Positions 1 to 64,000 of a stretch of DNA of 64,000 nt are shown in pieces (within the stretch, counting starts at the first letter, position 1; the number at the start of each line of letters is the position of its first letter). The notes under the pieces are model-generated. The model had not been told where the DNA came from and did not search any database. It saw only the letters and a program-made list of their open reading frames with translations. A program made the translations under genes and the position numbers. This DNA is from Myxococcales bacterium (GTDB lineage Bacteria > Myxococcota_A > Polyangia > Haliangiales > Haliangiaceae). The stretch is from NCBI GenBank assembly GCA_016720595.1, contig JADKKI010000002.1, forward strand, positions 496,001 through 560,000, written 5' to 3'.

Positions 1-916
1 GGTTCGCGCCGGGCACCGCGAGGAGCCGTGGCTTGCCGCGGAGCCCGGTGGCGAGGACCACGCGGCGCGCGCGATAGGTGGCCACGGTCGTCTTGATCTC
101 GAACACGCCGTCCTCGCCGCGCTTCACGGTCTCCACGGCCTCGCCGAGCTTGACCGGCATCTTGACGCCCTCGATCACCTTGGCCCAGGCGGCCACCAGC
201 TCCTCCTTGGTCGCATCGAACACCGGCAGGAACGAGACGTTCTCCGAATCGGCCGGCTCGGCCATGAACGTCTTGCCCTTGGGATAGCGCGAGACGGTCG
301 ACGAGATCACGTGCTCCTTCTCGAGCACCACGCAGCGCAGCTTGTACTTCAGGCAGGTCAGGCCCGCAGACAGCCCGGACGGCCCCGAGCCAACCACGAC
401 GACGTCATACACGTCGCCGCCCGGCGATGGCTCGACCGCGAGCTCGCGCCGGATGTGTTCGATCACCGCGCGCCCGAGGTTCGCGGCGTTCTTGACGAGG
501 GGCTTCCCGGCGACCTCGCCGATCAGGTACTGGCCCGGGATGCCGGTCTGAAAGTTCTCATCGAGCTCGGGCACCGTCAGCATCCGCGGCGTCGACCCCT
601 CGCGATACATGACGAGCGCCTGGGTGGGGCACGAGTTCGCACACTGCTCGCACTGCACGCAGTCCGAGAACCGCGACACCGCGACCTTGTGGTTGATGAG
701 GTCGAGGACCTCGGTCGGGCAGACGTCGATGCAGGCCTCGCAGCCGATGCAGCGATCGTCGTTGATCGAGTGCAGGAGCGGGATCACGGTCTCGATGTCG
801 AGACCCACCGCCTGCTCGCGCCGCCGTACGCGCGCGCGTCGATCGTCGAGCACTGCGCCGAGTCCGAGGAGGACGAGGGCAATGATCGCGATGGCGGTGG
901 GGACGGCGGGATCCAT
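1..916 (-). CDS. membrane-anchored Fe-S flavoprotein, thioredoxin reductase-like (C-terminus outside window)
   Basis: Translating the reverse strand from the ATG at 916 gives an open frame of 305 residues that runs off the window start. Residues 5-24 form one hydrophobic N-terminal anchor. Two classical 4Fe-4S motifs follow: Cys56, 59, 62, 66 (CIGCEACIDVCP) and Cys86, 89, 92, 96 (CVQCEQCANSCP). A dinucleotide-binding glycine motif, GSGPSG, lies at 176-181, and an ATG-type motif (VVLATGLRG) lies near the cut end, as in thioredoxin reductase-like flavoproteins. The family reading is an NAD(P)H- or quinol-linked flavoprotein passing electrons through ferredoxin clusters at the membrane. It starts 12 bases after the stop of the dihaem lipoprotein, so the two are probably one operon, divergent from the multihaem cytochrome genes. 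The substrate is unknown. Confidence 0.88.
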   Translation of the reverse strand, partial: MDPAVPTAIAIIALVLLGLGAVLDDRRARVRRREQAVGLDIETVIPLLHSINDDRCIGCEACIDVCPTEVLDLINHKVAVSRFSDCVQCEQCANSCPTQALVMYREGSTPRMLTVPELDENFQTGIPGQYLIGEVAGKPLVKNAANLGRAVIEHIRRELAVEPSPGGDVYDVVVVGSGPSGLSAGLTCLKYKLRCVVLEKEHVISSTVSRYPKGKTFMAEPADSENVSFLPVFDATKEELVAAWAKVIEGVKMPVKLGEAVETVKRGEDGVFEIKTTVATYRARRVVLATGLRGKPRLLAVPGAN

Positions 917-928
917 GAGCGTCGTGCC

Positions 929-1435
929 TTACGGGACGTGCACCCGGAACCCGCGGCTGTGGCAACCGGAGGTGTTGCAGTTCGCGCCGGTCGCCTGATC
1001 GACCGGGCCGACCATCTCGAGCACGTCGGGACACAGCGAAGCGAAGGCCTTCGCCGGGTACATCACGAAGCCGTCGACGACGTAGAAGTTGCCGTTCGTG
1101 GGGTGGCTGACCGCGGTCGCGACGTTGCCGACGGCATCCTGGAGCGTGATGGTCGCGCCGCCGAGCGGCATCATCCCACCCTTGTCATACAACGTGCCCG
1201 CGAACACGAACGGCGTCGCTGCGCCGCCCTGGTGGTGGCACATCAGGCAGTCATCCCCGGGGAGCCCCCCACCGGTGCATTCGCCGGTCTCGCCAGGGGT
1301 GACCGGATCGGAGCAGGTCGGAGGCGGGATCGTCGTCAGGACCGATGCATCGACGTCGGACTCACCGACCTTCTCGCGCAGGACGCCATCGCACCCACAC
1401 AGCACGAGCATCGCGAGCAAGGGTCCACGGAACAC
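929..1435 (-). CDS. small lipoprotein with two c-type haem motifs
   Basis: A 168-residue protein read from a GTG at 1435. An ATG at 1412 is possible but would remove most of the signal peptide. The N-terminus is hydrophobic and ends in a lipobox-like Leu-Cys-Gly-Cys at residues 12-15, so an outer-membrane or periplasm-facing lipoprotein is likely. There is one standard haem-attachment motif (CLMCH, 63-67) and one spaced-out motif (CNTSGCH, 153-159, CX4CH). The region between them (about 73-125) has the look of a small beta-sandwich (FVFAGTLYDKGG...GATITLQDAVGN). It lies directly upstream of the Fe-S flavoprotein and probably accepts or hands over electrons for it. Family not recognised by name. 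Confidence 0.8.
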   Translation of the reverse strand: MFRGPLLAMLVLCGCDGVLREKVGESDVDASVLTTIPPPTCSDPVTPGETGECTGGGLPGDDCLMCHHQGGAATPFVFAGTLYDKGGMMPLGGATITLQDAVGNVATAVSHPTNGNFYVVDGFVMYPAKAFASLCPDVLEMVGPVDQATGANCNTSGCHSRGFRVHVP

Positions 1436-1515
1436 CAGGGGTCTGCCGTGCAACGACCATACCCTCCGGCGACGCGATGGGTCGCAGCAATGGGACAGCG
1501 GATCCAGATCGCGGT

Positions 1516-1615
1516 GTACCAAGCAGGTACCTTCAGCGTACCAAGTCCGCCAGTCCTTGCACATCCCCTGGTGTTCGAGAGCTGCCTGTGTTGAATCTAA
1601 GGGCTGGTACGTACC
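1516..1615. promoter_or_regulatory. divergent intergenic region with repeated GTACC motifs
   Basis: The roughly 200-base gap between the leftward lipoprotein/flavoprotein pair and the rightward cytochrome cluster contains direct repeats of GTACCAAG at 1516-1523 and 1538-1545, exactly 22 bases (two helical turns) apart. A further GGTACC lies between them, and a perfect 10-base palindrome GGTACGTACC sits at 1606-1615. GTACCAAG recurs at 6834-6841, upstream of the large cytochrome lipoprotein gene. This pattern would fit a regulator controlling both directions. No clear -35/-10 pair is visible. Functional role is inference. Confidence 0.35.
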
Positions 1616-1636
1616 TTGCTGCCCGTCGACCGCCCC

Positions 1637-2932
1637 ATGCGCATCTCTTGGTTGTTGATCGGGATGGCGATCCCGACGCTGGCGGCGGCGGAGACTCGCA
1701 AGACCACGACGCAGGTGACCGTCCGCAAGCGCGCGGGCGAGAAGGCCGCGGCGGTCGTCGTACTGCCCGCCGGGACTGCGGTGGAGGTCGTGCGCGAGGA
1801 GGGCCGCTGGGTCCTGGTGCGGGTCAAAGGTGGCGAGGGCTACGTCACGCGGACCAACCTCGATCTCCCACCGACCACAGCGCCCGGCCCTGCCCCCGCG
1901 TGGAGCGCACCTCGCAGGACCAACGGCGCCCTCGCCCTCGATCTCTACGTGCAGGTGACGGCCGCCGCGGGCACGCTGCGCACCACCCACGCGACCACCA
2001 GCCCCGCTCTCGCAACCTTGCCGCGTGGTGCGCGGCTGGCCGTGGTCGATGGCACGTCTGATCCCGCGTGGCTCCGAGGCCGTGACGACCAGGGACGCGA
2101 TGGCTGGATCGCGCGTGCCGAGATCAGTGATGGCACCGTCCACGCTGCCGCCGACGCCGACCCACGCGCGGCCGAACCGACGTCGACGTTCCGTCGCCGC
2201 GCGACCCGATCGCTCGAGCTCCGCGGCAGCGCCGGGCTCGGATATCGCTCGCTCGGCATGGATCTGACCTCGAACTCCGATGGTGGCCTGACGAACTACC
2301 TGGTCGACGCCAACGCGGTCGCCGCCGCCGTCGAGTTCGATGCCACGCTGCGGCCGGCGGGCCCATGGCTCGTCGGCTTCGACGGCTCGTTCCAGACCAG
2401 CGTCTCCTCGCCGGGGATCGACTATCCCGGCCCGACGTCCGCCGCTGGCAAGGTTCCGTTCGAGACGGTCGCGGGCGAGATCGGAGTCCGCGCCGGGCGT
2501 CGCGTGCGCACGGCCTTCGACCTCTCGTTGCGTCTCGCCGGCCACTACGACGCGTTCCTCCCCCGTGATGTCGAGAATGCCGGCATGCTCCCTCGCGAAC
2601 GGCTGGCGGGCGCCACGATCGGCGCACGCGTCGAGCTCCGCCCGCCGACGTCGCGCTTCGCGGCCACGCTGCGCACCGATGTGCTCGTGTTCGGCAAGCG
2701 CGCGCAGACCCCTGGCCTCGAGGATGGAACGTCCAGCACGGCTCGCGCGGTGTGGGGCGGACTGACCGTCCACGTCGCGATCACCGCGCGCTGGGCCGTG
2801 TTCGGCGCCTACGACTTCGCACGGATGTCCACCAGCTGGTCGGGCATGTCCACGCGCCAGCCGGGGGTCACCAGCACGCACCGGATCGATACGAGCCAGC
2901 TGGTCCAGCTCGGGATCGGGGCCGAGCTCTGA
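1637..2932 (+). CDS. SH3-domain protein with C-terminal outer-membrane beta-barrel-like region
   Basis: A 431-residue exported protein. The ATG at 1637 is chosen because it begins a clean signal peptide (MRISWLLIGMAIPTLAAAET); an upstream start at 1616 would bury it. Two bacterial SH3-like segments follow: about 23-75 (VTVRKRAGEKAAAVVVLPAG and a GYV ending) and about 100-170 (LRTTHATTSPALATLPRGAR, WLRGRDDQGRDGWI). From about residue 195 to the end the sequence alternates hydrophobic and polar residues in many short strands, typical of an outer-membrane barrel. It is the first gene of the rightward cytochrome cluster and ends 4 bases before the next start, so it may be a structural or peptidoglycan-contacting part of the electron-transfer conduit. 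Exact function unknown. Confidence 0.8.
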   Translation: MRISWLLIGMAIPTLAAAETRKTTTQVTVRKRAGEKAAAVVVLPAGTAVEVVREEGRWVLVRVKGGEGYVTRTNLDLPPTTAPGPAPAWSAPRRTNGALALDLYVQVTAAAGTLRTTHATTSPALATLPRGARLAVVDGTSDPAWLRGRDDQGRDGWIARAEISDGTVHAAADADPRAAEPTSTFRRRATRSLELRGSAGLGYRSLGMDLTSNSDGGLTNYLVDANAVAAAVEFDATLRPAGPWLVGFDGSFQTSVSSPGIDYPGPTSAAGKVPFETVAGEIGVRAGRRVRTAFDLSLRLAGHYDAFLPRDVENAGMLPRERLAGATIGARVELRPPTSRFAATLRTDVLVFGKRAQTPGLEDGTSSTARAVWGGLTVHVAITARWAVFGAYDFARMSTSWSGMSTRQPGVTSTHRIDTSQLVQLGIGAEL

Positions 2933-2936
2933 GGCA

Positions 2937-5249
2937 ATGATCGTGAAGCCGTCCTTCCTCCTACGCCTGCTCGCGCTCGCCGTGTTCCTCGGCATCGCCG
3001 TGACCGGGAGCGTGCGCGCCGATGACTTCCTGAAGTCGTCGCCCGGTGAGCTCGCGGCGAGTCACGCGAGCCTCGACAGCCAGGATCAGTGCACCACCTG
3101 CCACGAGCCCGACAACTCGATCTCGGCGAACAAGTGCCTCGCGTGCCACGAGCACCAGGATCTCAAGGCGCGGATCGACAAGCGCGAGGGCTTTCACGTC
3201 TCGGCGAAGGTCAAGGGCACGCCCTGCAAGCTCTGCCATCAGGACCACCGCGGCCGGAAGTTCGACCTCATGGGCTGGGGCGCGATCGGTGGATCGAAGG
3301 GCTTCGATCACAAGCTCGCGGGCTGGGAGCTCGGCGGCAAGCACGCGACCGTGAAGTGCGAGGGCTGCCACAAGACCACCAACAAGCAGGGCCTCCGCAC
3401 GTACCTCAACACGGACCGCACCTGCGGCAGCTGCCACAGCAAGGATCAACCGCATGGCGCCGTGCGCGCGGCCGGCATGCAGTGCAATCGCTGCCACACC
3501 GACACCGTGTGGAAGCCGCAGAAGCCCAAGCTCGACTTCAATCACGACGACGCGTCCCAAGCGGGGATGGCCCTCGAGGGTGCCCACGCCGACGTCGCGT
3601 GCAGCAAGTGCCACGCGAAGGCCGCGTTCAAGCTCCCGAAGTACAACGGCGACTGCGTCCAGTGCCACGCCAGCCCGCACGACGGACAGCTGTTCTCGAC
3701 GAAGAAGTGCACCCAGTGTCACTCTCCAAGCCTGCGCTCGCTGCGCGAGGTCAAGTTCGATCACAAGAAGGACGCGGGCTATGCGCTGGTTGGCAAGCAC
3801 GCGCAGATCACCTGCACCACCTGCCACACCAAGGCGCTCGGCAAGACCAAGCCGGCGCCGGGCTGTGAGGGCTGCCACGCCAAGGACAGCAAGCATGGCA
3901 CGCGGTTCCAGGCGTTCCCCGCGTGCGCCACGTGTCACTCGCAGAAGCAATGGAAGGGCAGCTTCCAGTTCAACCACCAGGCGAAGGCCGGGTTCGATCT
4001 CACGGGCAAGCACGCGGCCGCGAAGTGCCGCGACTGCCACCGCGGGAAGACGCCCAACGAGTTCGAGAAGTTCGAGATCAAGAACGGGTGCATGAGCTGC
4101 CACCGGCACAAGACGGCGCACGGCGGGAAGTTCAAGAACGATCAGTGCCTGACCTGCCACCAGGAGGCCGGGACCAAGAAGATGCGCTCGGACTCACTCG
4201 AGACCTTCCACGGCGAGGGCTCGAAGTTCCCGCTACGCAACGGCCACGGCAACGTCCAGTGCCAGATGTGCCACGTCAACGACATCTACGAGAACACGCC
4301 GATCGAGTGCGGCGTGTCGTGCCACGAGGACTCGCTGCACAAGGGCTCGCTCGGGCAGGAGTGCTCGCGCTGCCACGAGCCGGGCCAGTGGCCCGCGGTG
4401 CGGTTCGATCACACGGCCGACACCAAGTGGCCACTCAAGGGCAAGCACACCGCCGTCAAGGCGTGCGCCTCGTGTCACCCCGTACGCGACTATCACACGA
4501 CACCCAACACGTGCGCCTCCGCCGGCTGCCATCAGCAGGACGACGTGCATCAGGGCAAGCTCGGCGACAAGTGCGAGCGCTGCCACATGGAGGACGGCAA
4601 GCTGAGCTTCCAGCACAACCGCGACGCCGCGTTCAAGATCGACGGCAAGCACACGCCGCTGGTCTGCGCGTCGTGCCACAAGTCGATCACGTTCAAGCCG
4701 TTGGCCTCGGAGTGCGTGAGCTGCCATGCCGAACCGGCGATCCACAAGGGGCGCTACGGCACCGCGTGCGCGCGCTGCCACTCCACGAAGTCGTTCACCG
4801 ACATCAAGGCCCAGCACGACGTCGGCGACTTCTCGTTGACGGGTGCGCACGATCAGCTCGACTGCGCGCGTTGCCATCCGAACGGGGAGAAGCTGCGGGG
4901 CTCCGGCAACCTGTGCATCAGCTGTCACCGCAAGGACGACATCCACAAGAACGCGCTGTCCCCGCGCTGCGGCGAGTGCCACACCCAGCGCTCGTTCAGC
5001 CCTGCCCGGTTCGATCACGTCTCCACGGGCTGTGCGTTGATGGGCCTCCACAACACGTTGCCCTGCGCCGACTGCCACAAGAACGGCAACTACGGGGCGG
5101 TGTCCCCGATGTGCGTGAGCTGCCATCGCTCCGACGCGCTGCGGGTCCGCCAGCCGGATCACCGCACGCTGCTCGATTGTGGCGGCTGCCATAACCCTTC
5201 AGCCTGGGTCCCCGCGACTCAGCTCGGACAGCAGACGATATGCAGGTGA
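2937..5249 (+). CDS. periplasmic multihaem c-type cytochrome with about 30 haem motifs
   Basis: A 770-residue exported cytochrome. Signal peptide residues 1-28 end at SVRA-DD. I count 28 strict CXXCH motifs plus one CX3CH (CGVSCH) and one CX4CH (CASAGCH). The protein is built from at least eight repeats of the form F-(D/N/Q)-H...GKH-x3-C-x2-CH, for example FDHKLAGWELGGKH; the repeated lone histidines are likely distal haem ligands, as in cytochrome c3/c7-type modules. Such proteins work as periplasmic electron wires. It follows the SH3/barrel gene by 4 bases and overlaps the next barrel gene by 10 bases, so translation is probably coupled. There is no transmembrane helix or catalytic domain, so electron conduction rather than enzymology is the best reading. 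Confidence 0.93.
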   Translation: MIVKPSFLLRLLALAVFLGIAVTGSVRADDFLKSSPGELAASHASLDSQDQCTTCHEPDNSISANKCLACHEHQDLKARIDKREGFHVSAKVKGTPCKLCHQDHRGRKFDLMGWGAIGGSKGFDHKLAGWELGGKHATVKCEGCHKTTNKQGLRTYLNTDRTCGSCHSKDQPHGAVRAAGMQCNRCHTDTVWKPQKPKLDFNHDDASQAGMALEGAHADVACSKCHAKAAFKLPKYNGDCVQCHASPHDGQLFSTKKCTQCHSPSLRSLREVKFDHKKDAGYALVGKHAQITCTTCHTKALGKTKPAPGCEGCHAKDSKHGTRFQAFPACATCHSQKQWKGSFQFNHQAKAGFDLTGKHAAAKCRDCHRGKTPNEFEKFEIKNGCMSCHRHKTAHGGKFKNDQCLTCHQEAGTKKMRSDSLETFHGEGSKFPLRNGHGNVQCQMCHVNDIYENTPIECGVSCHEDSLHKGSLGQECSRCHEPGQWPAVRFDHTADTKWPLKGKHTAVKACASCHPVRDYHTTPNTCASAGCHQQDDVHQGKLGDKCERCHMEDGKLSFQHNRDAAFKIDGKHTPLVCASCHKSITFKPLASECVSCHAEPAIHKGRYGTACARCHSTKSFTDIKAQHDVGDFSLTGAHDQLDCARCHPNGEKLRGSGNLCISCHRKDDIHKNALSPRCGECHTQRSFSPARFDHVSTGCALMGLHNTLPCADCHKNGNYGAVSPMCVSCHRSDALRVRQPDHRTLLDCGGCHNPSAWVPATQLGQQTICR

Positions 5250-6823
5250 ACCGACGATTCACGGCCTCGGGCGCCGCATCGGTCACGGCGGCGGCGCTCC
5301 TGCTCGCCGCTTCTGCCGCGCGTGCGGAGGACGCGCCGTCCGTGGAGAAGTCGGCCGAGGCCACGCCCTCGAGCCTCGATCTGCGGCTCACGCTGTCGAG
5401 CTTCCTCTACCGCGAGGTCGGCGAGGATGCCCCTGCCCTCGTCGATCAAGGCGCCCCGCTCGAGAGTGCGAGCCCGGTGAAGCGCTACTTCGGCGATCTG
5501 CGCGTCGAGCTCGGCGGCGGAGGCGTCACCCTCGATGCGCGCGTGCGACAGACCACCAGCCAGCGATTCCAGTCAGGAGCCTCGGGCGGCGGCGAGTACG
5601 AGATCCGCGCGCTGTCCTATCGCCTCGGCGGTCCCGCACGCTCCCTCGCGATCGGGCGCCAGTACGTCGATGGCGTCGCCGGATCGAAGATCGATGGCCT
5701 CGCGTTCCGGCAGCGGCTCGTCAAGCCGGTGACCGCGACCTTGTTCGCCGGCGCGTTCCCCGTGCTCGGATCGCGCTCACTCGAGACCGACTATCCGACG
5801 ATCCGCATGGAGGACGGCAGCGATGGAGCGCGCCTCGTGCCGCTCGCCGGCGGTCTCGGGTTCGGGATCGAGACCGCGTCCTATCACGGCGACCTCGGCG
5901 TCGCGGCGGTCTACATCCCACAGACCGTGCCGATGGCGACCACCCAGGAGGCCTCCCGGGTGTTCACCAGCGCGAGCGGGTACCTGCGCGCCGGCACGGT
6001 CGCCGAGGTCTATCACTTCCTGCTGCTCGACATCGCAGGTCAGAACCGCACGTCGCTCACCAACGGTAGCCTCGGCGTGACCCTCCATCCCACGCCGGTC
6101 CTGCAGGTCGGGGCCTCCGTGAATCACGTGAGCACCGATGCGCTCCAGATCGCGACCCGGAACCTCCTCGAGGATCCAGATCCCACCGCGATCGGCATCG
6201 TCCAGAACAACATCGCGGTGATCCGGGTCTCGCAGGATGCGGCGCGCGCAACGGCGAGCCTCGCGCTCGCACATCAGCGCTTCGAGATCTCCGCCGCGGG
6301 CGGCGTCCACCGCAGACCCGAGGTCTCGGTCCGGCTCTCTGATGGCTCCGGCGCGGTCGCATTTCCCGAGGCGCGCAACATCGATGCGTCGTTCGCGATC
6401 CTCGACCGCCGCTCGATCGGCGGGACCCGGCTGTCGTTGATGGGCAGCCTGACCCAGCCGCTCGGCGATACCGCACCGAACGCGGCCCGCGGCACCACGC
6501 TTCGCGCCGCCGGCAGCAAGGCGTTTGCTCGAGAGCGCGGCCAGCTCGAGATCGATCTCATGATCGGCCGGTTCCGCACGCTCGGCGGCTCGGGCGACTG
6601 CACGACCTCGCTCGAGGTCCTCACCTGCTACGGGCTGACCCGCACGCAGCTCGCGCAGGTCGGTGCCTTGGCGAGCTGGCGGGTCTCACGGGAGTGGCTG
6701 GTGCTCGCCGATGCCCATGTGGGCTACCGCGACAGTACGTCGAGCACGCTCGCGGGCCAGATCGTGTGGCCTCACCTCTACACGGTGTCGGGCTTTGTGC
6801 GTGCGCAGTGGAGGTTCCATTGA
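5240..6823 (+). CDS. outer-membrane beta-barrel protein of the cytochrome cluster
   Basis: A 527-residue protein with a signal peptide (about 1-29, ending SAARA-ED) and then many amphipathic beta-strands separated by short loops through to the C-terminus, which ends in an aromatic strand (FVRAQWRFH). No haem motif is present. Its start lies inside the end of the multihaem cytochrome gene, so the two products are probably made together. By analogy with porin-cytochrome complexes (MtrAB and the Geobacter Pcc systems) it could be the barrel that sheathes or docks the cytochrome. I see no recognisable sequence similarity to MtrB itself (for example no N-terminal CXXC), so that role is inferred from context and fold only. 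Confidence 0.8.
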   Translation: MQVNRRFTASGAASVTAAALLLAASAARAEDAPSVEKSAEATPSSLDLRLTLSSFLYREVGEDAPALVDQGAPLESASPVKRYFGDLRVELGGGGVTLDARVRQTTSQRFQSGASGGGEYEIRALSYRLGGPARSLAIGRQYVDGVAGSKIDGLAFRQRLVKPVTATLFAGAFPVLGSRSLETDYPTIRMEDGSDGARLVPLAGGLGFGIETASYHGDLGVAAVYIPQTVPMATTQEASRVFTSASGYLRAGTVAEVYHFLLLDIAGQNRTSLTNGSLGVTLHPTPVLQVGASVNHVSTDALQIATRNLLEDPDPTAIGIVQNNIAVIRVSQDAARATASLALAHQRFEISAAGGVHRRPEVSVRLSDGSGAVAFPEARNIDASFAILDRRSIGGTRLSLMGSLTQPLGDTAPNAARGTTLRAAGSKAFARERGQLEIDLMIGRFRTLGGSGDCTTSLEVLTCYGLTRTQLAQVGALASWRVSREWLVLADAHVGYRDSTSSTLAGQIVWPHLYTVSGFVRAQWRFH

Positions 6824-6927
6824 GGAGTGCCGAGTACCAAGCTCGTACAGGACAGGCCGCTCCCAGCGCGATTCAGACGGAGGATCCCCGCCTTGTGGCT
6901 GGTCTCCGGTTTGCTTTGTCAGGCCGG

Positions 6928-9900
6928 ATGGGTGCGCGTTGCTGGGCGCTGGTGTTGGCATGCGGTCTCGTCGCCGCATGTGACCTCGGTAGCCATGAGG
7001 TGATCGATGGTGGAGCGACGGTGGGAGGCCCCTCCGACGGTTGCTCCGGAGCGTGCCACGGCCAGGGTGCGAGCGTGGCTCCACCTCGGGACGTCTCCGG
7101 ACGCAGTGACCTCGCCTCGATCGGCGTCGGCGCACACAAGGCTCATCTCGATGCCTCGCCGTGGCATCAACGCTTCACCTGCGAGACCTGTCACAAGGTC
7201 CCGTCGCAGGTCGGCGAGCTCGGCCACATGTTCGTGCTCGGCGCCGATGGCGCGACCACCAAGGACCCCGCACCCGCCGAGCTGACGATGAGCGGGCTCG
7301 GCACGGGCGTCGTCTGGGATCGCGCGACCGCGACCTGCACCACCAGCTACTGCCACGGCGACACGCTCCACCAGGTGGACCCGGCGACGAACATGACGGT
7401 GATGGGCACCGGCGGCACGATCACGCAGCCGGTGTGGACCCAGGTCGATGGGACGCAGAGCGCGTGCGGCACCTGCCACGGCAACCCGCCGCCCGCGCCG
7501 CACCCGAACAACTCCGACTGCGGCCTGTGCCACCAGTCGATGAACCCGGGTGACTTCGCCGCGAACAAGATCTCCTACCCGGAGCTGCACATCAACGGCA
7601 AGGTCGAGGTCACGTCGACCCAGCCGTGCGACAGCTGCCACGGCGGCAGCGGCCAGTCCGCACCACCGAAGGACGCGCACGGCAACGTCGCCACGTCGGC
7701 GCGTGGCGTCGGCGCGCACGCCCAGCACATGGTCGGCAGCTCCACCTGGCACGCAAAGATCGAGTGCAACGAGTGTCACCTGGCGCCAGGCTCCACGACG
7801 GATCAGACCCACCTCGACGACCTCAACGAGGTCTATCTGGATCCCACGACCTCGATCCCGGGCGCGCCGATGGGAACGGGTGGCCGCCTCCAGATCGCAG
7901 GTGCTACCTACAACACCGCGACCCTGACCTGCACGAACACGTTCTGCCACGGCGGCGGTCAGAGCCCCTTGCTCGGCGGCTCGAAGACCAATCCGCTGTG
8001 GACCAAGGTCGACGGTACGCAGGTCACCTGCGGCTCGTGCCACGGCACGCCGCCTCCGGCTCCGCACCCCCAGGGCGGAAACATCCACGATTGCGGTAGC
8101 TGCCACCCGACGATGCCCACCGGGCAGAACGTGACCACGGGCAGCACGTCGCAGACGATCACGATCTCGCTGCCAGCGCAGCACATCGATGGTGACGTGC
8201 AGACGATCAACGATCGTCCGTGCAACGACTGCCACGGCAACAAGACTGGAACCCCGGTCGCCGGCGACAACAAGGTGAACGCCCCGCCCCTCGACACCAC
8301 GGGCGGCTCGTCGACGACGCTGCGCACGGTGGGTGCGCACCAGCCGCACCTGAGCAGCTCGACGTGGCGCGCGCCGATCGCGTGCGCCGCCTGTCACAAG
8401 GTGCCTGCGACGATGCAGTCGATCGGCCACATCGACACGGCCGCACCGGCGGAGCTCACGTTCGGCACGATCGCCGGGACCACCGCGTCGTGGAACGGCT
8501 CGACCTGCAGCAACGTGTACTGCCACGGCGCGACGCTCAAGAACAGCAATGGCACCCCTGCGGATGGCACGACGACCAAGCCGGTGTGGACGGTCGTCGA
8601 CGGATCGCAGAGCCAGTGCGGCTCGTGTCACGGCGCCCCGCCCCCGGCGCCGCACATCAACGACCCCGACTGCGGCAAGTGCCACTCACCGACGATGACG
8701 GCCGGCCAGCCGGGCGTGATCGCGAACCCGGCCACCCATATCGACGGCTCGCTCAACGTGAACACCGACCAGCCGTGCAACTTCTGCCACGGCAGCGCCG
8801 GCACGCCGACGATGAACGGCGCCCCGATCAACGCCCCCCCGAAGGACAACGCCGGCAACACGGCGACCACCGCGCGTGGCGTCGGCGCCCACCAGGCGCA
8901 CCTCGCGCCGGCGACGCCGATCGGCAAGGGCGTGGTCTGCGCGGACTGCCACATGATCCCCGGCGCGGTCGGCTCGGTCGGACACGTCGACACGCCACTG
9001 CCGGCGGAGGTCGCCTTCAGCGCACGCGCAGGTACCGCGCCAGCCTGGAACGGCGCGCAGTGCTCGAACAACTACTGCCACGGCGCGACGCTCACCCAGC
9101 CCAACGGCAGCGGCGCCGGCGGCACGGCGACGTCCCCCCTGTGGACGAAGGTCGACGGCACCCAGAAGGCCTGCACGTCGTGCCACGGCAATCCGCCTCC
9201 GCTGCCTCACCTCCAGCGAGCTGACTGCCAGACCTGCCACCTGGACATGAGCACACCGACGACGTTCGCCGACGTGACGAAGCACATCGACGGCAACCTC
9301 GACGTCAACTCCAACCAGGCGTGCAACTCGTGCCACGGCGATCACGGCACTCCCACCACCGCCGGCGCGGACCCGAAGAACGCCCCGCCGTTCGACTCGG
9401 CCGGCACTGGCAGCGCGGTGACGTTGCGTGCGGTCGGCGCTCACCAGAAGCACCTGGTCCCGACGGGCACGGCGTGGCGCGCCGCGATCACCTGCGACCA
9501 GTGTCACCGCGTGCCTGCCAGCGTCGGCTCGGTCGGCCATGTCGACACCGTGCTGCCCGCCGAGCTGACGTTCACCGGGGTCGCCACGGGATCGACCTTC
9601 AACGGCTCGACGTGCAGCTCGTACTGCCACGGCACGACGCTGCCGAACGCCGCAGGCGCCGTCCCCAACCCGCTGTGGACCAAGGTCGACGGCACGCAGG
9701 CTCAGTGCAACTCGTGCCACGGCGATCCGCCGACGAACTCGCCACACACCGCAGGCAACACGAACTGCGGCCCGACCTGCCACCCGGACGCCACCAACAA
9801 CACGATCAACCCGGCGATGGCGGCGATGCACATCAACGGCACGGTCGAGGTCGCCGCCGGGGCGAACCACCCGACCGGCTACAAGATGGTGACGATGCAC

Positions 9901-10674
9901 GGCTACGACGTCGACAAGACGGGCACCAGCACCTGTGCGACCTCGGGCTGCCACGGCGTCACGCTGACCGGCGGATCTACCGGTGGTCCGTCGTGTGGGA
10001 CGGTCACGGGCTGTCACGACAAGGTCGGCGGCGGCTTCACCTGGCAGACCCAGTGCACGTTCTGCCACGGCGATATCAACGTGCCGAGCGGTAACGGTGC
10101 GCCGCCGCAGGGCGTGCTCGGCGCGACGGCGGCCACCGACAAGACGGTGGGCGCGCACCAGACCCACCTCGGCGCCACCGCGATGCACGGCGCCTGGGAC
10201 TGCACGATGTGCCACACCAAGCCGACCAACGCGACGACGCCCGGGCACATCGACGGCACGGGCGGCGTGGTCCAGGCCGAGGTCAAGTACTCCACGCTGA
10301 ACCCGTCGGGGACGTTCACCGCGGCCACGGCGACATGCAGCACGCTGTACTGCCACGGCACCGGCCGTACCAGCGCGGGCACCGCGGTGTGGACGTCGAC
10401 CACGGCGATGACCTGCACCTCGTGTCACAACACGCCGGCCCCCGGAGCAGCTGCGACCGGGATGTCGGGCGAGCACGACAAACACATCCGCGACAAGAAG
10501 TACAAGTGCGTCACCTGCCACGCGACGGTCGTCGATGCGACCCCCGCGATCATCGGCGCCGCACTTCACGTCGACGGCGTGAAGCAGGTCAAGATGAGCC
10601 AGGGCACGTACAACCCGGCGAACAAGCAGTGCTCGGGCCTGGCGAACGGCTGCCACGGCACCAAGAGCTGGTAG
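6928..10674 (+). CDS. giant multihaem lipoprotein cytochrome of the CX4CH/CXXCH repeat family
   Basis: A 1248-residue lipoprotein read from the ATG at 6928; the signal peptide ends in a lipobox LVAAC (Cys18). About 33 haem-type motifs are visible: 22 CXXCH, six CX4CH (mostly C-x-x-x-YCHG), three CX3CH, one CX5CH (CGTVTGCH) and one CX6CH (CSGLANGCH at the extreme end). The body is about six repeats of roughly 170-200 residues, each with VGAHxxHL, a CxxCHxxPG, GHxD, PAExTF, a YCHGxTL, WTxVDGTQxxCxxCHGxPPPxPH and HIDG. This resembles the CxxxxCH...CXXCH domain known from Geobacter cytochromes. Lipidation and size suggest an extracellular or outer-surface electron acceptor ending the conduit encoded upstream. 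A 104-base gap separates it from the barrel gene. Confidence 0.92.
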   Translation: MGARCWALVLACGLVAACDLGSHEVIDGGATVGGPSDGCSGACHGQGASVAPPRDVSGRSDLASIGVGAHKAHLDASPWHQRFTCETCHKVPSQVGELGHMFVLGADGATTKDPAPAELTMSGLGTGVVWDRATATCTTSYCHGDTLHQVDPATNMTVMGTGGTITQPVWTQVDGTQSACGTCHGNPPPAPHPNNSDCGLCHQSMNPGDFAANKISYPELHINGKVEVTSTQPCDSCHGGSGQSAPPKDAHGNVATSARGVGAHAQHMVGSSTWHAKIECNECHLAPGSTTDQTHLDDLNEVYLDPTTSIPGAPMGTGGRLQIAGATYNTATLTCTNTFCHGGGQSPLLGGSKTNPLWTKVDGTQVTCGSCHGTPPPAPHPQGGNIHDCGSCHPTMPTGQNVTTGSTSQTITISLPAQHIDGDVQTINDRPCNDCHGNKTGTPVAGDNKVNAPPLDTTGGSSTTLRTVGAHQPHLSSSTWRAPIACAACHKVPATMQSIGHIDTAAPAELTFGTIAGTTASWNGSTCSNVYCHGATLKNSNGTPADGTTTKPVWTVVDGSQSQCGSCHGAPPPAPHINDPDCGKCHSPTMTAGQPGVIANPATHIDGSLNVNTDQPCNFCHGSAGTPTMNGAPINAPPKDNAGNTATTARGVGAHQAHLAPATPIGKGVVCADCHMIPGAVGSVGHVDTPLPAEVAFSARAGTAPAWNGAQCSNNYCHGATLTQPNGSGAGGTATSPLWTKVDGTQKACTSCHGNPPPLPHLQRADCQTCHLDMSTPTTFADVTKHIDGNLDVNSNQACNSCHGDHGTPTTAGADPKNAPPFDSAGTGSAVTLRAVGAHQKHLVPTGTAWRAAITCDQCHRVPASVGSVGHVDTVLPAELTFTGVATGSTFNGSTCSSYCHGTTLPNAAGAVPNPLWTKVDGTQAQCNSCHGDPPTNSPHTAGNTNCGPTCHPDATNNTINPAMAAMHINGTVEVAAGANHPTGYKMVTMHGYDVDKTGTSTCATSGCHGVTLTGGSTGGPSCGTVTGCHDKVGGGFTWQTQCTFCHGDINVPSGNGAPPQGVLGATAATDKTVGAHQTHLGATAMHGAWDCTMCHTKPTNATTPGHIDGTGGVVQAEVKYSTLNPSGTFTAATATCSTLYCHGTGRTSAGTAVWTSTTAMTCTSCHNTPAPGAAATGMSGEHDKHIRDKKYKCVTCHATVVDATPAIIGAALHVDGVKQVKMSQGTYNPANKQCSGLANGCHGTKSW

Positions 10675-10715
10675 CGCTCGCGAGCTGGTAGTGTCCGCGA
10701 GCTGGTAGCGCCCGC
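10665..10715. repeat. three tandem copies of a 17-bp unit spanning the cytochrome stop codon
   Basis: Units at 10665-10681, 10682-10698 and 10699-10715 share GAGCTGGTAG followed by a near-identical seven-base tail. The first unit contains the last codons and stop of the large cytochrome gene (Ser-Trp-stop), so the gene end appears to have been locally duplicated. The repeats fill the gap to the convergent TPR gene, and no strong terminator hairpin is visible. Confidence 0.8.
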
Positions 10716-10717
10716 GA

Positions 10718-11656
10718 TCAGAACGCGGTGCGAACGGCCAGGCCGACGTGGTCCGTCGTGGCACTCGGCACCAACGTCACGCGATCGCGCGGCGCCGTGA
10801 GGTAGAGCACCGCCGCTCCGATCAGGAGCGCGCCCGACCCGATCGCGAACACGGTGCCCACGTCCGCGCGCTCCTGCGCGTCGGCGAGCTTGACGTCGCC
10901 GACGTCGTCGCACACGACGCCCCCGGTGACCCGCCCGCAGTGAGGGCCATCGACGGTGGTGTTGTATTCGCTGCGCCCTTCAAAGGCGAACACCGATCCG
11001 GCGATCGCACTCAAGGCCCCGGCGGCACCAACACCCCACGCCAGGTAGACGCGGCTCTTGCGGCGGTGCGTGGGCACCACGCGGATCACGCGGGCTCCGA
11101 ATGCGGGGACATCGACGCTCACGCTCGCGCCGGCGGCACCGCTCACCGATGTCTTGAAGGTGGGACGCTCCGGGAGCGTGGCGACGATCTCGATCTCGCC
11201 TGGCTCGGTGCGATCGCGGATCACCGGGGCCGGTTCCATCGGATGGCCGGCGATCGTGATCGCCAGGCCGGGCGCCGTGGGCTGCGCGACGTTGACCACC
11301 ACCTCGGTCAACCGGGCCGCGAGGGCCTCGGCGCGTGAGCGAGCGAACTCGGTACGCTTGGTGTCATCGCTGCGCTGCGACTCGTCTGCGGCGGCGAGGA
11401 ACAGGCGCCACGCGAGGCGGAGGTGGCCGAGCTTCTCCTCGCAGTCGGCGAGGTTGAGCTCGGTCCCGAGCGCGTGATCGATCTCGAAGCTCTTGGTGAA
11501 CCGCGCACACGCCTCGGCGATCTTGCCTTCCTTCGCGAACGCACGACCTTCCTCGAACAGGCGATCGGCCTCGGTGGGCGGCTTCGGCAGCTCGTCCGCA
11601 TGCGCGAGCGAGGAGGTGGCGAGGCAGTAGACGAGCGTACAGCCCAGACGGGTCAC
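10718..11656 (-). CDS. TPR-containing exported protein with C-terminal membrane segments, partner of the kinase gene
   Basis: About 312 residues from a GTG at 11656, chosen because it begins a signal peptide (TRLGCTLVYCLATSSLAHAD). A GTG at 11704 in the same frame would add 16 residues. Residues about 25-100 form TPR-like helical pairs (ADRLFEEGRAFAKEGKIAEA, CARFTKSFEIDHALGTELNL), followed by a beta-rich PEGA-like segment (about 115-190) and two hydrophobic stretches (YLAWGVGAAGALSAIAGSVF and VFAIGSGALLIGAAVLYLTA). Myxococcota often place such TPR/PEGA proteins beside Ser/Thr kinases. It lies directly downstream of the kinase gene, so cotranscription is likely. Role: probable structural or signalling partner; no enzymatic motif seen. 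Confidence 0.78.
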   Translation of the reverse strand: MTRLGCTLVYCLATSSLAHADELPKPPTEADRLFEEGRAFAKEGKIAEACARFTKSFEIDHALGTELNLADCEEKLGHLRLAWRLFLAAADESQRSDDTKRTEFARSRAEALAARLTEVVVNVAQPTAPGLAITIAGHPMEPAPVIRDRTEPGEIEIVATLPERPTFKTSVSGAAGASVSVDVPAFGARVIRVVPTHRRKSRVYLAWGVGAAGALSAIAGSVFAFEGRSEYNTTVDGPHCGRVTGGVVCDDVGDVKLADAQERADVGTVFAIGSGALLIGAAVLYLTAPRDRVTLVPSATTDHVGLAVRTAF

Positions 11657-11710
11657 GGCCCCAAGGTCACGCAGTTTGGCCCCGGAGGCAATGGGCTGCG
11701 ACACCCCGCC

Positions 11711-13543
11711 TCAGCGACGGCACGCCATCGGATCGGGATCCGTACACTCCGGTTTTGTGCCCGACCCCGGGTTGGTGCCCGTGTTGGCGTTGGACCCCTT
11801 ACCGGTTGGGTCCTTTGCTGGGTCGACCTGGGGTGGGTCGACGTGGGGTGGGGTCACACGTGGGGTCCCGGCAGCGATCGACAGTCCGATCTTTGCACAC
11901 TGCGAGATCACGAGCCGTTGCTTGGCGCGACGGACCTGCGCGAGGAACTTCCGCGCCGCGCTCGAATCGTGCTCGCGGCAGGCGGCGAGGGTACAGGCCA
12001 CCGCATCGGGATCCCCGAGCCGGGTGGCCGCATCGCACGCGGTCACCGCATCGGCGAACCGCTTCTCGCCGACCAGCTCCTTGATCGTTCGCGGCTTTGG
12101 CTCAGGCACGATCTCCGAGCTGCTGCCGGCGTCGATCGGGGGAGCCGGATCACCCACATCGGGTGGGCTGGCGACCACCACGACCGCATCGATCGGGGCC
12201 TGTGCGACCGCGGCATCCACGACGATCGCGGCCTGTGCGGCATCTTGTGGCGCACCCTGGTTCGTACGCGTGCCGAGGACATAGCCCGCCGCGGCCACCG
12301 TCCCCGCCGCACCCAGCAGGATCGCCAGCCACAGCCCCGTGCGGCGCTGTCGACCCGGGCGTGGGATCTCGTCGGTGCTCACCGCGCGTTCGCCGAGGTC
12401 AGCGCGCCGGTCCGCTTCACGCGCCGCGACGACCGCCGCGGACGGGATGTGGATCGGCATCGACTCGCCGCGCGAGGAGCTGAGATCACGCAGTCGTTCG
12501 AGTTCGTCGCCCGCGAGCTCGAGGCGCCCGTTGACCGGCGCGCCGGTGACGGTCACCGCCTCTTCGCGCTGGGCGCCGCGGCGAAGCTCGACCCAGGGCT
12601 CCGCCGGGTTGCCGAACAGCTCGCGGATGTACCGGCGGACCATGGCCACCGAGAGCCCGAGCGCCGTCGACGTGGCCGCCGCCTCCAGCGCCTCGAGCAG
12701 ATCGTCGGCCGACTGGTAGCGTGCGCTCGGAGACTTCTCGAGGAGCTTCAGCACGATCGCATCGATCGCCGGCGGAATCTCCGGGCGGACGGACGAGGGC
12801 GGCGGCGTGGGCTCCTCGATGATCGCCTCCATGCTCTCGAAGTCGGTGGCGCGCTTGAACAGGCGCTGCCCGACGAGCATCTCCCAGAACACGATCCCCA
12901 GCGAGAACAGGTCACACCGGCGATCCACCTCGCCGCCGCGGCACTGCTCGGGCGCCATGTAGCCCATCTTCCCCTTGACCGTCCCTGACTGGGTCTCGAC
13001 CGACCGGTGCGCCGCCTTGGCGACGCCGAAGTCGACGATCTTCACGTGCCCCTCGAAGCTGACCATCAGGTTCGAAGGCGAGACGTCGCGGTGCACGATC
13101 CCGAGGGGCGTGCCGTCGTGGGCGAGGCGATCGTGGGCGTGCTGCAGCGCAGCCGCAGCGCCCGCGATGATCGTCAGGACGCAGCCCAGCGGGATCGGTT
13201 GCCCCTGCTCGTAGGAGCGATGGAGCAGCTCGCGCACGGTCTCGCCGTGCACGTACTCCATGGTGAAGAAGTAGGTGTCGCCGAACTTCCCGGTGTCGAA
13301 CACCTGCGCGATGTTGGGGTGCTGGAGCTGTGCCGCGAGCCGCGCCTCGTCCAGGAACATGTGGACGAACTTGATGTCCGTCGCGCGATGCTTGTGGACG
13401 CGCTTCAGAACGACGTACCGCTCGACCCCGGCGCTGCTCTTGGTGCGCGCGAGGAAGATCTCCGCCATGCCGCCCGACGCCAGCTTGGCGAGGACCTCGT
13501 ACCGATTGGCGGCCGAGCCAATGTCTGAGAGGGCGTCGACCAC
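11711..13543 (-). CDS. eukaryote-like serine/threonine protein kinase with one transmembrane helix
   Basis: A 610-residue kinase from a GTG at 13543. The kinase domain runs from about residue 15 to 290: glycine loop LASGGMAEIFLAR, ATP-binding Lys47 in VVLKRV, catalytic HRDVSPSN at 151-158, DFG at 171-173, and APE at 197-199. All key residues are present, so it should be active. A transmembrane helix at about 403-424 (LWLAILLGAAGTVAAAGYVL) leaves the kinase in the cytoplasm and a roughly 190-residue extracytoplasmic tail, which has several Cys and ends in a Pro/Thr/Asp-rich low-complexity stretch. It is divergent from the FHA-sigma54 activator and upstream of the TPR gene. FHA domains bind phosphothreonine, so the activator is a plausible downstream partner. 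Confidence 0.93.
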   Translation of the reverse strand: MVDALSDIGSAANRYEVLAKLASGGMAEIFLARTKSSAGVERYVVLKRVHKHRATDIKFVHMFLDEARLAAQLQHPNIAQVFDTGKFGDTYFFTMEYVHGETVRELLHRSYEQGQPIPLGCVLTIIAGAAAALQHAHDRLAHDGTPLGIVHRDVSPSNLMVSFEGHVKIVDFGVAKAAHRSVETQSGTVKGKMGYMAPEQCRGGEVDRRCDLFSLGIVFWEMLVGQRLFKRATDFESMEAIIEEPTPPPSSVRPEIPPAIDAIVLKLLEKSPSARYQSADDLLEALEAAATSTALGLSVAMVRRYIRELFGNPAEPWVELRRGAQREEAVTVTGAPVNGRLELAGDELERLRDLSSSRGESMPIHIPSAAVVAAREADRRADLGERAVSTDEIPRPGRQRRTGLWLAILLGAAGTVAAAGYVLGTRTNQGAPQDAAQAAIVVDAAVAQAPIDAVVVVASPPDVGDPAPPIDAGSSSEIVPEPKPRTIKELVGEKRFADAVTACDAATRLGDPDAVACTLAACREHDSSAARKFLAQVRRAKQRLVISQCAKIGLSIAAGTPRVTPPHVDPPQVDPAKDPTGKGSNANTGTNPGSGTKPECTDPDPMACRR

Positions 13544-13629
13544 CGAGGGTATTGTACTGCAAACGACTCCTCACGCTCGTACAGGTCCAGCGCAGTTTTC
13601 TGCGGTAGGCTAGATGCCTGTCGACGAGC
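13544..13629. promoter_or_regulatory. divergent promoter gap between kinase and FHA-sigma54 activator
   Basis: This 86-base gap holds a small perfect hairpin CGCAG-TTTT-CTGCG at 13591-13604, 25 bases before the activator start. On the reverse strand a TACAAT hexamer (13551-13556) lies 7 bases from the kinase GTG and could be a -10 box for an almost leaderless transcript. The 11-mer GCTCGTACAGG here also occurs before the large cytochrome gene at about 6841. All promoter assignments are tentative. Confidence 0.25.
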
Positions 13630-15437
<1,808 letters not shown>

Positions 15438-15447
<10 letters not shown>

Positions 15448-16346
15448 CGGACGACGACGCGGCCCGCCTGACCGGCCTGGTTCGCGCCGCAGCTCGACGA
15501 CGTCCCGGCCGCACCACCCGTGCCGCCCATCGACATCGGCGTGGAGGCGCAGGTGCCGCCAACGCACGCGCAGGCGCCACCGCCGCCACCGCCGCCTGCC
15601 GAAGAGGTCCCCGTCGCTCCTGCGGCGCCGGTGTATCCAGTGCACGCCGCGCCACCGCTCCCCGCGATGTCGCCGTTCTGATCCGAGGCACCGGCACCTC
15701 CGCCACCACCCGCGATCACGAGGAAGGTCATGGTGGACGCGTCCTGGAAGGTCGTCGCGCCACCACCGCCGCTCCCGCGGGCGGAATCACCGCCACCACC
15801 GCCGCCGCCGCCCCCATAGCCACCGTTGCCGCCCGGCCCACCTGCGCCCGCCCCCGTTCCCGCCATCCCGCCTGCGCCTCCGGGCGGCGAGCCTGCACCT
15901 TGCCCGGGCGCGCCTGGGTTCGAGTTGCTGCCACCGCCGCCCCCTGTGAAACCTCCAGTGGCGGCCATCGTGGACCCACATGTGCCACCCGCTCCGACCT
16001 TCACGAGGTAGGTCGTCCCGGGGGCCTGATCGACGAGGCGTACGATCGCCAGCCCACCCATGCCACCAGCACCTGCCGCGGCACCCGAGTTCCGCGCACC
16101 GCCGGCGCCGCCAGCACCGTAGGCCTCCACCGTGAGCGAGCTACAGCCGTCGGGAAGCACGAACATCCCCGTCGTCGTCAGGGTCTGCGTGCCGCCACAC
16201 TCACCGGCGGCATCTGGGGGATCCCCCGGGAGCGGGTCATCGAGACCGAACGCCTGCCGGCAGCCGGTGAGCGCCACGACCAGAGACAGCCCGAGGGCGC
16301 GTACATCCACGACCGGCAGGATGGCTTGCCACCGGCGCGGAGACAA
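15438..16346 (-). CDS. glycine-rich surface lipoprotein
   Basis: 302 residues with a signal peptide and lipobox ALTGC followed by RQAFGLDD, a motif I associate with Myxococcota lipoproteins. Residues about 50-80 and 95-115 look like two short beta strands (MFVLPDGCSSLTVEAYGAGG; TTYLVKVGAGGTCG); most of the remainder is Gly/Ala/Ser-rich with long poly-Gly runs and scattered Cys. This resembles glycine-rich adhesin- or matrix-like proteins. It is the last gene of a leftward set after the MMPL-type transporter (12-base gap), so it may be exported with that system. The function is not known. Confidence 0.75.
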
Positions 16347-16358
16347 GAGAGACGTGCA

Positions 16359-18776
16359 TCAGGCGGTGCGCAGGGAGTCTCCGGCGGCAAGCGGTGCCAG
16401 CCGGAGCGCCATCACCGCGGGGACGATCACCAGGGCCGCAGCCACGCACGTGATCTCACCGATCAACGACGCAAGGCCGAATCCGCGGATCGCCAGGTTG
16501 TCGCTGACGAGTAGGGATGTGTAGCCGATCATCGTCGTCAGAGAGCACACGAGGACCGTACCGCCCGTCGACCGCAGCGCGACCCGCGGGTCATCGTGCG
16601 CCGCGCGATCGGCGACGTTGATGGCGTAGTCGATGCCGAGCCCCAGTGCGATCGGGAGCGCGACGAAGTCGAGGAAGTTGATCTTGAGCCCCGCCACTGC
16701 ACAGACCGAGATCATCGCGAGGCTACCGGCGGCCGTCGCGAGCAAGACCGCCACCGATCGCCGGCCGCGGCCGACGACCAGCACCACCATCACGAGGAGT
16801 CCGAGGCCGGCGACGAAGGTGACGCGAGGACCGTCGTGACGGATCTGACTGAACACGTCCGCGAACAGCACCGCGGGCCCGGCGATCGTCGGCGGATGCG
16901 CGGGATCGTGGGCGACTCCGCGGATCGCGGTCGCGAACCGGATCAGATCGCGGCCGTCGTACTCGCTGAACGCCACACCTGGCTTCACGGCGATGATCGC
17001 GCCCACGGTGCCATCACGCTCCGTGAGCCGCGCTGCGAGGGACGGCGGCAGATCGCGCGCGGTCAACGCCCCGAGGCCGTCCGGCGGCCGCAGCGCCAGC
17101 AGGTCGGCGCGCTCGGCGTCGTCGAGGAGCGGCGAGACCTCGTCGACCAGCGTGCGGATCTCGGCGAGCACGGCGAGCTTGGCCACCTGATCTTGTGGGA
17201 TCACGTCGAGGATCGAGCCGATCGGCCCCACGATCGGTTCGGTCGCGGCGACGTCGCGCAGGGCGGCGACCATCGCCGGCACCTCGGAGGGATCATCCAC
17301 AGCGACGAACGTCTGGCCCGCGATCCCGGCGAGGCCGCGCCCGAAGGCCGCGTCGGAGACCGTCATCCACCTCCGCGCCTCGACCGCATCCGGCGCCTGT
17401 GACCGGAGCTGCCCCATGTCGTACTCGAACGGATCCGTGACGAGATACCGCCACGAGACCACCGCGCTGACGAGGACGGCGATGCCGGCGATCGCGCAGG
17501 CGACCGCCGGGCGGCGGAACCCGAACAGCTTCAGCACGAACCGTCCGAACAGCGCAGAGGGCTCGCGCTTCGGCGTGTGTGCCCAGCGCAAGATCAGCAC
17601 CGGCAGCAACACGAACGATGCGACCCAGCAGATCAGCATGCCCACACCACCGATCAGCGCGAAGTCCGCGAACCCGCGAAACCGCGTCGCACCCAGGGCG
17701 CCATACGCGATCGCCGCGCCGAACGAGGCGACGAGCGTGGGCCGCAGCGTGCCCTGGATCGCGATGGTCATGGCGTCCCGGCTCGCCCACCTCCGACGCT
17801 CTTCACCGTACCGTGCGACCAGCAGGATCCCGTAGTTGACGCCGTTGCCGGCGATGATCGCGCCGAGAAACGCGGTGGCAGCGTTGAGGTGCCCCACGGA
17901 GAGGGCCGCCACCCCGAACGAGACGAGCGTGGCCGCCGCGATGTTCGCGGTCAGCAGCACGAGGAGGCGCACGCTGCGGAGATGAACGAACAGCACCAGC
18001 GCGACCAGCACCGCCGTGATCAGGCTCGACACCACCACGCCGTGGACGAGGGCGCGGTGCTCGGCTGTCGTCGTGGGCACGCCACCCGCGAGGCCGACGT
18101 GGACTCCGGGGTGCGCCCCTTCGATCTCGACCCGCAGGGCATCGAGGCGGGCCTCGAGCGCGTGGTCCTTGTCGACGTCCGTCGCGACGAACGCCGTGCG
18201 AATCACGATCACGGCCGTGGTGCCATCCGCGCTCACGTGATCGGGTGCAGCAAGACGCGCGGCCGCGGCGTGCTGCTTCTCGCGGAGGTCATCGAGGTGA
18301 TCGGGAGCTCGCTCGTCGTCGAGATCGACCAGGAGTGGATTCGCTCGCGCCTTGGCGTCCGCGATCCGGAGGGCGAGTGCATCGCGGACGGCGCGCAGGT
18401 CGTCGATCGGCGCGAACAGGTGCTGGTGCGTCCGGACCAGCTCCCGCGTCTCGTGATCATCCGCCTCGATCCGCGCGATCAACGAAGGGTCGATCGCCTG
18501 CAGGCCCGCGATCGCCTCGCGACCGGCAACCGCGCGCGTGGCCGCGTCCGGGGCCACGATCAGGAGGAGCGTCGTATCGCGCGCCGGCATCCGATCGGAC
18601 AGCGCGTGCATCGCGAGGACGGAGGGCGCGTCGGCGGGAAGCAGGTAGGCGAAGTCCGCGCGCAGCGGCAGGTGTGCGGCGGCGAGGTAGCCCGAGCCGA
18701 CCACGGCGACCAGCCCGACGAGGAGGATCGCCTGGGTGTGACGCTGGAGCCAACCGACATAGCGTGCAGCGCGCAT
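16359..18776 (-). CDS. MMPL/RND-superfamily transporter
   Basis: About 805 residues from the ATG at 18776; an in-frame start at 18821 would add 15 unlikely residues. The layout is two copies of TM1 - large periplasmic domain - five TM helices. First half: TM at about 14-32 (TQAILLVGLVAVVGSGYLAA) and a cluster near 250-390 including GVNYGILLVARYGEERRRW. Second half: TM after VACAIAGIAVLVSAVVSW and a final cluster with LGLGIDYAINVADRA. The conserved acidic/glycine motif of TM4 (GLGIDYA) supports proton-driven export. MMPL-type proteins move lipids or hydrophobic small molecules; HpnN-like hopanoid export is one option. It sits between the AgmX-like gene and the Gly-rich lipoprotein. Confidence 0.9.
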   Translation of the reverse strand: MRAARYVGWLQRHTQAILLVGLVAVVGSGYLAAAHLPLRADFAYLLPADAPSVLAMHALSDRMPARDTTLLLIVAPDAATRAVAGREAIAGLQAIDPSLIARIEADDHETRELVRTHQHLFAPIDDLRAVRDALALRIADAKARANPLLVDLDDERAPDHLDDLREKQHAAAARLAAPDHVSADGTTAVIVIRTAFVATDVDKDHALEARLDALRVEIEGAHPGVHVGLAGGVPTTTAEHRALVHGVVVSSLITAVLVALVLFVHLRSVRLLVLLTANIAAATLVSFGVAALSVGHLNAATAFLGAIIAGNGVNYGILLVARYGEERRRWASRDAMTIAIQGTLRPTLVASFGAAIAYGALGATRFRGFADFALIGGVGMLICWVASFVLLPVLILRWAHTPKREPSALFGRFVLKLFGFRRPAVACAIAGIAVLVSAVVSWRYLVTDPFEYDMGQLRSQAPDAVEARRWMTVSDAAFGRGLAGIAGQTFVAVDDPSEVPAMVAALRDVAATEPIVGPIGSILDVIPQDQVAKLAVLAEIRTLVDEVSPLLDDAERADLLALRPPDGLGALTARDLPPSLAARLTERDGTVGAIIAVKPGVAFSEYDGRDLIRFATAIRGVAHDPAHPPTIAGPAVLFADVFSQIRHDGPRVTFVAGLGLLVMVVLVVGRGRRSVAVLLATAAGSLAMISVCAVAGLKINFLDFVALPIALGLGIDYAINVADRAAHDDPRVALRSTGGTVLVCSLTTMIGYTSLLVSDNLAIRGFGLASLIGEITCVAAALVIVPAVMALRLAPLAAGDSLRTA

Positions 18777-18880
18777 CGCACCGACTCGTCGCAAGCAACG
18801 TGCCGCGTCACGAGCTGGCAACCGCTGGCAGGGTCCACGCCGAAGCGTCGAGGACTCGACGGAACGGCGGTGAGATCAGG

Positions 18881-20407
18881 TCACTGACCGGGGGAGAACA
18901 CGAACGGGTAGTTGACCAGCGCGCCGCCCTTCTGCGGAAAGTGCAGGAGGCCGAGGGCGTTCTTCACGCACTGGATCACCGCAGCGTTGGTCATCGAGCC
19001 GCCGGTCTTGTTCTGCCCGCGCACCCTGCCGTTGGGCAGGATCTCGAAGTGGATCGCGATGTCACCCGCGAGCGTGGGCTCGCGGTTGAGCTCCTTCTGG
19101 TAGCAGGTGCGGTACATGTTCGCGCGCGCACGGATGACCTGGTCGATCTCGAACTGCGTCAGCGTCGGAGGATTGTTGGGCGGCGGCACCGGCGGCGGCA
19201 TCACCTGCGGACCGGGGCCATTCCCGCACCCGGCGCCCATGCACATCGCCGTGCGCAGCGGGCCGGTCTGGATCGGCCCGCTCCCCACCTGCTTGCCGAC
19301 CGGCCCCTTCCCGTCCCCGCCACCCTTCGTGACCCCGAGCCCGCCGCCCGGTTCGCCGTCCGGGGCGCCAGTCCGGTTGCCACCCCCGATCTCGCCGATG
19401 CGTCCGATCGCCGTACGGATGTCCCGGTCGAGGACCTTCTGGATCAGCTCTCCCTGCTTCAGCACACCCACGGGCTCGGTAGGGTTCGGGTTCAGACCTG
19501 GGGTCGGGTTCGGCGTACCGGTCTCTTGCTTCGGAGTCACCGCCGCCGCGATCTGCTTGTTGGGCAGGGTCGGCGTCGGGACCTTCTTGCCCTTGGGCCG
19601 CGTCCACGCGCGGCGCGGCGGCATCGCATCGACGGACGCCGGCGTGGCGGCGCCCACGGTCGGCTTCGCCACCGGCTCCGGCTTGGGCGGCTTGAGCTCG
19701 TCGAGCTTCACGAGATAGCCACCCGACACGGCGTCCTGCTTCGGCCACTCGAACGGCGAGGCACGCTCGTAGAGCTGGAACGTCGCGAACAGCAGCGCCG
19801 CATGCAGCATCACGGAGAACGCGAGTGAGGCGCGTGACTCGTTGTCCTGCTTGAGCACCCAGCGCACCACGGCCGCGAGGCCGATCGCCAGCGAGGACAG
19901 GCTGCTCGCGCGGAACACGGCCTCGCCGATCGGGACGCCTTTCCACGCCCACAGCCCCGTCAGCGCTGCCACGCTCAGACCGAAGCCACCGACGGCGGCG
20001 AGGATCATCGGATGGCCGAGATTCCAGTCGGCCTCCTCGAGAGGGACGAACTGGAAGAACAGCTTGTGATCCCCCGTGGCGTCGAGGCTGATCACGCCCC
20101 AGTCATTGCCGCCGATCGGCGTCGCGCGAAACCCGGTGGGCTCCTCTCCCGCGCGCACGAAGGCCGCGACATCCTGCTCGACGCCGCCGAGGCAGATCGT
20201 GCCGTGCATCTGATCGGACAACGTCAGGAGGTAGCCACGACGACCCGGCGTGACGATCGCGTACTCGCTCGCCCCGCTGATCGCCGGTGTCGTGAACGTT
20301 GCCTCGCCCGACGAGCCGATCGTGACCTTCGCTGGCTTCTCGTGAACGAGGTCGCTCATCACCTCGTCGTGCCAGATCAGCGACGTGCGCAGCCCGGTGG
20401 TCCCCAT
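18881..20407 (-). CDS. AgmX/PglI-type protein with C-terminal TonB-like domain
   Basis: 508 residues. The N-terminus (TSLIWHDEVMSDLVHEKPAK, then a beta-rich segment with GYLLTLSDQMHGTICLGG) matches the start typical of myxobacterial AgmX/PglI proteins. Two to three transmembrane segments lie at about 140-215. A Pro/Gly/Lys-rich linker follows (about 245-400), probably spanning the periplasm. The last about 100 residues form the AgmX/PglI C-terminal domain: ARANMYRTCYQKELNREPTL, GDIAIHFEILPNGRVRG, and a final VNYPFVFSPG strand. AgmX was named from adventurous gliding motility mutants; the domain organisation is TonB-like, suggesting force or signal transfer from inner to outer membrane. A nearby TonB-dependent receptor (22229-24151) could be a partner, which is inference. 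Confidence 0.85.
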   Translation of the reverse strand: MGTTGLRTSLIWHDEVMSDLVHEKPAKVTIGSSGEATFTTPAISGASEYAIVTPGRRGYLLTLSDQMHGTICLGGVEQDVAAFVRAGEEPTGFRATPIGGNDWGVISLDATGDHKLFFQFVPLEEADWNLGHPMILAAVGGFGLSVAALTGLWAWKGVPIGEAVFRASSLSSLAIGLAAVVRWVLKQDNESRASLAFSVMLHAALLFATFQLYERASPFEWPKQDAVSGGYLVKLDELKPPKPEPVAKPTVGAATPASVDAMPPRRAWTRPKGKKVPTPTLPNKQIAAAVTPKQETGTPNPTPGLNPNPTEPVGVLKQGELIQKVLDRDIRTAIGRIGEIGGGNRTGAPDGEPGGGLGVTKGGGDGKGPVGKQVGSGPIQTGPLRTAMCMGAGCGNGPGPQVMPPPVPPPNNPPTLTQFEIDQVIRARANMYRTCYQKELNREPTLAGDIAIHFEILPNGRVRGQNKTGGSMTNAAVIQCVKNALGLLHFPQKGGALVNYPFVFSPGQ

Positions 20408-20498
20408 CCCACCATTCTACGCGTGGCGGCGGCGTGGGGCCTTCGCGATCACGACACCCACAACGCCACACCCAGCACCACCTCACGTCCCGGAGATC

Positions 20499-21341
20499 TC
20501 AGATCGACGGCTCGACCTGGAACACCATCACCTGCCCGCCACGGCGCATCGCCACGAACGCGCGTTCGCCATCGGTCGCGACGCCGCGCGGCTGCCAGGG
20601 GCCGCTCGCGATCACCTGGTGTCGCCCGTCGAGCCACAGCCTGCGCAGGGACCCGCGCTGCGTCTGCTCGTCGAACGTGGTGACGAGCACGGAGTCGAGG
20701 CCGTAGCTGCACAAGGAATCGGGGCAGCCGAGATCTCCGGCGAGCTGCAACCGGAGCACGGCGCGACCGGAGGCCATCTCGACCCGGAACACGGCGCGCT
20801 GCCGCGCATCGGCGACCACCAGCGTGGGCCCCAGCTTGACGATCCCGACGGGCTTGCCGAACCCATCGAGGATCGTGGACGGCTCTCCCGTGACGAGATC
20901 GATCGTGACGATCGACCCATCGCACGGGCCATACGCCGAGCTGCGGAACTGCGTCGTGTACAACGCGTGCTCGCGGGCATCGTACGTCACGCCGAGCCGC
21001 TGATCCTCGGGCCGCAGGCGGGACAGCTCCTCGACCTGACCATCGGGCTCGATACGAAACAGCCCACCCGCGCTGCCCTGTCCGATTCGGGTCGCGAACA
21101 GAGTGCCGTAGGGTGTGATCGCGAGCCCGCCGATCCGCTCACCGATCACGCCACCGCTGTCGATCGTCGCGATCCGCCGCTGATAGCCGCCCTCGATGCA
21201 GAGGATCGCACCGGAGTACGCGTCCGCGATGTAGAGCGCGTCGACGTGGTGATCGTAGGCGAGCCCGCTCGGATCTGCCTGGACGCGGATCGGTCGGAGC
21301 TCATCGGCGAGCGTGTGCGCAAACGCGTTGTGCAGCTGCAT
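20499..21341 (-). CDS. beta-propeller protein, NHL/SMP-30-like
   Basis: About 280 residues from ATG 21341. The frame stays open upstream to 21521, and a GTG about 15 codons upstream (VEVIAGTSLAPCETC) could be the true start because that stretch also looks coding. The sequence is a series of blades with recurring patterns such as GLAYDHHVDALYIADAYSGA, GLAITPYGTLFATRIG, GVTYDAREHALYTTQF, VGIVKLGPTLVVADA and GVATDGERAFVAMRRG, as in NHL or gluconolactonase-like propellers. No signal peptide is evident with either start. A role as a cytoplasmic sensor or binding scaffold, or a hydrolase, cannot be chosen from sequence. It is transcribed away from the lipoprotein at 21561. Confidence 0.75.
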   Translation of the reverse strand: MQLHNAFAHTLADELRPIRVQADPSGLAYDHHVDALYIADAYSGAILCIEGGYQRRIATIDSGGVIGERIGGLAITPYGTLFATRIGQGSAGGLFRIEPDGQVEELSRLRPEDQRLGVTYDAREHALYTTQFRSSAYGPCDGSIVTIDLVTGEPSTILDGFGKPVGIVKLGPTLVVADARQRAVFRVEMASGRAVLRLQLAGDLGCPDSLCSYGLDSVLVTTFDEQTQRGSLRRLWLDGRHQVIASGPWQPRGVATDGERAFVAMRRGGQVMVFQVEPSI

Positions 21342-21560
21342 GCACGTCTCGCACGGTGCGAGCGACGTGCCGGCGATAACCTCCACGGCGCCGATGACAG
21401 CGCCATGACGGCCGCACGGAAATCGAGGACAGCCCCAGCATCTCGGGGTCTGGACTCCCGCCTCCCGACCAGCTCCCCCCAACAGATCCGCCCAGGTAAC
21501 CCTCTTGTAACGGGGTGTCACGGGGTTGGAGAGGGCACGGCCCTTGCTCGTTCTGGGGGC

Positions 21561-22211
21561 ATGCGAACCCTCCTGGTCGGACTCGTGATGCTCGGCAGCG
21601 CCTGCACCGGGGGAAGCCCGGGCGGCGGAGACGATGGCTCGGGGGCTGATGCGGGTGTCACGCCGGATGGCTCTGGGATGCAGGCGACCTGCCCGCTCCC
21701 CAGCACGACGGCCGATCTTGGCAACCTAACCGCGCTCAAGGCGCAGCGCTGTGGCGTCCCCCAGTCGGGCGGCGCGAAGTGGTACCGGCTGTCCGCCACG
21801 ATGGCGAGCGGCGACGTGGTGCAGCTCGAGCTGTGGCCGTCCAGTGGCGCGTTCACGGGCGCGGTGACCACCGGAACGTTCGCCGTCGAGACCGACTACA
21901 ACACGTGCGGGATCTGCGTGCGCGCCGTGGGCGACAAGGGCACCGCCACCGCGAAGGAGTACTTCGGCACGGGCGGCATGGTGAACATCACCGCCGTCGG
22001 CGCGAACGGCGCACCGATCTCCGCGACGATCACGAACGCGACGCTGGCCGAGGTCGAGACCGTGAACCACACCAAGGTCGCGGGCGGCTGTACCGCCGCG
22101 ATCAACCGCGTGCAGGTCTCGGGGACGGTGATGGACGTCGGCGGGACCGGTGGTGGTGGCGGCGGTGGCGGCGGCGGCGGCGCCCAGTGCGCTCCCGGCG
22201 TCGGCGACTGA
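21561..22211 (+). CDS. lipoprotein of unknown function
   Basis: 216 residues starting at ATG 21561, with signal peptide MRTLLVGLVMLGSACTGG (lipobox GSAC). A Gly/Asp-rich linker (about 16-40) is followed by one compact beta-rich domain (about 44-195, with TADLGNLTALKAQRCGVPQS, YRLSATMASGDVVQLELWPS, and four central Cys), and the protein ends in a run of about ten glycines and a short Cys-containing tail. The fold looks like a secreted jelly-roll or PPC-type domain, but I do not recognise the family. It is convergent with the TonB-dependent receptor gene, 17 bases away. Confidence 0.75.
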   Translation: MRTLLVGLVMLGSACTGGSPGGGDDGSGADAGVTPDGSGMQATCPLPSTTADLGNLTALKAQRCGVPQSGGAKWYRLSATMASGDVVQLELWPSSGAFTGAVTTGTFAVETDYNTCGICVRAVGDKGTATAKEYFGTGGMVNITAVGANGAPISATITNATLAEVETVNHTKVAGGCTAAINRVQVSGTVMDVGGTGGGGGGGGGGGAQCAPGVGD

Positions 22212-22228
22212 TCGCTCCGCTCAGCGGC

Positions 22229-24151
22229 TCACTGCCACATGCCCTGGAGCACGAGCGACACGACGCGCCCCGCGGTGTGATAGCCGGCGCGGGTCTCGGG
22301 CTGCTCGTCGAGTGCGTCGTCGACGCGGAACACGGCGAGGTACTCCTTGCCGAGCTGCGCGGTCAGGTTCGCTTCGAACAGCGCATAGCCGGAGACCACC
22401 ATGCCCTTGTCGAGCGCATCCCCGAGGTACTTCACGCGGACGAGTCCAGAGAACCGCTTGTCGAGCGTGCCCTGCGCCCACAGATCGAAACGATGGTGCG
22501 GGAGGCGGTCGATCGGATCGTCGCCGCTCGTGTCGGCGTTCGCCTTGACGTAGTTGTACGAGCCACCGACCTCGACGCGCCGTTCGAGCGTGACCTTGAC
22601 CTGGGTGTCCACGCCCCAGAAGTTCACGCGCCCGAGGTTCGTGAGCTTGCCCATGTCCATCGGATCCGTGGAGACCCGCACCGTCCCCGTCGAGTGCTTG
22701 AAGAACGGCGCGACCTCGATCTTCAAGCGATCGCGCGTCTCGACGGCGCGCAGCTCGGCGTGCGCGATCTTCTCGGGGCCGAGAAGCGGGTTGCCGGTGG
22801 CGGCATCGAACCGTTCGCGCAGGCTCGGGACGCGGCCCTTGTAGCCGGCCGTCGCGGTCAGCTCGAGGTGCGGCCGCGGCTTGTACTTGGCGACCAGCTT
22901 GCCCTCGGGCCACGGATCGGCGCCCACCCCGAACGGCATCGCGAGGCCTGCTGCCGCATCGAGCCGGAGCTGCCGCTTCTCGTACTGCGCGTCGACGGCG
23001 AGCTCCATCATCGTGACGTCGCCGCGGACCGCCTCGCGGGCCTGGTTCACGACCAGCGCCTTCTCGTGATCGATCGAGGCCGAGCTCGCCCAGCGCAGCT
23101 CCTTGGTGAGCGGCTTGGTGGCCAGCACGAACCCGCCGCTCCGGATCGCCGACAGGCTCTCCGACTGGAGCTGGCTCGTGAACTGCGGATCGTTGAAGAA
23201 CCGCGAGCGCCGGAACAGGTAGTGGCCGAAGTACTGCCCCTGGAGCTGCAGCTTGCCGATCTTCTCGTCGGCCTTGACCGAACCACGCACCGAGGTCTCG
23301 CGATCGATCATCAGGATCGAGCTGCGCATCGCATCGCTCGGCGGTGCCACGTAGTGGCGATCGTCGAGAAAGCCGTCGAACGCGATCCGGCGATCGCCCT
23401 TGCGGTACTCGAGCCGCCCGGCGCCCGTGCTCGACCTCCGGGCCTCACCCACCGACGCATCGCCGGGGAGCTGGAGATCCCGTGCCCCCGCCACGCCGGA
23501 TGCGGAGATCCGGATCGCGAGGTGCTTCGCGAGCGGCGCGCGTGCGGTGCCGGTCATCCCGAACGTCGGCAGCGAGTCCGAGGTCAGCCGTGCGACCACG
23601 ATCTGATCTCCGATCGCATCGCGGGTCAGCACCTCGATCACCCCGCCCGGGCCGCCCGGGCCGTCGATCGGCGACTGCGGCGTGGTCGAGACCCGGATCT
23701 GGACGATGTCGGTGATCGGGATCGTCGAGACGTCGAACGTGCCGTAGTAGGGATCGGTCACGAGCACACCATCGATCAGCACGCTCACCGCACCCTTGCG
23801 AGCGCCGCGGATGTCGATGTTGAACCCGCCGCGCCCCGCATCACGCACGCTGACGTCGGGCAACAGGGCCAGGGCGGTCCCGAGATCCACCGCACCGCGC
23901 GCCGCCAGCTGCTCCCCGGTCAGCCGGACTTCGGTGTCGCGATCGAACGGCTTGTCGGGCCGCTCATCGAAGATCTCGATGACGTCGCCCTCCGCCAGCT
24001 TCTGGAGATCCGCATCGGACAGGCCCTCGGGGGGAGGTGCCTCCACCGTCGTCGTCGGATCTGGAGCCCCCTGGGCTCGGGCCGGGGCGCCCGCTCCCCA
24101 CGCGACGGCGGTCGCGGCAATCGAGAACAGATAGTTGGAGAGGCGGCGCAT
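22229..24151 (-). CDS. TonB-dependent outer-membrane receptor
   Basis: About 640 residues from ATG 24151, which begins a signal peptide (MRRLSNYLFSIAATAVAWGA). A short TonB-box-like region and linker (GDVIEIFDERP) precede the plug domain at about 65-190: LTGEQLAARGAVDLGTALAL, LPDVSVRDAGRGGFNIDIRG, SVLIDGVLVTDPY, and GPGGPGGVIEVLTRD, all hallmarks of the plug. The remaining about 450 residues are barrel strands (for example ELTATAGYKGRVPSLRERFD, FNPLLGPEKIAH-like turn), ending VVSLVLQGMWQ. Such receptors import iron chelates, cobalamin or glycans. No ligand can be named, and no dedicated ABC transporter or TonB/ExbBD genes are next to it. Confidence 0.93.
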   Translation of the reverse strand: MRRLSNYLFSIAATAVAWGAGAPARAQGAPDPTTTVEAPPPEGLSDADLQKLAEGDVIEIFDERPDKPFDRDTEVRLTGEQLAARGAVDLGTALALLPDVSVRDAGRGGFNIDIRGARKGAVSVLIDGVLVTDPYYGTFDVSTIPITDIVQIRVSTTPQSPIDGPGGPGGVIEVLTRDAIGDQIVVARLTSDSLPTFGMTGTARAPLAKHLAIRISASGVAGARDLQLPGDASVGEARRSSTGAGRLEYRKGDRRIAFDGFLDDRHYVAPPSDAMRSSILMIDRETSVRGSVKADEKIGKLQLQGQYFGHYLFRRSRFFNDPQFTSQLQSESLSAIRSGGFVLATKPLTKELRWASSASIDHEKALVVNQAREAVRGDVTMMELAVDAQYEKRQLRLDAAAGLAMPFGVGADPWPEGKLVAKYKPRPHLELTATAGYKGRVPSLRERFDAATGNPLLGPEKIAHAELRAVETRDRLKIEVAPFFKHSTGTVRVSTDPMDMGKLTNLGRVNFWGVDTQVKVTLERRVEVGGSYNYVKANADTSGDDPIDRLPHHRFDLWAQGTLDKRFSGLVRVKYLGDALDKGMVVSGYALFEANLTAQLGKEYLAVFRVDDALDEQPETRAGYHTAGRVVSLVLQGMWQ

Positions 24152-24294
24152 GCGAGATCCATGGTCGAGCAAGACGCCGGCCGTGGATGTTTCAGCATCA
24201 TGACCGTTTTGCGGCCCGTGTGGGTTGCAACGCCCCAGACCCTGGTTCAACGATACTCGCGGCGCGCTGGATGCGTCGAGAAGGGTGGGCCCAC

Positions 24295-24768
24295 ATGCTC
24301 GAGTCGATGACGAACGGTGACGGTGATAGCAGCGGTCGGATCCTGTCGAACCAGGACGACATCCGTGGCAACCAGGCCCGGATCATCTCGAACCAGGAGA
24401 AGATCCTGGCCAACCAGGGCAAGATCGCTGGCAATCAGGGTCAGCTGACCAAGATCCTCGCGAACCAGGAAGCGATCCTGGCCAACCAGGGCAAGATCGC
24501 CGGCAACCAGAAGCAGCTCGCGCAGATCCTCGCGAACCAGAAGGCGATCGTCGCGAACCAGAAGAAGCTCGACGCGATCGTCGCGAACGGGAAGAAGCTG
24601 GATGCGATCCTCGCCAACCAGGCCAAGATCGCCGGCAACCAGAAGAAGCTCGATCAGGTGCTCGCGAACCAGAAGACGATCGCCGGCAACCAGAAGCAGC
24701 TCGCGCAGATCCTCACGAACCAGAAGACGATCGTCGCGAACCAGAAGAAGATCCTCGCCAAGCGCTAG
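24295..24768 (+). CDS. repetitive NQ-heptad coiled-coil protein
   Basis: 157 residues from ATG 24295 (ATG 24271 is also in frame). After about 15 polar residues nearly the whole protein is built from heptads of the form I-x-x-N-Q-x-x (ILSNQDD, IRGNQAR, ILANQGK, IAGNQKQ, IVANQKK), about 15 of them. Three-residue insertions (LTK, LAQ, LDA, LDQ) recur between heptads, giving an alternating 7/10 pattern. Putting Ile/Leu at position a places Asn at d, the arrangement known from trimeric autotransporter stalks (IxxNTxx, N-at-d layers binding anions). No signal peptide or membrane segment is seen. Its stop abuts the start of the next gene (TAG-ATG), implying a shared operon. Function unknown. Confidence 0.85.
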   Translation: MLESMTNGDGDSSGRILSNQDDIRGNQARIISNQEKILANQGKIAGNQGQLTKILANQEAILANQGKIAGNQKQLAQILANQKAIVANQKKLDAIVANGKKLDAILANQAKIAGNQKKLDQVLANQKTIAGNQKQLAQILTNQKTIVANQKKILAKR

Positions 24769-25200
24769 ATGGACCTCCTCGAGCGAGCTCGCGCGCTCGC
24801 GGCGTGCCCGCTGTTCGCCGATCTCGCCCCCGCGGTGGTGATCCGGCTCGCCGAGCGCGCACGCCCCTCGACTCTCGAGCCGGGTGAGCGCAAGACCACC
24901 GACGACACCGTCTGGATCGTCGTCGAGGGTTCGCTCGTCATCGCCTCGCGCGCGGCGATGTCTGCGGTGGCCTCGATCAGCACCACCCGGAAGCACGGGG
25001 GGACCGCGACGCCGGGGCACGTGCTCGGTTTGGTCCGCGTCATCGCCCCGCAGACCCCCGCGCTCGATGCGGTCGCCGAGCGGGCGAGCGTGGTGATCGG
25101 CCTCTCCGTCGATGACATGCGTGACGTACTCGAAGAGGACCCGATCGCCCTCGCCGCACTCTCGGGCGCCCTCGCCCGCCGCCTGCTGGAAGGCGCGTAG
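24769..25200 (+). CDS. small cyclic-nucleotide-binding-like protein (degenerate)
   Basis: 143 residues: an N-terminal helix (LLERARALAACPLFADLAPA) typical of CRP-type cNMP-binding folds, beta-roll strands with VWIVVEGSLVIA, and C-terminal helices (VDDMRDVLEEDPIALAALSG). The phosphate-binding cassette expected around GE(L/I)xxL...RxAxV is replaced by VLGLVRVIAPQTPALDAVAE and lacks the key Glu and Arg, so nucleotide binding is doubtful. It begins immediately after the coiled-coil gene and shares one base with the next start (TAGTG), so all three genes are very likely cotranslated. It could be a regulatory subunit of the transporter-like protein downstream. Confidence 0.8.
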   Translation: MDLLERARALAACPLFADLAPAVVIRLAERARPSTLEPGERKTTDDTVWIVVEGSLVIASRAAMSAVASISTTRKHGGTATPGHVLGLVRVIAPQTPALDAVAERASVVIGLSVDDMRDVLEEDPIALAALSGALARRLLEGA

Positions 25201-28079
25201 TGAACCGCCGCGCCTTCATCCTCGGCGCCGCGATGGTGCTGCTCTGCAACCTGGTCGCGGTCACCCTCCGCTCGTTCGCGGAGGCCGCGTTCCTCGAGGC
25301 CTATGGTGCGGGCAAGCTCCCGTGGCTGCTGATCGCCAACGCGAGCGGCTTCGCTGTCGCGACGCTCGGCTACGACCTGATCACGCGGCGTGCGAGCTCG
25401 CGGATCGTCGATCTCGGCCTCCTGGTCGCCTTGCTCCTGACCGCGGCGGCGAGCCCGGCGCTCCTCCACGCCGGCGTGCCACCGGCGGTCCTCGTGGTGA
25501 CCCTCGCCGCGTTCTCCCAGGTCGCCGGCCTCGCGCTGTGGAACCGCGTGGCGGCCTCGGTCGCCGGTCGCGATGCGCGCCGCATGCTGCCCCGCGCGGG
25601 CGCAGCGGTCACGCTCGGTGGTGCGATCGCCGGTCTCGGTGCGGGCGCGCTCGTCTATCGCGCCGGGCTCACGGTGTTGCCGTACATCGGCGCGGGGGTC
25701 ACGGCGGTCGTCCTCGGCCTGTGCATCACACAGGAGAAGGCGCTCGCCAAGGGCGGCGCACCTGGCGCCACCGCCCCGGCCGGCACCCCGGAGGTCTTGA
25801 ACCCGCTGCAGCGGCGACTCCTCGGATCGCTGATCGCGGTCGCGCTCCTCGAGGGCGTGGTGGCGACCGTGATCGATCTGCAGTTCATCTCGCAGCTGAA
25901 GAGCCGCTATCACGGCGACACCCTGGCCGCGGCGGTCGCGCTGTTCTACGGCGGTACCAACGGCGTCTTGTTCCTGCTCCAGGTCGCAGCGGTGCCGCGC
26001 ATCCTCGTCACCCGCAGCCTGCCGACCACGGCGGCGATCCACCCGATCCTCGCGATCGCCTGGTACGCGGTGTTCGCAACGGCGCCGTCGTTCATCCTGA
26101 TCGCCGGGACCCGCACCTCCGATCAGGTGCTCCGCCTGGCGACCTCGCGCACGTCCCAGGAGATCGAGCTCTCGGCCTTCCCGCCCGGACCGCGCGCCCG
26201 GTGGAAGGTCCTCCTGCGCGGCGCGATGTGGCCGCTCGGCGCCGCGGCCGCCGCCCTCGTCCTCCTGGCGATCGGCCCCGCCGCCGTTGCACATCCCACG
26301 AGGCTCGCTGCCGCAGCGATCGGCGTCGCGGTGATCTGGTGGATCGCTGGGCAGATCGCGGCGCGCCGATTCCAGACCGCCCTCGCCGCGCCGCTCGGGA
26401 TTCGCGCTCACCAGGCGGAGGATCTGCGCAAGATCGATCTCGAGACCCTCGAGCGGTGGAGCGAGATCGCCGGCGGCGACGATCCTCGCACCGCCGCACT
26501 CGCGCGCGCCGCGATCACGCGCGCCCGGGTCGCGGCCAGCGACCTCGCCGACCACCTCCGCCACGACGAGCCCGCCGTGCGCACCGCCCTGTTCGATCAG
26601 CTCGCGCGCTCTCCCACGCCGTCCCTGCGTGGCGAGCTCCGCGCCGCGGTGGAGATCGAAGACGATGATCGCGCTCTCGCCGCCGGTCTCAAGGCGCTCG
26701 CGCTCGCCGGTGACGACAGCCTGATCGCGCGCGGCCGATCACGCGGCGCCCTGTCCCGCGAGGTCGACGACGCCGCTCGTTCGGCGGAGATCACCCTGCG
26801 CGGCGGCGACGTGGCCGGCGAGATCGGCCGGCTGTGCGAACGTGACCCTGCGTGGGCCGTGGCGCTGGTCCGCGCGCGCCGCGCCGACCTCACGGACGAC
26901 GCTCTCGCTGCCGCCTTGATCGCCGCAGCTGACATCCCCGCACGCCGTGCAGGCGCGCTCGGCGTGATCGCATGCGCGGGTCCGGTGGCGACACGAGACC
27001 TGCTCGCCGCCGCGCTCGAGGTCGGCGCGCCCGAGGCGATCGCGGCGATCGTGATGCTCGATCTCGAAGGTGCGACGCACCTCGCGCCGTGGATCCCCGA
27101 GCTGTCTCCGCTCGCCCGCGCGGCGATCGCCCGCGCGCTCGCCGGCGCACCCTCGGGCGCCGAGCTCGTCGGTGCGCTCCTCGGCGGCGACGATCCCGAG
27201 GTCGCCCACGCAGTCCTCCGGACCGCCCTCGCGATCGCACGCGGCGGCGGCACGCTCCCTGCGGGGCCGGTCGCCGCAGCGAACCAGGTCTCGCTGAAGG
27301 CCCTGGTGCTCCATCTCGACGCGCGGGACGCCTCGGCCGCGTGGTCGGCGTGCGCGAAGCAGGAGCTCGAGATCGCGATCCGCCGGTGCGTGGCGCGCAT
27401 GCTGTGGGCCGCCGCCGTCGAGGCTGCCGCGGCTGGCCGCGATCCGGCCGCGCTCGCTGCCGCCGCACGCCACCTGATCGGAGGACGGGAGGCAGATCGC
27501 CGGCGCGCCCTCGACGTGGTTCAGGAGGTCCAATCCGGGCGCTCCGAGATCCTCGCCGTGATCGAGCGGTGGCTGCGCCCCGCCGAGCCCACACCGGGCA
27601 CCGCCGCCGTGCTCGTCCCGGTGGATCCATGGCTCGCGAAGCTCTGTCAGGGCGAGCTCGCCGCGCTCGAGCCCACGCTGCTCGCGCTGCGCAAGCCCGC
27701 CCTGTTCGCGACCATCGCCGGCCCTGCCCTCGCCGCCCTCGCCACGCGCGCGACCCGTCGCACCGTCACCGGCGAGCTGTTCGTCGCCGGCAGCGACGGC
27801 GACAGCATGTTCGTCGTCGCCGAGGGCACGCTCGAGGCCGTCCGTCTGGGCGCGCCGCCGCGCAAGATCGATCCCGGCGGCGTGGTCGGGGAGCTCGCCG
27901 TGCTGACCCGCGCCCAGCGCGCGGCGACGGTCACCGCGGTGGGCACTGCGGAGGTGATCGAGATCGATCGCGAGACGTTCACCGCCGTCTCGCAGCGCGC
28001 CCCCGAGCTGGTCGCCGGCCTGTCCGCCACGCTCGCGGGCTGGCTCGCCCCCGAGCGCCCGGATGTGCTCGGGACCTGA
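25200..28079 (+). CDS. nucleotide-transporter-like MFS protein fused to HEAT-like repeats and a cNMP-binding domain
   Basis: 959 residues from a GTG that overlaps the preceding stop. Residues 1-400 hold about 11-12 membrane helices (FILGAAMVLLCNLVAVTLRS, LGLLVALLLTAAASPALLHA, LGGAIAGLGAGALVYRAG...), resembling the Npt1/ADP-ATP translocase-like transporters of bacteria. Residues about 410-830 are Ala/Leu/Asp-rich helical repeats of HEAT type (for example LADHLRHDEPAVRTALFDQL). The last about 120 residues form a CRP-type domain with an intact phosphate-binding cassette, VGELAVLTRAQRAATV, retaining Glu and Arg. Predicted role: a membrane transporter or sensor gated by a cyclic nucleotide. Substrate and direction are unknown. 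The tight operon with a coiled-coil protein suggests a complex. Confidence 0.88.
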   Translation: MNRRAFILGAAMVLLCNLVAVTLRSFAEAAFLEAYGAGKLPWLLIANASGFAVATLGYDLITRRASSRIVDLGLLVALLLTAAASPALLHAGVPPAVLVVTLAAFSQVAGLALWNRVAASVAGRDARRMLPRAGAAVTLGGAIAGLGAGALVYRAGLTVLPYIGAGVTAVVLGLCITQEKALAKGGAPGATAPAGTPEVLNPLQRRLLGSLIAVALLEGVVATVIDLQFISQLKSRYHGDTLAAAVALFYGGTNGVLFLLQVAAVPRILVTRSLPTTAAIHPILAIAWYAVFATAPSFILIAGTRTSDQVLRLATSRTSQEIELSAFPPGPRARWKVLLRGAMWPLGAAAAALVLLAIGPAAVAHPTRLAAAAIGVAVIWWIAGQIAARRFQTALAAPLGIRAHQAEDLRKIDLETLERWSEIAGGDDPRTAALARAAITRARVAASDLADHLRHDEPAVRTALFDQLARSPTPSLRGELRAAVEIEDDDRALAAGLKALALAGDDSLIARGRSRGALSREVDDAARSAEITLRGGDVAGEIGRLCERDPAWAVALVRARRADLTDDALAAALIAAADIPARRAGALGVIACAGPVATRDLLAAALEVGAPEAIAAIVMLDLEGATHLAPWIPELSPLARAAIARALAGAPSGAELVGALLGGDDPEVAHAVLRTALAIARGGGTLPAGPVAAANQVSLKALVLHLDARDASAAWSACAKQELEIAIRRCVARMLWAAAVEAAAAGRDPAALAAAARHLIGGREADRRRALDVVQEVQSGRSEILAVIERWLRPAEPTPGTAAVLVPVDPWLAKLCQGELAALEPTLLALRKPALFATIAGPALAALATRATRRTVTGELFVAGSDGDSMFVVAEGTLEAVRLGAPPRKIDPGGVVGELAVLTRAQRAATVTAVGTAEVIEIDRETFTAVSQRAPELVAGLSATLAGWLAPERPDVLGT

Positions 28080-28085
28080 CCCAGA

Positions 28086-30365
28086 TCAGAACTGGAAGTA
28101 GATGAACGGCACCATCTTGGCGTGCCCGAGCTCGCGCAGGACCAGGGCGACCGCCGCGAGCACCAGGCCCTGCGCCGGCGCGGGTAGCTCCACGAACCGG
28201 TCACGCAGCCAGCGATAGCTGCCCTCCGCGAAGAAGTGGATCGCGAACCCCGCGACCATCGTCACGGTCACGAGCGGCACCACGTTCGCGTGATCCAGCT
28301 CGAACGCCGCGAGCTGACGCAGGATCGCGAGCGCGTTATCGAACGAGCTCGCACGGAAGAAGATCCACGCGAGGCAGACGTACTGGAACACGAACACCAC
28401 GGCGACCGCGCGACGGGTGACCACCAGGTAGCGGCGCCACAGGTTGTCCGGGCCACGCTCCACGATGTCTGCGACCAGCCCGAGGAGCCAGGTCAGCGCG
28501 ATGAGCGGGATCCACAGCTCCTGATCTCCGGTGTACAGCGATGAGAAGAAGCCGAGCCCGCTCACGCACATCGCGATCCGCAGGGCCTCGGGCACCCACA
28601 GGCTGGCGTCGCGTCCCCACACCGCAAGGAACGGCACGACCGGCATCACGGGTCTCACCAGCTCGGGCTCGGCCGGGTACTCCTGACCGAGCCACGCCGT
28701 GACCACCGCCCACAGCGGGGTGACCACGAGCCACACCACCACCAGCTGTGACCACACGCCTGCGTCGCCGAACCCGAGATACACGCCGGTCAGCCCGAGC
28801 CCCGCGAGCAGCGCGCACCCCGCCAGCATCGAGAGCGCCTCGCGAAGATTCCCGCCCGCCGTCCGTCGCTGGAAGAACCGCGTCACCGCGAGGCCGAAGC
28901 CGTGCAGTGCGCCCCACACGATGAACGCGAAGCTCGCGCCGTGCCACAAGCCGCCGAGGATCATGGTCGCGATCAGATTCACGTACGTGCGCGCTGGCCC
29001 GAGCCGGCTGCCACCGAGCGAGATGTAGAGATAGTCGCGGAGCCAGGTCGAGAGCGAGATGTGCCAGCGGCGCCAGAACTCCTGGAGGTTCGCGGAGCGA
29101 TACGGCGTGCGGAAGTTCTCCGGGAGCGTGAATCCGAGGATCTGTGCCGAGCCGATCGCGATATCGGAGTACGCCGAGAAGTCGCAGAAGATCTGGAGCG
29201 CGTACGCCCACACCCCGACGGCGACCTCGAGCGCGGAGAACCGCTCCGGGGCCTCGAACACGCGATCGACGATCGCCAGCGCGAGCGTATCGGCGATCGC
29301 GATCTTCTTGAACAGGCCGGTGACGATCCGGAACAGACCGCGCGTCGCCGCCTCGAGCTCGAGCGGCGGCAACGTCTCGAGCTGCGGCAGGAGATCCTGC
29401 GCCCGAACGATCGGTCCGGCGACCAGCTGCGGGAAGAACAGGACGAACGTCGCGAACTGCACCACCGACTGCGTCGCCTTGAGCTGCCGCCGATAGACAT
29501 CGATCGTGTACGACAGCGACTGGAACGTGTGGAACGAGATGCCCGCCGGCAAGATCAGGTGGAGCGGCTTGATCTGTGTGTCCGCGAGCGGGTTGACGAT
29601 GTCCTGCGTGAAGAAGTCGGTGTACTTGAAGAACACCAGGATCCCGAGGTTCGAGCACAGGCTGACGATCACCAGCGCCTTGCGCTTCCACGGATCCTCG
29701 GTGCGCTCGATCCAGATCCCCAGGTAGTAATCGAGGACGATCGTCGCGAGCAGCACGCCCAGGAGGTAGCGATAGGGCCCGGGCATCGCCGCCGCCCACG
29801 CGTGATAGAACAGCGACGACGCGACGAACAGGATCACCACGCGCCCGAGGGGCCGGGTGTCGTCTCGCCCCGATGCGCCGATGCCGACGCCGAGGATCGC
29901 GAGCACCACGAGGTGCGCGTGACGCACGATCTCGGCGGTCACCGCATCCAGCTGGCCGTGGTCCCAAGCGATCGCGACGGTGATCGCGACGACCGCCAGG
30001 ACCGCGACGAGGCCCCGCGCGATCAGCTGCTGCCCCCGCGCCGAGCCGATCCACGGCCCGCCGCGACGCCCGAGCATGATCGCGCCAGCGAGCAGCACCG
30101 AGCCCACGCCCCAGCGCAGGAACAGCTCAGGCGGCCAGTCCTGGTACTGCGGATGATCGCCGGCCGCGAGCCTGCACAGCGCTCCGCCGATCGGATCCCA
30201 CAGGGCGTCGGGATCCTTCGCCACCAGCATCACCACCACGTCCCCGAGCAGCACCATGATCGCCATGCGCGCCCACGCCACCCGCGGTCCGCCCCAGCGC
30301 GCGAGCGCGTAGAGGAAGAACACCGCGATCAGGAACAGCGGGTAGTCCGGGCTCGAGAACAGCAT
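28086..30365 (-). CDS. MBOAT-family O-acyltransferase, AlgI-like
   Basis: 759 residues, largely transmembrane, starting MLFSSPDYPLFLIAVFFLYA as AlgI-type proteins do. The central MBOAT region contains LPAGISFHTFQSLSYTIDVY, the FFPQLVAGPIVRA motif, LQEFWRRWHISLSTWLRDYL, and ILGGLWHGASFAFIVWGALH with the conserved catalytic His pair. About 190 residues of extra helices precede the core and more follow, making it longer than AlgI (about 500). Role: moves an acyl (usually acetyl) group across the inner membrane for O-acylation of an exported polysaccharide or other glycan. It follows the SGNH gene at 30369 by 3 bases, and those SGNH proteins are the probable final transferases. Confidence 0.93.
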   Translation of the reverse strand: MLFSSPDYPLFLIAVFFLYALARWGGPRVAWARMAIMVLLGDVVVMLVAKDPDALWDPIGGALCRLAAGDHPQYQDWPPELFLRWGVGSVLLAGAIMLGRRGGPWIGSARGQQLIARGLVAVLAVVAITVAIAWDHGQLDAVTAEIVRHAHLVVLAILGVGIGASGRDDTRPLGRVVILFVASSLFYHAWAAAMPGPYRYLLGVLLATIVLDYYLGIWIERTEDPWKRKALVIVSLCSNLGILVFFKYTDFFTQDIVNPLADTQIKPLHLILPAGISFHTFQSLSYTIDVYRRQLKATQSVVQFATFVLFFPQLVAGPIVRAQDLLPQLETLPPLELEAATRGLFRIVTGLFKKIAIADTLALAIVDRVFEAPERFSALEVAVGVWAYALQIFCDFSAYSDIAIGSAQILGFTLPENFRTPYRSANLQEFWRRWHISLSTWLRDYLYISLGGSRLGPARTYVNLIATMILGGLWHGASFAFIVWGALHGFGLAVTRFFQRRTAGGNLREALSMLAGCALLAGLGLTGVYLGFGDAGVWSQLVVVWLVVTPLWAVVTAWLGQEYPAEPELVRPVMPVVPFLAVWGRDASLWVPEALRIAMCVSGLGFFSSLYTGDQELWIPLIALTWLLGLVADIVERGPDNLWRRYLVVTRRAVAVVFVFQYVCLAWIFFRASSFDNALAILRQLAAFELDHANVVPLVTVTMVAGFAIHFFAEGSYRWLRDRFVELPAPAQGLVLAAVALVLRELGHAKMVPFIYFQF

Positions 30366-30368
30366 CGG

Positions 30369-31856
30369 CTAGGGTGCGATGGGGCCCGGCAGTGGTGCAT
30401 CGACCGGCGCGCGTGGCACCGGAGCCGGGGTGAGCTCGAGCCGCTTGCTCGGAGGGAGCTTGTGATCACTGCGCCAGCGCGCGTAGTGCTCGAGCAGCGC
30501 GCCCGAGAGTGCGTCGGCCCACAGCTGGTAGCCGAGGTCGGTGAAGTGAACGTGGTCCTTGTAGGCGGTCTTCGGCTCGCCGATCACCCACGGATGCATG
30601 TGGTCGGGGCCGCCCATCGCCGACAGGGTGTCGAAGAACGCGACCTTGTTGCGGGCGGCGGCCGCGTGTTCGACCGAGATGATCTCGGTGAGCACCGCCG
30701 GCGTGCGCCACTCGCACTCGGGGAGCACCCCCGCATCCGGCAACACCTTCATCCGGTCGCACGCCCTGCCCCCTTCGCGCACGCCCATGTCGGGCGGCCC
30801 GAGGATCAAGATCGAGGCCTGGGGTGCCGCCGCACGGATCCGGAGGATGGTCTCGTCGAAGTAGCGGGACATCGCCTCCAGATCGAGATCCGGATCGTCC
30901 GCCTCGTTGGTGCCGTACTGCAGGACCACGAGCCGCGGATCGCGCGTGGCCAGCTGGTCGCCGATGATCGACCAGTCCCACGAGCGGAGGCTGCCAAGGC
31001 GGCGCCCCACCACACCGAGCGAATCGACGATCACCCCCGGCTTCCCGCGCTCCATGACCACCCCGTAGAGATCGAGCTGCCCACCGCCGCCGTGCTCGAG
31101 CGTGAGCTTGTGCGGACCATCCGTGACCGGAATGATCTGCCGCGCGGGGTGCGGCGGCTCGATCGGCGCGGTGCGCGTGGCGATCTGTTGCCACGGCTGA
31201 TCGTCGACCCGGAAGCGGAGGGTGCCGTGGTCCGGGGCCGCCTGGTAGAGGATCTCGAACTGCGCGACGCTCGTCCCGGAGGCGCAGTCACCGCACGTCT
31301 CGACCCACAGCTGGGCGCCCTTCTGCGTGCCGAACACGCGGAGCCCGACGATCCCGAACGGCTCCGCATCACCGGACTTCCCGCCGACCGAGGCCCGCCA
31401 CGATCCACTCGCGCCGTACTTCACGTCGCGCTGGTAGTAGTGCCGCGCGGGTGGGCGGCCAGCGCCGACGAGGCCGCGGCCCGCATCCCCGAACTTCGCC
31501 TGGAACGTCGAGCGGAGCCGCGAGGTCATCGAATCGCCGGCCGTGTGCGAATCCCCGAAGAACAGCATCAACGCGCGCCCCGTGCGCTCGCCGCGCTCGG
31601 CCGCGTCCCAGGCCTCGAACATGCGATCGAGCGTCCCCACCGGCGCGTCGAGGAAGCCGGGCATCCGCGCGACCGCGGCGTCCCCGGGTTGCCCGAGGCC
31701 GCCGTTGACGCCATCGATCCCTGCATCGCCTGCCGGAGCTACCACCGGTGGGCGCGGCGGCTTGGGCGGGAGCCGCTCGCCCTCGCAGCCCGAGTTGCAG
31801 CCGAGCAGCGCGAGCGCTGCGCCGACCGTGACGGGGAGCGCGCTAACGACCCGCAT
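30369..31856 (-). CDS. SGNH/GDSL hydrolase-like lipoprotein, probable O-acetyltransferase partner
   Basis: 495 residues with lipobox ALLGC in the signal peptide and a Pro-rich linker. SGNH block I is LFFGDSHTAGDS (about residue 100, catalytic Ser). The Asn-containing block is VVLQYGTNEADD, and the catalytic Asp-x-x-His is DHVHFTDLGYQL near the C-terminus. All catalytic positions are present. Between them is a roughly 100-residue beta-rich insert (KYGASGSWRASVGG..., LRVFGTQKGAQLWVE), as in AlgX/PatB-type acetyltransferases. It overlaps the second SGNH gene by 14 bases upstream and precedes the MBOAT gene by 3 bases. Expected site: periplasm or outer membrane, adding or removing acetyl groups supplied by the MBOAT protein. 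Confidence 0.87.
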   Translation of the reverse strand: MRVVSALPVTVGAALALLGCNSGCEGERLPPKPPRPPVVAPAGDAGIDGVNGGLGQPGDAAVARMPGFLDAPVGTLDRMFEAWDAAERGERTGRALMLFFGDSHTAGDSMTSRLRSTFQAKFGDAGRGLVGAGRPPARHYYQRDVKYGASGSWRASVGGKSGDAEPFGIVGLRVFGTQKGAQLWVETCGDCASGTSVAQFEILYQAAPDHGTLRFRVDDQPWQQIATRTAPIEPPHPARQIIPVTDGPHKLTLEHGGGGQLDLYGVVMERGKPGVIVDSLGVVGRRLGSLRSWDWSIIGDQLATRDPRLVVLQYGTNEADDPDLDLEAMSRYFDETILRIRAAAPQASILILGPPDMGVREGGRACDRMKVLPDAGVLPECEWRTPAVLTEIISVEHAAAARNKVAFFDTLSAMGGPDHMHPWVIGEPKTAYKDHVHFTDLGYQLWADALSGALLEHYARWRSDHKLPPSKRLELTPAPVPRAPVDAPLPGPIAP

Positions 31857-33246
31857 AGGTCTGTGCGCCGGAGGTCAGCGCATCGAACACGGCGTCCGCG
31901 AGCTTGTTGGCGCCCTTGTGCGAGAGGTGCTGGAAGTCGGTCCCGACGAGCCCGCGACGGAACCACTTCTCCGCCGAGCCCTTGCCGCCCATCCAATCGT
32001 AGGTCGAGAAGAAGGCGCAGCCCGAGGCGTGCGCCGCCTTGCGCTGTGCATCGACGAGCAGCGGCATGACGGGGCGCGACGGATAGGCGCCGTCCTTGGC
32101 CTCCGCTTGATCGGTGGGCGAGACCACGAGGCAGCTCGCATCGGGGCGCGCCTTGCGCAGCGGGCCGAGCACCTTCTCGTAGTTCGACTGATAGAGCTTG
32201 GTGTCGCGATCGCCCGGCCCGAGCCACTGCGCTTCGTTCGCCCCGATCATGATCATGATCAGATCTGCGCCGCGATGGACGAGCCCACCCGCGAAGCTCG
32301 CAGGGTTGTGATTCGCGAAGCTCTTCACGTTGACGCTGACGATGCCGAGGTTGTCGACGACAACACCGCGGGCGTTCTCGAGCTGAAGGCCGAACGTCCG
32401 CACCCGTCCGGTCAGCTCGACCTTGAAAGTCGACGCGCCATCCTTGATCGACGCGGTCGCGTAGGCGGCGTCCTTGGACTCGGCCTTGGTCTCGGTGCGC
32501 ACCACCTCGGTGCCGTCCGCGGTGATCACGATCGTGCCCCCCTTCGGCTGAGTGAGGTAGTGCAGGTCGAGGTTCGTCACCTTGCCGCTGACCAGCTTGA
32601 TCGTGGCGTGGGCGTCATCGCCCTCGGCGGTGGCACCACCGGCGCCGTACAGGCCGTCGGCGATCTGCAGCGTCGAGATCGCATGGGTCGCCCAGTTGCC
32701 GGCACTGCCGCGGGTGATCGCCTCGTGCCCGACGAACCGGTGCGGCGGGACCAGTGCGACGAAGCCTGGCCCGCCATCGCCGAGCACGCTCTGCAACCGG
32801 GTCCGGAGACGCCCAGGGATCGCATCGGTGGCGACCACCGAGTCCCCGTACCACGACACCCGCAGCGCGCGACCGAGCTTCCCGGCCTTCTCGTCGGCCG
32901 CCGCCTGGTAGTACGCGTCCATCGCCCAGCGCTTGCAGCTCGCCGGCGTCCCATCGAGGCACGTGTCCTCGAGAGCGCTGCCCTTCGCCCGATCTGCGGA
33001 GCCGGAGCTGGCGGCGGGGAGACCGGGCTTGTCGTCCTCGTCGTCGCGCGTGTCGGCCACCGTCGGTGCGGGGGCGGTGAAGGTCGGGCCGGCCACGCCG
33101 CCGGTGGCCGGTGCTTCGCGGCGCGCCGTCAACCGATCGGCGAGTGCCTGGACGCCGCCATCGATCGCCCACAGGCCCACGACCAAGAGGCCGCCAAACC
33201 ACAGGAGTGTCGGCGCGATGGTCCAGCTGCGATCGGGCGCCGACAT
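31843..33246 (-). CDS. membrane-anchored SGNH hydrolase-like protein, paralogue of the downstream gene
   Basis: 467 residues from ATG 33246; the frame opens at 33309 but the added residues look non-coding. An N-terminal anchor (APTLLWFGGLLVVGLWAIDG) is followed by an Ala/Pro/Asp-rich linker with two Cys. SGNH block I is VSWYGDSVVATDAIPG, an Asn-containing block is IMIMIGANEAQWLG, and the DxxH block is TDFQHLSHKGANKLAD. The domain plan, including the beta-rich insert, mirrors the next gene, so the two are diverged paralogues with different anchoring (transmembrane here, lipid there). It is first in the SGNH-SGNH-MBOAT operon. Expected activity: acyl transfer to, or deacetylation of, an envelope glycan. 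Confidence 0.85.
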   Translation of the reverse strand: MSAPDRSWTIAPTLLWFGGLLVVGLWAIDGGVQALADRLTARREAPATGGVAGPTFTAPAPTVADTRDDEDDKPGLPAASSGSADRAKGSALEDTCLDGTPASCKRWAMDAYYQAAADEKAGKLGRALRVSWYGDSVVATDAIPGRLRTRLQSVLGDGGPGFVALVPPHRFVGHEAITRGSAGNWATHAISTLQIADGLYGAGGATAEGDDAHATIKLVSGKVTNLDLHYLTQPKGGTIVITADGTEVVRTETKAESKDAAYATASIKDGASTFKVELTGRVRTFGLQLENARGVVVDNLGIVSVNVKSFANHNPASFAGGLVHRGADLIMIMIGANEAQWLGPGDRDTKLYQSNYEKVLGPLRKARPDASCLVVSPTDQAEAKDGAYPSRPVMPLLVDAQRKAAHASGCAFFSTYDWMGGKGSAEKWFRRGLVGTDFQHLSHKGANKLADAVFDALTSGAQTYAGR

Positions 33247-33333
33247 CTGGTCGAAGGTAAGCGAACGGACCGCGATCCGCAAAGTCGCAGGGTGGCGCGG
33301 GGCTCGCATACGATCCTGACCTTGGAGGGACCG

Positions 33334-34647
33334 ATGCGCACACCTATCTTGGGCTACCTGCTAACGGCCACGATCCTCACGGCATGCGGCGATGATGGGA
33401 GCTCAAAAGTCCCCCCTCGGGTGATCGAGGGTGGAGGAATCAGCGACGGTCCGATCGACGGTGTCGCAAATATCTACGTGATCGACGACAAGACCCGCGA
33501 TCCGATCGCGGGCGCGACCGTCAAGGTCGGCACCGTCGAGGGCACAACGGACGCCACGGGCCTGTTCGTGATCGAGGGGGTCAAGGGCCCGCAGACCATC
33601 GTGGTCAAGGCGGGCACCTATCGCCCGGAGATGTGGATCGGCGCCAACGGCACCAACATGACGTTCGATCTCGAGCCCGGCACGGATCTCGTGGCACCGA
33701 AGGCCACCCTGACGGGATCGATCGACCTGTCCTCGATCATCGTCCCGATGGGGCACCTGCGCGTCGCGATCGTCTTCTACTCGCAGACCGACGACCTGGG
33801 CGATCCGGACAACGAGATCAAGACGGCCGACGACAAGAACATCTGCAGCGGCGGCGGCATGAACAATCCGATGCCCTGCGCCTTCACGATCGACACCCGA
33901 GGCGGGAAGATCGCCCTGGTCGCGGCGGTCTACGATCGCAACCTGAACGGCACGCCGACCGACTTCACCGACGACACGATGACGTTGATCCGATGGGCCT
34001 ACCGCGGCGGCATCACCGTGACGCCGGGGGTGGCGCAGAGCGGGCAAGACCTGACCCTCGTCGACGTCGGGATGATGAACAACGTGACGGTCGATTTCGG
34101 CACCCCGCCCACCGGGCTCGGCACCGTGGGCGCGCTGATCGGGATGGACCTCGGCGCCGACGGGGTGTTCCAGATCGGCCTGTTCCGTACCCCGACCGAC
34201 CCCACGCTCCTGACGCCGAAGCTCGCCGCCTTGACGGCCACCGGCTACCGCCTCACGGCGATCGCCGGCAACGGCACCGATCCGGCGACCTCGCAGAGCA
34301 TCGTGCTCCGTCGAAGCCTCGCGACCACGACCCTCGCCGCCGGCGCCTGGCTCACGCCGCCGAGTGGCGCCACGGCGACGCGCACGTCCGCCAACCTCGG
34401 GACCGTGACCGGCGCCACGGTGCAGAGCATCGAGTACACCCAGGGCACGGCGAACCTCCTGAACGTCACCTCGTTCGATGGCTCGTCGGAGGTCGCGATC
34501 CCCGACCTCGTGGCGCTGCCGGCCGGCGCGATCACCGCCACCATCAATGCGATCGGCGCTGAAGGCCTGGACGTGACCGACTTCTCGCTCGATGCCGACA
34601 AGGACAAGCTGAGCCAGGTGTCGGCGCAGACCATCACCATCAATTGA
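33334..34647 (+). CDS. lipoprotein with a carboxypeptidase-regulatory-like domain
   Basis: 437 residues from ATG 33334, preceded by a good ribosome-binding site (GGAGGGA). Signal peptide MRTPILGYLLTATILTACGD with lipobox LTAC. Residues about 40-110 form a peptidase-associated beta-sandwich (GVANIYVIDDKTRDPIAGAT, VKVGTVEGTTDATGLFVIEG). The rest is beta-rich and repetitive (VTVDFGTPPTGLGTVGALIG), with one Asp-rich calcium-like stretch (VYDRNLNGTPTDFTDDT). No catalytic motif is seen. It is probably an outer-surface or periplasmic binding or structural protein. It is followed by the M23 peptidase gene after 42 bases. Confidence 0.8.
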   Translation: MRTPILGYLLTATILTACGDDGSSKVPPRVIEGGGISDGPIDGVANIYVIDDKTRDPIAGATVKVGTVEGTTDATGLFVIEGVKGPQTIVVKAGTYRPEMWIGANGTNMTFDLEPGTDLVAPKATLTGSIDLSSIIVPMGHLRVAIVFYSQTDDLGDPDNEIKTADDKNICSGGGMNNPMPCAFTIDTRGGKIALVAAVYDRNLNGTPTDFTDDTMTLIRWAYRGGITVTPGVAQSGQDLTLVDVGMMNNVTVDFGTPPTGLGTVGALIGMDLGADGVFQIGLFRTPTDPTLLTPKLAALTATGYRLTAIAGNGTDPATSQSIVLRRSLATTTLAAGAWLTPPSGATATRTSANLGTVTGATVQSIEYTQGTANLLNVTSFDGSSEVAIPDLVALPAGAITATINAIGAEGLDVTDFSLDADKDKLSQVSAQTITIN

Positions 34648-34689
34648 CCTTCGCAGCAACGCGCCCCGAGGGCTGCTACCATGAGGTAG

Positions 34690-35685
34690 ATGCGCAGGTG
34701 GTTCGTGCTCGCATTGCTGGCGGTCAGCTGCGCCACGTCTCCGCCGCCCCCGCCCTACTACGGGCCCGCGCAACCCGGCTGCTGCGACGAGACCGACCCG
34801 GGGACGGCGCCCGTCGACATCACCAAGGTCGGCCGCCTCGACGATCGGATGGTCGATTTTCAGTTCGACGGCGGACAGCTCGAGTTCGACATGTATCGCC
34901 TCGGCAACCGGATCGTGCAGACGGTCCGCAGCCGCTACGCGGTGCCGATCATGGTCTCGTGGTCGGTGTCCTCGCTCGAGAACCTCCAGGCCGTGACCTC
35001 GCCTTCGGGCGCCGTGCTGGTCCCGCCCGCGCCCCAGCCGCTCGGCGTCGGCCCGGTGATCATCCTCGCGGAGCTCTCGCAGCTCGATCCGACGCTGCGG
35101 TACCGGCGTGAGCTCTCGTTCCGCGCGCGGTTCGGCGATCCCGGGATCCAGCCGAGCCCGTACGAGTACGCACTCCCCTTCCCGCGCGGTCAGACCTTCG
35201 CCGTGTTGCAGGGCTTCCACGGCGCGTTCTCGCATCGAGGCTCGAACGAGTTCGCCGTGGACTTCGATTGCCCGGTGGCCACGCCGGTCCTCGCCACCCG
35301 GCCGGGTGTCGTCGTCGCCGCCAACGCCACCGCCCAGGGCTCGGGGACCACGTCGGACTTCCTCGACTACAAGCGCACGAACTTCGTGATCGTGATGCAC
35401 GAGGACGGCACGCTCGGGGAGTACATGCACCTCGCCCCCGCCACCGTCGAGGTCAAGCCCGGGCAGCTGGTCAGCCGCGGGCAGGAGCTCGCGCTGTCCG
35501 GGAACACCGGCTTCTCGTCCACGCCCCACCTCCACTTCCAGGTGATGACGGCCGCCCGCGACGGCGTCTCGGCCCGGTCGTTCCCGTTCGAGATGGCCGT
35601 GGCTCCGAACCGAACCGAGGAGCCGACCCTGTCCCGGCGCTACACCGGGTGGGAAACGCGCGCAGTCGACGCGCCCATGCGATGA
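34690..35685 (+). CDS. M23-family metallopeptidase, LytM-like
   Basis: 331 residues; the signal peptide (MRRWFVLALLAVSCATSPPP) ends in a Cys that could be lipidated. A Pro-rich linker and a beta-sandwich region (about 50-165) precede the LytM domain: GFHGAFSHRGSNEFAVDFDC carries the first zinc ligands (His and Asp) and HLHFQV near residue 283 carries the last His; GYMHL-like EYMHLAP precedes it. The zinc site looks complete, so peptidoglycan cross-link hydrolysis is expected, in the periplasm. Its stop overlaps the next ATG (ATGA), so it is translationally coupled to the outer-membrane protein gene. Confidence 0.9.
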   Translation: MRRWFVLALLAVSCATSPPPPPYYGPAQPGCCDETDPGTAPVDITKVGRLDDRMVDFQFDGGQLEFDMYRLGNRIVQTVRSRYAVPIMVSWSVSSLENLQAVTSPSGAVLVPPAPQPLGVGPVIILAELSQLDPTLRYRRELSFRARFGDPGIQPSPYEYALPFPRGQTFAVLQGFHGAFSHRGSNEFAVDFDCPVATPVLATRPGVVVAANATAQGSGTTSDFLDYKRTNFVIVMHEDGTLGEYMHLAPATVEVKPGQLVSRGQELALSGNTGFSSTPHLHFQVMTAARDGVSARSFPFEMAVAPNRTEEPTLSRRYTGWETRAVDAPMR

Positions 35686-37148
35686 TCCACGAAATGGGTG
35701 CGCGGGCCTGCGTCCTCGGTTGTGCGCTCCTGGCGAGCGCGCCCGCCTGGGCTGCGCCCGAGCCGAAGGCACCGCCCGCACCGAAGGCCGCGGCCGAGCC
35801 GAAGCCACCGACCGCACCGAAGCCGGCGCCTCGAACCAAGCCGATGACGGCGCCGAAGATCGTCACCGGCATGCGCACGTTCGTCGCGTTCGCCGGCCAG
35901 CCCGCCGCGATCCGGCTCGCGTGGTCGCCGGTCGTGGGCGCAACGCACTACCGAGCGAGGTGGTCCTCGGGGGCCAACGTCGTCGATATCGATCTGACGA
36001 GGCCCACGTTCGAGCGCGCCGAGGCGTTGGCCGGTCAGCACGTCCTCAGCGTGTTCGCGATCGATGCCAACGGAATCGAGAGCCCTCCGGCCGATCTCGC
36101 GGTGGACGTGGTCACGGTCTCGGCCCTCGCGCCTGGCTCGACGACGGCGGCCGAGGCACCTCCCTCGGCGTTCGCGATCGGAGCCAAGTTCGCGTCGCCG
36201 GGGCTGCGCTGCCAGCTCGGTTCGGGCGCCGCTGGTGTCGAGGTTGTGGCGCGAGTCCCCGGCGCATTCGGCCTGCGCTGTGGTGGCGATGCCGGGCAGC
36301 CCCTGGTCGAGGTCCCGGTGGTGATCGCGCCGGTGTTCGTCAAGGGCGAGCTCGCACCTGTGGCGCGCGACACGTCGACCAAGATCCACCTCACCGTCGC
36401 GTCGGTCGGAGCGATCGGCGATCAGCTCGAGATCGCTGCGAACGGGGACCTGGATCTCGGAGCCGCGGAGCGCGTCGCAGGCGGCCTCGACATCCCCGTG
36501 ACCCCGGGCGCCACCGCCGCGTCCGCGGGCTTGATCATCAGGGCCAACGGCGTCGAGCTTGGCCGCGTCGCACTCGACCTCGTCGATCCCCCCAAGCCGT
36601 TCGTGATCCCGCCGCCCGAGGCCGATTGGCTCGCGGTCGATCTCGGGGTCCACGTCGGCGGCTTCATCCCGCCCGACGTCGGGACCGACGCCAACTCCCT
36701 CGGCCATCCGATCGATCCCGACGACACCCTCTCTGCCGGCCCGCTGTTCGGGCTGAGGTTCGGCGTGTTTCCCACGCGCCGCGTCGGGCTCGAGCTCGAG
36801 TCCGCGATCGCCACCACCAGCTACACCGGCCGGCTGGGGGTCGCCGCGCTGATGATCAACCGGGGCCAGATCGCCGCCCGCCTCGTCGAAGACGGTCGAT
36901 TCGGGCTACGGGGACTGCTGGGTGGGGACGTCCTCACGACCTTGACCAGCGGGGGAACCAGCAAGGTCGGTACGCTTGGTGGCCTGCATTACGGTGCGGC
37001 GTTCAGTATAGAAACGCGCCCTGGGGTCTCGGTCCGGATCGAGGCGCTCCACGTGATCACGATCGCGCAGGACGCTGGATATGCGCATTGTCTCGAGCTC
37101 CAGATCGGGGTGGTGACGCGCCTTGGCCGTCGCGATCGCTGGAAGTGA
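35682..37148 (+). CDS. outer-membrane beta-barrel protein with N-terminal beta domains
   Basis: 488 residues from the ATG at 35682 that overlaps the previous stop (a second ATG at 35694 also fits). Signal peptide, then an Ala/Pro/Lys linker, then a fibronectin-like segment (about 65-140: FVAFAGQPAAIRLAWSPVVG, HVLSVFAIDANGIESPPADL), a second beta domain, and a C-terminal eight-strand-like barrel from about residue 325 (WLAVDLGVHVGGFIPPDVGT, RFGVFPTRRVGLELESAIAT, LGGLHYGAAFSIETRPGVSV). Coupled to the LytM-type peptidase, it may anchor or house it at the cell envelope. Family not named. Confidence 0.78.
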   Translation: MIHEMGARACVLGCALLASAPAWAAPEPKAPPAPKAAAEPKPPTAPKPAPRTKPMTAPKIVTGMRTFVAFAGQPAAIRLAWSPVVGATHYRARWSSGANVVDIDLTRPTFERAEALAGQHVLSVFAIDANGIESPPADLAVDVVTVSALAPGSTTAAEAPPSAFAIGAKFASPGLRCQLGSGAAGVEVVARVPGAFGLRCGGDAGQPLVEVPVVIAPVFVKGELAPVARDTSTKIHLTVASVGAIGDQLEIAANGDLDLGAAERVAGGLDIPVTPGATAASAGLIIRANGVELGRVALDLVDPPKPFVIPPPEADWLAVDLGVHVGGFIPPDVGTDANSLGHPIDPDDTLSAGPLFGLRFGVFPTRRVGLELESAIATTSYTGRLGVAALMINRGQIAARLVEDGRFGLRGLLGGDVLTTLTSGGTSKVGTLGGLHYGAAFSIETRPGVSVRIEALHVITIAQDAGYAHCLELQIGVVTRLGRRDRWK

Positions 37149-37162
37149 GTTAGGATAGCGAC

Positions 37163-38053
37163 GTGAACTGTCCGGTGTGTCGGCAGCGTCCCGCCGAGGT
37201 AGGGGTGTTGTGTGAGGAGTGCCGGGATGATCTCTCGAGCCCGATCAAGATCAGCCCCGAGCAGATCCAGCTTCACGGTGCGCGCCCCACGATGGCCGCG
37301 CTGGTCGATCTGTGGGGCCGCCCCCACCAGCTCGATCCACGCACGCTGATCGGCCGGCAGGTCGATGGGCAGGGCCTCGCGATCCTCGAGCCCTCGGTCT
37401 CACGCCACCACGCCCACGTGCTGCTCGATGGCGATGAGTGGTCGATGCGAGACCTCGGCTCCGCGAACGGCACGTTCAGTGACGATCGGCTGATCGATGC
37501 CACGACGCCGATCAAGGATCGAGATCGGGTGCGGTTCGGTCACATCGCGTTCTACTTCGTCCAGGACATCACCCAGCTCCCCGCGCCGAAGCTCGGTCGC
37601 ACGATGACCGCGACCATCAAGCCCGCGGAGCGCGCCGCCACGCCCGTTCCGTCCGCGCAGTTCCCCGTCGGCGAGATCGAGGAGGAAGAGCGCACCGACG
37701 TCGGCCTGCCGACGATGCGGTTCCGGCTCCACGAGCCCACGGGCGGCGGTGGTGGCCTGATCGAGGTCGATGGCAAGCAGGTCCAGCTGACCACCACCCA
37801 GTTCGAGCTGATGGCGCTGATGATCCGCCGGATGGCCACCGAGGCCCACCAGCCGGAGCTCGTGCGTGGCTTCGTGCGCTCGTCGGAGCTGATCGCGGAC
37901 CTGTCGTGGGATACCCGCGAGCCGAGCGAGAACCATGTCAAGCAGCTGGTGCGACGGGTGCGACGCGCCTTGATCAAGAGCGAGATCGGCGACCTGATCG
38001 AGTCGCGTCACCGATTCGGGTATCGTCTCCGCGCGATTCCACGCACGGAGTAA
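37163..38053 (+). CDS. zinc ribbon - FHA - winged-helix regulator
   Basis: 296 residues from a GTG at 37163. Cys3, 6, 17 and 20 form a CX2C...CX2C zinc ribbon. The FHA domain (about 45-130) has the canonical LIGR, PSVSRHHAHV and DLGSANGTF motifs, so phosphothreonine binding is expected. The C-terminal about 95 residues form an OmpR/PhoB-type winged helix: VDGKQVQLTTTQFELMALMI, SENHVKQLVRRVRRALIKSE and SRHRFGYRLRA. There is no receiver domain, so the DNA-binding output is tied to Ser/Thr-kinase signalling instead of phosphorelay. The DUF481 outer-membrane gene starts two bases after its stop and is a likely cotranscribed neighbour. Confidence 0.88.
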   Translation: MNCPVCRQRPAEVGVLCEECRDDLSSPIKISPEQIQLHGARPTMAALVDLWGRPHQLDPRTLIGRQVDGQGLAILEPSVSRHHAHVLLDGDEWSMRDLGSANGTFSDDRLIDATTPIKDRDRVRFGHIAFYFVQDITQLPAPKLGRTMTATIKPAERAATPVPSAQFPVGEIEEEERTDVGLPTMRFRLHEPTGGGGGLIEVDGKQVQLTTTQFELMALMIRRMATEAHQPELVRGFVRSSELIADLSWDTREPSENHVKQLVRRVRRALIKSEIGDLIESRHRFGYRLRAIPRTE

Positions 38054-38055
38054 AC

Positions 38056-38955
38056 ATGTTGAAGAGACTGGTCCTGGTCGCCGCAGCACTCTGCGGCACG
38101 CCGGCGTTTGCAGATCCGAACCCCAAGTTCGAGTACGGGAAGGCGGAGGAGGTTGCCAAGGTCAAGGGCACCGAATGGACCGCGTCCGCCGAAGGAGGGG
38201 TCGTGTTCACCACGGGCAACTCGGAGACGACGACGGGGACCGCCGGGTTCAAGGCCACGCGGAAGAAGGCCAAGAACAAGCTCGCCCTCGAAGGCGGCAT
38301 CACCTACGCGCGCGCGGGTGTCCGCGTCCTGTCCGATCACAACGGCAACGGTCTGATCGACGACCAGAGCGAGATCGTGGCCGAGAAGCAGGTCACCGCG
38401 GAGACCCTGGCCGCCAAGCTCCGCTACGATCGCTTCCTCACGGACTTCAACTCGCTGTTCGTCGCAGCGCTCATCAGCCGCGACGTCCCTGCAGGCAAGG
38501 AGCGCGTGTTCGGGGCCCAGGTCGGCTACAGCCGCCGCATCCACAAGACCGCGACCTCCGAGGCCGTCGCCGAGATCGGTGTGGACTACGACAACGAGGA
38601 CCTCACCGTCGGCGATACACTGTCGTTCATCTCCGCCCGCGCGTTCGTCGGGTTCAAGTCGGAGGTGTCCCCGGGCGTCACGTTCGAGACCAGCGGCGAG
38701 CTCCTGACCAACCTCAGCAAGGAGACGCTCGCCACCGGCGCCGACGGCGGCATCGGTCAGGACACGCGGTTCAACTTCAAGGCGAGCGTGTCCTCGAAGA
38801 TCGGCAAGAGCCTGTCGTTCCAGAGCTCGATCGAGGCGAAGTACGATCGACGCCCTGCCCCGCTCGCGCTGAAGAACCTCGCGATGGGCTTTGTCCCCGA
38901 GGCGAGCTCGCTCGACACCATCATGAAGGCGTCGCTGATCTATACGTTCTTCTGA
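38056..38955 (+). CDS. DUF481-type outer-membrane beta-barrel protein
   Basis: 299 residues starting at ATG 38056, with signal peptide MLKRLVLVAAALCGTPAFAD. The mature part matches the DUF481 style: WTASAEGGVVFTTGNSETTT opening (the characteristic GN-S-x-T), then long amphipathic strands with Lys/Asp-rich turns, and a terminal phenylalanine pair (LIYTFF) as in outer-membrane barrels. These proteins are predicted 12-16-strand barrels of unknown role, often salt- or stress-related. It is convergent with the MarR gene (18-base gap). Confidence 0.88.
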   Translation: MLKRLVLVAAALCGTPAFADPNPKFEYGKAEEVAKVKGTEWTASAEGGVVFTTGNSETTTGTAGFKATRKKAKNKLALEGGITYARAGVRVLSDHNGNGLIDDQSEIVAEKQVTAETLAAKLRYDRFLTDFNSLFVAALISRDVPAGKERVFGAQVGYSRRIHKTATSEAVAEIGVDYDNEDLTVGDTLSFISARAFVGFKSEVSPGVTFETSGELLTNLSKETLATGADGGIGQDTRFNFKASVSSKIGKSLSFQSSIEAKYDRRPAPLALKNLAMGFVPEASSLDTIMKASLIYTFF

Positions 38956-38973
38956 GAGAACGGCCGCGCGCGC

Positions 38974-39516
38974 TCAGCCGCGCTTGACGCGACCGTTGGC
39001 CCGCGGCTCGCCGCGGCTCTCGACCGTCGCCGCCAGCTCCTCGAGGAGCGCGCGCAGCGACTTCATCTTCTTCGTCCCCAGGCGGGTAGCCCAGCGCGCC
39101 TCGGTGGCCGCGGATACCTTCTTGACCTCGGCTGCCCACGCCTTGCCCTTGGGCCCGAGGCGGACGCGCTTGATCACGCCGTGATCGGGGTCGGGGAACC
39201 GCTCGACCATCCGGAGACCCTGAAGCTCGTCCAGGAGGTCCCCGACCGTCTGCTTCGGGATCGAGACCAGCGAGACCAGATCCGAGAGCCGCACGCCGCG
39301 GCTGTCGTTGGGATCCGTACCTGGATCGCGGCCGAGCCCTCCGATCGCCGACAGGAGCTGAACCTGCGCGGGCCGGAGTGCGGGAAAGCCGAGTCGCTCG
39401 AGTCGGCTAGAGAGCTGGGACTGCAGGTCGTGCTGAGGAACGTGCAGCAGCGCGCGGAGGTCGCGCGACGTGGCCGAAGTCCTTAGCCCACCAGAGGATC
39501 GTGTCGGTTTTGGCAT
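38974..39516 (-). CDS. MarR-family transcriptional regulator
   Basis: 180 residues from ATG 39516 (a GTG 6 bases upstream is also in frame). The winged helix-turn-helix reads FPALRPAQVQLLSAIGG, then VRLSDLVSLVSIPKQTVGDL, then LQGLRMVERFPDPDHGVIKR with the usual D-x-R-wing replaced by DPDHGVIKRVRLGPKG, followed by a dimerisation helix. MarR proteins bind palindromic operators and release DNA on binding small phenolic or drug-like ligands. It lies in the same direction just downstream of the TolC-adaptor-RND genes, making it a likely local regulator of the pump. The C-terminus is Lys/Arg-rich. Confidence 0.87.
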   Translation of the reverse strand: MPKPTRSSGGLRTSATSRDLRALLHVPQHDLQSQLSSRLERLGFPALRPAQVQLLSAIGGLGRDPGTDPNDSRGVRLSDLVSLVSIPKQTVGDLLDELQGLRMVERFPDPDHGVIKRVRLGPKGKAWAAEVKKVSAATEARWATRLGTKKMKSLRALLEELAATVESRGEPRANGRVKRG

Positions 39517-39598
39517 GGTCACGAACGCGACGAAAGCGAGGGAGACGCGTCATACCAAAGCGCTCACACGATCGTAAACCCTGATCTTGTGCAAAGTC

Positions 39599-39612
39599 GC
39601 GCTCCGGAGCGC
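39599..39612 (-). terminator. possible hairpin after the RND pump gene
   Basis: A perfect 14-base palindrome GCGCTCCGGAGCGC sits 6 bases beyond the RND stop. It can fold with 5-bp GC arms and a 4-base loop, but it is followed by only a short T run on the reverse strand (GACTTTG), so termination would be weak. A regulator site for the downstream MarR gene is an alternative. Confidence 0.3.
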
Positions 39613-39617
39613 GGAGC

Positions 39618-42600
39618 TCACGCATGCTTCGTGGCGGGCTCTGCAGACGCGATCGGCGCGTGGATATCCACGAGTCCGATTTCCTCCGCGCCGCGATCGA
39701 CCACCTTGGACGACATCCGGAACACCTTGCGCTTGATCCACGCCGGCAGATGCGACAGGTCGTCGAACCAGGTGTAGATGACGGGGATGGCGACGAGGGT
39801 GAGGAGCAGCGACAGCGTCTGCCCGCCGACGACGACGCTCGCCATCGCCTTCGAGAATCCGGATCCCACGCCCTTGCTGGTGACCAGCGGCATCATGCCG
39901 GCGACGAACGCCAGGGTCGTCATCAAGATCGGGCGCAGGCGGTCGCGGCTGGCCGCGAGCACCGCCTCCGTGCGCGGCAGGCCTTGACGCCGCAGCCCGT
40001 TCGCATGATCGACCTGAAGGATCGCATTCTTCTTGACCATCGCGAACAGCACGATCACGCCGAGCATCGAGAAGATGTTCAGCGAGCCGCCCGTGATCGC
40101 GAGCGACATGATCGCGAACGGAACCACCAGCGGTAGCGAGAGCATGATGATCAGCGGGTACAGCCACGATTCGAACTGCGCGGCGAGCACCAGGTACATG
40201 AAGACGATCGCGAGGATGATGGCGAACATGAAGGCGCCCTGCATCTTCGCCATCTCCTTGGACCGGCCGAACGGCTCGGCCTGGTAGCCGGGCGGCAGAT
40301 CGACGGCCTTGATCGCCTTCTCCATCTCCGCGACGATCGTGGACTCGGAGAACCCGGGCGAGACGTTCATCGTGATCGTGACGGCACGCTCGCGCCCCTG
40401 GCGGGTGATCTTCGAGGTCGCCAGGCCCTTGCCCACCGTGATCACGTCGGACAGCGGGACCTGACCGAGCGTCCGAGAGGGTACGGCGATCAGGCTCAGC
40501 GCACTCGGATCATCGCGGAACCGCTCGGCGGCGCGGAGGAACACGGGGTACTGATCGCCCCGGTCCTCGAAGGTCGAGGCTTCGGTTCCGCCGATCAGCA
40601 CGGCGAGCGTCATCGTGATGTCGCTGGCGTCCACGCCGAGGTGCGCGGCGCGATCGAGATCCGGAACCACGGTGGTCTCGCTGACCGGATCGAGGAGGCT
40701 CGAGTCGAGATCCACGACTCCGGGCACCTTGCTCATGGTGGCGAGCACCTGCTTGCCCATCCGCTCCAGCTTGTCGAGGTCCGGGCCGTTGATGACGTAC
40801 GACACGACGGCGTTCTGGCCGCCGAGCGAGAAGTCGTTGACCTGCTGGGCCGCCACGCGGGTGCCCTTGGGGACGTCGCCGAGGACCTCCTTGCGGACCT
40901 GCTCCATCACCTCGTTCTGGTTGCGGGTGCGGGTCTCGGGATCGGTGAGGTGGACGTAGACCTTGCCGACGTTGGACTGGCGCTGATCGCCATCCGCGAT
41001 CGTGACCAGCGTGCTCTCGACCTCGGAGTAGACCCGGGCCTTGCGCGCGAGCCGCTCGGCGATCAGCGTGGTGGCCTCGAGGGTGGTGCCCTCGGGTGCC
41101 TGGAGATAGATCTCGAACTGGGCCTCGTCGTTCGGGGGAAGGAAGTCACCGCCGACCTTCTTCGCCATCGGCCCCATCGTCGCGCACGATCCGATGATGG
41201 CGAGGCCAACGACCCAGCGGCGGCGGAGGCAGAACGCCAGCACGGCCACGTAGACGCGCTCGATCGGGCGATACACGAGGTTCGAGCCGCGCTCGAGCCA
41301 GGACTTGCGGCGCTCGGTACCCGGCGGCGGCGGCGGCTCGAGCATGCGCGAGGCCATCATCGGCGTCAGCGTGAACGCGACGACCATCGACACGCCGATC
41401 GCGAACGCCATCGTCAGGCCGAAGCTATAGAGGAAGCGGCCGACGATGCCGCTCATGAAGGCCACCGGGAGGAACACCGCCATCAGCGACAGCGTGGTGG
41501 CGAGCACCGCGAGGCCGATCTCCTTGGTCGCGAGGATCGCGGCCGGGAACGGCTTCATCTTCTTCTCCTCGATGAACCGATAGATGTTCTCGAGCACGAC
41601 GATCGCGTCATCGATCACGATGCCGACCGCGAGGGCGAGCGCGAGCAGCGTCATGAGGTTCAGCGTGAACCCGGCGAGCATCATCAAGCCGAACGTCGAG
41701 ATGATCGAGACCGGGATCGAGATCGCCGCGATCAAGGTCGACCGCAACGAACCGAGGAACAGGAGCACCACGAGCGCGGCGAGGAGGGCACCCACCACGA
41801 GGTGCTCGAGCACCTGGGACGCCGACGTCCGGATCTGGACCGCGTTGTCGCGGACCACGTCGACGGAGTAGCCCGACGGCAGGCTGGCGCGGAGGGCGCC
41901 GACGGCGTGGATCACGCCATCGACGACGGCCACGGTGTTGGTACCGGACTGCTTGCGCACGGACAGGGCGATCGCGGGGATGCCGTTGCGCGTCGCGGCG
42001 GTCTCGGCATCCTCTTCGGAGTCCACGATGTCGGCCACGTCACGCACGCGGATCGGGTGGTCCCCCATCTGTCGCACGACGATCTCGCCGAGCCGCTCCG
42101 GCTCCACGGCGCGCCCTTCCACGCGGAGGGTCTCGTTGACGGGGCCGCTCTCGATCCGACCACCCGGCACGCTCACGTTGCCGGTGGAGATCGCGCGCTG
42201 CACCTCGAGCGCCGAGACGCCCGCGGCGGCGAGCCGGATCGCATCGAGGTGGACGTTGATCTGACGCTCCTGGCCGCCGAGGATCACGACCTGGCCGACG
42301 CCGGCGAGACGCTCGATCCGCTGTTTGACGGACTTGTCGGCGAACCGCGTGAGGTCACGGGTCGGTAGCCCGGCCGGCCCCTTCACCGCGAGGACGATCA
42401 CGGGGGCGGCATCGGGATCCGCCTTGCGGACCTCGGGTCGCGTGCCCGGCGGAAGATCACGGAGCACGGTCGCGAGGTGCTCGTTGATGTCGTTGGCGGC
42501 CTTGTCCGGATCCACCTCGAGACCGAACTGCGCGATCACGAGGGACACGCCCTCGGTGGAGCTCGAGGTCAGGGTATCGAGGCCGCTGATCGTGTTGACC

Positions 42601-42812
42601 ACCTCCTCGACCTTCTGCGTGACATCGGTCTCGACAGCGGACGGCGACGCGCCCGGGTACGGCGTCACGATCGTGATCACCGGGAAATCGATCTTCGGGA
42701 ACTTGTCGACGCCGAGGCGCTTGTAGCCGACGAGCCCGACGACGACGAACACGAGGATCAGCACGGTGGCAAACACCGGCCGCCTGACGGAGATATTACT
42801 GAGCCACTGCAT
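39618..42812 (-). CDS. RND-type multidrug efflux pump, HAE1 family
   Basis: 1064 residues, the usual length for AcrB/MexB-type pumps. Starts [20 protein letters not shown] as typical. The porter domain includes [22 protein letters not shown]4 carries the proton-relay Asp pair in [20 protein letters not shown], and TM10 has [16 protein letters not shown] with the expected Lys. The second half repeats the fold, ending in a cytoplasmic tail. It should form an inner-membrane trimer that captures substrates from the periplasm and membrane. Its start is 12 bases after the adaptor stop. The MdtBC/CusA-like group cannot be distinguished; the conserved metal-site Met residues of CusA are not evident, favouring organic substrates. 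Confidence 0.96.
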
Positions 42813-42824
42813 GGTGGTGCGCTC

Positions 42825-44021
42825 CTACTTGTTCGAGCCGGCGGCGGGCGCGGGCGCTGCGGGGGCCGGGGACGGCGCGGGGGCTGCGGGGCCGCCGCCC
42901 TCGATCCGGAGACCGTCGATGATCTGCGGATTGCCCTTGGCCTTGCGGGCGACCTGCTCGCCGACGTCGAGGCCCTTCACGATCGAGACCTTGCCGGGCT
43001 CCGGCGAGGCGCCGACCTGGACCACGCGGTCCTCGAGCTCGCCCTTGGAGGCGACGAACACGTGCATCGTCTTGCCGCGCTTGTCCACCGAGTCCTCGGG
43101 GACCACGGGGCGCTTGAGCTTCCCGATCTCCACCTGCGCTTCGGCGAACATGCCGGGCACGAGCTCGGACTTGGCCTGCGAGACCGCGTCCTTGCAGTCC
43201 TCGCGATCGATCAACACGGGCGTGGCCGCGTCGATCGTCGCCTCGACGATCAGCGAGCGCGTGCGCCCGATCTCGGCGCCCACGCGGGTGACCTTGGCGT
43301 TGTAGCGCCAGCACGGGTTCGCGACCGCGGTCAGCGTCACGCCCTGATCGGGCCGGATCGCGCGGATCGCCTTCTCGGGCACGGACAGCTCGATCTTGAG
43401 CGGGCTGTCATCGACCAGTGTGAACAGCGGCCGGCCCGGCGCCACCCACTCGCCGGGCGTCACGCTCTTGTCGGCGACCATGCCGTCGAACGGCGCGCGG
43501 ACGAGGCCATCGGAGACCGACTTCGCGATCATCTCGGTGCGGGCCTGCGCCGCGGCGACCTGCTGGAGTGCGGACGTGCACTGCGTGGTCTGCCGGTCGT
43601 ACTCGCTGCGGGTGATCGCACCCTTGTCGAGCAGCGACTGCGCCCGCTTGCACTCGCCCTCTGCGAGCTCCTTCTGTGCCCGCGCCGCGGCGAGGTTCGC
43701 CTGCGCCTCGCGGGAGGACAGGGCCGCGCTGCGGACATCGAGCCGCACCACGGGATCTCCCATCTTCACGCGCTGACCACGCTCGACCATCACGGCGATC
43801 ACCTTGCCCTGGGTATCGGCGGTGACCTCCGAGCGCTGGTCCGCGGCGATCATGCCGGTCAGCGTCAACAGCTCCGGGGAGGCTTGCTCCACGGCGGCGA
43901 TGGTCTCGACCTTCACCGCGGCAGCCGGGGCCGCCTTGGTCCCCTCCTCGGCGCCCTTCTTGTTGCACGCGACGAGCGTGGCCGAGGACAGGATGAATGC
44001 GACAGCTACAGAGGCACGCAT
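42825..44021 (-). CDS. RND periplasmic adaptor lipoprotein (membrane fusion protein)
   Basis: 398 residues from ATG 44021, chosen because it starts the lipoprotein signal peptide ending in lipobox LVAC. A lipoyl-like half motif is VIAVMVERGQRVKMGDPVVR, an alpha-hairpin runs about 85-160 (LSSREAQANLAAARAQKELA, GAITRSEYDRQTTQCTSALQ), the second lipoyl half is VRAPFDGMVADKSVTPGEWV, and beta-barrel and membrane-proximal domains follow. The C-terminus is Ala/Pro-rich. It links the RND pump to the TolC-like channel. Four Cys in the mature protein are slightly unusual for this family. Confidence 0.94.
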   Translation of the reverse strand: MRASVAVAFILSSATLVACNKKGAEEGTKAAPAAAVKVETIAAVEQASPELLTLTGMIAADQRSEVTADTQGKVIAVMVERGQRVKMGDPVVRLDVRSAALSSREAQANLAAARAQKELAEGECKRAQSLLDKGAITRSEYDRQTTQCTSALQQVAAAQARTEMIAKSVSDGLVRAPFDGMVADKSVTPGEWVAPGRPLFTLVDDSPLKIELSVPEKAIRAIRPDQGVTLTAVANPCWRYNAKVTRVGAEIGRTRSLIVEATIDAATPVLIDREDCKDAVSQAKSELVPGMFAEAQVEIGKLKRPVVPEDSVDKRGKTMHVFVASKGELEDRVVQVGASPEPGKVSIVKGLDVGEQVARKAKGNPQIIDGLRIEGGGPAAPAPSPAPAAPAPAAGSNK

Positions 44022-44101
44022 GGCGGCCTTTCGATGCACGGGGCCTGCCATTCGGTACGCCCCAAGTCCCATGGGTTAGGCGGTCGGACCTGTATCCCAA
44101 A

Positions 44102-44115
44102 CCGACAGGTGTCGG
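44102..44115. promoter_or_regulatory. inverted repeat between TolC-like and adaptor genes
   Basis: CCGACA-GG-TGTCGG, a perfect 6-bp-arm palindrome, lies in the 116-base gap between the TolC-like stop and the adaptor start. An outer pair ACCTGT...ACAGGT overlaps it. It could be an operator for the pump regulator or an RNA hairpin attenuating readthrough into the adaptor gene. No experimental anchor. Confidence 0.35.
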
Positions 44116-44137
44116 CCGATGATCCGACGATCGCCCA

Positions 44138-45562
44138 TTACTTCGCGTCGTTACCGAGCGCGTGTGACAGCTGGGTCATCGCGACCCTGAGATCGACCCG
44201 CGCATTGAGCGCTGCGATCCGTGCGCGCGTCAGATCGGTCTCCGCATCGACCAGCTCGACCGCGGTCGCGCGCTCGGCGTTGAGCAGCTCCCGGCGGACC
44301 CGGTAGCCCTCTTCGGAGGCCGCGAGCCCCTTGGCCGAGGTCTGCAGTGCGGCCTGCGCGATCAGCACCGCCTGCTGCGCGGCGAGCACCTGCACGCGGG
44401 TGCCACGCTCGAGGTTCTGGCGATCCGCGCGGAGCTCGTTGGTCTCGCCCAGGATCCGGCGATCGGTGGTGCCCTGGATCAGCGCGTCGTTCAACGTCCA
44501 CGTCACCTGCGCACCGACGCTCCAGGTCAGGCTGAACTTGTCCTCCTGCGGGAAGATGCGCTGGTTCGGGTTCGTGTACTCGGCGGCGGCGAACGCCGAC
44601 AGCCGGGGGTACTTGCCGGCCTTCTCGGCGGCGCGCTGCTTCTCCTTGGCCCGGATGCCGGTGTCGAGCACCTTGAAGTCGAGCCGCTGCGCCTTCGCGG
44701 AGCCGACCAGATCGTCGAGCTTGCCGGCGGCGGGCGCGGTGACGTCCGTGCGGATGTCCTCGCCCACGGCGAGCGTCTGGCCCTCGGGCGCATCGATCAG
44801 CAGGCGAAGCTGCTCCTCGCGCAGCGCCGAGAGGTTCTGCAGCTGGATCACCGCCTGATCCGCCTGCGCCTCGTTGGACTCGACCCGCATCAGATCTGCG
44901 CGCGACAGGCGCTGGACCTCGGCGAGGGCGCGGACCTGCTTGAGCGTGGCCTGGACCTGCGAGAGCTGGCGCTGCGCGATCAGCACCTGGAGCTTGGCGC
45001 GGACCCACTCGTAGTACGCGATCCGCGCCTCCTGCCCTGCATTGACCTCGCTCGATCGGCGGCTGACCTTGGCCACCTCCTCTGCGAGGTGGGCCGCCTC
45101 GATCAGCTTGGGATAGCGAAGCACGTAGTCGGAGAGGCTGACGCCGACCTGGGCCTGGACCGTATAGACGTTGAGGAACACCGGGATCGTGAACGTCCCG
45201 AAGTTGACCGGATCGAGTGGCGACAGGCGGGTGTATGCCGCCTTCGCGCTGACCTGCGGGATGCGCACGAGCTCGGCCGCCTCCGCCTGGGCGATCGCGA
45301 CATCGATCTCGGCCACGGAGCGCCGCACCGACGGCGAGACGCCGACCGCCTTCGCGGCCGCCTGATCGGAGGTCAGGCCGCCCGGCGTGAACAGCGCATC
45401 GAGCTCCTTGTCGAACGACTGCATGTCATCCGCGGCCGCGGGCGGGGTGGGCGCGGGCTTCGACATGACGGGCGCGGGCACCGGGGCCGACGGCTTGGCG
45501 GGCTGAGCGAGGGCGGGCGTGACGGCGAGCAGGGTGAGTGCGAGGGTGGCGCGCAGAGTCAT
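44138..45562 (-). CDS. TolC-family outer-membrane efflux channel
   Basis: 474 residues from ATG 45562, which begins a signal peptide (MTLRATLALTLLAVTPALAQ); an open frame upstream to 45682 is probably non-coding. A Pro/Ala-rich linker precedes the two OEP repeats of long amphipathic helices (VAEIDVAIAQAEAAELVRIP, VQATLKQVRALAEVQRLSRA; then YRVRRELLNAERATAVELVD). Strand segments such as VGVSLSDYVLRYPKLIEAAH fit the barrel parts. It forms the outer-membrane tunnel for the adaptor-RND pair downstream, and is the first gene of that operon. Confidence 0.94.
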   Translation of the reverse strand: MTLRATLALTLLAVTPALAQPAKPSAPVPAPVMSKPAPTPPAAADDMQSFDKELDALFTPGGLTSDQAAAKAVGVSPSVRRSVAEIDVAIAQAEAAELVRIPQVSAKAAYTRLSPLDPVNFGTFTIPVFLNVYTVQAQVGVSLSDYVLRYPKLIEAAHLAEEVAKVSRRSSEVNAGQEARIAYYEWVRAKLQVLIAQRQLSQVQATLKQVRALAEVQRLSRADLMRVESNEAQADQAVIQLQNLSALREEQLRLLIDAPEGQTLAVGEDIRTDVTAPAAGKLDDLVGSAKAQRLDFKVLDTGIRAKEKQRAAEKAGKYPRLSAFAAAEYTNPNQRIFPQEDKFSLTWSVGAQVTWTLNDALIQGTTDRRILGETNELRADRQNLERGTRVQVLAAQQAVLIAQAALQTSAKGLAASEEGYRVRRELLNAERATAVELVDAETDLTRARIAALNARVDLRVAMTQLSHALGNDAK

Positions 45563-45655
45563 GCGCGGGACCAAAGCACCGGGCGTGCCACGACGCCAGA
45601 CCCGCGGACCGACGAGTGTGAGAGGGTGATCTGTCGGACGGCCATACAAGTCCAC

Positions 45656-45688
45656 GTCACGAAACGTGACAGCCGACGTCACGTTTCG
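45656..45688. promoter_or_regulatory. perfect 11-bp inverted repeat, probable operator
   Basis: CGAAACGTGAC (45660-45670), a 7-base spacer, and GTCACGTTTCG (45678-45688) form a perfect inverted repeat; GTCACG-AAA-CGTGAC (45656-45670) is a smaller palindrome nested in it. It sits between the divergent TolC-like and histidine kinase genes, about 94 and 43 bases from their starts, where a dimeric regulator (MarR or the NtrC-like protein) could act on both. The quality of the repeat is well above chance for a 168-base gap. Confidence 0.6.
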
Positions 45689-45730
45689 ATCAACCCGCGC
45701 GTAACCGACCGATCGGGCTAGAGTTGCGAC

Positions 45731-47134
45731 ATGGGGTCGCAGGAACCACGGACTGGCACGTCACTGGCAGCAGCTGGAGCCGTGCCTCCCGATCTCGTCA
45801 CGCGCTCCGCAACCTGCGATGCCGTCTGGCGTGATCACCGGAATCAGTTCTTCCTGGAGGAGGCGCGCAAGACCACGCGACTGACCGTCACGCTCGGCTG
45901 CGTGGTGCAACTCGTCACCGTTGGCCTGTTCCTGCACGCGGGCTACGCCGCGTGGCGGGTGGGGCTGCTGCTCGGGCTCTACGTGGTGTTCGCGGTCATG
46001 CACAAGCTGATCATCCACCCCGTGCGCGATGCGGGCCGGGTGGAGACCGCGTTCATCTACATGAACGTGGTCGCGCAGCTGTTCGTGGTGGGCTCGGCGA
46101 CGATCACCGGTGGCATCTTCTCGCCCTTCCTCCCGAGCCTGGTGCTCCCCTCGATCGTCACGCTGTTGTTCTTCGGCCCCTACCCCGTCGCGCGCTGGAC
46201 CGCTGTCGCCAACGGGCTCCTGATCCTGGGCATGGCGATGCTCCCGCGCGAGGTCGTGGGCGACACGATTCCCGCGAATCACTACACCGCGATCGTGCTG
46301 GTCGCGATCTCGTGGAACCTGTTCATGCTCCACCTCATGGTCGGCAAGCTGACCGCGATGTCGAACAAGGCCGGCCACTCGATGGCCGATCTGCGCGAGG
46401 AGCGCGTGAGCGAGGCGATCGCGCAGCTGCGGCGCCTCCAGTCCGTGGGCGCGAAGGTCGCGCACGAGCTCAAGAACCCGCTCGCCTCGGTGAAGGGCCT
46501 GTGCCAGCTGGTGGCGCGCACGCCCGAGAGCGAGCGCACCCAGGAGCGCCTCGCCGTCGTCGCCTCCGAGATCTCGCGGATGGAGACGATCCTCGGCGAG
46601 TACCTCTCGTTCTCGCGGCCTCTCGAGGATCTCGAGCCGCAGACCCTCGATCTCAATGCGCTCGCGCAGGACGTGCTCGATGTCCTCGCTGGACGCGCGG
46701 ACCAGGCCGGTGTCACCACCGAGCTCGAAGGCGCGAAGGCGACGGTCCAGGGCGATCCGCGCCGCCTGAAAGAAGCGCTGATCAACCTGGTCTCCAACGC
46801 GATCGAGGCCAGCCCCAACGGCGGCCGCATCGTGCTGCGCGTGCGCACGGGCGCGACCGGCATCACGCTCGAGGTGCGTGACTCCGGGCGCGGCATCTCC
46901 GCCGAGGATCTCGAGCGCCTCGGCACCTCGTTCTTCACCACGCGGCCCAACGGCACCGGCCTCGGCGTGGTGCTCGCGCAGGGCGTGATCAACCAGCACG
47001 GCGGCACGCTCAAGTACCAGAGCACCGTCGGCCACGGCACCACCGCCACGATCCACTTCCCGGCGCCCGGCAGCGTCGCCGCGACGTCACCGGAACCTGC
47101 ACCGCGTGCGGCCATGGTCGAGGCTCGGGCGTGA
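45731..47134 (+). CDS. membrane sensor histidine kinase, NtrB/PilS-like
   Basis: 467 residues with six or so TM segments between about 50 and 205 (TVTLGCVVQLVTVGLFLHAG, LLLGLYVVFAVMHKLIIHPV, FLPSLVLPSIVTLLFFGP, VLVAISWNLFMLHLMV). The H-box is VAHELKNPLASVKGL with His245 as the phosphorylation site. The ATPase has the N-box LINLVSNAIEASPNG, G1 DSGRGIS and the F/G2 segment FFTTRPNGTGLGV. The short linker from TM to H-box and lack of a large sensor domain suggest sensing in or at the membrane. The response-regulator gene overlaps its stop by 4 bases (GTGA), so the pair is one signalling unit. Confidence 0.94.
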   Translation: MGSQEPRTGTSLAAAGAVPPDLVTRSATCDAVWRDHRNQFFLEEARKTTRLTVTLGCVVQLVTVGLFLHAGYAAWRVGLLLGLYVVFAVMHKLIIHPVRDAGRVETAFIYMNVVAQLFVVGSATITGGIFSPFLPSLVLPSIVTLLFFGPYPVARWTAVANGLLILGMAMLPREVVGDTIPANHYTAIVLVAISWNLFMLHLMVGKLTAMSNKAGHSMADLREERVSEAIAQLRRLQSVGAKVAHELKNPLASVKGLCQLVARTPESERTQERLAVVASEISRMETILGEYLSFSRPLEDLEPQTLDLNALAQDVLDVLAGRADQAGVTTELEGAKATVQGDPRRLKEALINLVSNAIEASPNGGRIVLRVRTGATGITLEVRDSGRGISAEDLERLGTSFFTTRPNGTGLGVVLAQGVINQHGGTLKYQSTVGHGTTATIHFPAPGSVAATSPEPAPRAAMVEARA

Positions 47135-48522
47135 GCAACGTCCTGCTCGTCGATGACGAGCCTGGCGTGCTGTTCACGCTCACCGAAGTCCTGACCGAGC
47201 GAGGCCACCGCGTGATCACCGCGCGCTCGGGCGCCGAAGCGCTGACCAAGATCGACGACGCGGACGCGGTGCTCACCGATCTCTCGATGCCCGGCATGGA
47301 TGGGCTCGAGCTGATGGGGCAGATCGTCCAGCGCGATGCCACCCTCCCGGTGGTGCTGCTCACCGCCCACGGCAGCGAGCGCGTCGCCGTCGCCGCGATG
47401 AAGCAAGGCGCCTATCACTACCTCGCCAAGCCGTTCGACATCGACGAGGTCGCGGTCGTGCTCGAGCGCGCGCTCGAAGCGCGGCGCCTGCGGATCGACA
47501 ACCGGCGGATGTCCGCCGAGCAGACCCTCGGCCGCCGGATCATCGGGGCGAGCCGGCCGATGCGTCGCCTGCTCGAGGCCACCAGCCGGATCGCCACGCG
47601 CGACGTCACCGTGCTCGTGCGCGGCGAGACCGGCACCGGCAAGGAGTTCGTGGCCGAGCTGCTCCACGCGCAGTCGCTGCGCGCGAAGCAGCCGCTCGTG
47701 CGGTTCAACTGCGCCGCCCTGCCCGCCGAGCTCGCAGATGCCGAGCTGTTCGGGCACGTCAAGGGCGCCTTCACCGGCGCCACGGCGAACCGCCAGGGCT
47801 ACTTCGCGCAGGCCGATGGCGGCACCCTGATCCTCGACGAGATCGGCGAGCTCCCTCTCGCCGTCCAGGCCAAGCTCCTCCGCGTGCTCCAGGAGGGCGA
47901 GATCCAGCCCGTCGGCTCCGGGCGGATCGAGAAGGTCAACGTCCGCGTCGTCGCGTCGACCAACCGCGACCTCGCCGCCGAGGCCAAGACCGGCGTGTTC
48001 CGCGAGGATCTCTACTACCGGCTCGCGGTGGTCGAGCTGATCGTCCCGCCGCTCCGCGATCGCAAGGACGACATCCCAGCCCTCTCCGCCGAGTTCGCGC
48101 GCCGGTACGGCGAGCGGTTCGGCCTCGGCAAGGTCAGCCTCGAGCCGGCGCTCGTCGATGCGCTCTCGAAGGAGGACTGGCCCGGGAACGTGCGCCAGCT
48201 CGAGAACACGATCGCGCGCCTCGCCGCGCTGTCGAGCGGTGGCGTGATCGGCCTCGCGGACTACGAGGCCGCCTCCGGCACCAGCCCGGCCACCTCGCAG
48301 GACTCGCTCCCCGTCTCCGACACCGATGACTCGTCGCCCGCCCCCGACGCGCGCAACGGCCCGTCGCTCAAGGAGCAGGTCGAGGCGTTCGAGCGCGGCC
48401 TCGTGGGGCGCGCCCTCGAATCCACCGGCGGCAATCAATCCGAAGCCGCGCGCCGCCTCGGCGTCAGCCGCGTCACGCTGATCGACAAGATGAAGAAGTA
48501 CAACCTGAACCAGAAGCGTTAG
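47131..48522 (+). CDS. NtrC-family sigma54-dependent response regulator
   Basis: 463 residues from a GTG overlapping the kinase stop. The receiver domain (1-120) has the acid pocket DDE at 8-10, phospho-acceptor Asp50 in VLTDLSMPGMDG, Thr in LLTAHG, and Lys100 in LAKPF. The AAA+ domain has Walker A GETGTGKE 165-172, GAFTGA 212-217, Walker B LILDEIGEL, and the C-terminal Fis-type helix-turn-helix AARRLGVSRVTLIDKMKKYN. All functional residues are present. Regulated targets cannot be deduced; the divergent efflux operon or the downstream lipoproteins are candidates. Confidence 0.95.
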   Translation: MSNVLLVDDEPGVLFTLTEVLTERGHRVITARSGAEALTKIDDADAVLTDLSMPGMDGLELMGQIVQRDATLPVVLLTAHGSERVAVAAMKQGAYHYLAKPFDIDEVAVVLERALEARRLRIDNRRMSAEQTLGRRIIGASRPMRRLLEATSRIATRDVTVLVRGETGTGKEFVAELLHAQSLRAKQPLVRFNCAALPAELADAELFGHVKGAFTGATANRQGYFAQADGGTLILDEIGELPLAVQAKLLRVLQEGEIQPVGSGRIEKVNVRVVASTNRDLAAEAKTGVFREDLYYRLAVVELIVPPLRDRKDDIPALSAEFARRYGERFGLGKVSLEPALVDALSKEDWPGNVRQLENTIARLAALSSGGVIGLADYEAASGTSPATSQDSLPVSDTDDSSPAPDARNGPSLKEQVEAFERGLVGRALESTGGNQSEAARRLGVSRVTLIDKMKKYNLNQKR

Positions 48523-48531
48523 CCTTCACGG

Positions 48532-49320
48532 GTGAAGTCGCTCTGGTTCGCGCTGGCCACCGTCGTCGGTGCCTGTGGGCATCCCGCTCCGGTCGGCGTG
48601 CCCACCAACGTCGCGACCACAGGCCCGGCCATTCACCTCGAGCGTGGTGAGCCGCTCGGCTGGATCGCGATCGGCACGCTCCCGGCGAATGACAGCTCGT
48701 GGATCCCCGTCTCGGCCGACCTCGGCGTCATCACGATCACGGATGACCCGCTCCCTCCTCGCGTCACCGTGATCGGAGCGCGTGGCGGCGCGGAGCAGCT
48801 CACGGTCGGCGCCTCGGTGCCGCTCAAGTACGGTTGCGACGACAACCAGCTCGGCGTGCATCCGCTCACCGGCGTTCGCCTGCCGCCCGGCCCCGCATGG
48901 ATCCTGCCCACGCCGATGCCACCCGCGTGGCGGCCCACTGCGCTCCCCGTGCGCTCCACCCACGGAGATCCCACGCTGCGCGCGCACATCGCCGGGTCGC
49001 TGGTGTTCGAGATGCGTCGCCACGGCAGCTCGCACGCGAACCTCGTGATCACCCACGATGGGCGCAAGGCGTTCGAAGCCACCTACGAACGCTCCGAGAT
49101 GGACGGGGCAGATACCACCGGCCCGATCGATCTCACCGAGACCGTGCCCGGCATCCCCGAGCCGATCGCTGCGTGGTCGCTGTCGCCCGCGGGGCCGTTC
49201 CTCGTCGTGATGCTTCACCCCGGCTACGAAGGCGTGACCCTGCAGCCGATGCTGGTCGAGGACAATTCGGCGCGCGTGCTCGAGGACATGGCGGTCTATC
49301 TGTACTCGTGCGCGTTCTAA
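48532..49320 (+). CDS. lipoprotein of unknown function
   Basis: 262 residues from a GTG at 48532, 9 bases after the response-regulator stop. Signal peptide with lipobox VVGAC and a His/Pro-rich start (GHPAPVGVPTNV). The body is a single beta-rich domain of moderate hydrophobicity with two Cys (GCDDNQ and the C-terminal YLYSCAF) that could pair. No catalytic motif or known family is evident. Position suggests it could belong to the two-component operon, for example as a sensed or regulated envelope factor. Confidence 0.7.
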   Translation: MKSLWFALATVVGACGHPAPVGVPTNVATTGPAIHLERGEPLGWIAIGTLPANDSSWIPVSADLGVITITDDPLPPRVTVIGARGGAEQLTVGASVPLKYGCDDNQLGVHPLTGVRLPPGPAWILPTPMPPAWRPTALPVRSTHGDPTLRAHIAGSLVFEMRRHGSSHANLVITHDGRKAFEATYERSEMDGADTTGPIDLTETVPGIPEPIAAWSLSPAGPFLVVMLHPGYEGVTLQPMLVEDNSARVLEDMAVYLYSCAF

Positions 49321-49407
49321 GGCCGCGGATTTCTGAGCCTCGGCGCGTCCAACCCCGCGGAACTCGTCGCGCTCACACCTGGCGCGCGCATTGCGAGAGG
49401 ATGGGCC

Positions 49408-50106
49408 ATGCGTAGCCTCCTCGCCCTGGTCCTCCTCGCCGCGGTCGCGCCCGCCTGCCTGTACGAGCACGGCAGTGGCGGCGGCGGCAACTGCGTCCAG
49501 ACCGAGGGCATGCCGACCCCGCCGCCCGGCGGCAAGGGAGCACCGGCACTCGCGCCCGCGCCGCTGCGCAATCCCGCGGACCTCACGTGTACCTCGTTCG
49601 GCACGGGCTGCGATCCCGCGTGCGGCCCCTGCCCCGCGTTCGACGCCACCGCGCCGCTACCCTCGTGGGGCGTGTGCGGCAGCACGTGCGATCAGCTCGG
49701 GCCCACCGAGTGTGCGAACGATCCGATGTGCCGCACCGTCAAGGATGCGGACTGCTCGCTCGGCGGGAACACCTGCATCACCGACTTCCTCGGCTGCTTC
49801 CCCCTCGATACCGCCGAGGACAAGAGCATCGACTGCTTCGCCGCCGACGCGTGGAACTGCTCGCGCAGCCACCAGTGCGAGGCGCACCACAGCCAGACGC
49901 AGTGCCCCGTGGTCGACGCCAGCGGCGAGTGCGCGCGCCCGTTCGCCACGTGCACGCCCGCCGGCATCACGCCGGGTGCCTGCACCGGTCCGATCACCTG
50001 CGGCACGCCGCCCCCGGCGTGCCCGAGCGGCACGACGCCCGGCATCGGAGGCGGCTGCTTCACCGGTGCATGCATCGTGAGCTCGACCTGCCCCGGCCAG
50101 CTCTGA
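49408..50106 (+). CDS. Cys-rich secreted lipoprotein
   Basis: 232 residues, signal peptide MRSLLALVLLAAVAPACLYE with lipobox APAC, then a Gly-rich linker and a Cys-rich domain with more than 20 cysteines in closely spaced pairs (GTGCDPACGPCPAFD, CGSTCDQLGPTECANDPMC, ACTGPITCGTPPPAC). The number and spacing suggest an extracellular disulfide-stabilised protein, a type common in Myxococcota and similar to the gene at 55312 and the pseudogene at 58486. Its ribosome-binding site (GAGAGGA) is clear. No enzymatic motif. Confidence 0.78.
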   Translation: MRSLLALVLLAAVAPACLYEHGSGGGGNCVQTEGMPTPPPGGKGAPALAPAPLRNPADLTCTSFGTGCDPACGPCPAFDATAPLPSWGVCGSTCDQLGPTECANDPMCRTVKDADCSLGGNTCITDFLGCFPLDTAEDKSIDCFAADAWNCSRSHQCEAHHSQTQCPVVDASGECARPFATCTPAGITPGACTGPITCGTPPPACPSGTTPGIGGGCFTGACIVSSTCPGQL

Positions 50107-50112
50107 TCTGCG

Positions 50113-52029
50113 CTACGCGGCGAGCTTGCCCATCCCCTCGTACTCGACGCGCGCCGCCTTCTCGAGCAACACCGACGTGATCGCCTCGTCCCGATCCGCC
50201 GCGAGGAACGCCGCCCGCAGCGCCGCGTTCTTGATGTAGCCGCCGCTCATCGCGAACCGCCGCGCGAGCCCGGCGAAGTCGATGTCCTTCGCGATCGGCG
50301 CGCCCGCCGGCAGCACGGCACGCCACAGCTGCGCGCGCTCGTCCGCATCGGGCAGCTCGAACCGCAGGTGCAGCGACAGCCGCCGCTGGAACGCCGGATC
50401 CATGTTGCTCTCGTGGTTGCTCGTCAGCAGGCAGATGCCGGTGAACGACTCGAGCCGCTGCAACAGATAGTTGGTCTCGAGGTTGGCGTACCGATCGTTG
50501 CTCGACTTGACCTCCGTGCGCTTGCCGAACAGCGAGTCCGCCTCGTCGAACAGCAGGATCGCGTGGCCCGCCTCGGCTGCATCGAACAGCGCCGCCAGGT
50601 TCTTCTCGGTCTCGCCGATGTACTTCGACGCGATCTTCGCCATGTCCACCTGGTACAGCTCGAGACCGAGCTCCTTCGCGATCAGGCCCGCCACCATGGT
50701 CTTGCCGGTGCCCGGCGGCCCCGAGAACAGCGCGCTCACGCCGAGCCCCTTGCCGACCTTCGCGCCGAAGCCCCACTGCTCGTAGACCTTGTGGCGCCCG
50801 CGCACCCGCGCCATCAGCTCGATGATCGCCTCGGTCTGATCGGTCGGCAGCACGATGTCGTCCCAGGTCTGCGTGACACTGATGCGCCGCGCATAGTTCC
50901 CCAGCTTGTCGTCGAGCACCGCGCGGATGCCGGCGAAGATGTCCTGGGCGTCCATCGCGCGGCCCGCGGCCCGCGCCTTCGCCGCCTCCGCCGCCTTCAC
51001 GATCAACGCCGGCGCGAGCGGATACTGGTTCGCGAGCCGATCGGCATCCTCGGGCGTCCCGCACCCGAGCGCGTCCAGCCACAGCTTGGCCCGCTGCGCG
51101 TGCGTGGGCTGCCCCATCTCGATCACGATCACCGGCCGGTCCCACTTCACCGCCGGCCGCTGCACGCCGCAGGTCACGAGGATGGTGCCCTCGATCAGCG
51201 GCGCGAAGTCGTTCGCCACGATCGCGAGCCGCTCGCCCTTCTCGTCCGCCAGCGCGTCGAGGTTGCAGAGCAGCGGAACCTTTCCGGTGAGGCGGCATTC
51301 GAGGGCGAGTTCATGGAGCAGGCGAACAAACCGATCGAACGAGAGATCCTCCATCGCCAAAGCCAGGACATCTCGTCCCTGTGCTCGGCCGAGCGCCTCG
51401 AGAATCGACCGACGCCCGGATCCGCGGGCGCCTTGAAGGATCAGGATGTTCCCCTCCTGCTTGAGGGCGTCGCCGATCGCCATCGTCGTGTCTCGCGAGG
51501 CTGCTAGCTGATCTTGGCCGAGCCCTGTTGGAGTCCGCCACGGCCCAACCGACGGGGAGTCATCTCCCAGGAGGAGACGCATCACGCGTGGGCACACGCG
51601 GAGGAGAGGAGCGGACGGATCACCGAGCCCCTTGATAATCGACAGCCGGCTGAGCGTTCCCAGCGAACTGGCCTCCTGGTATCGCGCTCGACTCGGCTGG
51701 TCTCCGTACACGAACGCTTCCACAGCCGAGGCTCGGGACGCCGGGTCGATCTCGCCAAGCCGGTTGGCGACATCCGGGCGCACCTCCGCGACCGCAACGG
51801 TGAGAAGCACGGCCATCTCCGTATCCGTGAGTCCGAGGCGCGCGAGCCGTGCCATTGCCGAGCTCGTTCTCACCTCGATGTGAAAGCGCTCGCGCAACAA
51901 CGACGCGTTGACGACCGCATCGGCGAGCGCGGCGGTGTCGCCTCGTACCCGGGCAGCTCGAACATCAAGCTGAGCGACGATCCAGGGGACTGCAAGCGCG
52001 AGGATGGTGGAGTCTGCGGTGGGGGCCAT
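50113..52029 (-). CDS. AAA+ ATPase resembling those of contractile injection systems
   Basis: 638 residues from ATG 52029 after a strong ribosome-binding site (GGGAGGGG). The N-terminal about 150 residues are helical (winged-helix-like; [20 protein letters not shown]). An inactive-looking ATPase-like middle domain has [11 protein letters not shown] at about 200. The C-terminal AAA+ domain is intact: Walker [11 protein letters not shown], pore motif KYIGETEKN, Walker [13 protein letters not shown] and arginine finger FQRRLSLH. This two-ATPase layout and the phrase [10 protein letters not shown]...KVYEQWGF closely recall the ATPase of extracellular contractile injection systems (Afp15 type). 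No sheath, tube or baseplate gene is in the window. It is last in a five-gene leftward run. Confidence 0.88.
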
Positions 52030-52097
52030 CCCCTCCCTATCGACCGCCCCGCGCCTCGGTTGCTAGTGCCGCAACCGTTTGAACTCACTTGTCTTTC

Positions 52098-52466
52098 CTA
52101 ATTCAGGTTTCGCGCGATCGCATCGGCCGCAACCGTTGCCATCTCGCTGAGGCATCCAGTGTAGGCGGCTCCCACCGGGCATCGGCGCCGGTCCAATGGG
52201 ACAGGCGCATCAACACAAAGATTGATCTCCTCGTAGCTGTGGCTGGCCACCGGTTCGAGAAACCTCAAGATCGCTCGCTCGCTCGTAGACGGACTTGCGA
52301 GATCGGCGGCGTCTTGACGCACGCCGATCTCCACGAGGCTACAAAGGACCCGGTACTTCGCATCGCGTGCCGCGAGCCGCGCAACCTGAAAGCGTGACAG
52401 CGCGAGGACAACGCCGAGGATGACCAGACCACCGGTCAGGATGATGACGAAGATTCGCTGCCTCAT
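52098..52466 (-). CDS. small single-pass membrane protein
   Basis: 122 residues from ATG 52466, overlapping the upstream stop by 4 bases (ATGA). One N-terminal helix ([20 protein letters not shown]) and a short extracytoplasmic domain with four Cys ([34 protein letters not shown]) that could form two disulfides. The translational overlap ties it to the preceding repeat protein. Not recognised. Confidence 0.7.
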
Positions 52467-52966
52467 GGGCTCCTCAGGAAGATGTCTGCTGGGTCGCCTG
52501 GATTGACATTGACGACGGGTGAAGCGGCCGGCGGCTTCGCTGGAGCCACTGGAGCCACTGGAGCCACTGGAGCCACTGGAGCCACTGGAGCCACTGGAGC
52601 CACTGGAGCCACTGGAGCCACTGGAGCCACTGGAGCCACTGGAGGCTTTCCGCCGGGGGCCTGCGAGATGTCCCAGATACCATCGCCGTCGGTGTCGAAC
52701 CACGTTGCCTGGCCAGGATCCGTGACGGTTGGTGGCGGGCCGCCCCACACGGCCTCATGGCGAGCGATCGCGGTCTTGATGAATTCGGGAGGGACAACTC
52801 CGCCAAGCGTCGGCGACTTCGTGAGCTTGTCCGCCGGACCGAAGGCTCGTCGGTCCTCCTCCAGACCGAGCGCCCCTGGAGGTCCGTGTGTCGGATCGTA
52901 CTCCCCATCATGGAATTGGTAGCGAAGCTCCAGCCGACCGCCCGAGACGAGCCAGACCACACGCAT
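52463..52966 (-). CDS. unknown protein with a VAP tandem-repeat tail; may be the frameshifted C-terminus of the previous gene
   Basis: 167 residues from ATG 52966. The first about 100 residues are a compact domain ([20 protein letters not shown]) ending in a calcium-like loop DTDGDGIWD; then 11 copies of Pro-Val-Ala encoded by a 9-bp DNA repeat, then a short tail. The reading frame is open and coding-like upstream of the ATG ([20 protein letters not shown]), right back into the end of the 53016-53828 gene. That suggests one longer protein split by a +1 shift near the TGA at 53016-53018, so the start given here may be artificial. Base composition looks lower in G+C than neighbours. Confidence 0.6.
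52542..52640. repeat. 11 tandem copies of a 9-bp unit (GGAGCCACT)
   Basis: Eleven perfect copies run from 52542 to 52640. On the reverse strand they encode (Pro-Val-Ala)11 in the gene at 52463-52966; being a multiple of three, copy-number change would lengthen or shorten the protein without altering the frame. Perfect identity indicates recent expansion. Confidence 0.95.
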
Positions 52967-53015
52967 ATCCCGTACGACCTGTTGCCGGAGATGGGCGTGG
53001 TCAGGCGATCCGACG

Positions 53016-53828
53016 TCACGCCAGGCGAGTGCGCTGCCGGATCTCCGTGACGCCGCTCGACTCGAAGCGACTGAGCTTCGCGCTCAGCACGGTGGTGAAC
53101 ATCTCGATCGTCTGTTTGGCAGCATCAAGACTGTCGGTGACGGCGATCATCTCGAGGTCGTTGAGCGTCGCCGGAAGGCCTTCTCGCACCGCCTGAAAGC
53201 CGATGCCTGCATCGGACTGGAGCTTGGTCAAGTACGAGACGTTCGCCGCCTTTCCCGCCGGCTCGGACTTCATCGCCGAGGCTGTGGCCTTTGCGGCACG
53301 ATCCACGGCGAACTTCACGACGCCCTTGATCTCATCCGGCCCCGCGAGCTTGAGGGCTTCGCGGCTCAGCTGCGCCCGAAGGGGTACCTCCTCGAACCTC
53401 AAAGCCAACCGCGCGCCCATCTGATCTATCTGCGATAGCGCATCGGTCTTCAGCGCTGTGAGGCCGCTCCTGAAAGAACTCGCGAGGTGAAAGGTGACGA
53501 CATCAAGTATCAAGAGCACCAACCACGACGCGTCCTCCTCCTTCTTGAGCAGCTGATCGACCCTCAAGTTCGCGATTGCGTGCTTGTAGTTGTTCTCGGC
53601 CGACGTCATCCGACTGAAGAACAGCTGCGACAACCGCCCGCGTTGCTGGTCGTTCAGAATGCATCCGCCGCCCGATTTCCCCTCGCAGATGCCGCCCTGG
53701 TCGACATACGTATTCCCGCTCGGCCCCTGGCTCACTGGCGGTTGGTGCGCGCCGACCGCGGACGCCACGTCGGGGCCGCGGGCAAACGATTCGGGTGAGA
53801 GTCGCGCTTCGGTCTTCGGTTCGCTCAT
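53016..53828 (-). CDS. unknown helical protein of the AAA+ operon
   Basis: 270 residues from ATG 53828, with a good ribosome-binding site (AAGGAG). The N-terminal about 60 residues are disordered, with a Cys pair (GGICEGKSGGGCILN). The rest is helical (RLSQLFFSRMTSAENNYKHA, LSQIDQMGARLALRFEEVPL), with one hydrophobic segment (SWLVLLILDVVTFHLASS) near residue 105 that could be a membrane helix, and Lys-rich coiled regions. It ends ...VTEIRQRTRLA at a TGA, beyond which a +1 frame continues coding-like into the next gene. No family recognised. Confidence 0.68.
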   Translation of the reverse strand: MSEPKTEARLSPESFARGPDVASAVGAHQPPVSQGPSGNTYVDQGGICEGKSGGGCILNDQQRGRLSQLFFSRMTSAENNYKHAIANLRVDQLLKKEEDASWLVLLILDVVTFHLASSFRSGLTALKTDALSQIDQMGARLALRFEEVPLRAQLSREALKLAGPDEIKGVVKFAVDRAAKATASAMKSEPAGKAANVSYLTKLQSDAGIGFQAVREGLPATLNDLEMIAVTDSLDAAKQTIEMFTTVLSAKLSRFESSGVTEIRQRTRLA

Positions 53829-53859
53829 CGGTGGCTCCTTGTGTGTGGTCTGGCTGGGA

Positions 53860-54258
53860 TCAGCGGGCTCTCGCGAGCGCTTCGCGGCGGCGCGCGTCTG
53901 CGAGAAAGGTGAGCAGCCGGCCGCGGCGCTCGATCGTCAGCCGCGCGAACTTGTGCGCCAGCTCGTCGCCCGGGCGCATGGCCGTGAGCCGGCCGTGGAT
54001 CGCGCGGCACTCGAGCACCGACATCGCCGCGAACATCGCGCCGAGCTCGTGCTCCTTGCGCGTGAAGCCGGCCGAGGCCAGCTCGCCGGGCGCGAGCGGC
54101 GCATCGAGGATGGCGATCAGCCGCGCATCGGTGGTGTCGGGCCGCTGCGCCGAGGGCGGGCGGATCGCGATGGTCGGGGCCGAGGGTTCGCGACCGGCGA
54201 GCCGCTGCGTCTGGAGCGCGGGGAACAGGATGGAGGAGGACGTGGAGGTAGTTGCCAT
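53860..54258 (-). CDS. unknown small helical protein, first gene of the AAA+ operon
   Basis: 132 residues from ATG 54258 (a GTG 9 bases upstream is in frame). The N-terminal about 45 residues are Pro/Ser/Ala-rich; the rest is helical and charged (FTRKEHELGAMFAAMSVLEC, LTIERRGRLLTFLADARRRE). No signal peptide or catalytic motif. It precedes the 53016-53828 gene by 31 bases in the same direction, so the five genes down to 50113 may form one transcript. Confidence 0.62.
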   Translation of the reverse strand: MATTSTSSSILFPALQTQRLAGREPSAPTIAIRPPSAQRPDTTDARLIAILDAPLAPGELASAGFTRKEHELGAMFAAMSVLECRAIHGRLTAMRPGDELAHKFARLTIERRGRLLTFLADARRREALARAR

Positions 54259-54349
54259 GATGGGCACGCCTATCGGCCAGGCCGCTCGCCGGTTGCGTGG
54301 TTGCCCGAATCCCTTGCGGTGCGGGCAGTTACGCTGCTACACGCGAGGC

Positions 54350-55312
54350 ATGGAGCGCATCGTCCACGTCTGCAACGGCGACAGCACCGCCGACACGCTC
54401 TCCCTCGCGGACCTGCCCGGAGAGATCCGGGTGTTCGCCGATGCGCTGGACCAGGGTCCCGTGCTGCCGGTCAGCGATGCCGAGCACTACAAGCTGCGCG
54501 GGGAGTACTGGGCGTCGCGCGGCATGGCCGACGATGGCCGGCTCGCGGCCTGGGATCGCGGCGTGGACGAGGCCGCCGCCGCCGAGGAAGTGATCCTGTG
54601 GTTCGAGCACGATCTGTTCGATCAGCTCGGGCTCGTGCGGCTGCTCGCGCGGCTCTCGCGCAAGGGCCTGCCGCAGACGCTGACGATCGTCTCGATCGAT
54701 CGGCACCCCGAGATCCCGAACTTCCTCGGGTTCGGCCAGCTCAAGCCCGAGCAGCTCGCCGAGCTGTGGCCGCGCCGCGCGCCGCTCTCGCGCGATGCGC
54801 TCGATGAAGCCATCTCGGCCTGGATCGGCGTCACCGCGGCGGATCCGCGGAGCCTGCCGTTCCTCGTGCGCCGGGTGAAGGCGCTGCCGTTCCTCGCGGG
54901 CGCGCTCGAGCGTCACCTCGAGGAGTATCCGGATCCCACGAGCGGGATGTCTCGCACCGAGCGTCAGGTGCTCGCGGCGATCGCGCGCAACGAGGGCAGC
55001 GCCGCGGCGCTGATCCAGCAGTCGCATGCCTCGGACCCGCGCTATCCGATCACCGACATGCACCTGTTCGCGGTGCTCCAAACGCTCGGCGCTTGCGCCT
55101 TCATCGAGGGTGCACCGACGGGCACGATGAGCCCCGCGGCACTGCGCGCCGCCACCCCGACGATCACGGCGCTCGGCCGTCAGGCGCTCGCCGGCGCGAT
55201 CGATCGCGTGCACGAGGTCGGCATCGACACCTGGCGTGGTGGCGTGCACCTCACCGGCAAGGGTCCGGTCTGGCGCTGGGACAGCCGCGAGCGCAAGCTG
55301 ATCGAGCGGTGA
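54350..55312 (+). CDS. DUF1835-type protein
   Basis: 320 residues from ATG 54350. It opens with RIVHVCNGDSTADTLSLADL and continues with VFADALDQGPVLPVSD, EVILWFEHDLFDQLGLVRLL and TIVSIDRHPEIPNFLGFGQL, the pattern of DUF1835 proteins, whose biochemical role is unknown. The C-terminal half is helical with a winged-helix-like region (RTERQVLAAIARNEGSAAAL). No signal peptide; cytoplasmic. Its stop shares one base with the start of the Cys-rich lipoprotein gene (TGATG). Confidence 0.85.
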   Translation: MERIVHVCNGDSTADTLSLADLPGEIRVFADALDQGPVLPVSDAEHYKLRGEYWASRGMADDGRLAAWDRGVDEAAAAEEVILWFEHDLFDQLGLVRLLARLSRKGLPQTLTIVSIDRHPEIPNFLGFGQLKPEQLAELWPRRAPLSRDALDEAISAWIGVTAADPRSLPFLVRRVKALPFLAGALERHLEEYPDPTSGMSRTERQVLAAIARNEGSAAALIQQSHASDPRYPITDMHLFAVLQTLGACAFIEGAPTGTMSPAALRAATPTITALGRQALAGAIDRVHEVGIDTWRGGVHLTGKGPVWRWDSRERKLIER

Positions 55313-56307
55313 TGCGTCGCGCTGGCTTGCTGCTCCTGGTGGTCGCCGCGTGTGGCGACAACCTGCCAGGGATCGAGCTTTCCGAGCTCGAGGCCTCGCG
55401 ACGCGCGGCCGAGTGCGAGCGGTATGTGCGCTGCGGCCTGTTCGGCGCAGAAGACGTCTGCACGGCACTGTTCCGCGAGACCTACGACCCGGCGCTCACC
55501 GCGATGGTGGATGCCGGCAAGCTCAGCTACGACCCGATCGCCGCCGCCGCTTGTAACGAGGCGCTCGCGGCGCGGAGCTGTGACACCACAGCGGCTGACG
55601 CCCGCGCGCTCCCCGCGGTCTGCAGCCGCGTGCTGATCGGAACGATCGCGGCCGGCGCGACCTGCGCTGACGATCGCGAGTGCGGCACCGGCCGTTGCGA
55701 TGCGCCTCGCTGCATTCTCAACGCGTGTTGCACCGGTGGCTGCGCCGCGTACGTAGCTCCCGCGAAGATCGACGAGGCGTGCGTTCCGGACACGGGCTGC
55801 ATCGAAGGTGGGTTCTGCGGCGCAGACATGCACTGCCATGCGCTAGGCGCGATGAGCGCTGCGTGCGATCAGGATCTCCACTGCGCCGTGGGGCTCGCGT
55901 GCATCGGCGCCACCGAGCTTCAGGCCGGGGCGTGTCGGCCGCTCCCCAAGCTCGGTGAGCCCTGCCCGTACCTGCGGTGCGCGGAGATCGGAGCGCGGTG
56001 TGATGGCGTGACCTGCGTGCCCGTGGGGATCACCGGGGCCCCGTGCGCCAACGACACCGAGTGCTCCGAGTTCCACCGTTGCGAGCCCACGACCCAGCGC
56101 TGCGTCGATCTCCCGACACTCGGCCAGCCCTGCTACGGCCGCTGTGCGGGTGAGGCGTGGTGCGATACCTCGACGAGTAACGTCGGCACCTGCCGGACGC
56201 CACAGCCGAACGCTGTGCCGTGTACGGCCTCTGATCAATGCGCCTCGCAGTACTGCGAGGAGGGCCCGATCTTCGACGCGTGCGCCGAACCCGCGCTCTG
56301 CTTCTGA
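55312..56307 (+). CDS. Cys-rich lipoprotein with dickkopf-like repeats
   Basis: 331 residues, signal peptide with lipobox VVAAC. About 35 Cys in repeated motifs such as GATCADDRECGTGRCDAPRC, GAPCANDTECSEFHRCEPTT, and GCIEGGFCGADMHCHALGA, a style widespread in Myxococcota secreted lipoproteins, possibly adhesive or protective. The N-terminal about 100 residues form a separate helical domain (LEASRRAAECERYVRCGLFG). It is translationally coupled to the DUF1835 gene upstream, although no functional link is evident. Confidence 0.85.
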   Translation: MRRAGLLLLVVAACGDNLPGIELSELEASRRAAECERYVRCGLFGAEDVCTALFRETYDPALTAMVDAGKLSYDPIAAAACNEALAARSCDTTAADARALPAVCSRVLIGTIAAGATCADDRECGTGRCDAPRCILNACCTGGCAAYVAPAKIDEACVPDTGCIEGGFCGADMHCHALGAMSAACDQDLHCAVGLACIGATELQAGACRPLPKLGEPCPYLRCAEIGARCDGVTCVPVGITGAPCANDTECSEFHRCEPTTQRCVDLPTLGQPCYGRCAGEAWCDTSTSNVGTCRTPQPNAVPCTASDQCASQYCEEGPIFDACAEPALCF

Positions 56308-56311
56308 GGGC

Positions 56312-56656
56312 TCAGGCCGCGACGGCGACGGGCGTCGAGATCTTCGCGACCTCCGCGTCCATCGAGCCCTCGAGCATGTACATCCACATCCGGAGATCGC
56401 CGCGGAGCGACCACCAGGCGGCCTGGGCGCCGCCCCAGCTCGCCGGCTTGTTCTTCTCGAAGGCGAAGTGGCCGATCCACGCGAGGCCGTAGCCGGCGAT
56501 CGGGGCCGCGAGCAGTGCCGTCGGATAGAACGGCGCGAGCGCCACGCAGCCCATCGCGATCGTGGTGCCGACGAAGTGCAGCTTCCGACACGTCGGGTTC
56601 TGGTGCTGCGAGACGTAGTAGGGCCAGAACTCCTCGAAGCTCTTGGGGGGCGTCAT
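56312..56656 (-). CDS. DUF962/Mpo1-like small membrane protein
   Basis: 114 residues from ATG 56656: SFEEFWPYYVSQHQNP start, CRKLHFVGTTIAMGCVALAP and GLAWIGHFAFEKNKP, typical of DUF962 proteins with their conserved His residues (H17, H27, H62) and two to three helices. The yeast homologue Mpo1 is an iron-dependent dioxygenase in phytosphingosine alpha-oxidation; a related lipid role is possible here but unproven. Convergent with the lipoprotein gene ending at 56307. Confidence 0.9.
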   Translation of the reverse strand: MTPPKSFEEFWPYYVSQHQNPTCRKLHFVGTTIAMGCVALAPFYPTALLAAPIAGYGLAWIGHFAFEKNKPASWGGAQAAWWSLRGDLRMWMYMLEGSMDAEVAKISTPVAVAA

Positions 56657-56664
56657 GAACGTGA

Positions 56665-57144
56665 CTATGGCCCGATCGGCGCCGCGATGTCGACGCCGCC
56701 GTACGCGTCGCCACCGTACCCCTGCCCGCCCACAGCTCCAGCTGGCATCGGCGCCAGCCGGACCACGAGCGGGTGCTCCTTGAACGTGCCGCGGTATTCA
56801 CCGCTCCCGACTGGAACGAACCGGCCGTGCAGCTTCGCAGTGCAGTCCTCCCACAAGCAGAACCGCTCGCCCGCGAACTCGAGCTGGTCGCCCTCGACGC
56901 GGAGCTCGCCTCGGATCCGCTCGGCGCCGTTGAGCTTGGTCAGGCGGAGCTTGCCGTTGGTGCGCTTGATCTCGCACCGGAACTCGGTGTGGTTGGGGTC
57001 GTCGATCGAGCACCAGTAGTTGCCGGTCGGGTCGTGCGCGCTGGCCTCGAGATTGTTCGGCTGGGGCGCGGTCGACGGGCCGTTCGCGTTCCAGCACCCC
57101 CCAATGACGGTGAAGATCAGCCCGAAACGCGAAACGGCAGGCAT
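56665..57144 (-). CDS. small lipoprotein, unknown
   Basis: 159 residues from ATG 57144 (GTG 57150 in frame). Signal peptide with lipobox VIGGC. A single beta-rich domain (GNYWCSIDDPNHTEFRCEIK, LRLTKLNGAERIRGELRVEG, FAGERFCLWEDCTAKLHGRF) with two likely disulfides resembles a small calycin/lipocalin-like barrel. The C-terminus is Gly-rich. Eight bases separate it from the DUF962 gene. Confidence 0.72.
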   Translation of the reverse strand: MPAVSRFGLIFTVIGGCWNANGPSTAPQPNNLEASAHDPTGNYWCSIDDPNHTEFRCEIKRTNGKLRLTKLNGAERIRGELRVEGDQLEFAGERFCLWEDCTAKLHGRFVPVGSGEYRGTFKEHPLVVRLAPMPAGAVGGQGYGGDAYGGVDIAAPIGP

Positions 57145-57189
57145 CCTCACGAGAGGAGCCTGCCGGTTGGCTAGCAGCGGTGCAAGGTT

Positions 57190-57957
57190 CTATTCGACGA
57201 TGACCTTCGGGTTGCCGCCGCCCAGGTCCGGACCGTGGTCGTGGCAGTACCAGGTCGCCGTGCCGGCCGCACCGGGCGTCTTCTCGTAGGCAGCATTCAC
57301 GATGTGGCCCGGGTCGGGCTCGTGGGCGATCGGCGAGGGCTGGTTGACGTGGATCGTTACGTTCTCGGTCGTAAACTTGTTGAGGAAGCGGACCTTTGTG
57401 CCGGTCTTCACCGTCAGGTTCTGCGCCGTCGGCGGGTACACGCACTGGCCTTGGGCGTTCTCGGTGACGTTGATCGTGACCTGCTTGAGGGCCGTCACGT
57501 CCGACATCACACTCTGCGTGCCCAGGGTGCTCACGGCGTCGACCTTGATCTTGCCAGCGAGCGCCGTGGCGTTGCCGGGAATGGTCAGGGTCGCGACAGC
57601 AGTACCGGTGCCGTTCGCGGCCAGGGTCACCGCTGGCTGGTTGAGCGCCACGGTCCAGCCGGTGATTGGAGCGCCAGTTCCATCGACCACCGAGGCCGTC
57701 AGGTTCACCGCGCCGCTGAAGCCACCGGAGCCGGTGATGCTGAGCGTCACCATGCTGCTGCTGTTGAGCTCGGTGGCGATCGTCGCCTTGTCCACGGTCA
57801 CGTCGACCCTGGGGGTCAGCTCGGCTGCGTCAGGGCTACCGCCCCCGCCACCACCTCCTCCGCCACCACCACCACCCGCGCCGCCACCCGCGTCACCGAC
57901 CTCACAGGCCGCTACGAGGGAGAGTCCAAGGAGAGCAGTGAGGATGGAGCTGCGCAT
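57190..57957 (-). CDS. cupredoxin-like lipoprotein
   Basis: 255 residues from ATG 57957 (a TTG 9 bases upstream is in frame). Lipobox LVAAC, then a poly-Gly linker. Residues about 40-140 form a beta-sandwich (VTLSITGSGGFSGAVNLTAS, VDKATIATELNSSSM). The C-terminal about 90 residues look like a cupredoxin: VRFLNKFTTENVTIHVNQ supplies a possible His ligand and ATWYCHDHGPDLGG supplies Cys and His. The usual downstream Met is not evident, so copper binding is plausible but unproven. Possible role: periplasmic electron carrier or copper-handling protein. Confidence 0.78.
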   Translation of the reverse strand: MRSSILTALLGLSLVAACEVGDAGGGAGGGGGGGGGGGGGSPDAAELTPRVDVTVDKATIATELNSSSMVTLSITGSGGFSGAVNLTASVVDGTGAPITGWTVALNQPAVTLAANGTGTAVATLTIPGNATALAGKIKVDAVSTLGTQSVMSDVTALKQVTINVTENAQGQCVYPPTAQNLTVKTGTKVRFLNKFTTENVTIHVNQPSPIAHEPDPGHIVNAAYEKTPGAAGTATWYCHDHGPDLGGGNPKVIVE

Positions 57958-58105
57958 GTTGTGCAATCCACTACAACTTGCGTGCCGGAGCCAACATTGC
58001 GACTTCCCTGGGGCGCCCGGCCTCTAGCCTGGGGGGCGAGACCCCGAATGGTGCCAACTGGCCCCGGCGGGATCGGCGGTTTTCGCTGTCCGTCCGGGAG
58101 CTTGT

Positions 58106-58390
58106 TCAGCTCTTGCCCATGATCTTCTTCGCCCACGCCGACACCTGTCCCACCACCCCGCCAGGGAGGCCCCCAAGCAGGCTGCTCCCCGGCTTCTTCG
58201 CGGAGATCTTGGCTCCCAGGAAGTACAGGGCGGCCGACCACGCGATCACGAGCGCATAGACCGCGAGGGTGAGGCCGGGAACGAAGGCGGCAGCGATCAA
58301 CGCACCTGCCGTGGCGACCGCAGCGATCACGCCGGCCCGAAGGCCGAGGTACCACGCGGTCAGCCCACCAACGATCAGAGCAGCCAGCAT
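58106..58390 (-). CDS. small two- or three-helix membrane protein
   Basis: 94 residues from ATG 58390: LAALIVGGLTAWYLGLRAGV, IAAVATAGALIAAAFVPG, LAVYALVIAWSAALYFLGAK, then a basic tail (KISAKKPGSSLLGG). It resembles small, uncharacterised inner-membrane proteins. No partner is evident. Confidence 0.65.
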   Translation of the reverse strand: MLAALIVGGLTAWYLGLRAGVIAAVATAGALIAAAFVPGLTLAVYALVIAWSAALYFLGAKISAKKPGSSLLGGLPGGVVGQVSAWAKKIMGKS

Positions 58391-58485
58391 GAGGTCAGCC
58401 TAGCACACCGCCGCTAGCTGGCCCGCTCGTCCCCGATTCCCAGCTAGAGTCGCAACCGATGAGGTCGGTGGTCGATATCGCGGGC

Positions 58486-59895
58486 ATGAGAATCCTCGCA
58501 CTCTCGTTGATGGCGCTCCTGGCTTGTACGAAGCCCAACCCCAATCGCTGCTGCACGGACGAGGCAGATTGCGTGCCGCGGCCAACCTCCCCATCGGGAT
58601 GACCTGCGACGACGGGCACGTCTGTCGAGGGAACGTGTGCATCGTCGAATCCTGCGACAGCACCGCCGGCTGTGATCCCTCTGCTCCCTACTGCGCCAAC
58701 CCGCCGGATGGCGTGTGCCAGGAGAGCTGCACCGAGGACACGCAATGCCCTGGCAACGGCCAACCTACCGACGCGCGGTTTTGCGAGGGGGGAACCTGCG
58801 TCGCCTGTAGGACGGCCAACGACTGCGATGCGGCTCACCCGCTGTGCAGCGCGGGCGCTTGTGTGGCGTGCACCACCCACGACCAGTGCGCATCCGGAGC
58901 CTGTACGGTCGATGGAGTCTGCGCCTCCGAGAGTCGATGTCGCGCACGTCGACGTCGCCGGCTCGCCGACCTCCGACTGCACCGCCGCGCTCCGTGCAGC
59001 ACGATCGAGCGCGCGCTTGCGCCTCGCCCCGCACCTACGTAGTCATCCGGCCCGGCACCTACACTCGTAACGGCCCGCTGACCTTCACCGATACGCGCTG
59101 GCTGATCGGCAGCGGTACTCCCCGAGCAATCCTCGACCGACAGGACAACGGCCCCATCGTTCTCGCCCAGGGCGCCGTCAACCTTCATCTCGAGCGGCTC
59201 GAGATATCGGGGGCAACGGGCGACCTCCTCAGCGGTCCATTGAAGGCGGGACAGGCCGTATTGCCGGCCCGCGGTGGGCGCCCCCATCGCCTTCCTCCGC
59301 GAGACCTCCATCCGCTCGAGCAGGCGCGGGATCGGCTCCACGAACTGCACAGTCTCTGCCTCGCAGAGCGTGTTTCCAAACGGGCTGGACTACGGGCTCG
59401 AGCTGCGCAACTCCACGGCCAACGTCGACCGTCAACACGTTCATCGCAGCCTGGGTCACGCTCGACTCCGGTGTGTTCAACTTCCAGAACAACTTCGTCG
59501 CGCGCAGCCCCGGCACCGGTGTGGAGCTCTACTCGACCGGAACCGGCAACGTGATCGCGTTCAACACGATCGTCGACAACGGGCTCGTCGCGACGCCGAG
59601 CTTCGGGTTCGACTGCCAGGTCACGACACCAGCGTCGTTCCCGAGCAACATCATCGCGCGTAACCAGGGCGCGACGCGCGGGACGGACTGCACGTTCCCG
59701 GGCTCGATCGTCGTCGACGCCGACATCACGGCGCTCAAGTTCAAGCAGCCCGACGTCGCGCCGTACGACTACCACATCATGCCCGGCAGCCTGGCCGTCG
59801 ACATGGGCACCATCTCCACGCTCGACCACGACTTCGACGGCGACGCGCGCCCCAAGGGTGCGGGGCGCGACGTCGGCGCTGACGAAGCGCAGTAG
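58486..59895 (+). pseudogene. Cys-rich lipoprotein with right-handed beta-helix, broken by several frameshifts
   Basis: The coding track switches frame several times. It starts with a lipoprotein signal (MRILALSLMALLACTKPNP, frame 1), then frame 0 from about 58580 (GMTCDDGHVCRGNVCIVESC, Cys-rich like the gene at 55312), frame 1 near 58930 (VAHVDVAGSPTSDCTAAL), frame 0 near 58990 (CSTIERALA), frame 2 near 59020 (TYVVIRPGTYTRNGPLTFTD, beta-helix), frame 0 near 59270 (NGLDYGLELRNSTANV), and frame 1 from about 59425 to the stop (FNFQNNFVARSPGTG, IMPGSLAVDMGT). The intact ancestor would be a Cys-rich, parallel beta-helix surface lipoprotein. About six shifts in 1.4 kb point to decay, or to poor sequence here. 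Confidence 0.75.
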
Positions 59896-59901
59896 CGCTC
59901 G

Positions 59902-61401
59902 CTACTCGAGCCGCTCGCGGCACGGGAAGTCGCACGTCTTGCGGTGCGTGCAGTCGTATGCACAGCCCGCGGCCAGCGCGAACACCGTGAGGATCTCGTC
60001 GGCCGCGCCTTCGGGAACCGCCTTGCGCGCCGCGCGCGTCGCGGCGATCAGCGCGGAGCCGTCGTTGGCGTACGGCGTGGTGATGAAGCCGAGGCGGAAC
60101 AGCGTGTCGCGCACGATCCGGTGCGGCGTGACCGTGAAGTCGCCGAGGTCGTCGTAGCGAAGCACGCCGAGCTTCGACAGCATGTCGACGATCCAGAACA
60201 GCTCGGTGCGGAACAGGCCGCGGCCGAGCGCGGTGTCGAGCGCGGCGAACGCCTCGGCCGCGGAGGCGCGACCTTCGAGCTGCGACGCGAGCTCGGGGAC
60301 CTCGGCGCACCGACGCGCGGCGAGCGAGGCGAGCATCAGTGCGCGCGCATCGACCTGCGCCGGGAGGTTCTCCGGGACCACGCCCTGGTAGAGGTCGCCG
60401 AGCACGCCGGCCTTGTCGAGCGCGCTGAACGACGCGATCACCGCGTTGCGATCGCGATCGAGGCGGAACGCGAGCGCGGCCGCGACGGCGATCCGGTAGA
60501 CGACCTCGTCGGCGCCCTCCACCCACGCCTCGGGATCGAGGCCGAAGTCCGATGGGAGGTAGGTCAGCGCCGGCTTCTGGGCCTCGGCCCACCACGCGGC
60601 GATCCGCTGCTTGGTCTCGTCGAAGATCTCGTCGGAGAAGCCCTGCACGAAGCGCGAGACCGGGACTGGCCGCTCGCGGTTGCGCGGGCTCGGCACACCC
60701 TCGGCGGAGAGGTGGCGCAGCGGTGCGGGGAGCGGAGAGCCGGTGGGCGCCGCGGCGGTGATCGGGATCGAGGACTCGGGTGCGGTCTCGGCGGGTGCCG
60801 CCGCCGCGTCATCGTCGGCGATGAGGTTCGGGATCACCGGCTCCGGATCCGGCTTGTCCTCCGCGAGGAACTCCTCCACATCCACGTTGGCGGCGAGGGC
60901 GATGTACCGCTCGGACCGCGAGCCCAGCGCCACGGCCACGCCGACGCTCTTCAGGAGGTTCGTGCCGATCGCGATCTGGAACCAGGTCTCGAGCGCAGGG
61001 CGCGAAGGCAGGATGCCGCGGAACGCCGCGGTGATCAGCTGCTTGTAGATCTCGTCCTTGTGATACGGGCGCTGCCCGAGGAGATCGAGCACCGTCTTGC
61101 CGAGGAGCGGGTTCAGGTGCCACATCCGATCGAGCACCGCCTCGGCGATCGCATCGTCACCACTCGCGGCCGCGAGCGTCTGCATGAACAGCGACGGCAT
61201 CACGATGGCGCCGCTGGTCCCGAGGAAGCGCAGGATCACCTGCGGCTTCTCGCGATCCCAGAGCTTGGCGCCGCGGAGGCGAGAGCGGAACTCGCGGAAC
61301 GGCTCGCCCTTCGCGGGGGTCTCCTTGCACACGCGGACCAGCGCGACCAGCGCGCCACGGGCGTCCTGACCAATGGGCGGAAGCTCGACGACCTGAGGCA
61401 T
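59902..61401 (-). CDS. conserved-looking unknown protein with a four-Cys C-terminal motif
   Basis: 499 residues from ATG 61401. Cytoplasmic, mostly helical (MPSLFMQTLAAASGDDAIAE, YRIAVAAALAFRLDRDRNAV, FRTELFWIVDMLSKLGVLRY), with an Ala/Pro-rich linker about 195-245. The last 20 residues contain C-x3-C-x5-C-x3-C (CAYDCTHRKTCDFPC), a likely zinc or Fe-S site. Winged-helix-like segments (LGDFTVTPHRIVRDTLFRLG) suggest nucleic-acid or protein binding. No family recognised. Confidence 0.75.
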   Translation of the reverse strand: MPQVVELPPIGQDARGALVALVRVCKETPAKGEPFREFRSRLRGAKLWDREKPQVILRFLGTSGAIVMPSLFMQTLAAASGDDAIAEAVLDRMWHLNPLLGKTVLDLLGQRPYHKDEIYKQLITAAFRGILPSRPALETWFQIAIGTNLLKSVGVAVALGSRSERYIALAANVDVEEFLAEDKPDPEPVIPNLIADDDAAAAPAETAPESSIPITAAAPTGSPLPAPLRHLSAEGVPSPRNRERPVPVSRFVQGFSDEIFDETKQRIAAWWAEAQKPALTYLPSDFGLDPEAWVEGADEVVYRIAVAAALAFRLDRDRNAVIASFSALDKAGVLGDLYQGVVPENLPAQVDARALMLASLAARRCAEVPELASQLEGRASAAEAFAALDTALGRGLFRTELFWIVDMLSKLGVLRYDDLGDFTVTPHRIVRDTLFRLGFITTPYANDGSALIAATRAARKAVPEGAADEILTVFALAAGCAYDCTHRKTCDFPCRERLE

Positions 61402-61449
61402 CGCGGAGAGCGTACACCAGCCGCGCGTCGATCACGGCGAGCGGCCGGA

Positions 61450-61494
61450 GGGGGGGGAGATGCGGGGGGGGGGGGGGCGAGTCCGGGGGGCGGG
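61450..61494 (+). repeat. four G-runs, G-quadruplex-like, before the Uma2-type gene
   Basis: Runs of 8, 14, 6 and 3 guanines (61450-61457, 61464-61477, 61485-61490, 61492-61494) with loops of 6, 7 and 1 bases fit the standard G-quadruplex pattern on the plus strand, about 105-150 bases before the next gene. A 14-base homopolymer may also be a length-error site in the assembly. Confidence 0.85.
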
Positions 61495-61598
61495 TGCCGT
61501 CCAGGTTCGCCGGAGGCGGGCGGCATGTAACCGCGCGGATCGACGTGCTGCTTTGATGGCCCACGACGTGCTGCATGGATCGGTCTATGCTGAAAGCC

Positions 61599-62183
61599 AT
61601 GAGCGCGCCTCCGAAGTTCGGCCCGGCCACGATCGCGGACCTGCTCGCGATCCCCGAGGAGGAGCGGCACCACGAGATCCTCGATGGATTCGTGGTCGAG
61701 CGAGGCGCCGCCACACCGCCGCATGGCCGAGCCCAGGGCCGCCTGTTTCGACATCTCGGCCCCTACGATCGCAAGCCGGGTGGTCGGTCGCCGGGCGGAT
61801 GGTGGTTCGTCACCGAGGTCGAGATCCAGCTCGAGAGCTCGCAGGTCGTGCGTCCGGACGTCGCAGGGTGGCGGCGCGAGCGCATGGAGCTGCTGCCCGA
61901 GACGATGCCGGTGCTCGTGCGCCCCGACTGGGTCTGCGAGGTGCTGTCCACGAACCGGCAGCACGATCTGATCAAGAAGAAGCGGGCGTTTCACCTCCAC
62001 CACGTCGAGCACTACTGGGTCATCGATCCCGTCGACGAGACGCTCACGGTCTATCGCTGGCACCCCGACGGCTACCTCGAGGTGCTGATCGCCGATCGCA
62101 CGCAGCGCGTGCGGGCCGAGCCGTTCGAGGGTGTCGAGCTCTCCGTCGGGATGCTGTTCGGCGACGACGATCCCGAGCCCTGA
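61599..62183 (+). CDS. Uma2-family putative endonuclease (DUF820)
   Basis: 194 residues from ATG 61599; earlier in-frame ATGs at 61575 and 61587 are possible. Typical Uma2 features: FGPATIADLLAIPEEERHHE start, EILDGFVVERGAATP, VTEVEIQLESSQVVRPDVAG carrying the acidic PD-(D/E)XK-type residues, and CEVLSTNRQHDLIKKKRAFH followed by YWVIDPVDETLTVYR. The fold is nuclease-like; biological role unknown, common in cyanobacteria and Myxococcota as many paralogues. Its stop is adjacent to the convergent M15 gene. Confidence 0.88.
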   Translation: MSAPPKFGPATIADLLAIPEEERHHEILDGFVVERGAATPPHGRAQGRLFRHLGPYDRKPGGRSPGGWWFVTEVEIQLESSQVVRPDVAGWRRERMELLPETMPVLVRPDWVCEVLSTNRQHDLIKKKRAFHLHHVEHYWVIDPVDETLTVYRWHPDGYLEVLIADRTQRVRAEPFEGVELSVGMLFGDDDPEP

Positions 62184-62184
62184 A

Positions 62185-62793
62185 TCAGAACGCGCGGGAC
62201 CACACGATGTGGTGGTCGTCGAACGCGTGGCGCCAGTCGCCGCCCCACTCCCAGCCGTGCTCGTCGAACAACGCGGCCGCCGGGCCGGGCCGCACGAACA
62301 TGCCCGGGCGGAGGTCGCCGCGATCGGCGAACGCCTTGCCCGCTTCCGGGACGATGCGGTCGGGCTTGCGCCACGGATTCTCGACGGGATTGATATCGAT
62401 CGCGCGGCCGAGCGCGTGCTGCGAGAGCAGATCGGTGCCGGCGACCAGGCGGAAGTTGAACGCGGAGGAGTTGTCCGCGGCCATCGAGGCCTCGTCCGAG
62501 GCGGCGTAGTCATCGACGAGGCGGAGCTGCCGGATCGGGAACCCGAGCTCCCACAGCCGGCGAAACAGCGCCACCGCGCGCGGTGCGACTGGAGCGGCCA
62601 CCACGAGCTCGCCGCGGCCCGTACCTTCGAAGCTCACGTGATCGAGCTGGAGGTAGGCGAGCTCGTCCCACCGCGGACATCGCGGATCGTCGCCGTGCCA
62701 CGAGACGCCCTCCATCCGCGCGCGGACCTCGGGCGGAATCGCGCGGATCTCGGAGGCGAACGCGCGTGCAGGTGGGCGCACGAACGCGCTCAC
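62185..62793 (-). CDS. M15-type D-Ala-D-Ala carboxypeptidase-like protein
   Basis: 202 residues from a GTG at 62793, one base after the stop of the TPR gene (TGA-C-GTG). The zinc site is recognisable: SQHALGRAIDINP supplies His and Asp, and DWRHAFDDHHIVW supplies the last His. ARMEGVSWHGDDPRCPRWDE and VSFEGTGRGELVV precede it, as in VanY-like and phage-type M15 peptidases. No signal peptide is seen with this start, so export may depend on an unseen start or it may act inside the cell. Expected substrate: peptidoglycan D-Ala-containing peptides. Confidence 0.87.
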   Translation of the reverse strand: MSAFVRPPARAFASEIRAIPPEVRARMEGVSWHGDDPRCPRWDELAYLQLDHVSFEGTGRGELVVAAPVAPRAVALFRRLWELGFPIRQLRLVDDYAASDEASMAADNSSAFNFRLVAGTDLLSQHALGRAIDINPVENPWRKPDRIVPEAGKAFADRGDLRPGMFVRPGPAAALFDEHGWEWGGDWRHAFDDHHIVWSRAF

Positions 62794-62794
62794 G

Positions 62795-64000
62795 TCAGAA
62801 CCGGGTGGGCGGAGGCTGCGGCTCGCCGCGCGGCACACTCGGCGGCGCGGGGGCCGGTTCGCGATCGATCGGCGAAGCGATCGGCCACGGTGGCGGCGTG
62901 CGATCGGCATCGGTGCTCGGCAGCTGCGAGGGTGCCGGCTCGGCGCGGGGCGTGGGCTCGAGCCTCGCGTGGCCGTCGTCCGCGCTCGGCGCATGGTTGG
63001 TCTGGCCGTCGTCGGCGCTCGGATCTCCCGAGGTCGTGAACCGGAGCGGTGGTGGTGGCACCTCGCCCCGCGGCGGACTCGGCTGCGAGGGTGCGGGCTC
63101 GCGCTCGATCGGCGGCCCCGACGGGTTCGGCGCCGGCGTGCGATCGAGATCGAACGAGGGCAGCTGCGACGGTGCGGGCTCCGCACGCGGCGCTGGATCG
63201 AGCTTCACTTCATCGGATCCGATCGACATCGGCGCGACACCCGAGCCGGCCTCGACGGTGGGCGGAGCGGACTTGGTCGGCGCGGGGAGCACGGGCGCCG
63301 CGGCCTTCGCGGGCGCGGGGGACACGGCCTTGACGGCCGTCGGCGCGGTCTTCGCGGGCGCGGTCGGTGCCTTCGTCGGTGGCGTCTGCGCCGGCGTCGC
63401 AGTCGGCTGCGTGGTCGGCGCGGTCGGTGTCGGCGTCGCTGCCTTCACGTCAGTCGGCGCGGGCGTGGTGACCGCCTTGGTCGGAGGTACAGGCGCGGTC
63501 GCCGGCATCCGCGCGAGCGTGGCCGAGCGCCGCATCGCGAACACCGCGAGCCCGGACTGCGGGTGCGCCGTCGCGAACCGATCGTACTCGGTGCGTGCGC
63601 GCGCATACTGACCGGCGCGATCGAGCGCGCTCGCCAGCTGGAAGCGCGCATCTTCCTGGTCGACCTCGGCCGCCACGGCCGCGGTGAGAGCAGCGATCGC
63701 CTTGTCGAGCTCGTTGGCCTTCGCGTACGCGACGCCGAGGAAGTAGCGCATCGTCGACGCACGCGCGCCCGCCGGCTCGCTGACGAGCGCGGCCTCGAGC
63801 GCCGGGATCATCTCGGCGTAGCGGCCCGCCTTGAACGAAGCGGCGGCGGTCTTGAGGGCGCTGTCGACCTCCATCACCTGCGTCTCGTGCGCGCGCGCCG
63901 CGAGCACCGCGCGCTCGGTGCGAGACAGCGGTAGCTCTGCGAGCGCGCCGAGCTTGCCGGCGGCCTCGCTGCGCTTGCCGGCCTCGAGCAGCTGATAGAC
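62795..64000 (-). CDS. TPR protein with long Pro/Ala-rich tail (N-terminus outside window)
   Basis: The frame is open to the window end; the 401 visible residues begin within a helical repeat (YQLLEAGKRSEAAGKLGALA). TPR-like helices continue to about residue 160 (SALKTAAASFKAGRYAEMIP, LGVAYAKANELDKAIAALTA, LASALDRAGQYARARTEYDR). From about residue 165 the protein is Pro/Ala/Thr/Lys low complexity with imperfect repeats (DPAPRAEPAPSQLPSFDLDR recurring as PTPRAEPAPSQLPSTDADR), ending PPPTRF. The apparent start at 63907 (GTG) is internal. Its stop is one base from the M15 start, so the pair is cotranscribed. Confidence 0.8.
   Translation of the reverse strand, partial: VYQLLEAGKRSEAAGKLGALAELPLSRTERAVLAARAHETQVMEVDSALKTAAASFKAGRYAEMIPALEAALVSEPAGARASTMRYFLGVAYAKANELDKAIAALTAAVAAEVDQEDARFQLASALDRAGQYARARTEYDRFATAHPQSGLAVFAMRRSATLARMPATAPVPPTKAVTTPAPTDVKAATPTPTAPTTQPTATPAQTPPTKAPTAPAKTAPTAVKAVSPAPAKAAAPVLPAPTKSAPPTVEAGSGVAPMSIGSDEVKLDPAPRAEPAPSQLPSFDLDRTPAPNPSGPPIEREPAPSQPSPPRGEVPPPPLRFTTSGDPSADDGQTNHAPSADDGHARLEPTPRAEPAPSQLPSTDADRTPPPWPIASPIDREPAPAPPSVPRGEPQPPPTRF

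Follow-up and report, generated by a model that had tools for sequence, protein, structure and literature searches.

The locus

The 64,000-nucleotide stretch of Myxococcales DNA analysed here (the window) contains a gene whose product has a short non-repetitive N-terminal start and consists of repeat from there on (Table 1). We refer to this protein as the NQ rod. A divergent TonB-dependent receptor gene lies upstream, and two genes on the rod strand follow directly: a small CNBD-like gene begins on the base after the rod stop codon, and the GTG start of a transporter gene overlaps the stop of the CNBD-like gene by one base. The rod ATG is backed by relatives that have Met at the same place (L001 and L003-L005 begin ML[ES].., L002 begins MES..; L and G numbers are our handles for loci and genomes), and upstream of it the open frame extends back to 24037.

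Table 1. Features of the window and of related loci; positions refer to the window unless a locus is named
Feature	Sequence	Position	Strand	Description
Protein gene	window	18881-20407	-	no Pfam match at E 0.01
Protein gene	window	20499-21521	-	no Pfam match at E 0.01
TonB-dependent receptor, divergent, upstream of rod	window	22229..24151	-	Pfam Plug E 4.6e-16; start placed at Met before MRRLSNYLF
NQ rod gene	window	24295..24768	+	ORF, 157 aa; ATG 24295, TAG 24766-24768
First-to-last NQ pair stretch	window	24349..24750	+	16 NQ pairs and one NG, 7-/10-residue steps
Small CNBD-like protein, 143 aa	window	24769..25200	+	weak Pfam match, E 0.0023, 18.3 bits, cut-off 27.5
Transporter, 959 aa	window	25200..28079	+	12 long membrane-type helices, NTT/MFS fold, helical repeat region, C-terminal CNBD
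MBOAT O-acyltransferase	window	28086-30365	-	Pfam E 4.9e-32; converges on transporter
Small CNBD protein	L054	4146-4586		Pfam E 1.5e-19
Small CNBD protein	L101	4159-4572		carries ligand-cassette pattern
In-frame TGA, type-B binding protein	L016	2847
In-frame TGA, type-B binding protein	L018	1425
In-frame TGA, type-B binding proteins	L137, L138, L139	257-310 bases after rod stop
Redox-flavoured genes near rod (iodothyronine-deiodinase-like)	L020; L018	6653-7918; 4193-5347
Redox-flavoured genes near rod (carboxymuconolactone decarboxylase)	L140; L158	4690-5289; 3615-4151
Redox-flavoured gene near rod (UnbV/ASPIC)	L021	5250-7082

The repeat in the window

A preliminary description had read the rod gene as an IxxNQxx repeat with Asn at d and Gln at e, interrupted by LTK, LAQ, LDA and LDQ triplets, and counting bears this out. 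Successive NQ pairs are spaced 7,7,7,7,10,7,7,10,7,20,7,10,7,10,7 residues apart, that is, ten heptads, four decads and a single step of 20, which equals two decads whose middle NQ reads NG; thus 14 of the 15 steps are 7 or 10. The triplets account for the three residues by which a decad exceeds a heptad. Ile stands three residues before Asn and four after it, which sets the heptad register with Ile at a, Asn at d and Gln at e. Decads such as KKLDQVLANQ have a core spacing of 4-3-3, indicating a three-residue insertion. At the DNA level, tandem periods of 21, 30, 42, 51, 72 and 132 were found. When the composition of the rod was shuffled 10,000 times, the NQ count averaged 2.5 and reached at most 8 (16 observed), and no shuffle held more than 3 steps of 7 or 10, compared with 14 in the real protein. 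The repeat is far beyond chance.

Asn, Gln and Lys make up 59 of the 157 residues, and the protein contains no Cys, Pro, His or aromatic residue. It has no hydrophobic segment and thus no visible signal peptide or membrane anchor, in keeping with its earlier characterisation as cytoplasmic-looking.

Conservation and selection

We compiled repeat statistics from 60 relatives (22+13+9+6+10 from the five samples described below), taking one whole open frame per genome with start codons left untrimmed. In this set, 612 of 644 NQ-NQ steps are 7 or 10, with steps of more than 40 residues excluded, one protein (L045) cut by its contig end, and L088-L090 nearly identical in sequence. Of the other 32 steps, three are 8 or 11 and 29 measure 14, 17 or 20, the lengths that loss of a single NQ would produce. 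Ile or Val occupies the position three residues ahead of Asn at 652 of 704 NQ sites. Repeat-based queries were used to find the relatives, so the search itself accounts for part of this conservation of the repeat; only the searches with the transporters were independent of such queries. Most relatives carry 7-20 NQ pairs; 16 Myxococcota proteins are 116-197 aa long, and lengths overall span 67-197 aa. KLDxxLANQ-like decads and a C-terminus like NQxKILAK are found in both Myxococcota and planctomycete rods, which speaks for a shared origin.

Among five close relatives, the Asn of the NQ pair was identical at 147/155 compared sites and the Gln at 149/155, as against 178/209 for neighbouring core sites and 505/753 for other sites. 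Pairwise dN in the rod was 0.10-0.23 and dS 0.24-0.50, with dN below dS in all ten pairs; the gene after the rod gave dN 0.08-0.19 and dS 0.61-0.97 in the same relatives. Judged by these rates, the rod is under purifying selection, less strongly than the next gene by dN/dS ratio. The lower dS of the rod is an observation in its own right, for which homogenisation of repeats and codon bias are candidate causes.

Predicted structure

AlphaFold2, run on a single chain of the window protein with a 16-sequence alignment, predicted one helix spanning residues 11-156 (mean pLDDT 92.3, pTM 0.47), in agreement with the coiled-coil-type helix proposed earlier and with the continuous helix that a halide-binding trimer with Asn at d would require. 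The fitted core period is 3.415 residues per turn for the window rod and 3.40-3.47 across 22 proteins (16 at 3.40-3.435, six at 3.44-3.47). Myxococcota rods tend to alternate 7 and 10, giving 17 residues in 5 turns (3.40), and planctomycete rods follow a 7,7,10 pattern, giving 24 residues in 7 turns (3.43). The preliminary description had taken the three-residue insertions as bends. The insertions themselves stand, as periodic decads; their regularity lowers the mean periodicity and so points to sustained overwinding rather than discrete bends. Stammers described in PMC4786415 are local, and since those of the rod are periodic, smooth overwinding along the rod is the most straightforward expectation. 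The protein is very probably a coiled coil, and somewhat more likely than not a trimer.

Distribution

A scan of genome contigs gave 23 rod loci, 16 of them titled delta-proteobacterial, Myxococcales or Kofleriaceae, six planctomycete and one armatimonadete. Protein searches returned 139 matches at E<=1e-3 and 224 at E<=1e-8, and source names among the matches listed (the best 120 of 139 and of 224) added relatives in Acidobacteriota. In the class Polyangia (the class of G002), 24 of 317 genomes matched the repeat query at E<=1e-5; two (G209 and G211, E 4e-8 and 9e-7) were dropped since their loci, L046 and L047, lacked an NQ-repeat frame, and 22 have the NQ protein. Repeat-query matches occurred in 3 of 392 genomes of a planctomycete phylum sample, G011 among them. 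Repeat-based queries also found the rod in 13/95, 9/45 and 6/150 genomes in the families of G011, G007 and G008, and in 10/201 genomes of an Armatimonadota sample (the phylum of G013). The family is therefore patchy, common in one Myxococcota group and rare across Planctomycetota as a whole.

No Pfam family exceeded its cut-off for the rod, NCBIfam gave no match, and the best match in a PDB search had E 0.051. We rejected the one suggestion from Pfam, an alkyl sulfatase C-terminus (Alkyl_sulf_C, E 0.0053, 17.4 bits against a cut-off of 27; PDB 4pdx, E 0.051), as a low-complexity match. Phage and plasmid sequences searched with the rod by tblastn contained no match, and an origin in either was rejected; among the open-access PMC papers listed in a literature search, none dealt with the NQ repeat. 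Nucleic-acid binding through a Lys-rich surface was also considered; 16 Myxococcota rods carry a net charge of +8 to +17 and six planctomycete and armatimonadete ones a net charge of 0 to -6, and this reading was dropped because the charge is not common to both groups. The rod is almost certainly a real conserved family.

Neighbourhoods in Myxococcota

The transporter-like neighbour noted previously is the 959-residue protein encoded downstream. Its model (mean pLDDT 82.6) has an NTT-type membrane domain, and Foldseek matched it to AtNTT1 (9j3m, E 1.4e-6, TM by target length 0.66). Among Pfam families, cNMP_binding was the only match at E<=0.01 (E 6.3e-12), with no match to the translocase family; the C-terminal CNBD carries the cassette pattern GELAVLTRAQRAAT. 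SLC9C1 was rejected as the fold: 18 such matches rank above AtNTT1, but their TM across the full chain is only 0.12-0.14.

In 21 of 22 Myxococcota genomes the rod lies directly upstream of the CNBD-like gene and/or the NTT-fold transporter gene, and in 20 of the 22 no more than about 40 bases separate the rod from the CNBD-like gene. Downstream genes were read by ORF inspection and tblastn, with the CNBD-like gene in loci such as L035 and L043 recognised by eye from its start. In G063 the contig breaks inside the rod, and the transporter lies at the usual distance on the next piece; G067 has a rod with neither CNBD-like gene nor transporter. At E<=1e-30 the transporter was present in 21 of the 317 Polyangia genomes, namely 20 of the 22 with a rod plus the rod-less G081; G075 lacks it because its contig ends. 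This co-occurrence (Fisher p 2e-28 over 317 genomes) was counted within clades and is inflated by shared descent. In G081 the CNBD and transporter genes lie together with no rod, so that the rod is either an addition to the pair or was lost there. Two outcomes named in the preliminary description as counting against it, a product predicted to be disordered or not a coiled coil and a repeat conserved in no relative with the same operon, did not occur: a helix is predicted and 20 of the 21 Polyangia genomes with the transporter have the rod.

The small CNBD-like protein varies between loci, being degenerate in the window and clear in L054. The ligand-cassette pattern GE[LIVF][AP]..R.A[TS] was absent from the window protein in a pattern search and present in L101, which we read, together with the L054 match, as a loss of ligand binding in the window's group; the GE..R.A search also misses the L054 protein, although its Pfam match is clear.

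Other genes recur nearby. A TonB-dependent receptor gene also adjoins the rod in L001, L002 (cut), L003 and L005 by tblastn. The MBOAT O-acyltransferase gene is kept in L003, L012 and L057, and that at 20499-21521 stays near the rod in L001, L003, L004 and L007.

Neighbourhoods in Planctomycetota and Armatimonadota

Beyond what had been described before, members of the rod family also lie next to another kind of transporter in two further phyla. Genes for a NitT/TauT-like ABC importer (binding protein, permease and ATPase) lie downstream of the rod in 22 of 30 planctomycete rod genomes: 10/13, 7/9 and 5/6 in the families of G011, G007 and G008, and 0/2 in further genomes of the phylum sample. 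In L137 only the binding protein is visible before the contig end, and L084 is readable only to 1.6 kb. Two types of binding protein, 23% identical to each other, can be told apart: type A, a lipoprotein, and type B, with the motif PVT-C/TGA-HLTCP. Of the 95 genomes of the G011 family, 12 encode a type-A protein; 10 of these 12 have the rod, and in 9 the two genes adjoin. In G803 the two lie on different contigs, and in G775 and G779 no rod lies within 900 bases upstream of the type-A gene. In type-B operons the next gene follows the rod at +32 to +330, or at +1257 in L016, where a TauE/SafE-like gene stands between the rod and the importer genes. Some planctomycete rods, such as that of L020, are preceded by a gene on their own strand, so the rod is not necessarily first in its operon there.

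In the Armatimonadota sample, a type-B permease gene follows the rod at +2 to +31 in 3 of 10 rod genomes, and the two longer loci also encode an ATPase and a binding protein that shares 44-46% identity with type B; the gene order is a different one. The remaining 7 of 10 rods in that sample have no importer neighbour.

Five of nine type-B binding-protein genes have an in-frame TGA at the first Cys of PVTCHLTCP, which probably encodes selenocysteine, recalling SaoX/SaoB. A tRNA-Sec model scored 65.7 bits in G007 and 44.4 in G009 (cut-off 47), and also matched 14 of 14 control genomes, 5 over cut-off. The type-A proteins show a Cys-rich C-terminal tail (CLCCTKCCIE or LCCACCCxSx) in seven of nine cases (L020, L021, L081, L082, L083, L088 and L089), a possible metal ligand. 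Near several rods we also observed iodothyronine-deiodinase-like (PF00837), carboxymuconolactone decarboxylase (PF02627) and UnbV/ASPIC genes, which give these loci a redox flavour.

NitT/TauT-like importers often move anions. The Cys and putative selenocysteine features of these binding proteins hint instead at a soft metal or thiol ligand, which leaves a link between an anion-bearing core and anion transport weak. In PMC13188914, the Cys/Sec features of Sao proteins are tied to such a ligand.

Proposed role and alternatives

Since one phylum keeps the rod next to an NTT-type carrier and two further phyla keep it next to ABC importers, the protein is best read as a transporter accessory. We propose a self-associating cytoplasmic coiled-coil part, accessory or regulatory, of the transporter encoded downstream, an explanation that in its entirety we hold to be evenly balanced. 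A functional link with the neighbouring transporter is likely on the strength of the adjacency, and a role as accessory of inner-membrane transporters is at least as credible as its negation, perhaps somewhat more so. The small rod would self-associate, most likely as a parallel trimer in whose core layers of Ile/Val (at a) and of Asn (at d) take turns, and regular decads would overwind it to about 3.4 residues per turn. It might bind or space the cytoplasmic parts of the transporter, in the window perhaps together with the small CNBD-like protein. According to PMC12933892, trimers with Asn at d depend on halide, each Asn layer weakens the trimer, and a second such layer already prevented a GCN4 trimer in solution. 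Given that model trimers lose stability with Asn layers when no anion occupies the core, the rod may be barely stable and may come together only under certain conditions, in other words act as a switch. Anions in the core are a tentative suggestion, somewhat less likely than not, and regulation through conditional folding or assembly is improbable on present evidence.

Several counter-cases speak for a free-standing rod or filament, a cytoplasmic oligomer with a structural task of its own whose adjacency to transporters reflects co-expression only. Rods occur without such neighbours (G067, 8 of 30 planctomycetes, 7 of 10 in the G013 phylum sample), and transporter genes occur without rods (G081, G775, G779). 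We nevertheless consider this rather unlikely given that almost every Myxococcota genome with the transporter has the rod and that a different importer type recurs beside it in two other phyla. A more specific alternative is that the Asn layers bind a file of anions whose loading controls assembly and thereby the transporter. It draws on the [I/V]xxNxxx core at most NQ sites and on the halide dependence just described; on the other hand, position e of the rod holds Gln where Thr would be expected, the ligand hinted at by the planctomycete binding proteins is a soft one rather than a simple anion, and chloride binding was unfavourable in two of the three models simulated, 4dzk and the GCN4 variant (PMC12933892). 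We consider an anion-loaded switch distinctly unlikely.

Two further readings were considered. The rod gene could mainly couple or tune translation of the genes behind it, as its N/Q/K-rich composition and the zero- or one-base junctions in the window would allow; this is very unlikely, because the core pattern is conserved at the amino-acid level, the products, at 67 to 197 aa, are longer than one expects of a leader, and gaps are larger in type-B planctomycete operons. Least credible of all is a minisatellite-like coding repeat drifting without function. Such a repeat would account for the tandem DNA periods, the variable length of Myxococcota rods, the low dS that homogenisation would give and the higher dN/dS, yet dN stays below dS in every pair, NQ sites are more conserved than others, and frame and place are kept across phyla.

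For the accessory that we prefer, recurrent adjacency to different transporters supplies a testable function. The family sets Asn layers at d and overwinding in series along whole proteins and keeps both across phyla, so a single recombinant rod could reveal what degree of overwinding and what number of Asn layers a coiled coil tolerates, and whether anions in the core are put to use in the cell. At its boldest, the proposal would be that natural cytoplasmic trimers, continuously overwound (about 3.40-3.43) and with stacked Asn layers holding an anion file, fold only when loaded and tune unrelated transporters in at least three phyla. We give this combination only a slight chance; if true, such anion-filed overwound trimers would be a new class of transporter-regulating switch.

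Comparison with known systems

The membrane domain of the downstream transporter shares its fold with ATP/ADP translocases (NTT) such as AtNTT1, from which the protein differs in its added repeat region and CNBD and in lacking a Pfam translocase match. The planctomycete partner resembles SaoX/SaoP/SaoA and NitT/TauT/SsuA importers in subunit make-up and profile similarity, with all scores below the curated cut-offs (for SaoX NF040735, 41.9-72.6 bits against a cut-off of 300).

Stalks of trimeric autotransporter adhesins carry IxxNTxx repeats. The rod has Gln where these have Thr at e and shows neither a signal peptide nor an outer-membrane anchor in its 157 residues, and no adhesin family was among its Pfam matches. 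With Asn-d trimers more broadly (GCN4 variants, the retroviral TM fragment 1mof and autotransporter stalks), it shares a branched residue at a, three before Asn at d, and [I/V]xxNxxx is the halide-binding heptad described in PMC12933892; it departs from them in Gln for Thr at e, in its serial Asn layers and in its periodic insertions. The OMP100 stalk likewise has three-residue insertions near Asn-d layers, according to PMC4786415. In the same source, most non-heptad coiled coils lie above 3.5 residues per turn, 3.33 is the assumed lower coiled-coil limit, and stammers are local strain absorbed by a short 3-10 segment. Stammer-containing coiled coils and the rod share the decad, 10 residues in 3 turns; theirs are local, whereas those of the rod recur along the whole protein, at a mean of 3.40-3.47 residues per turn.
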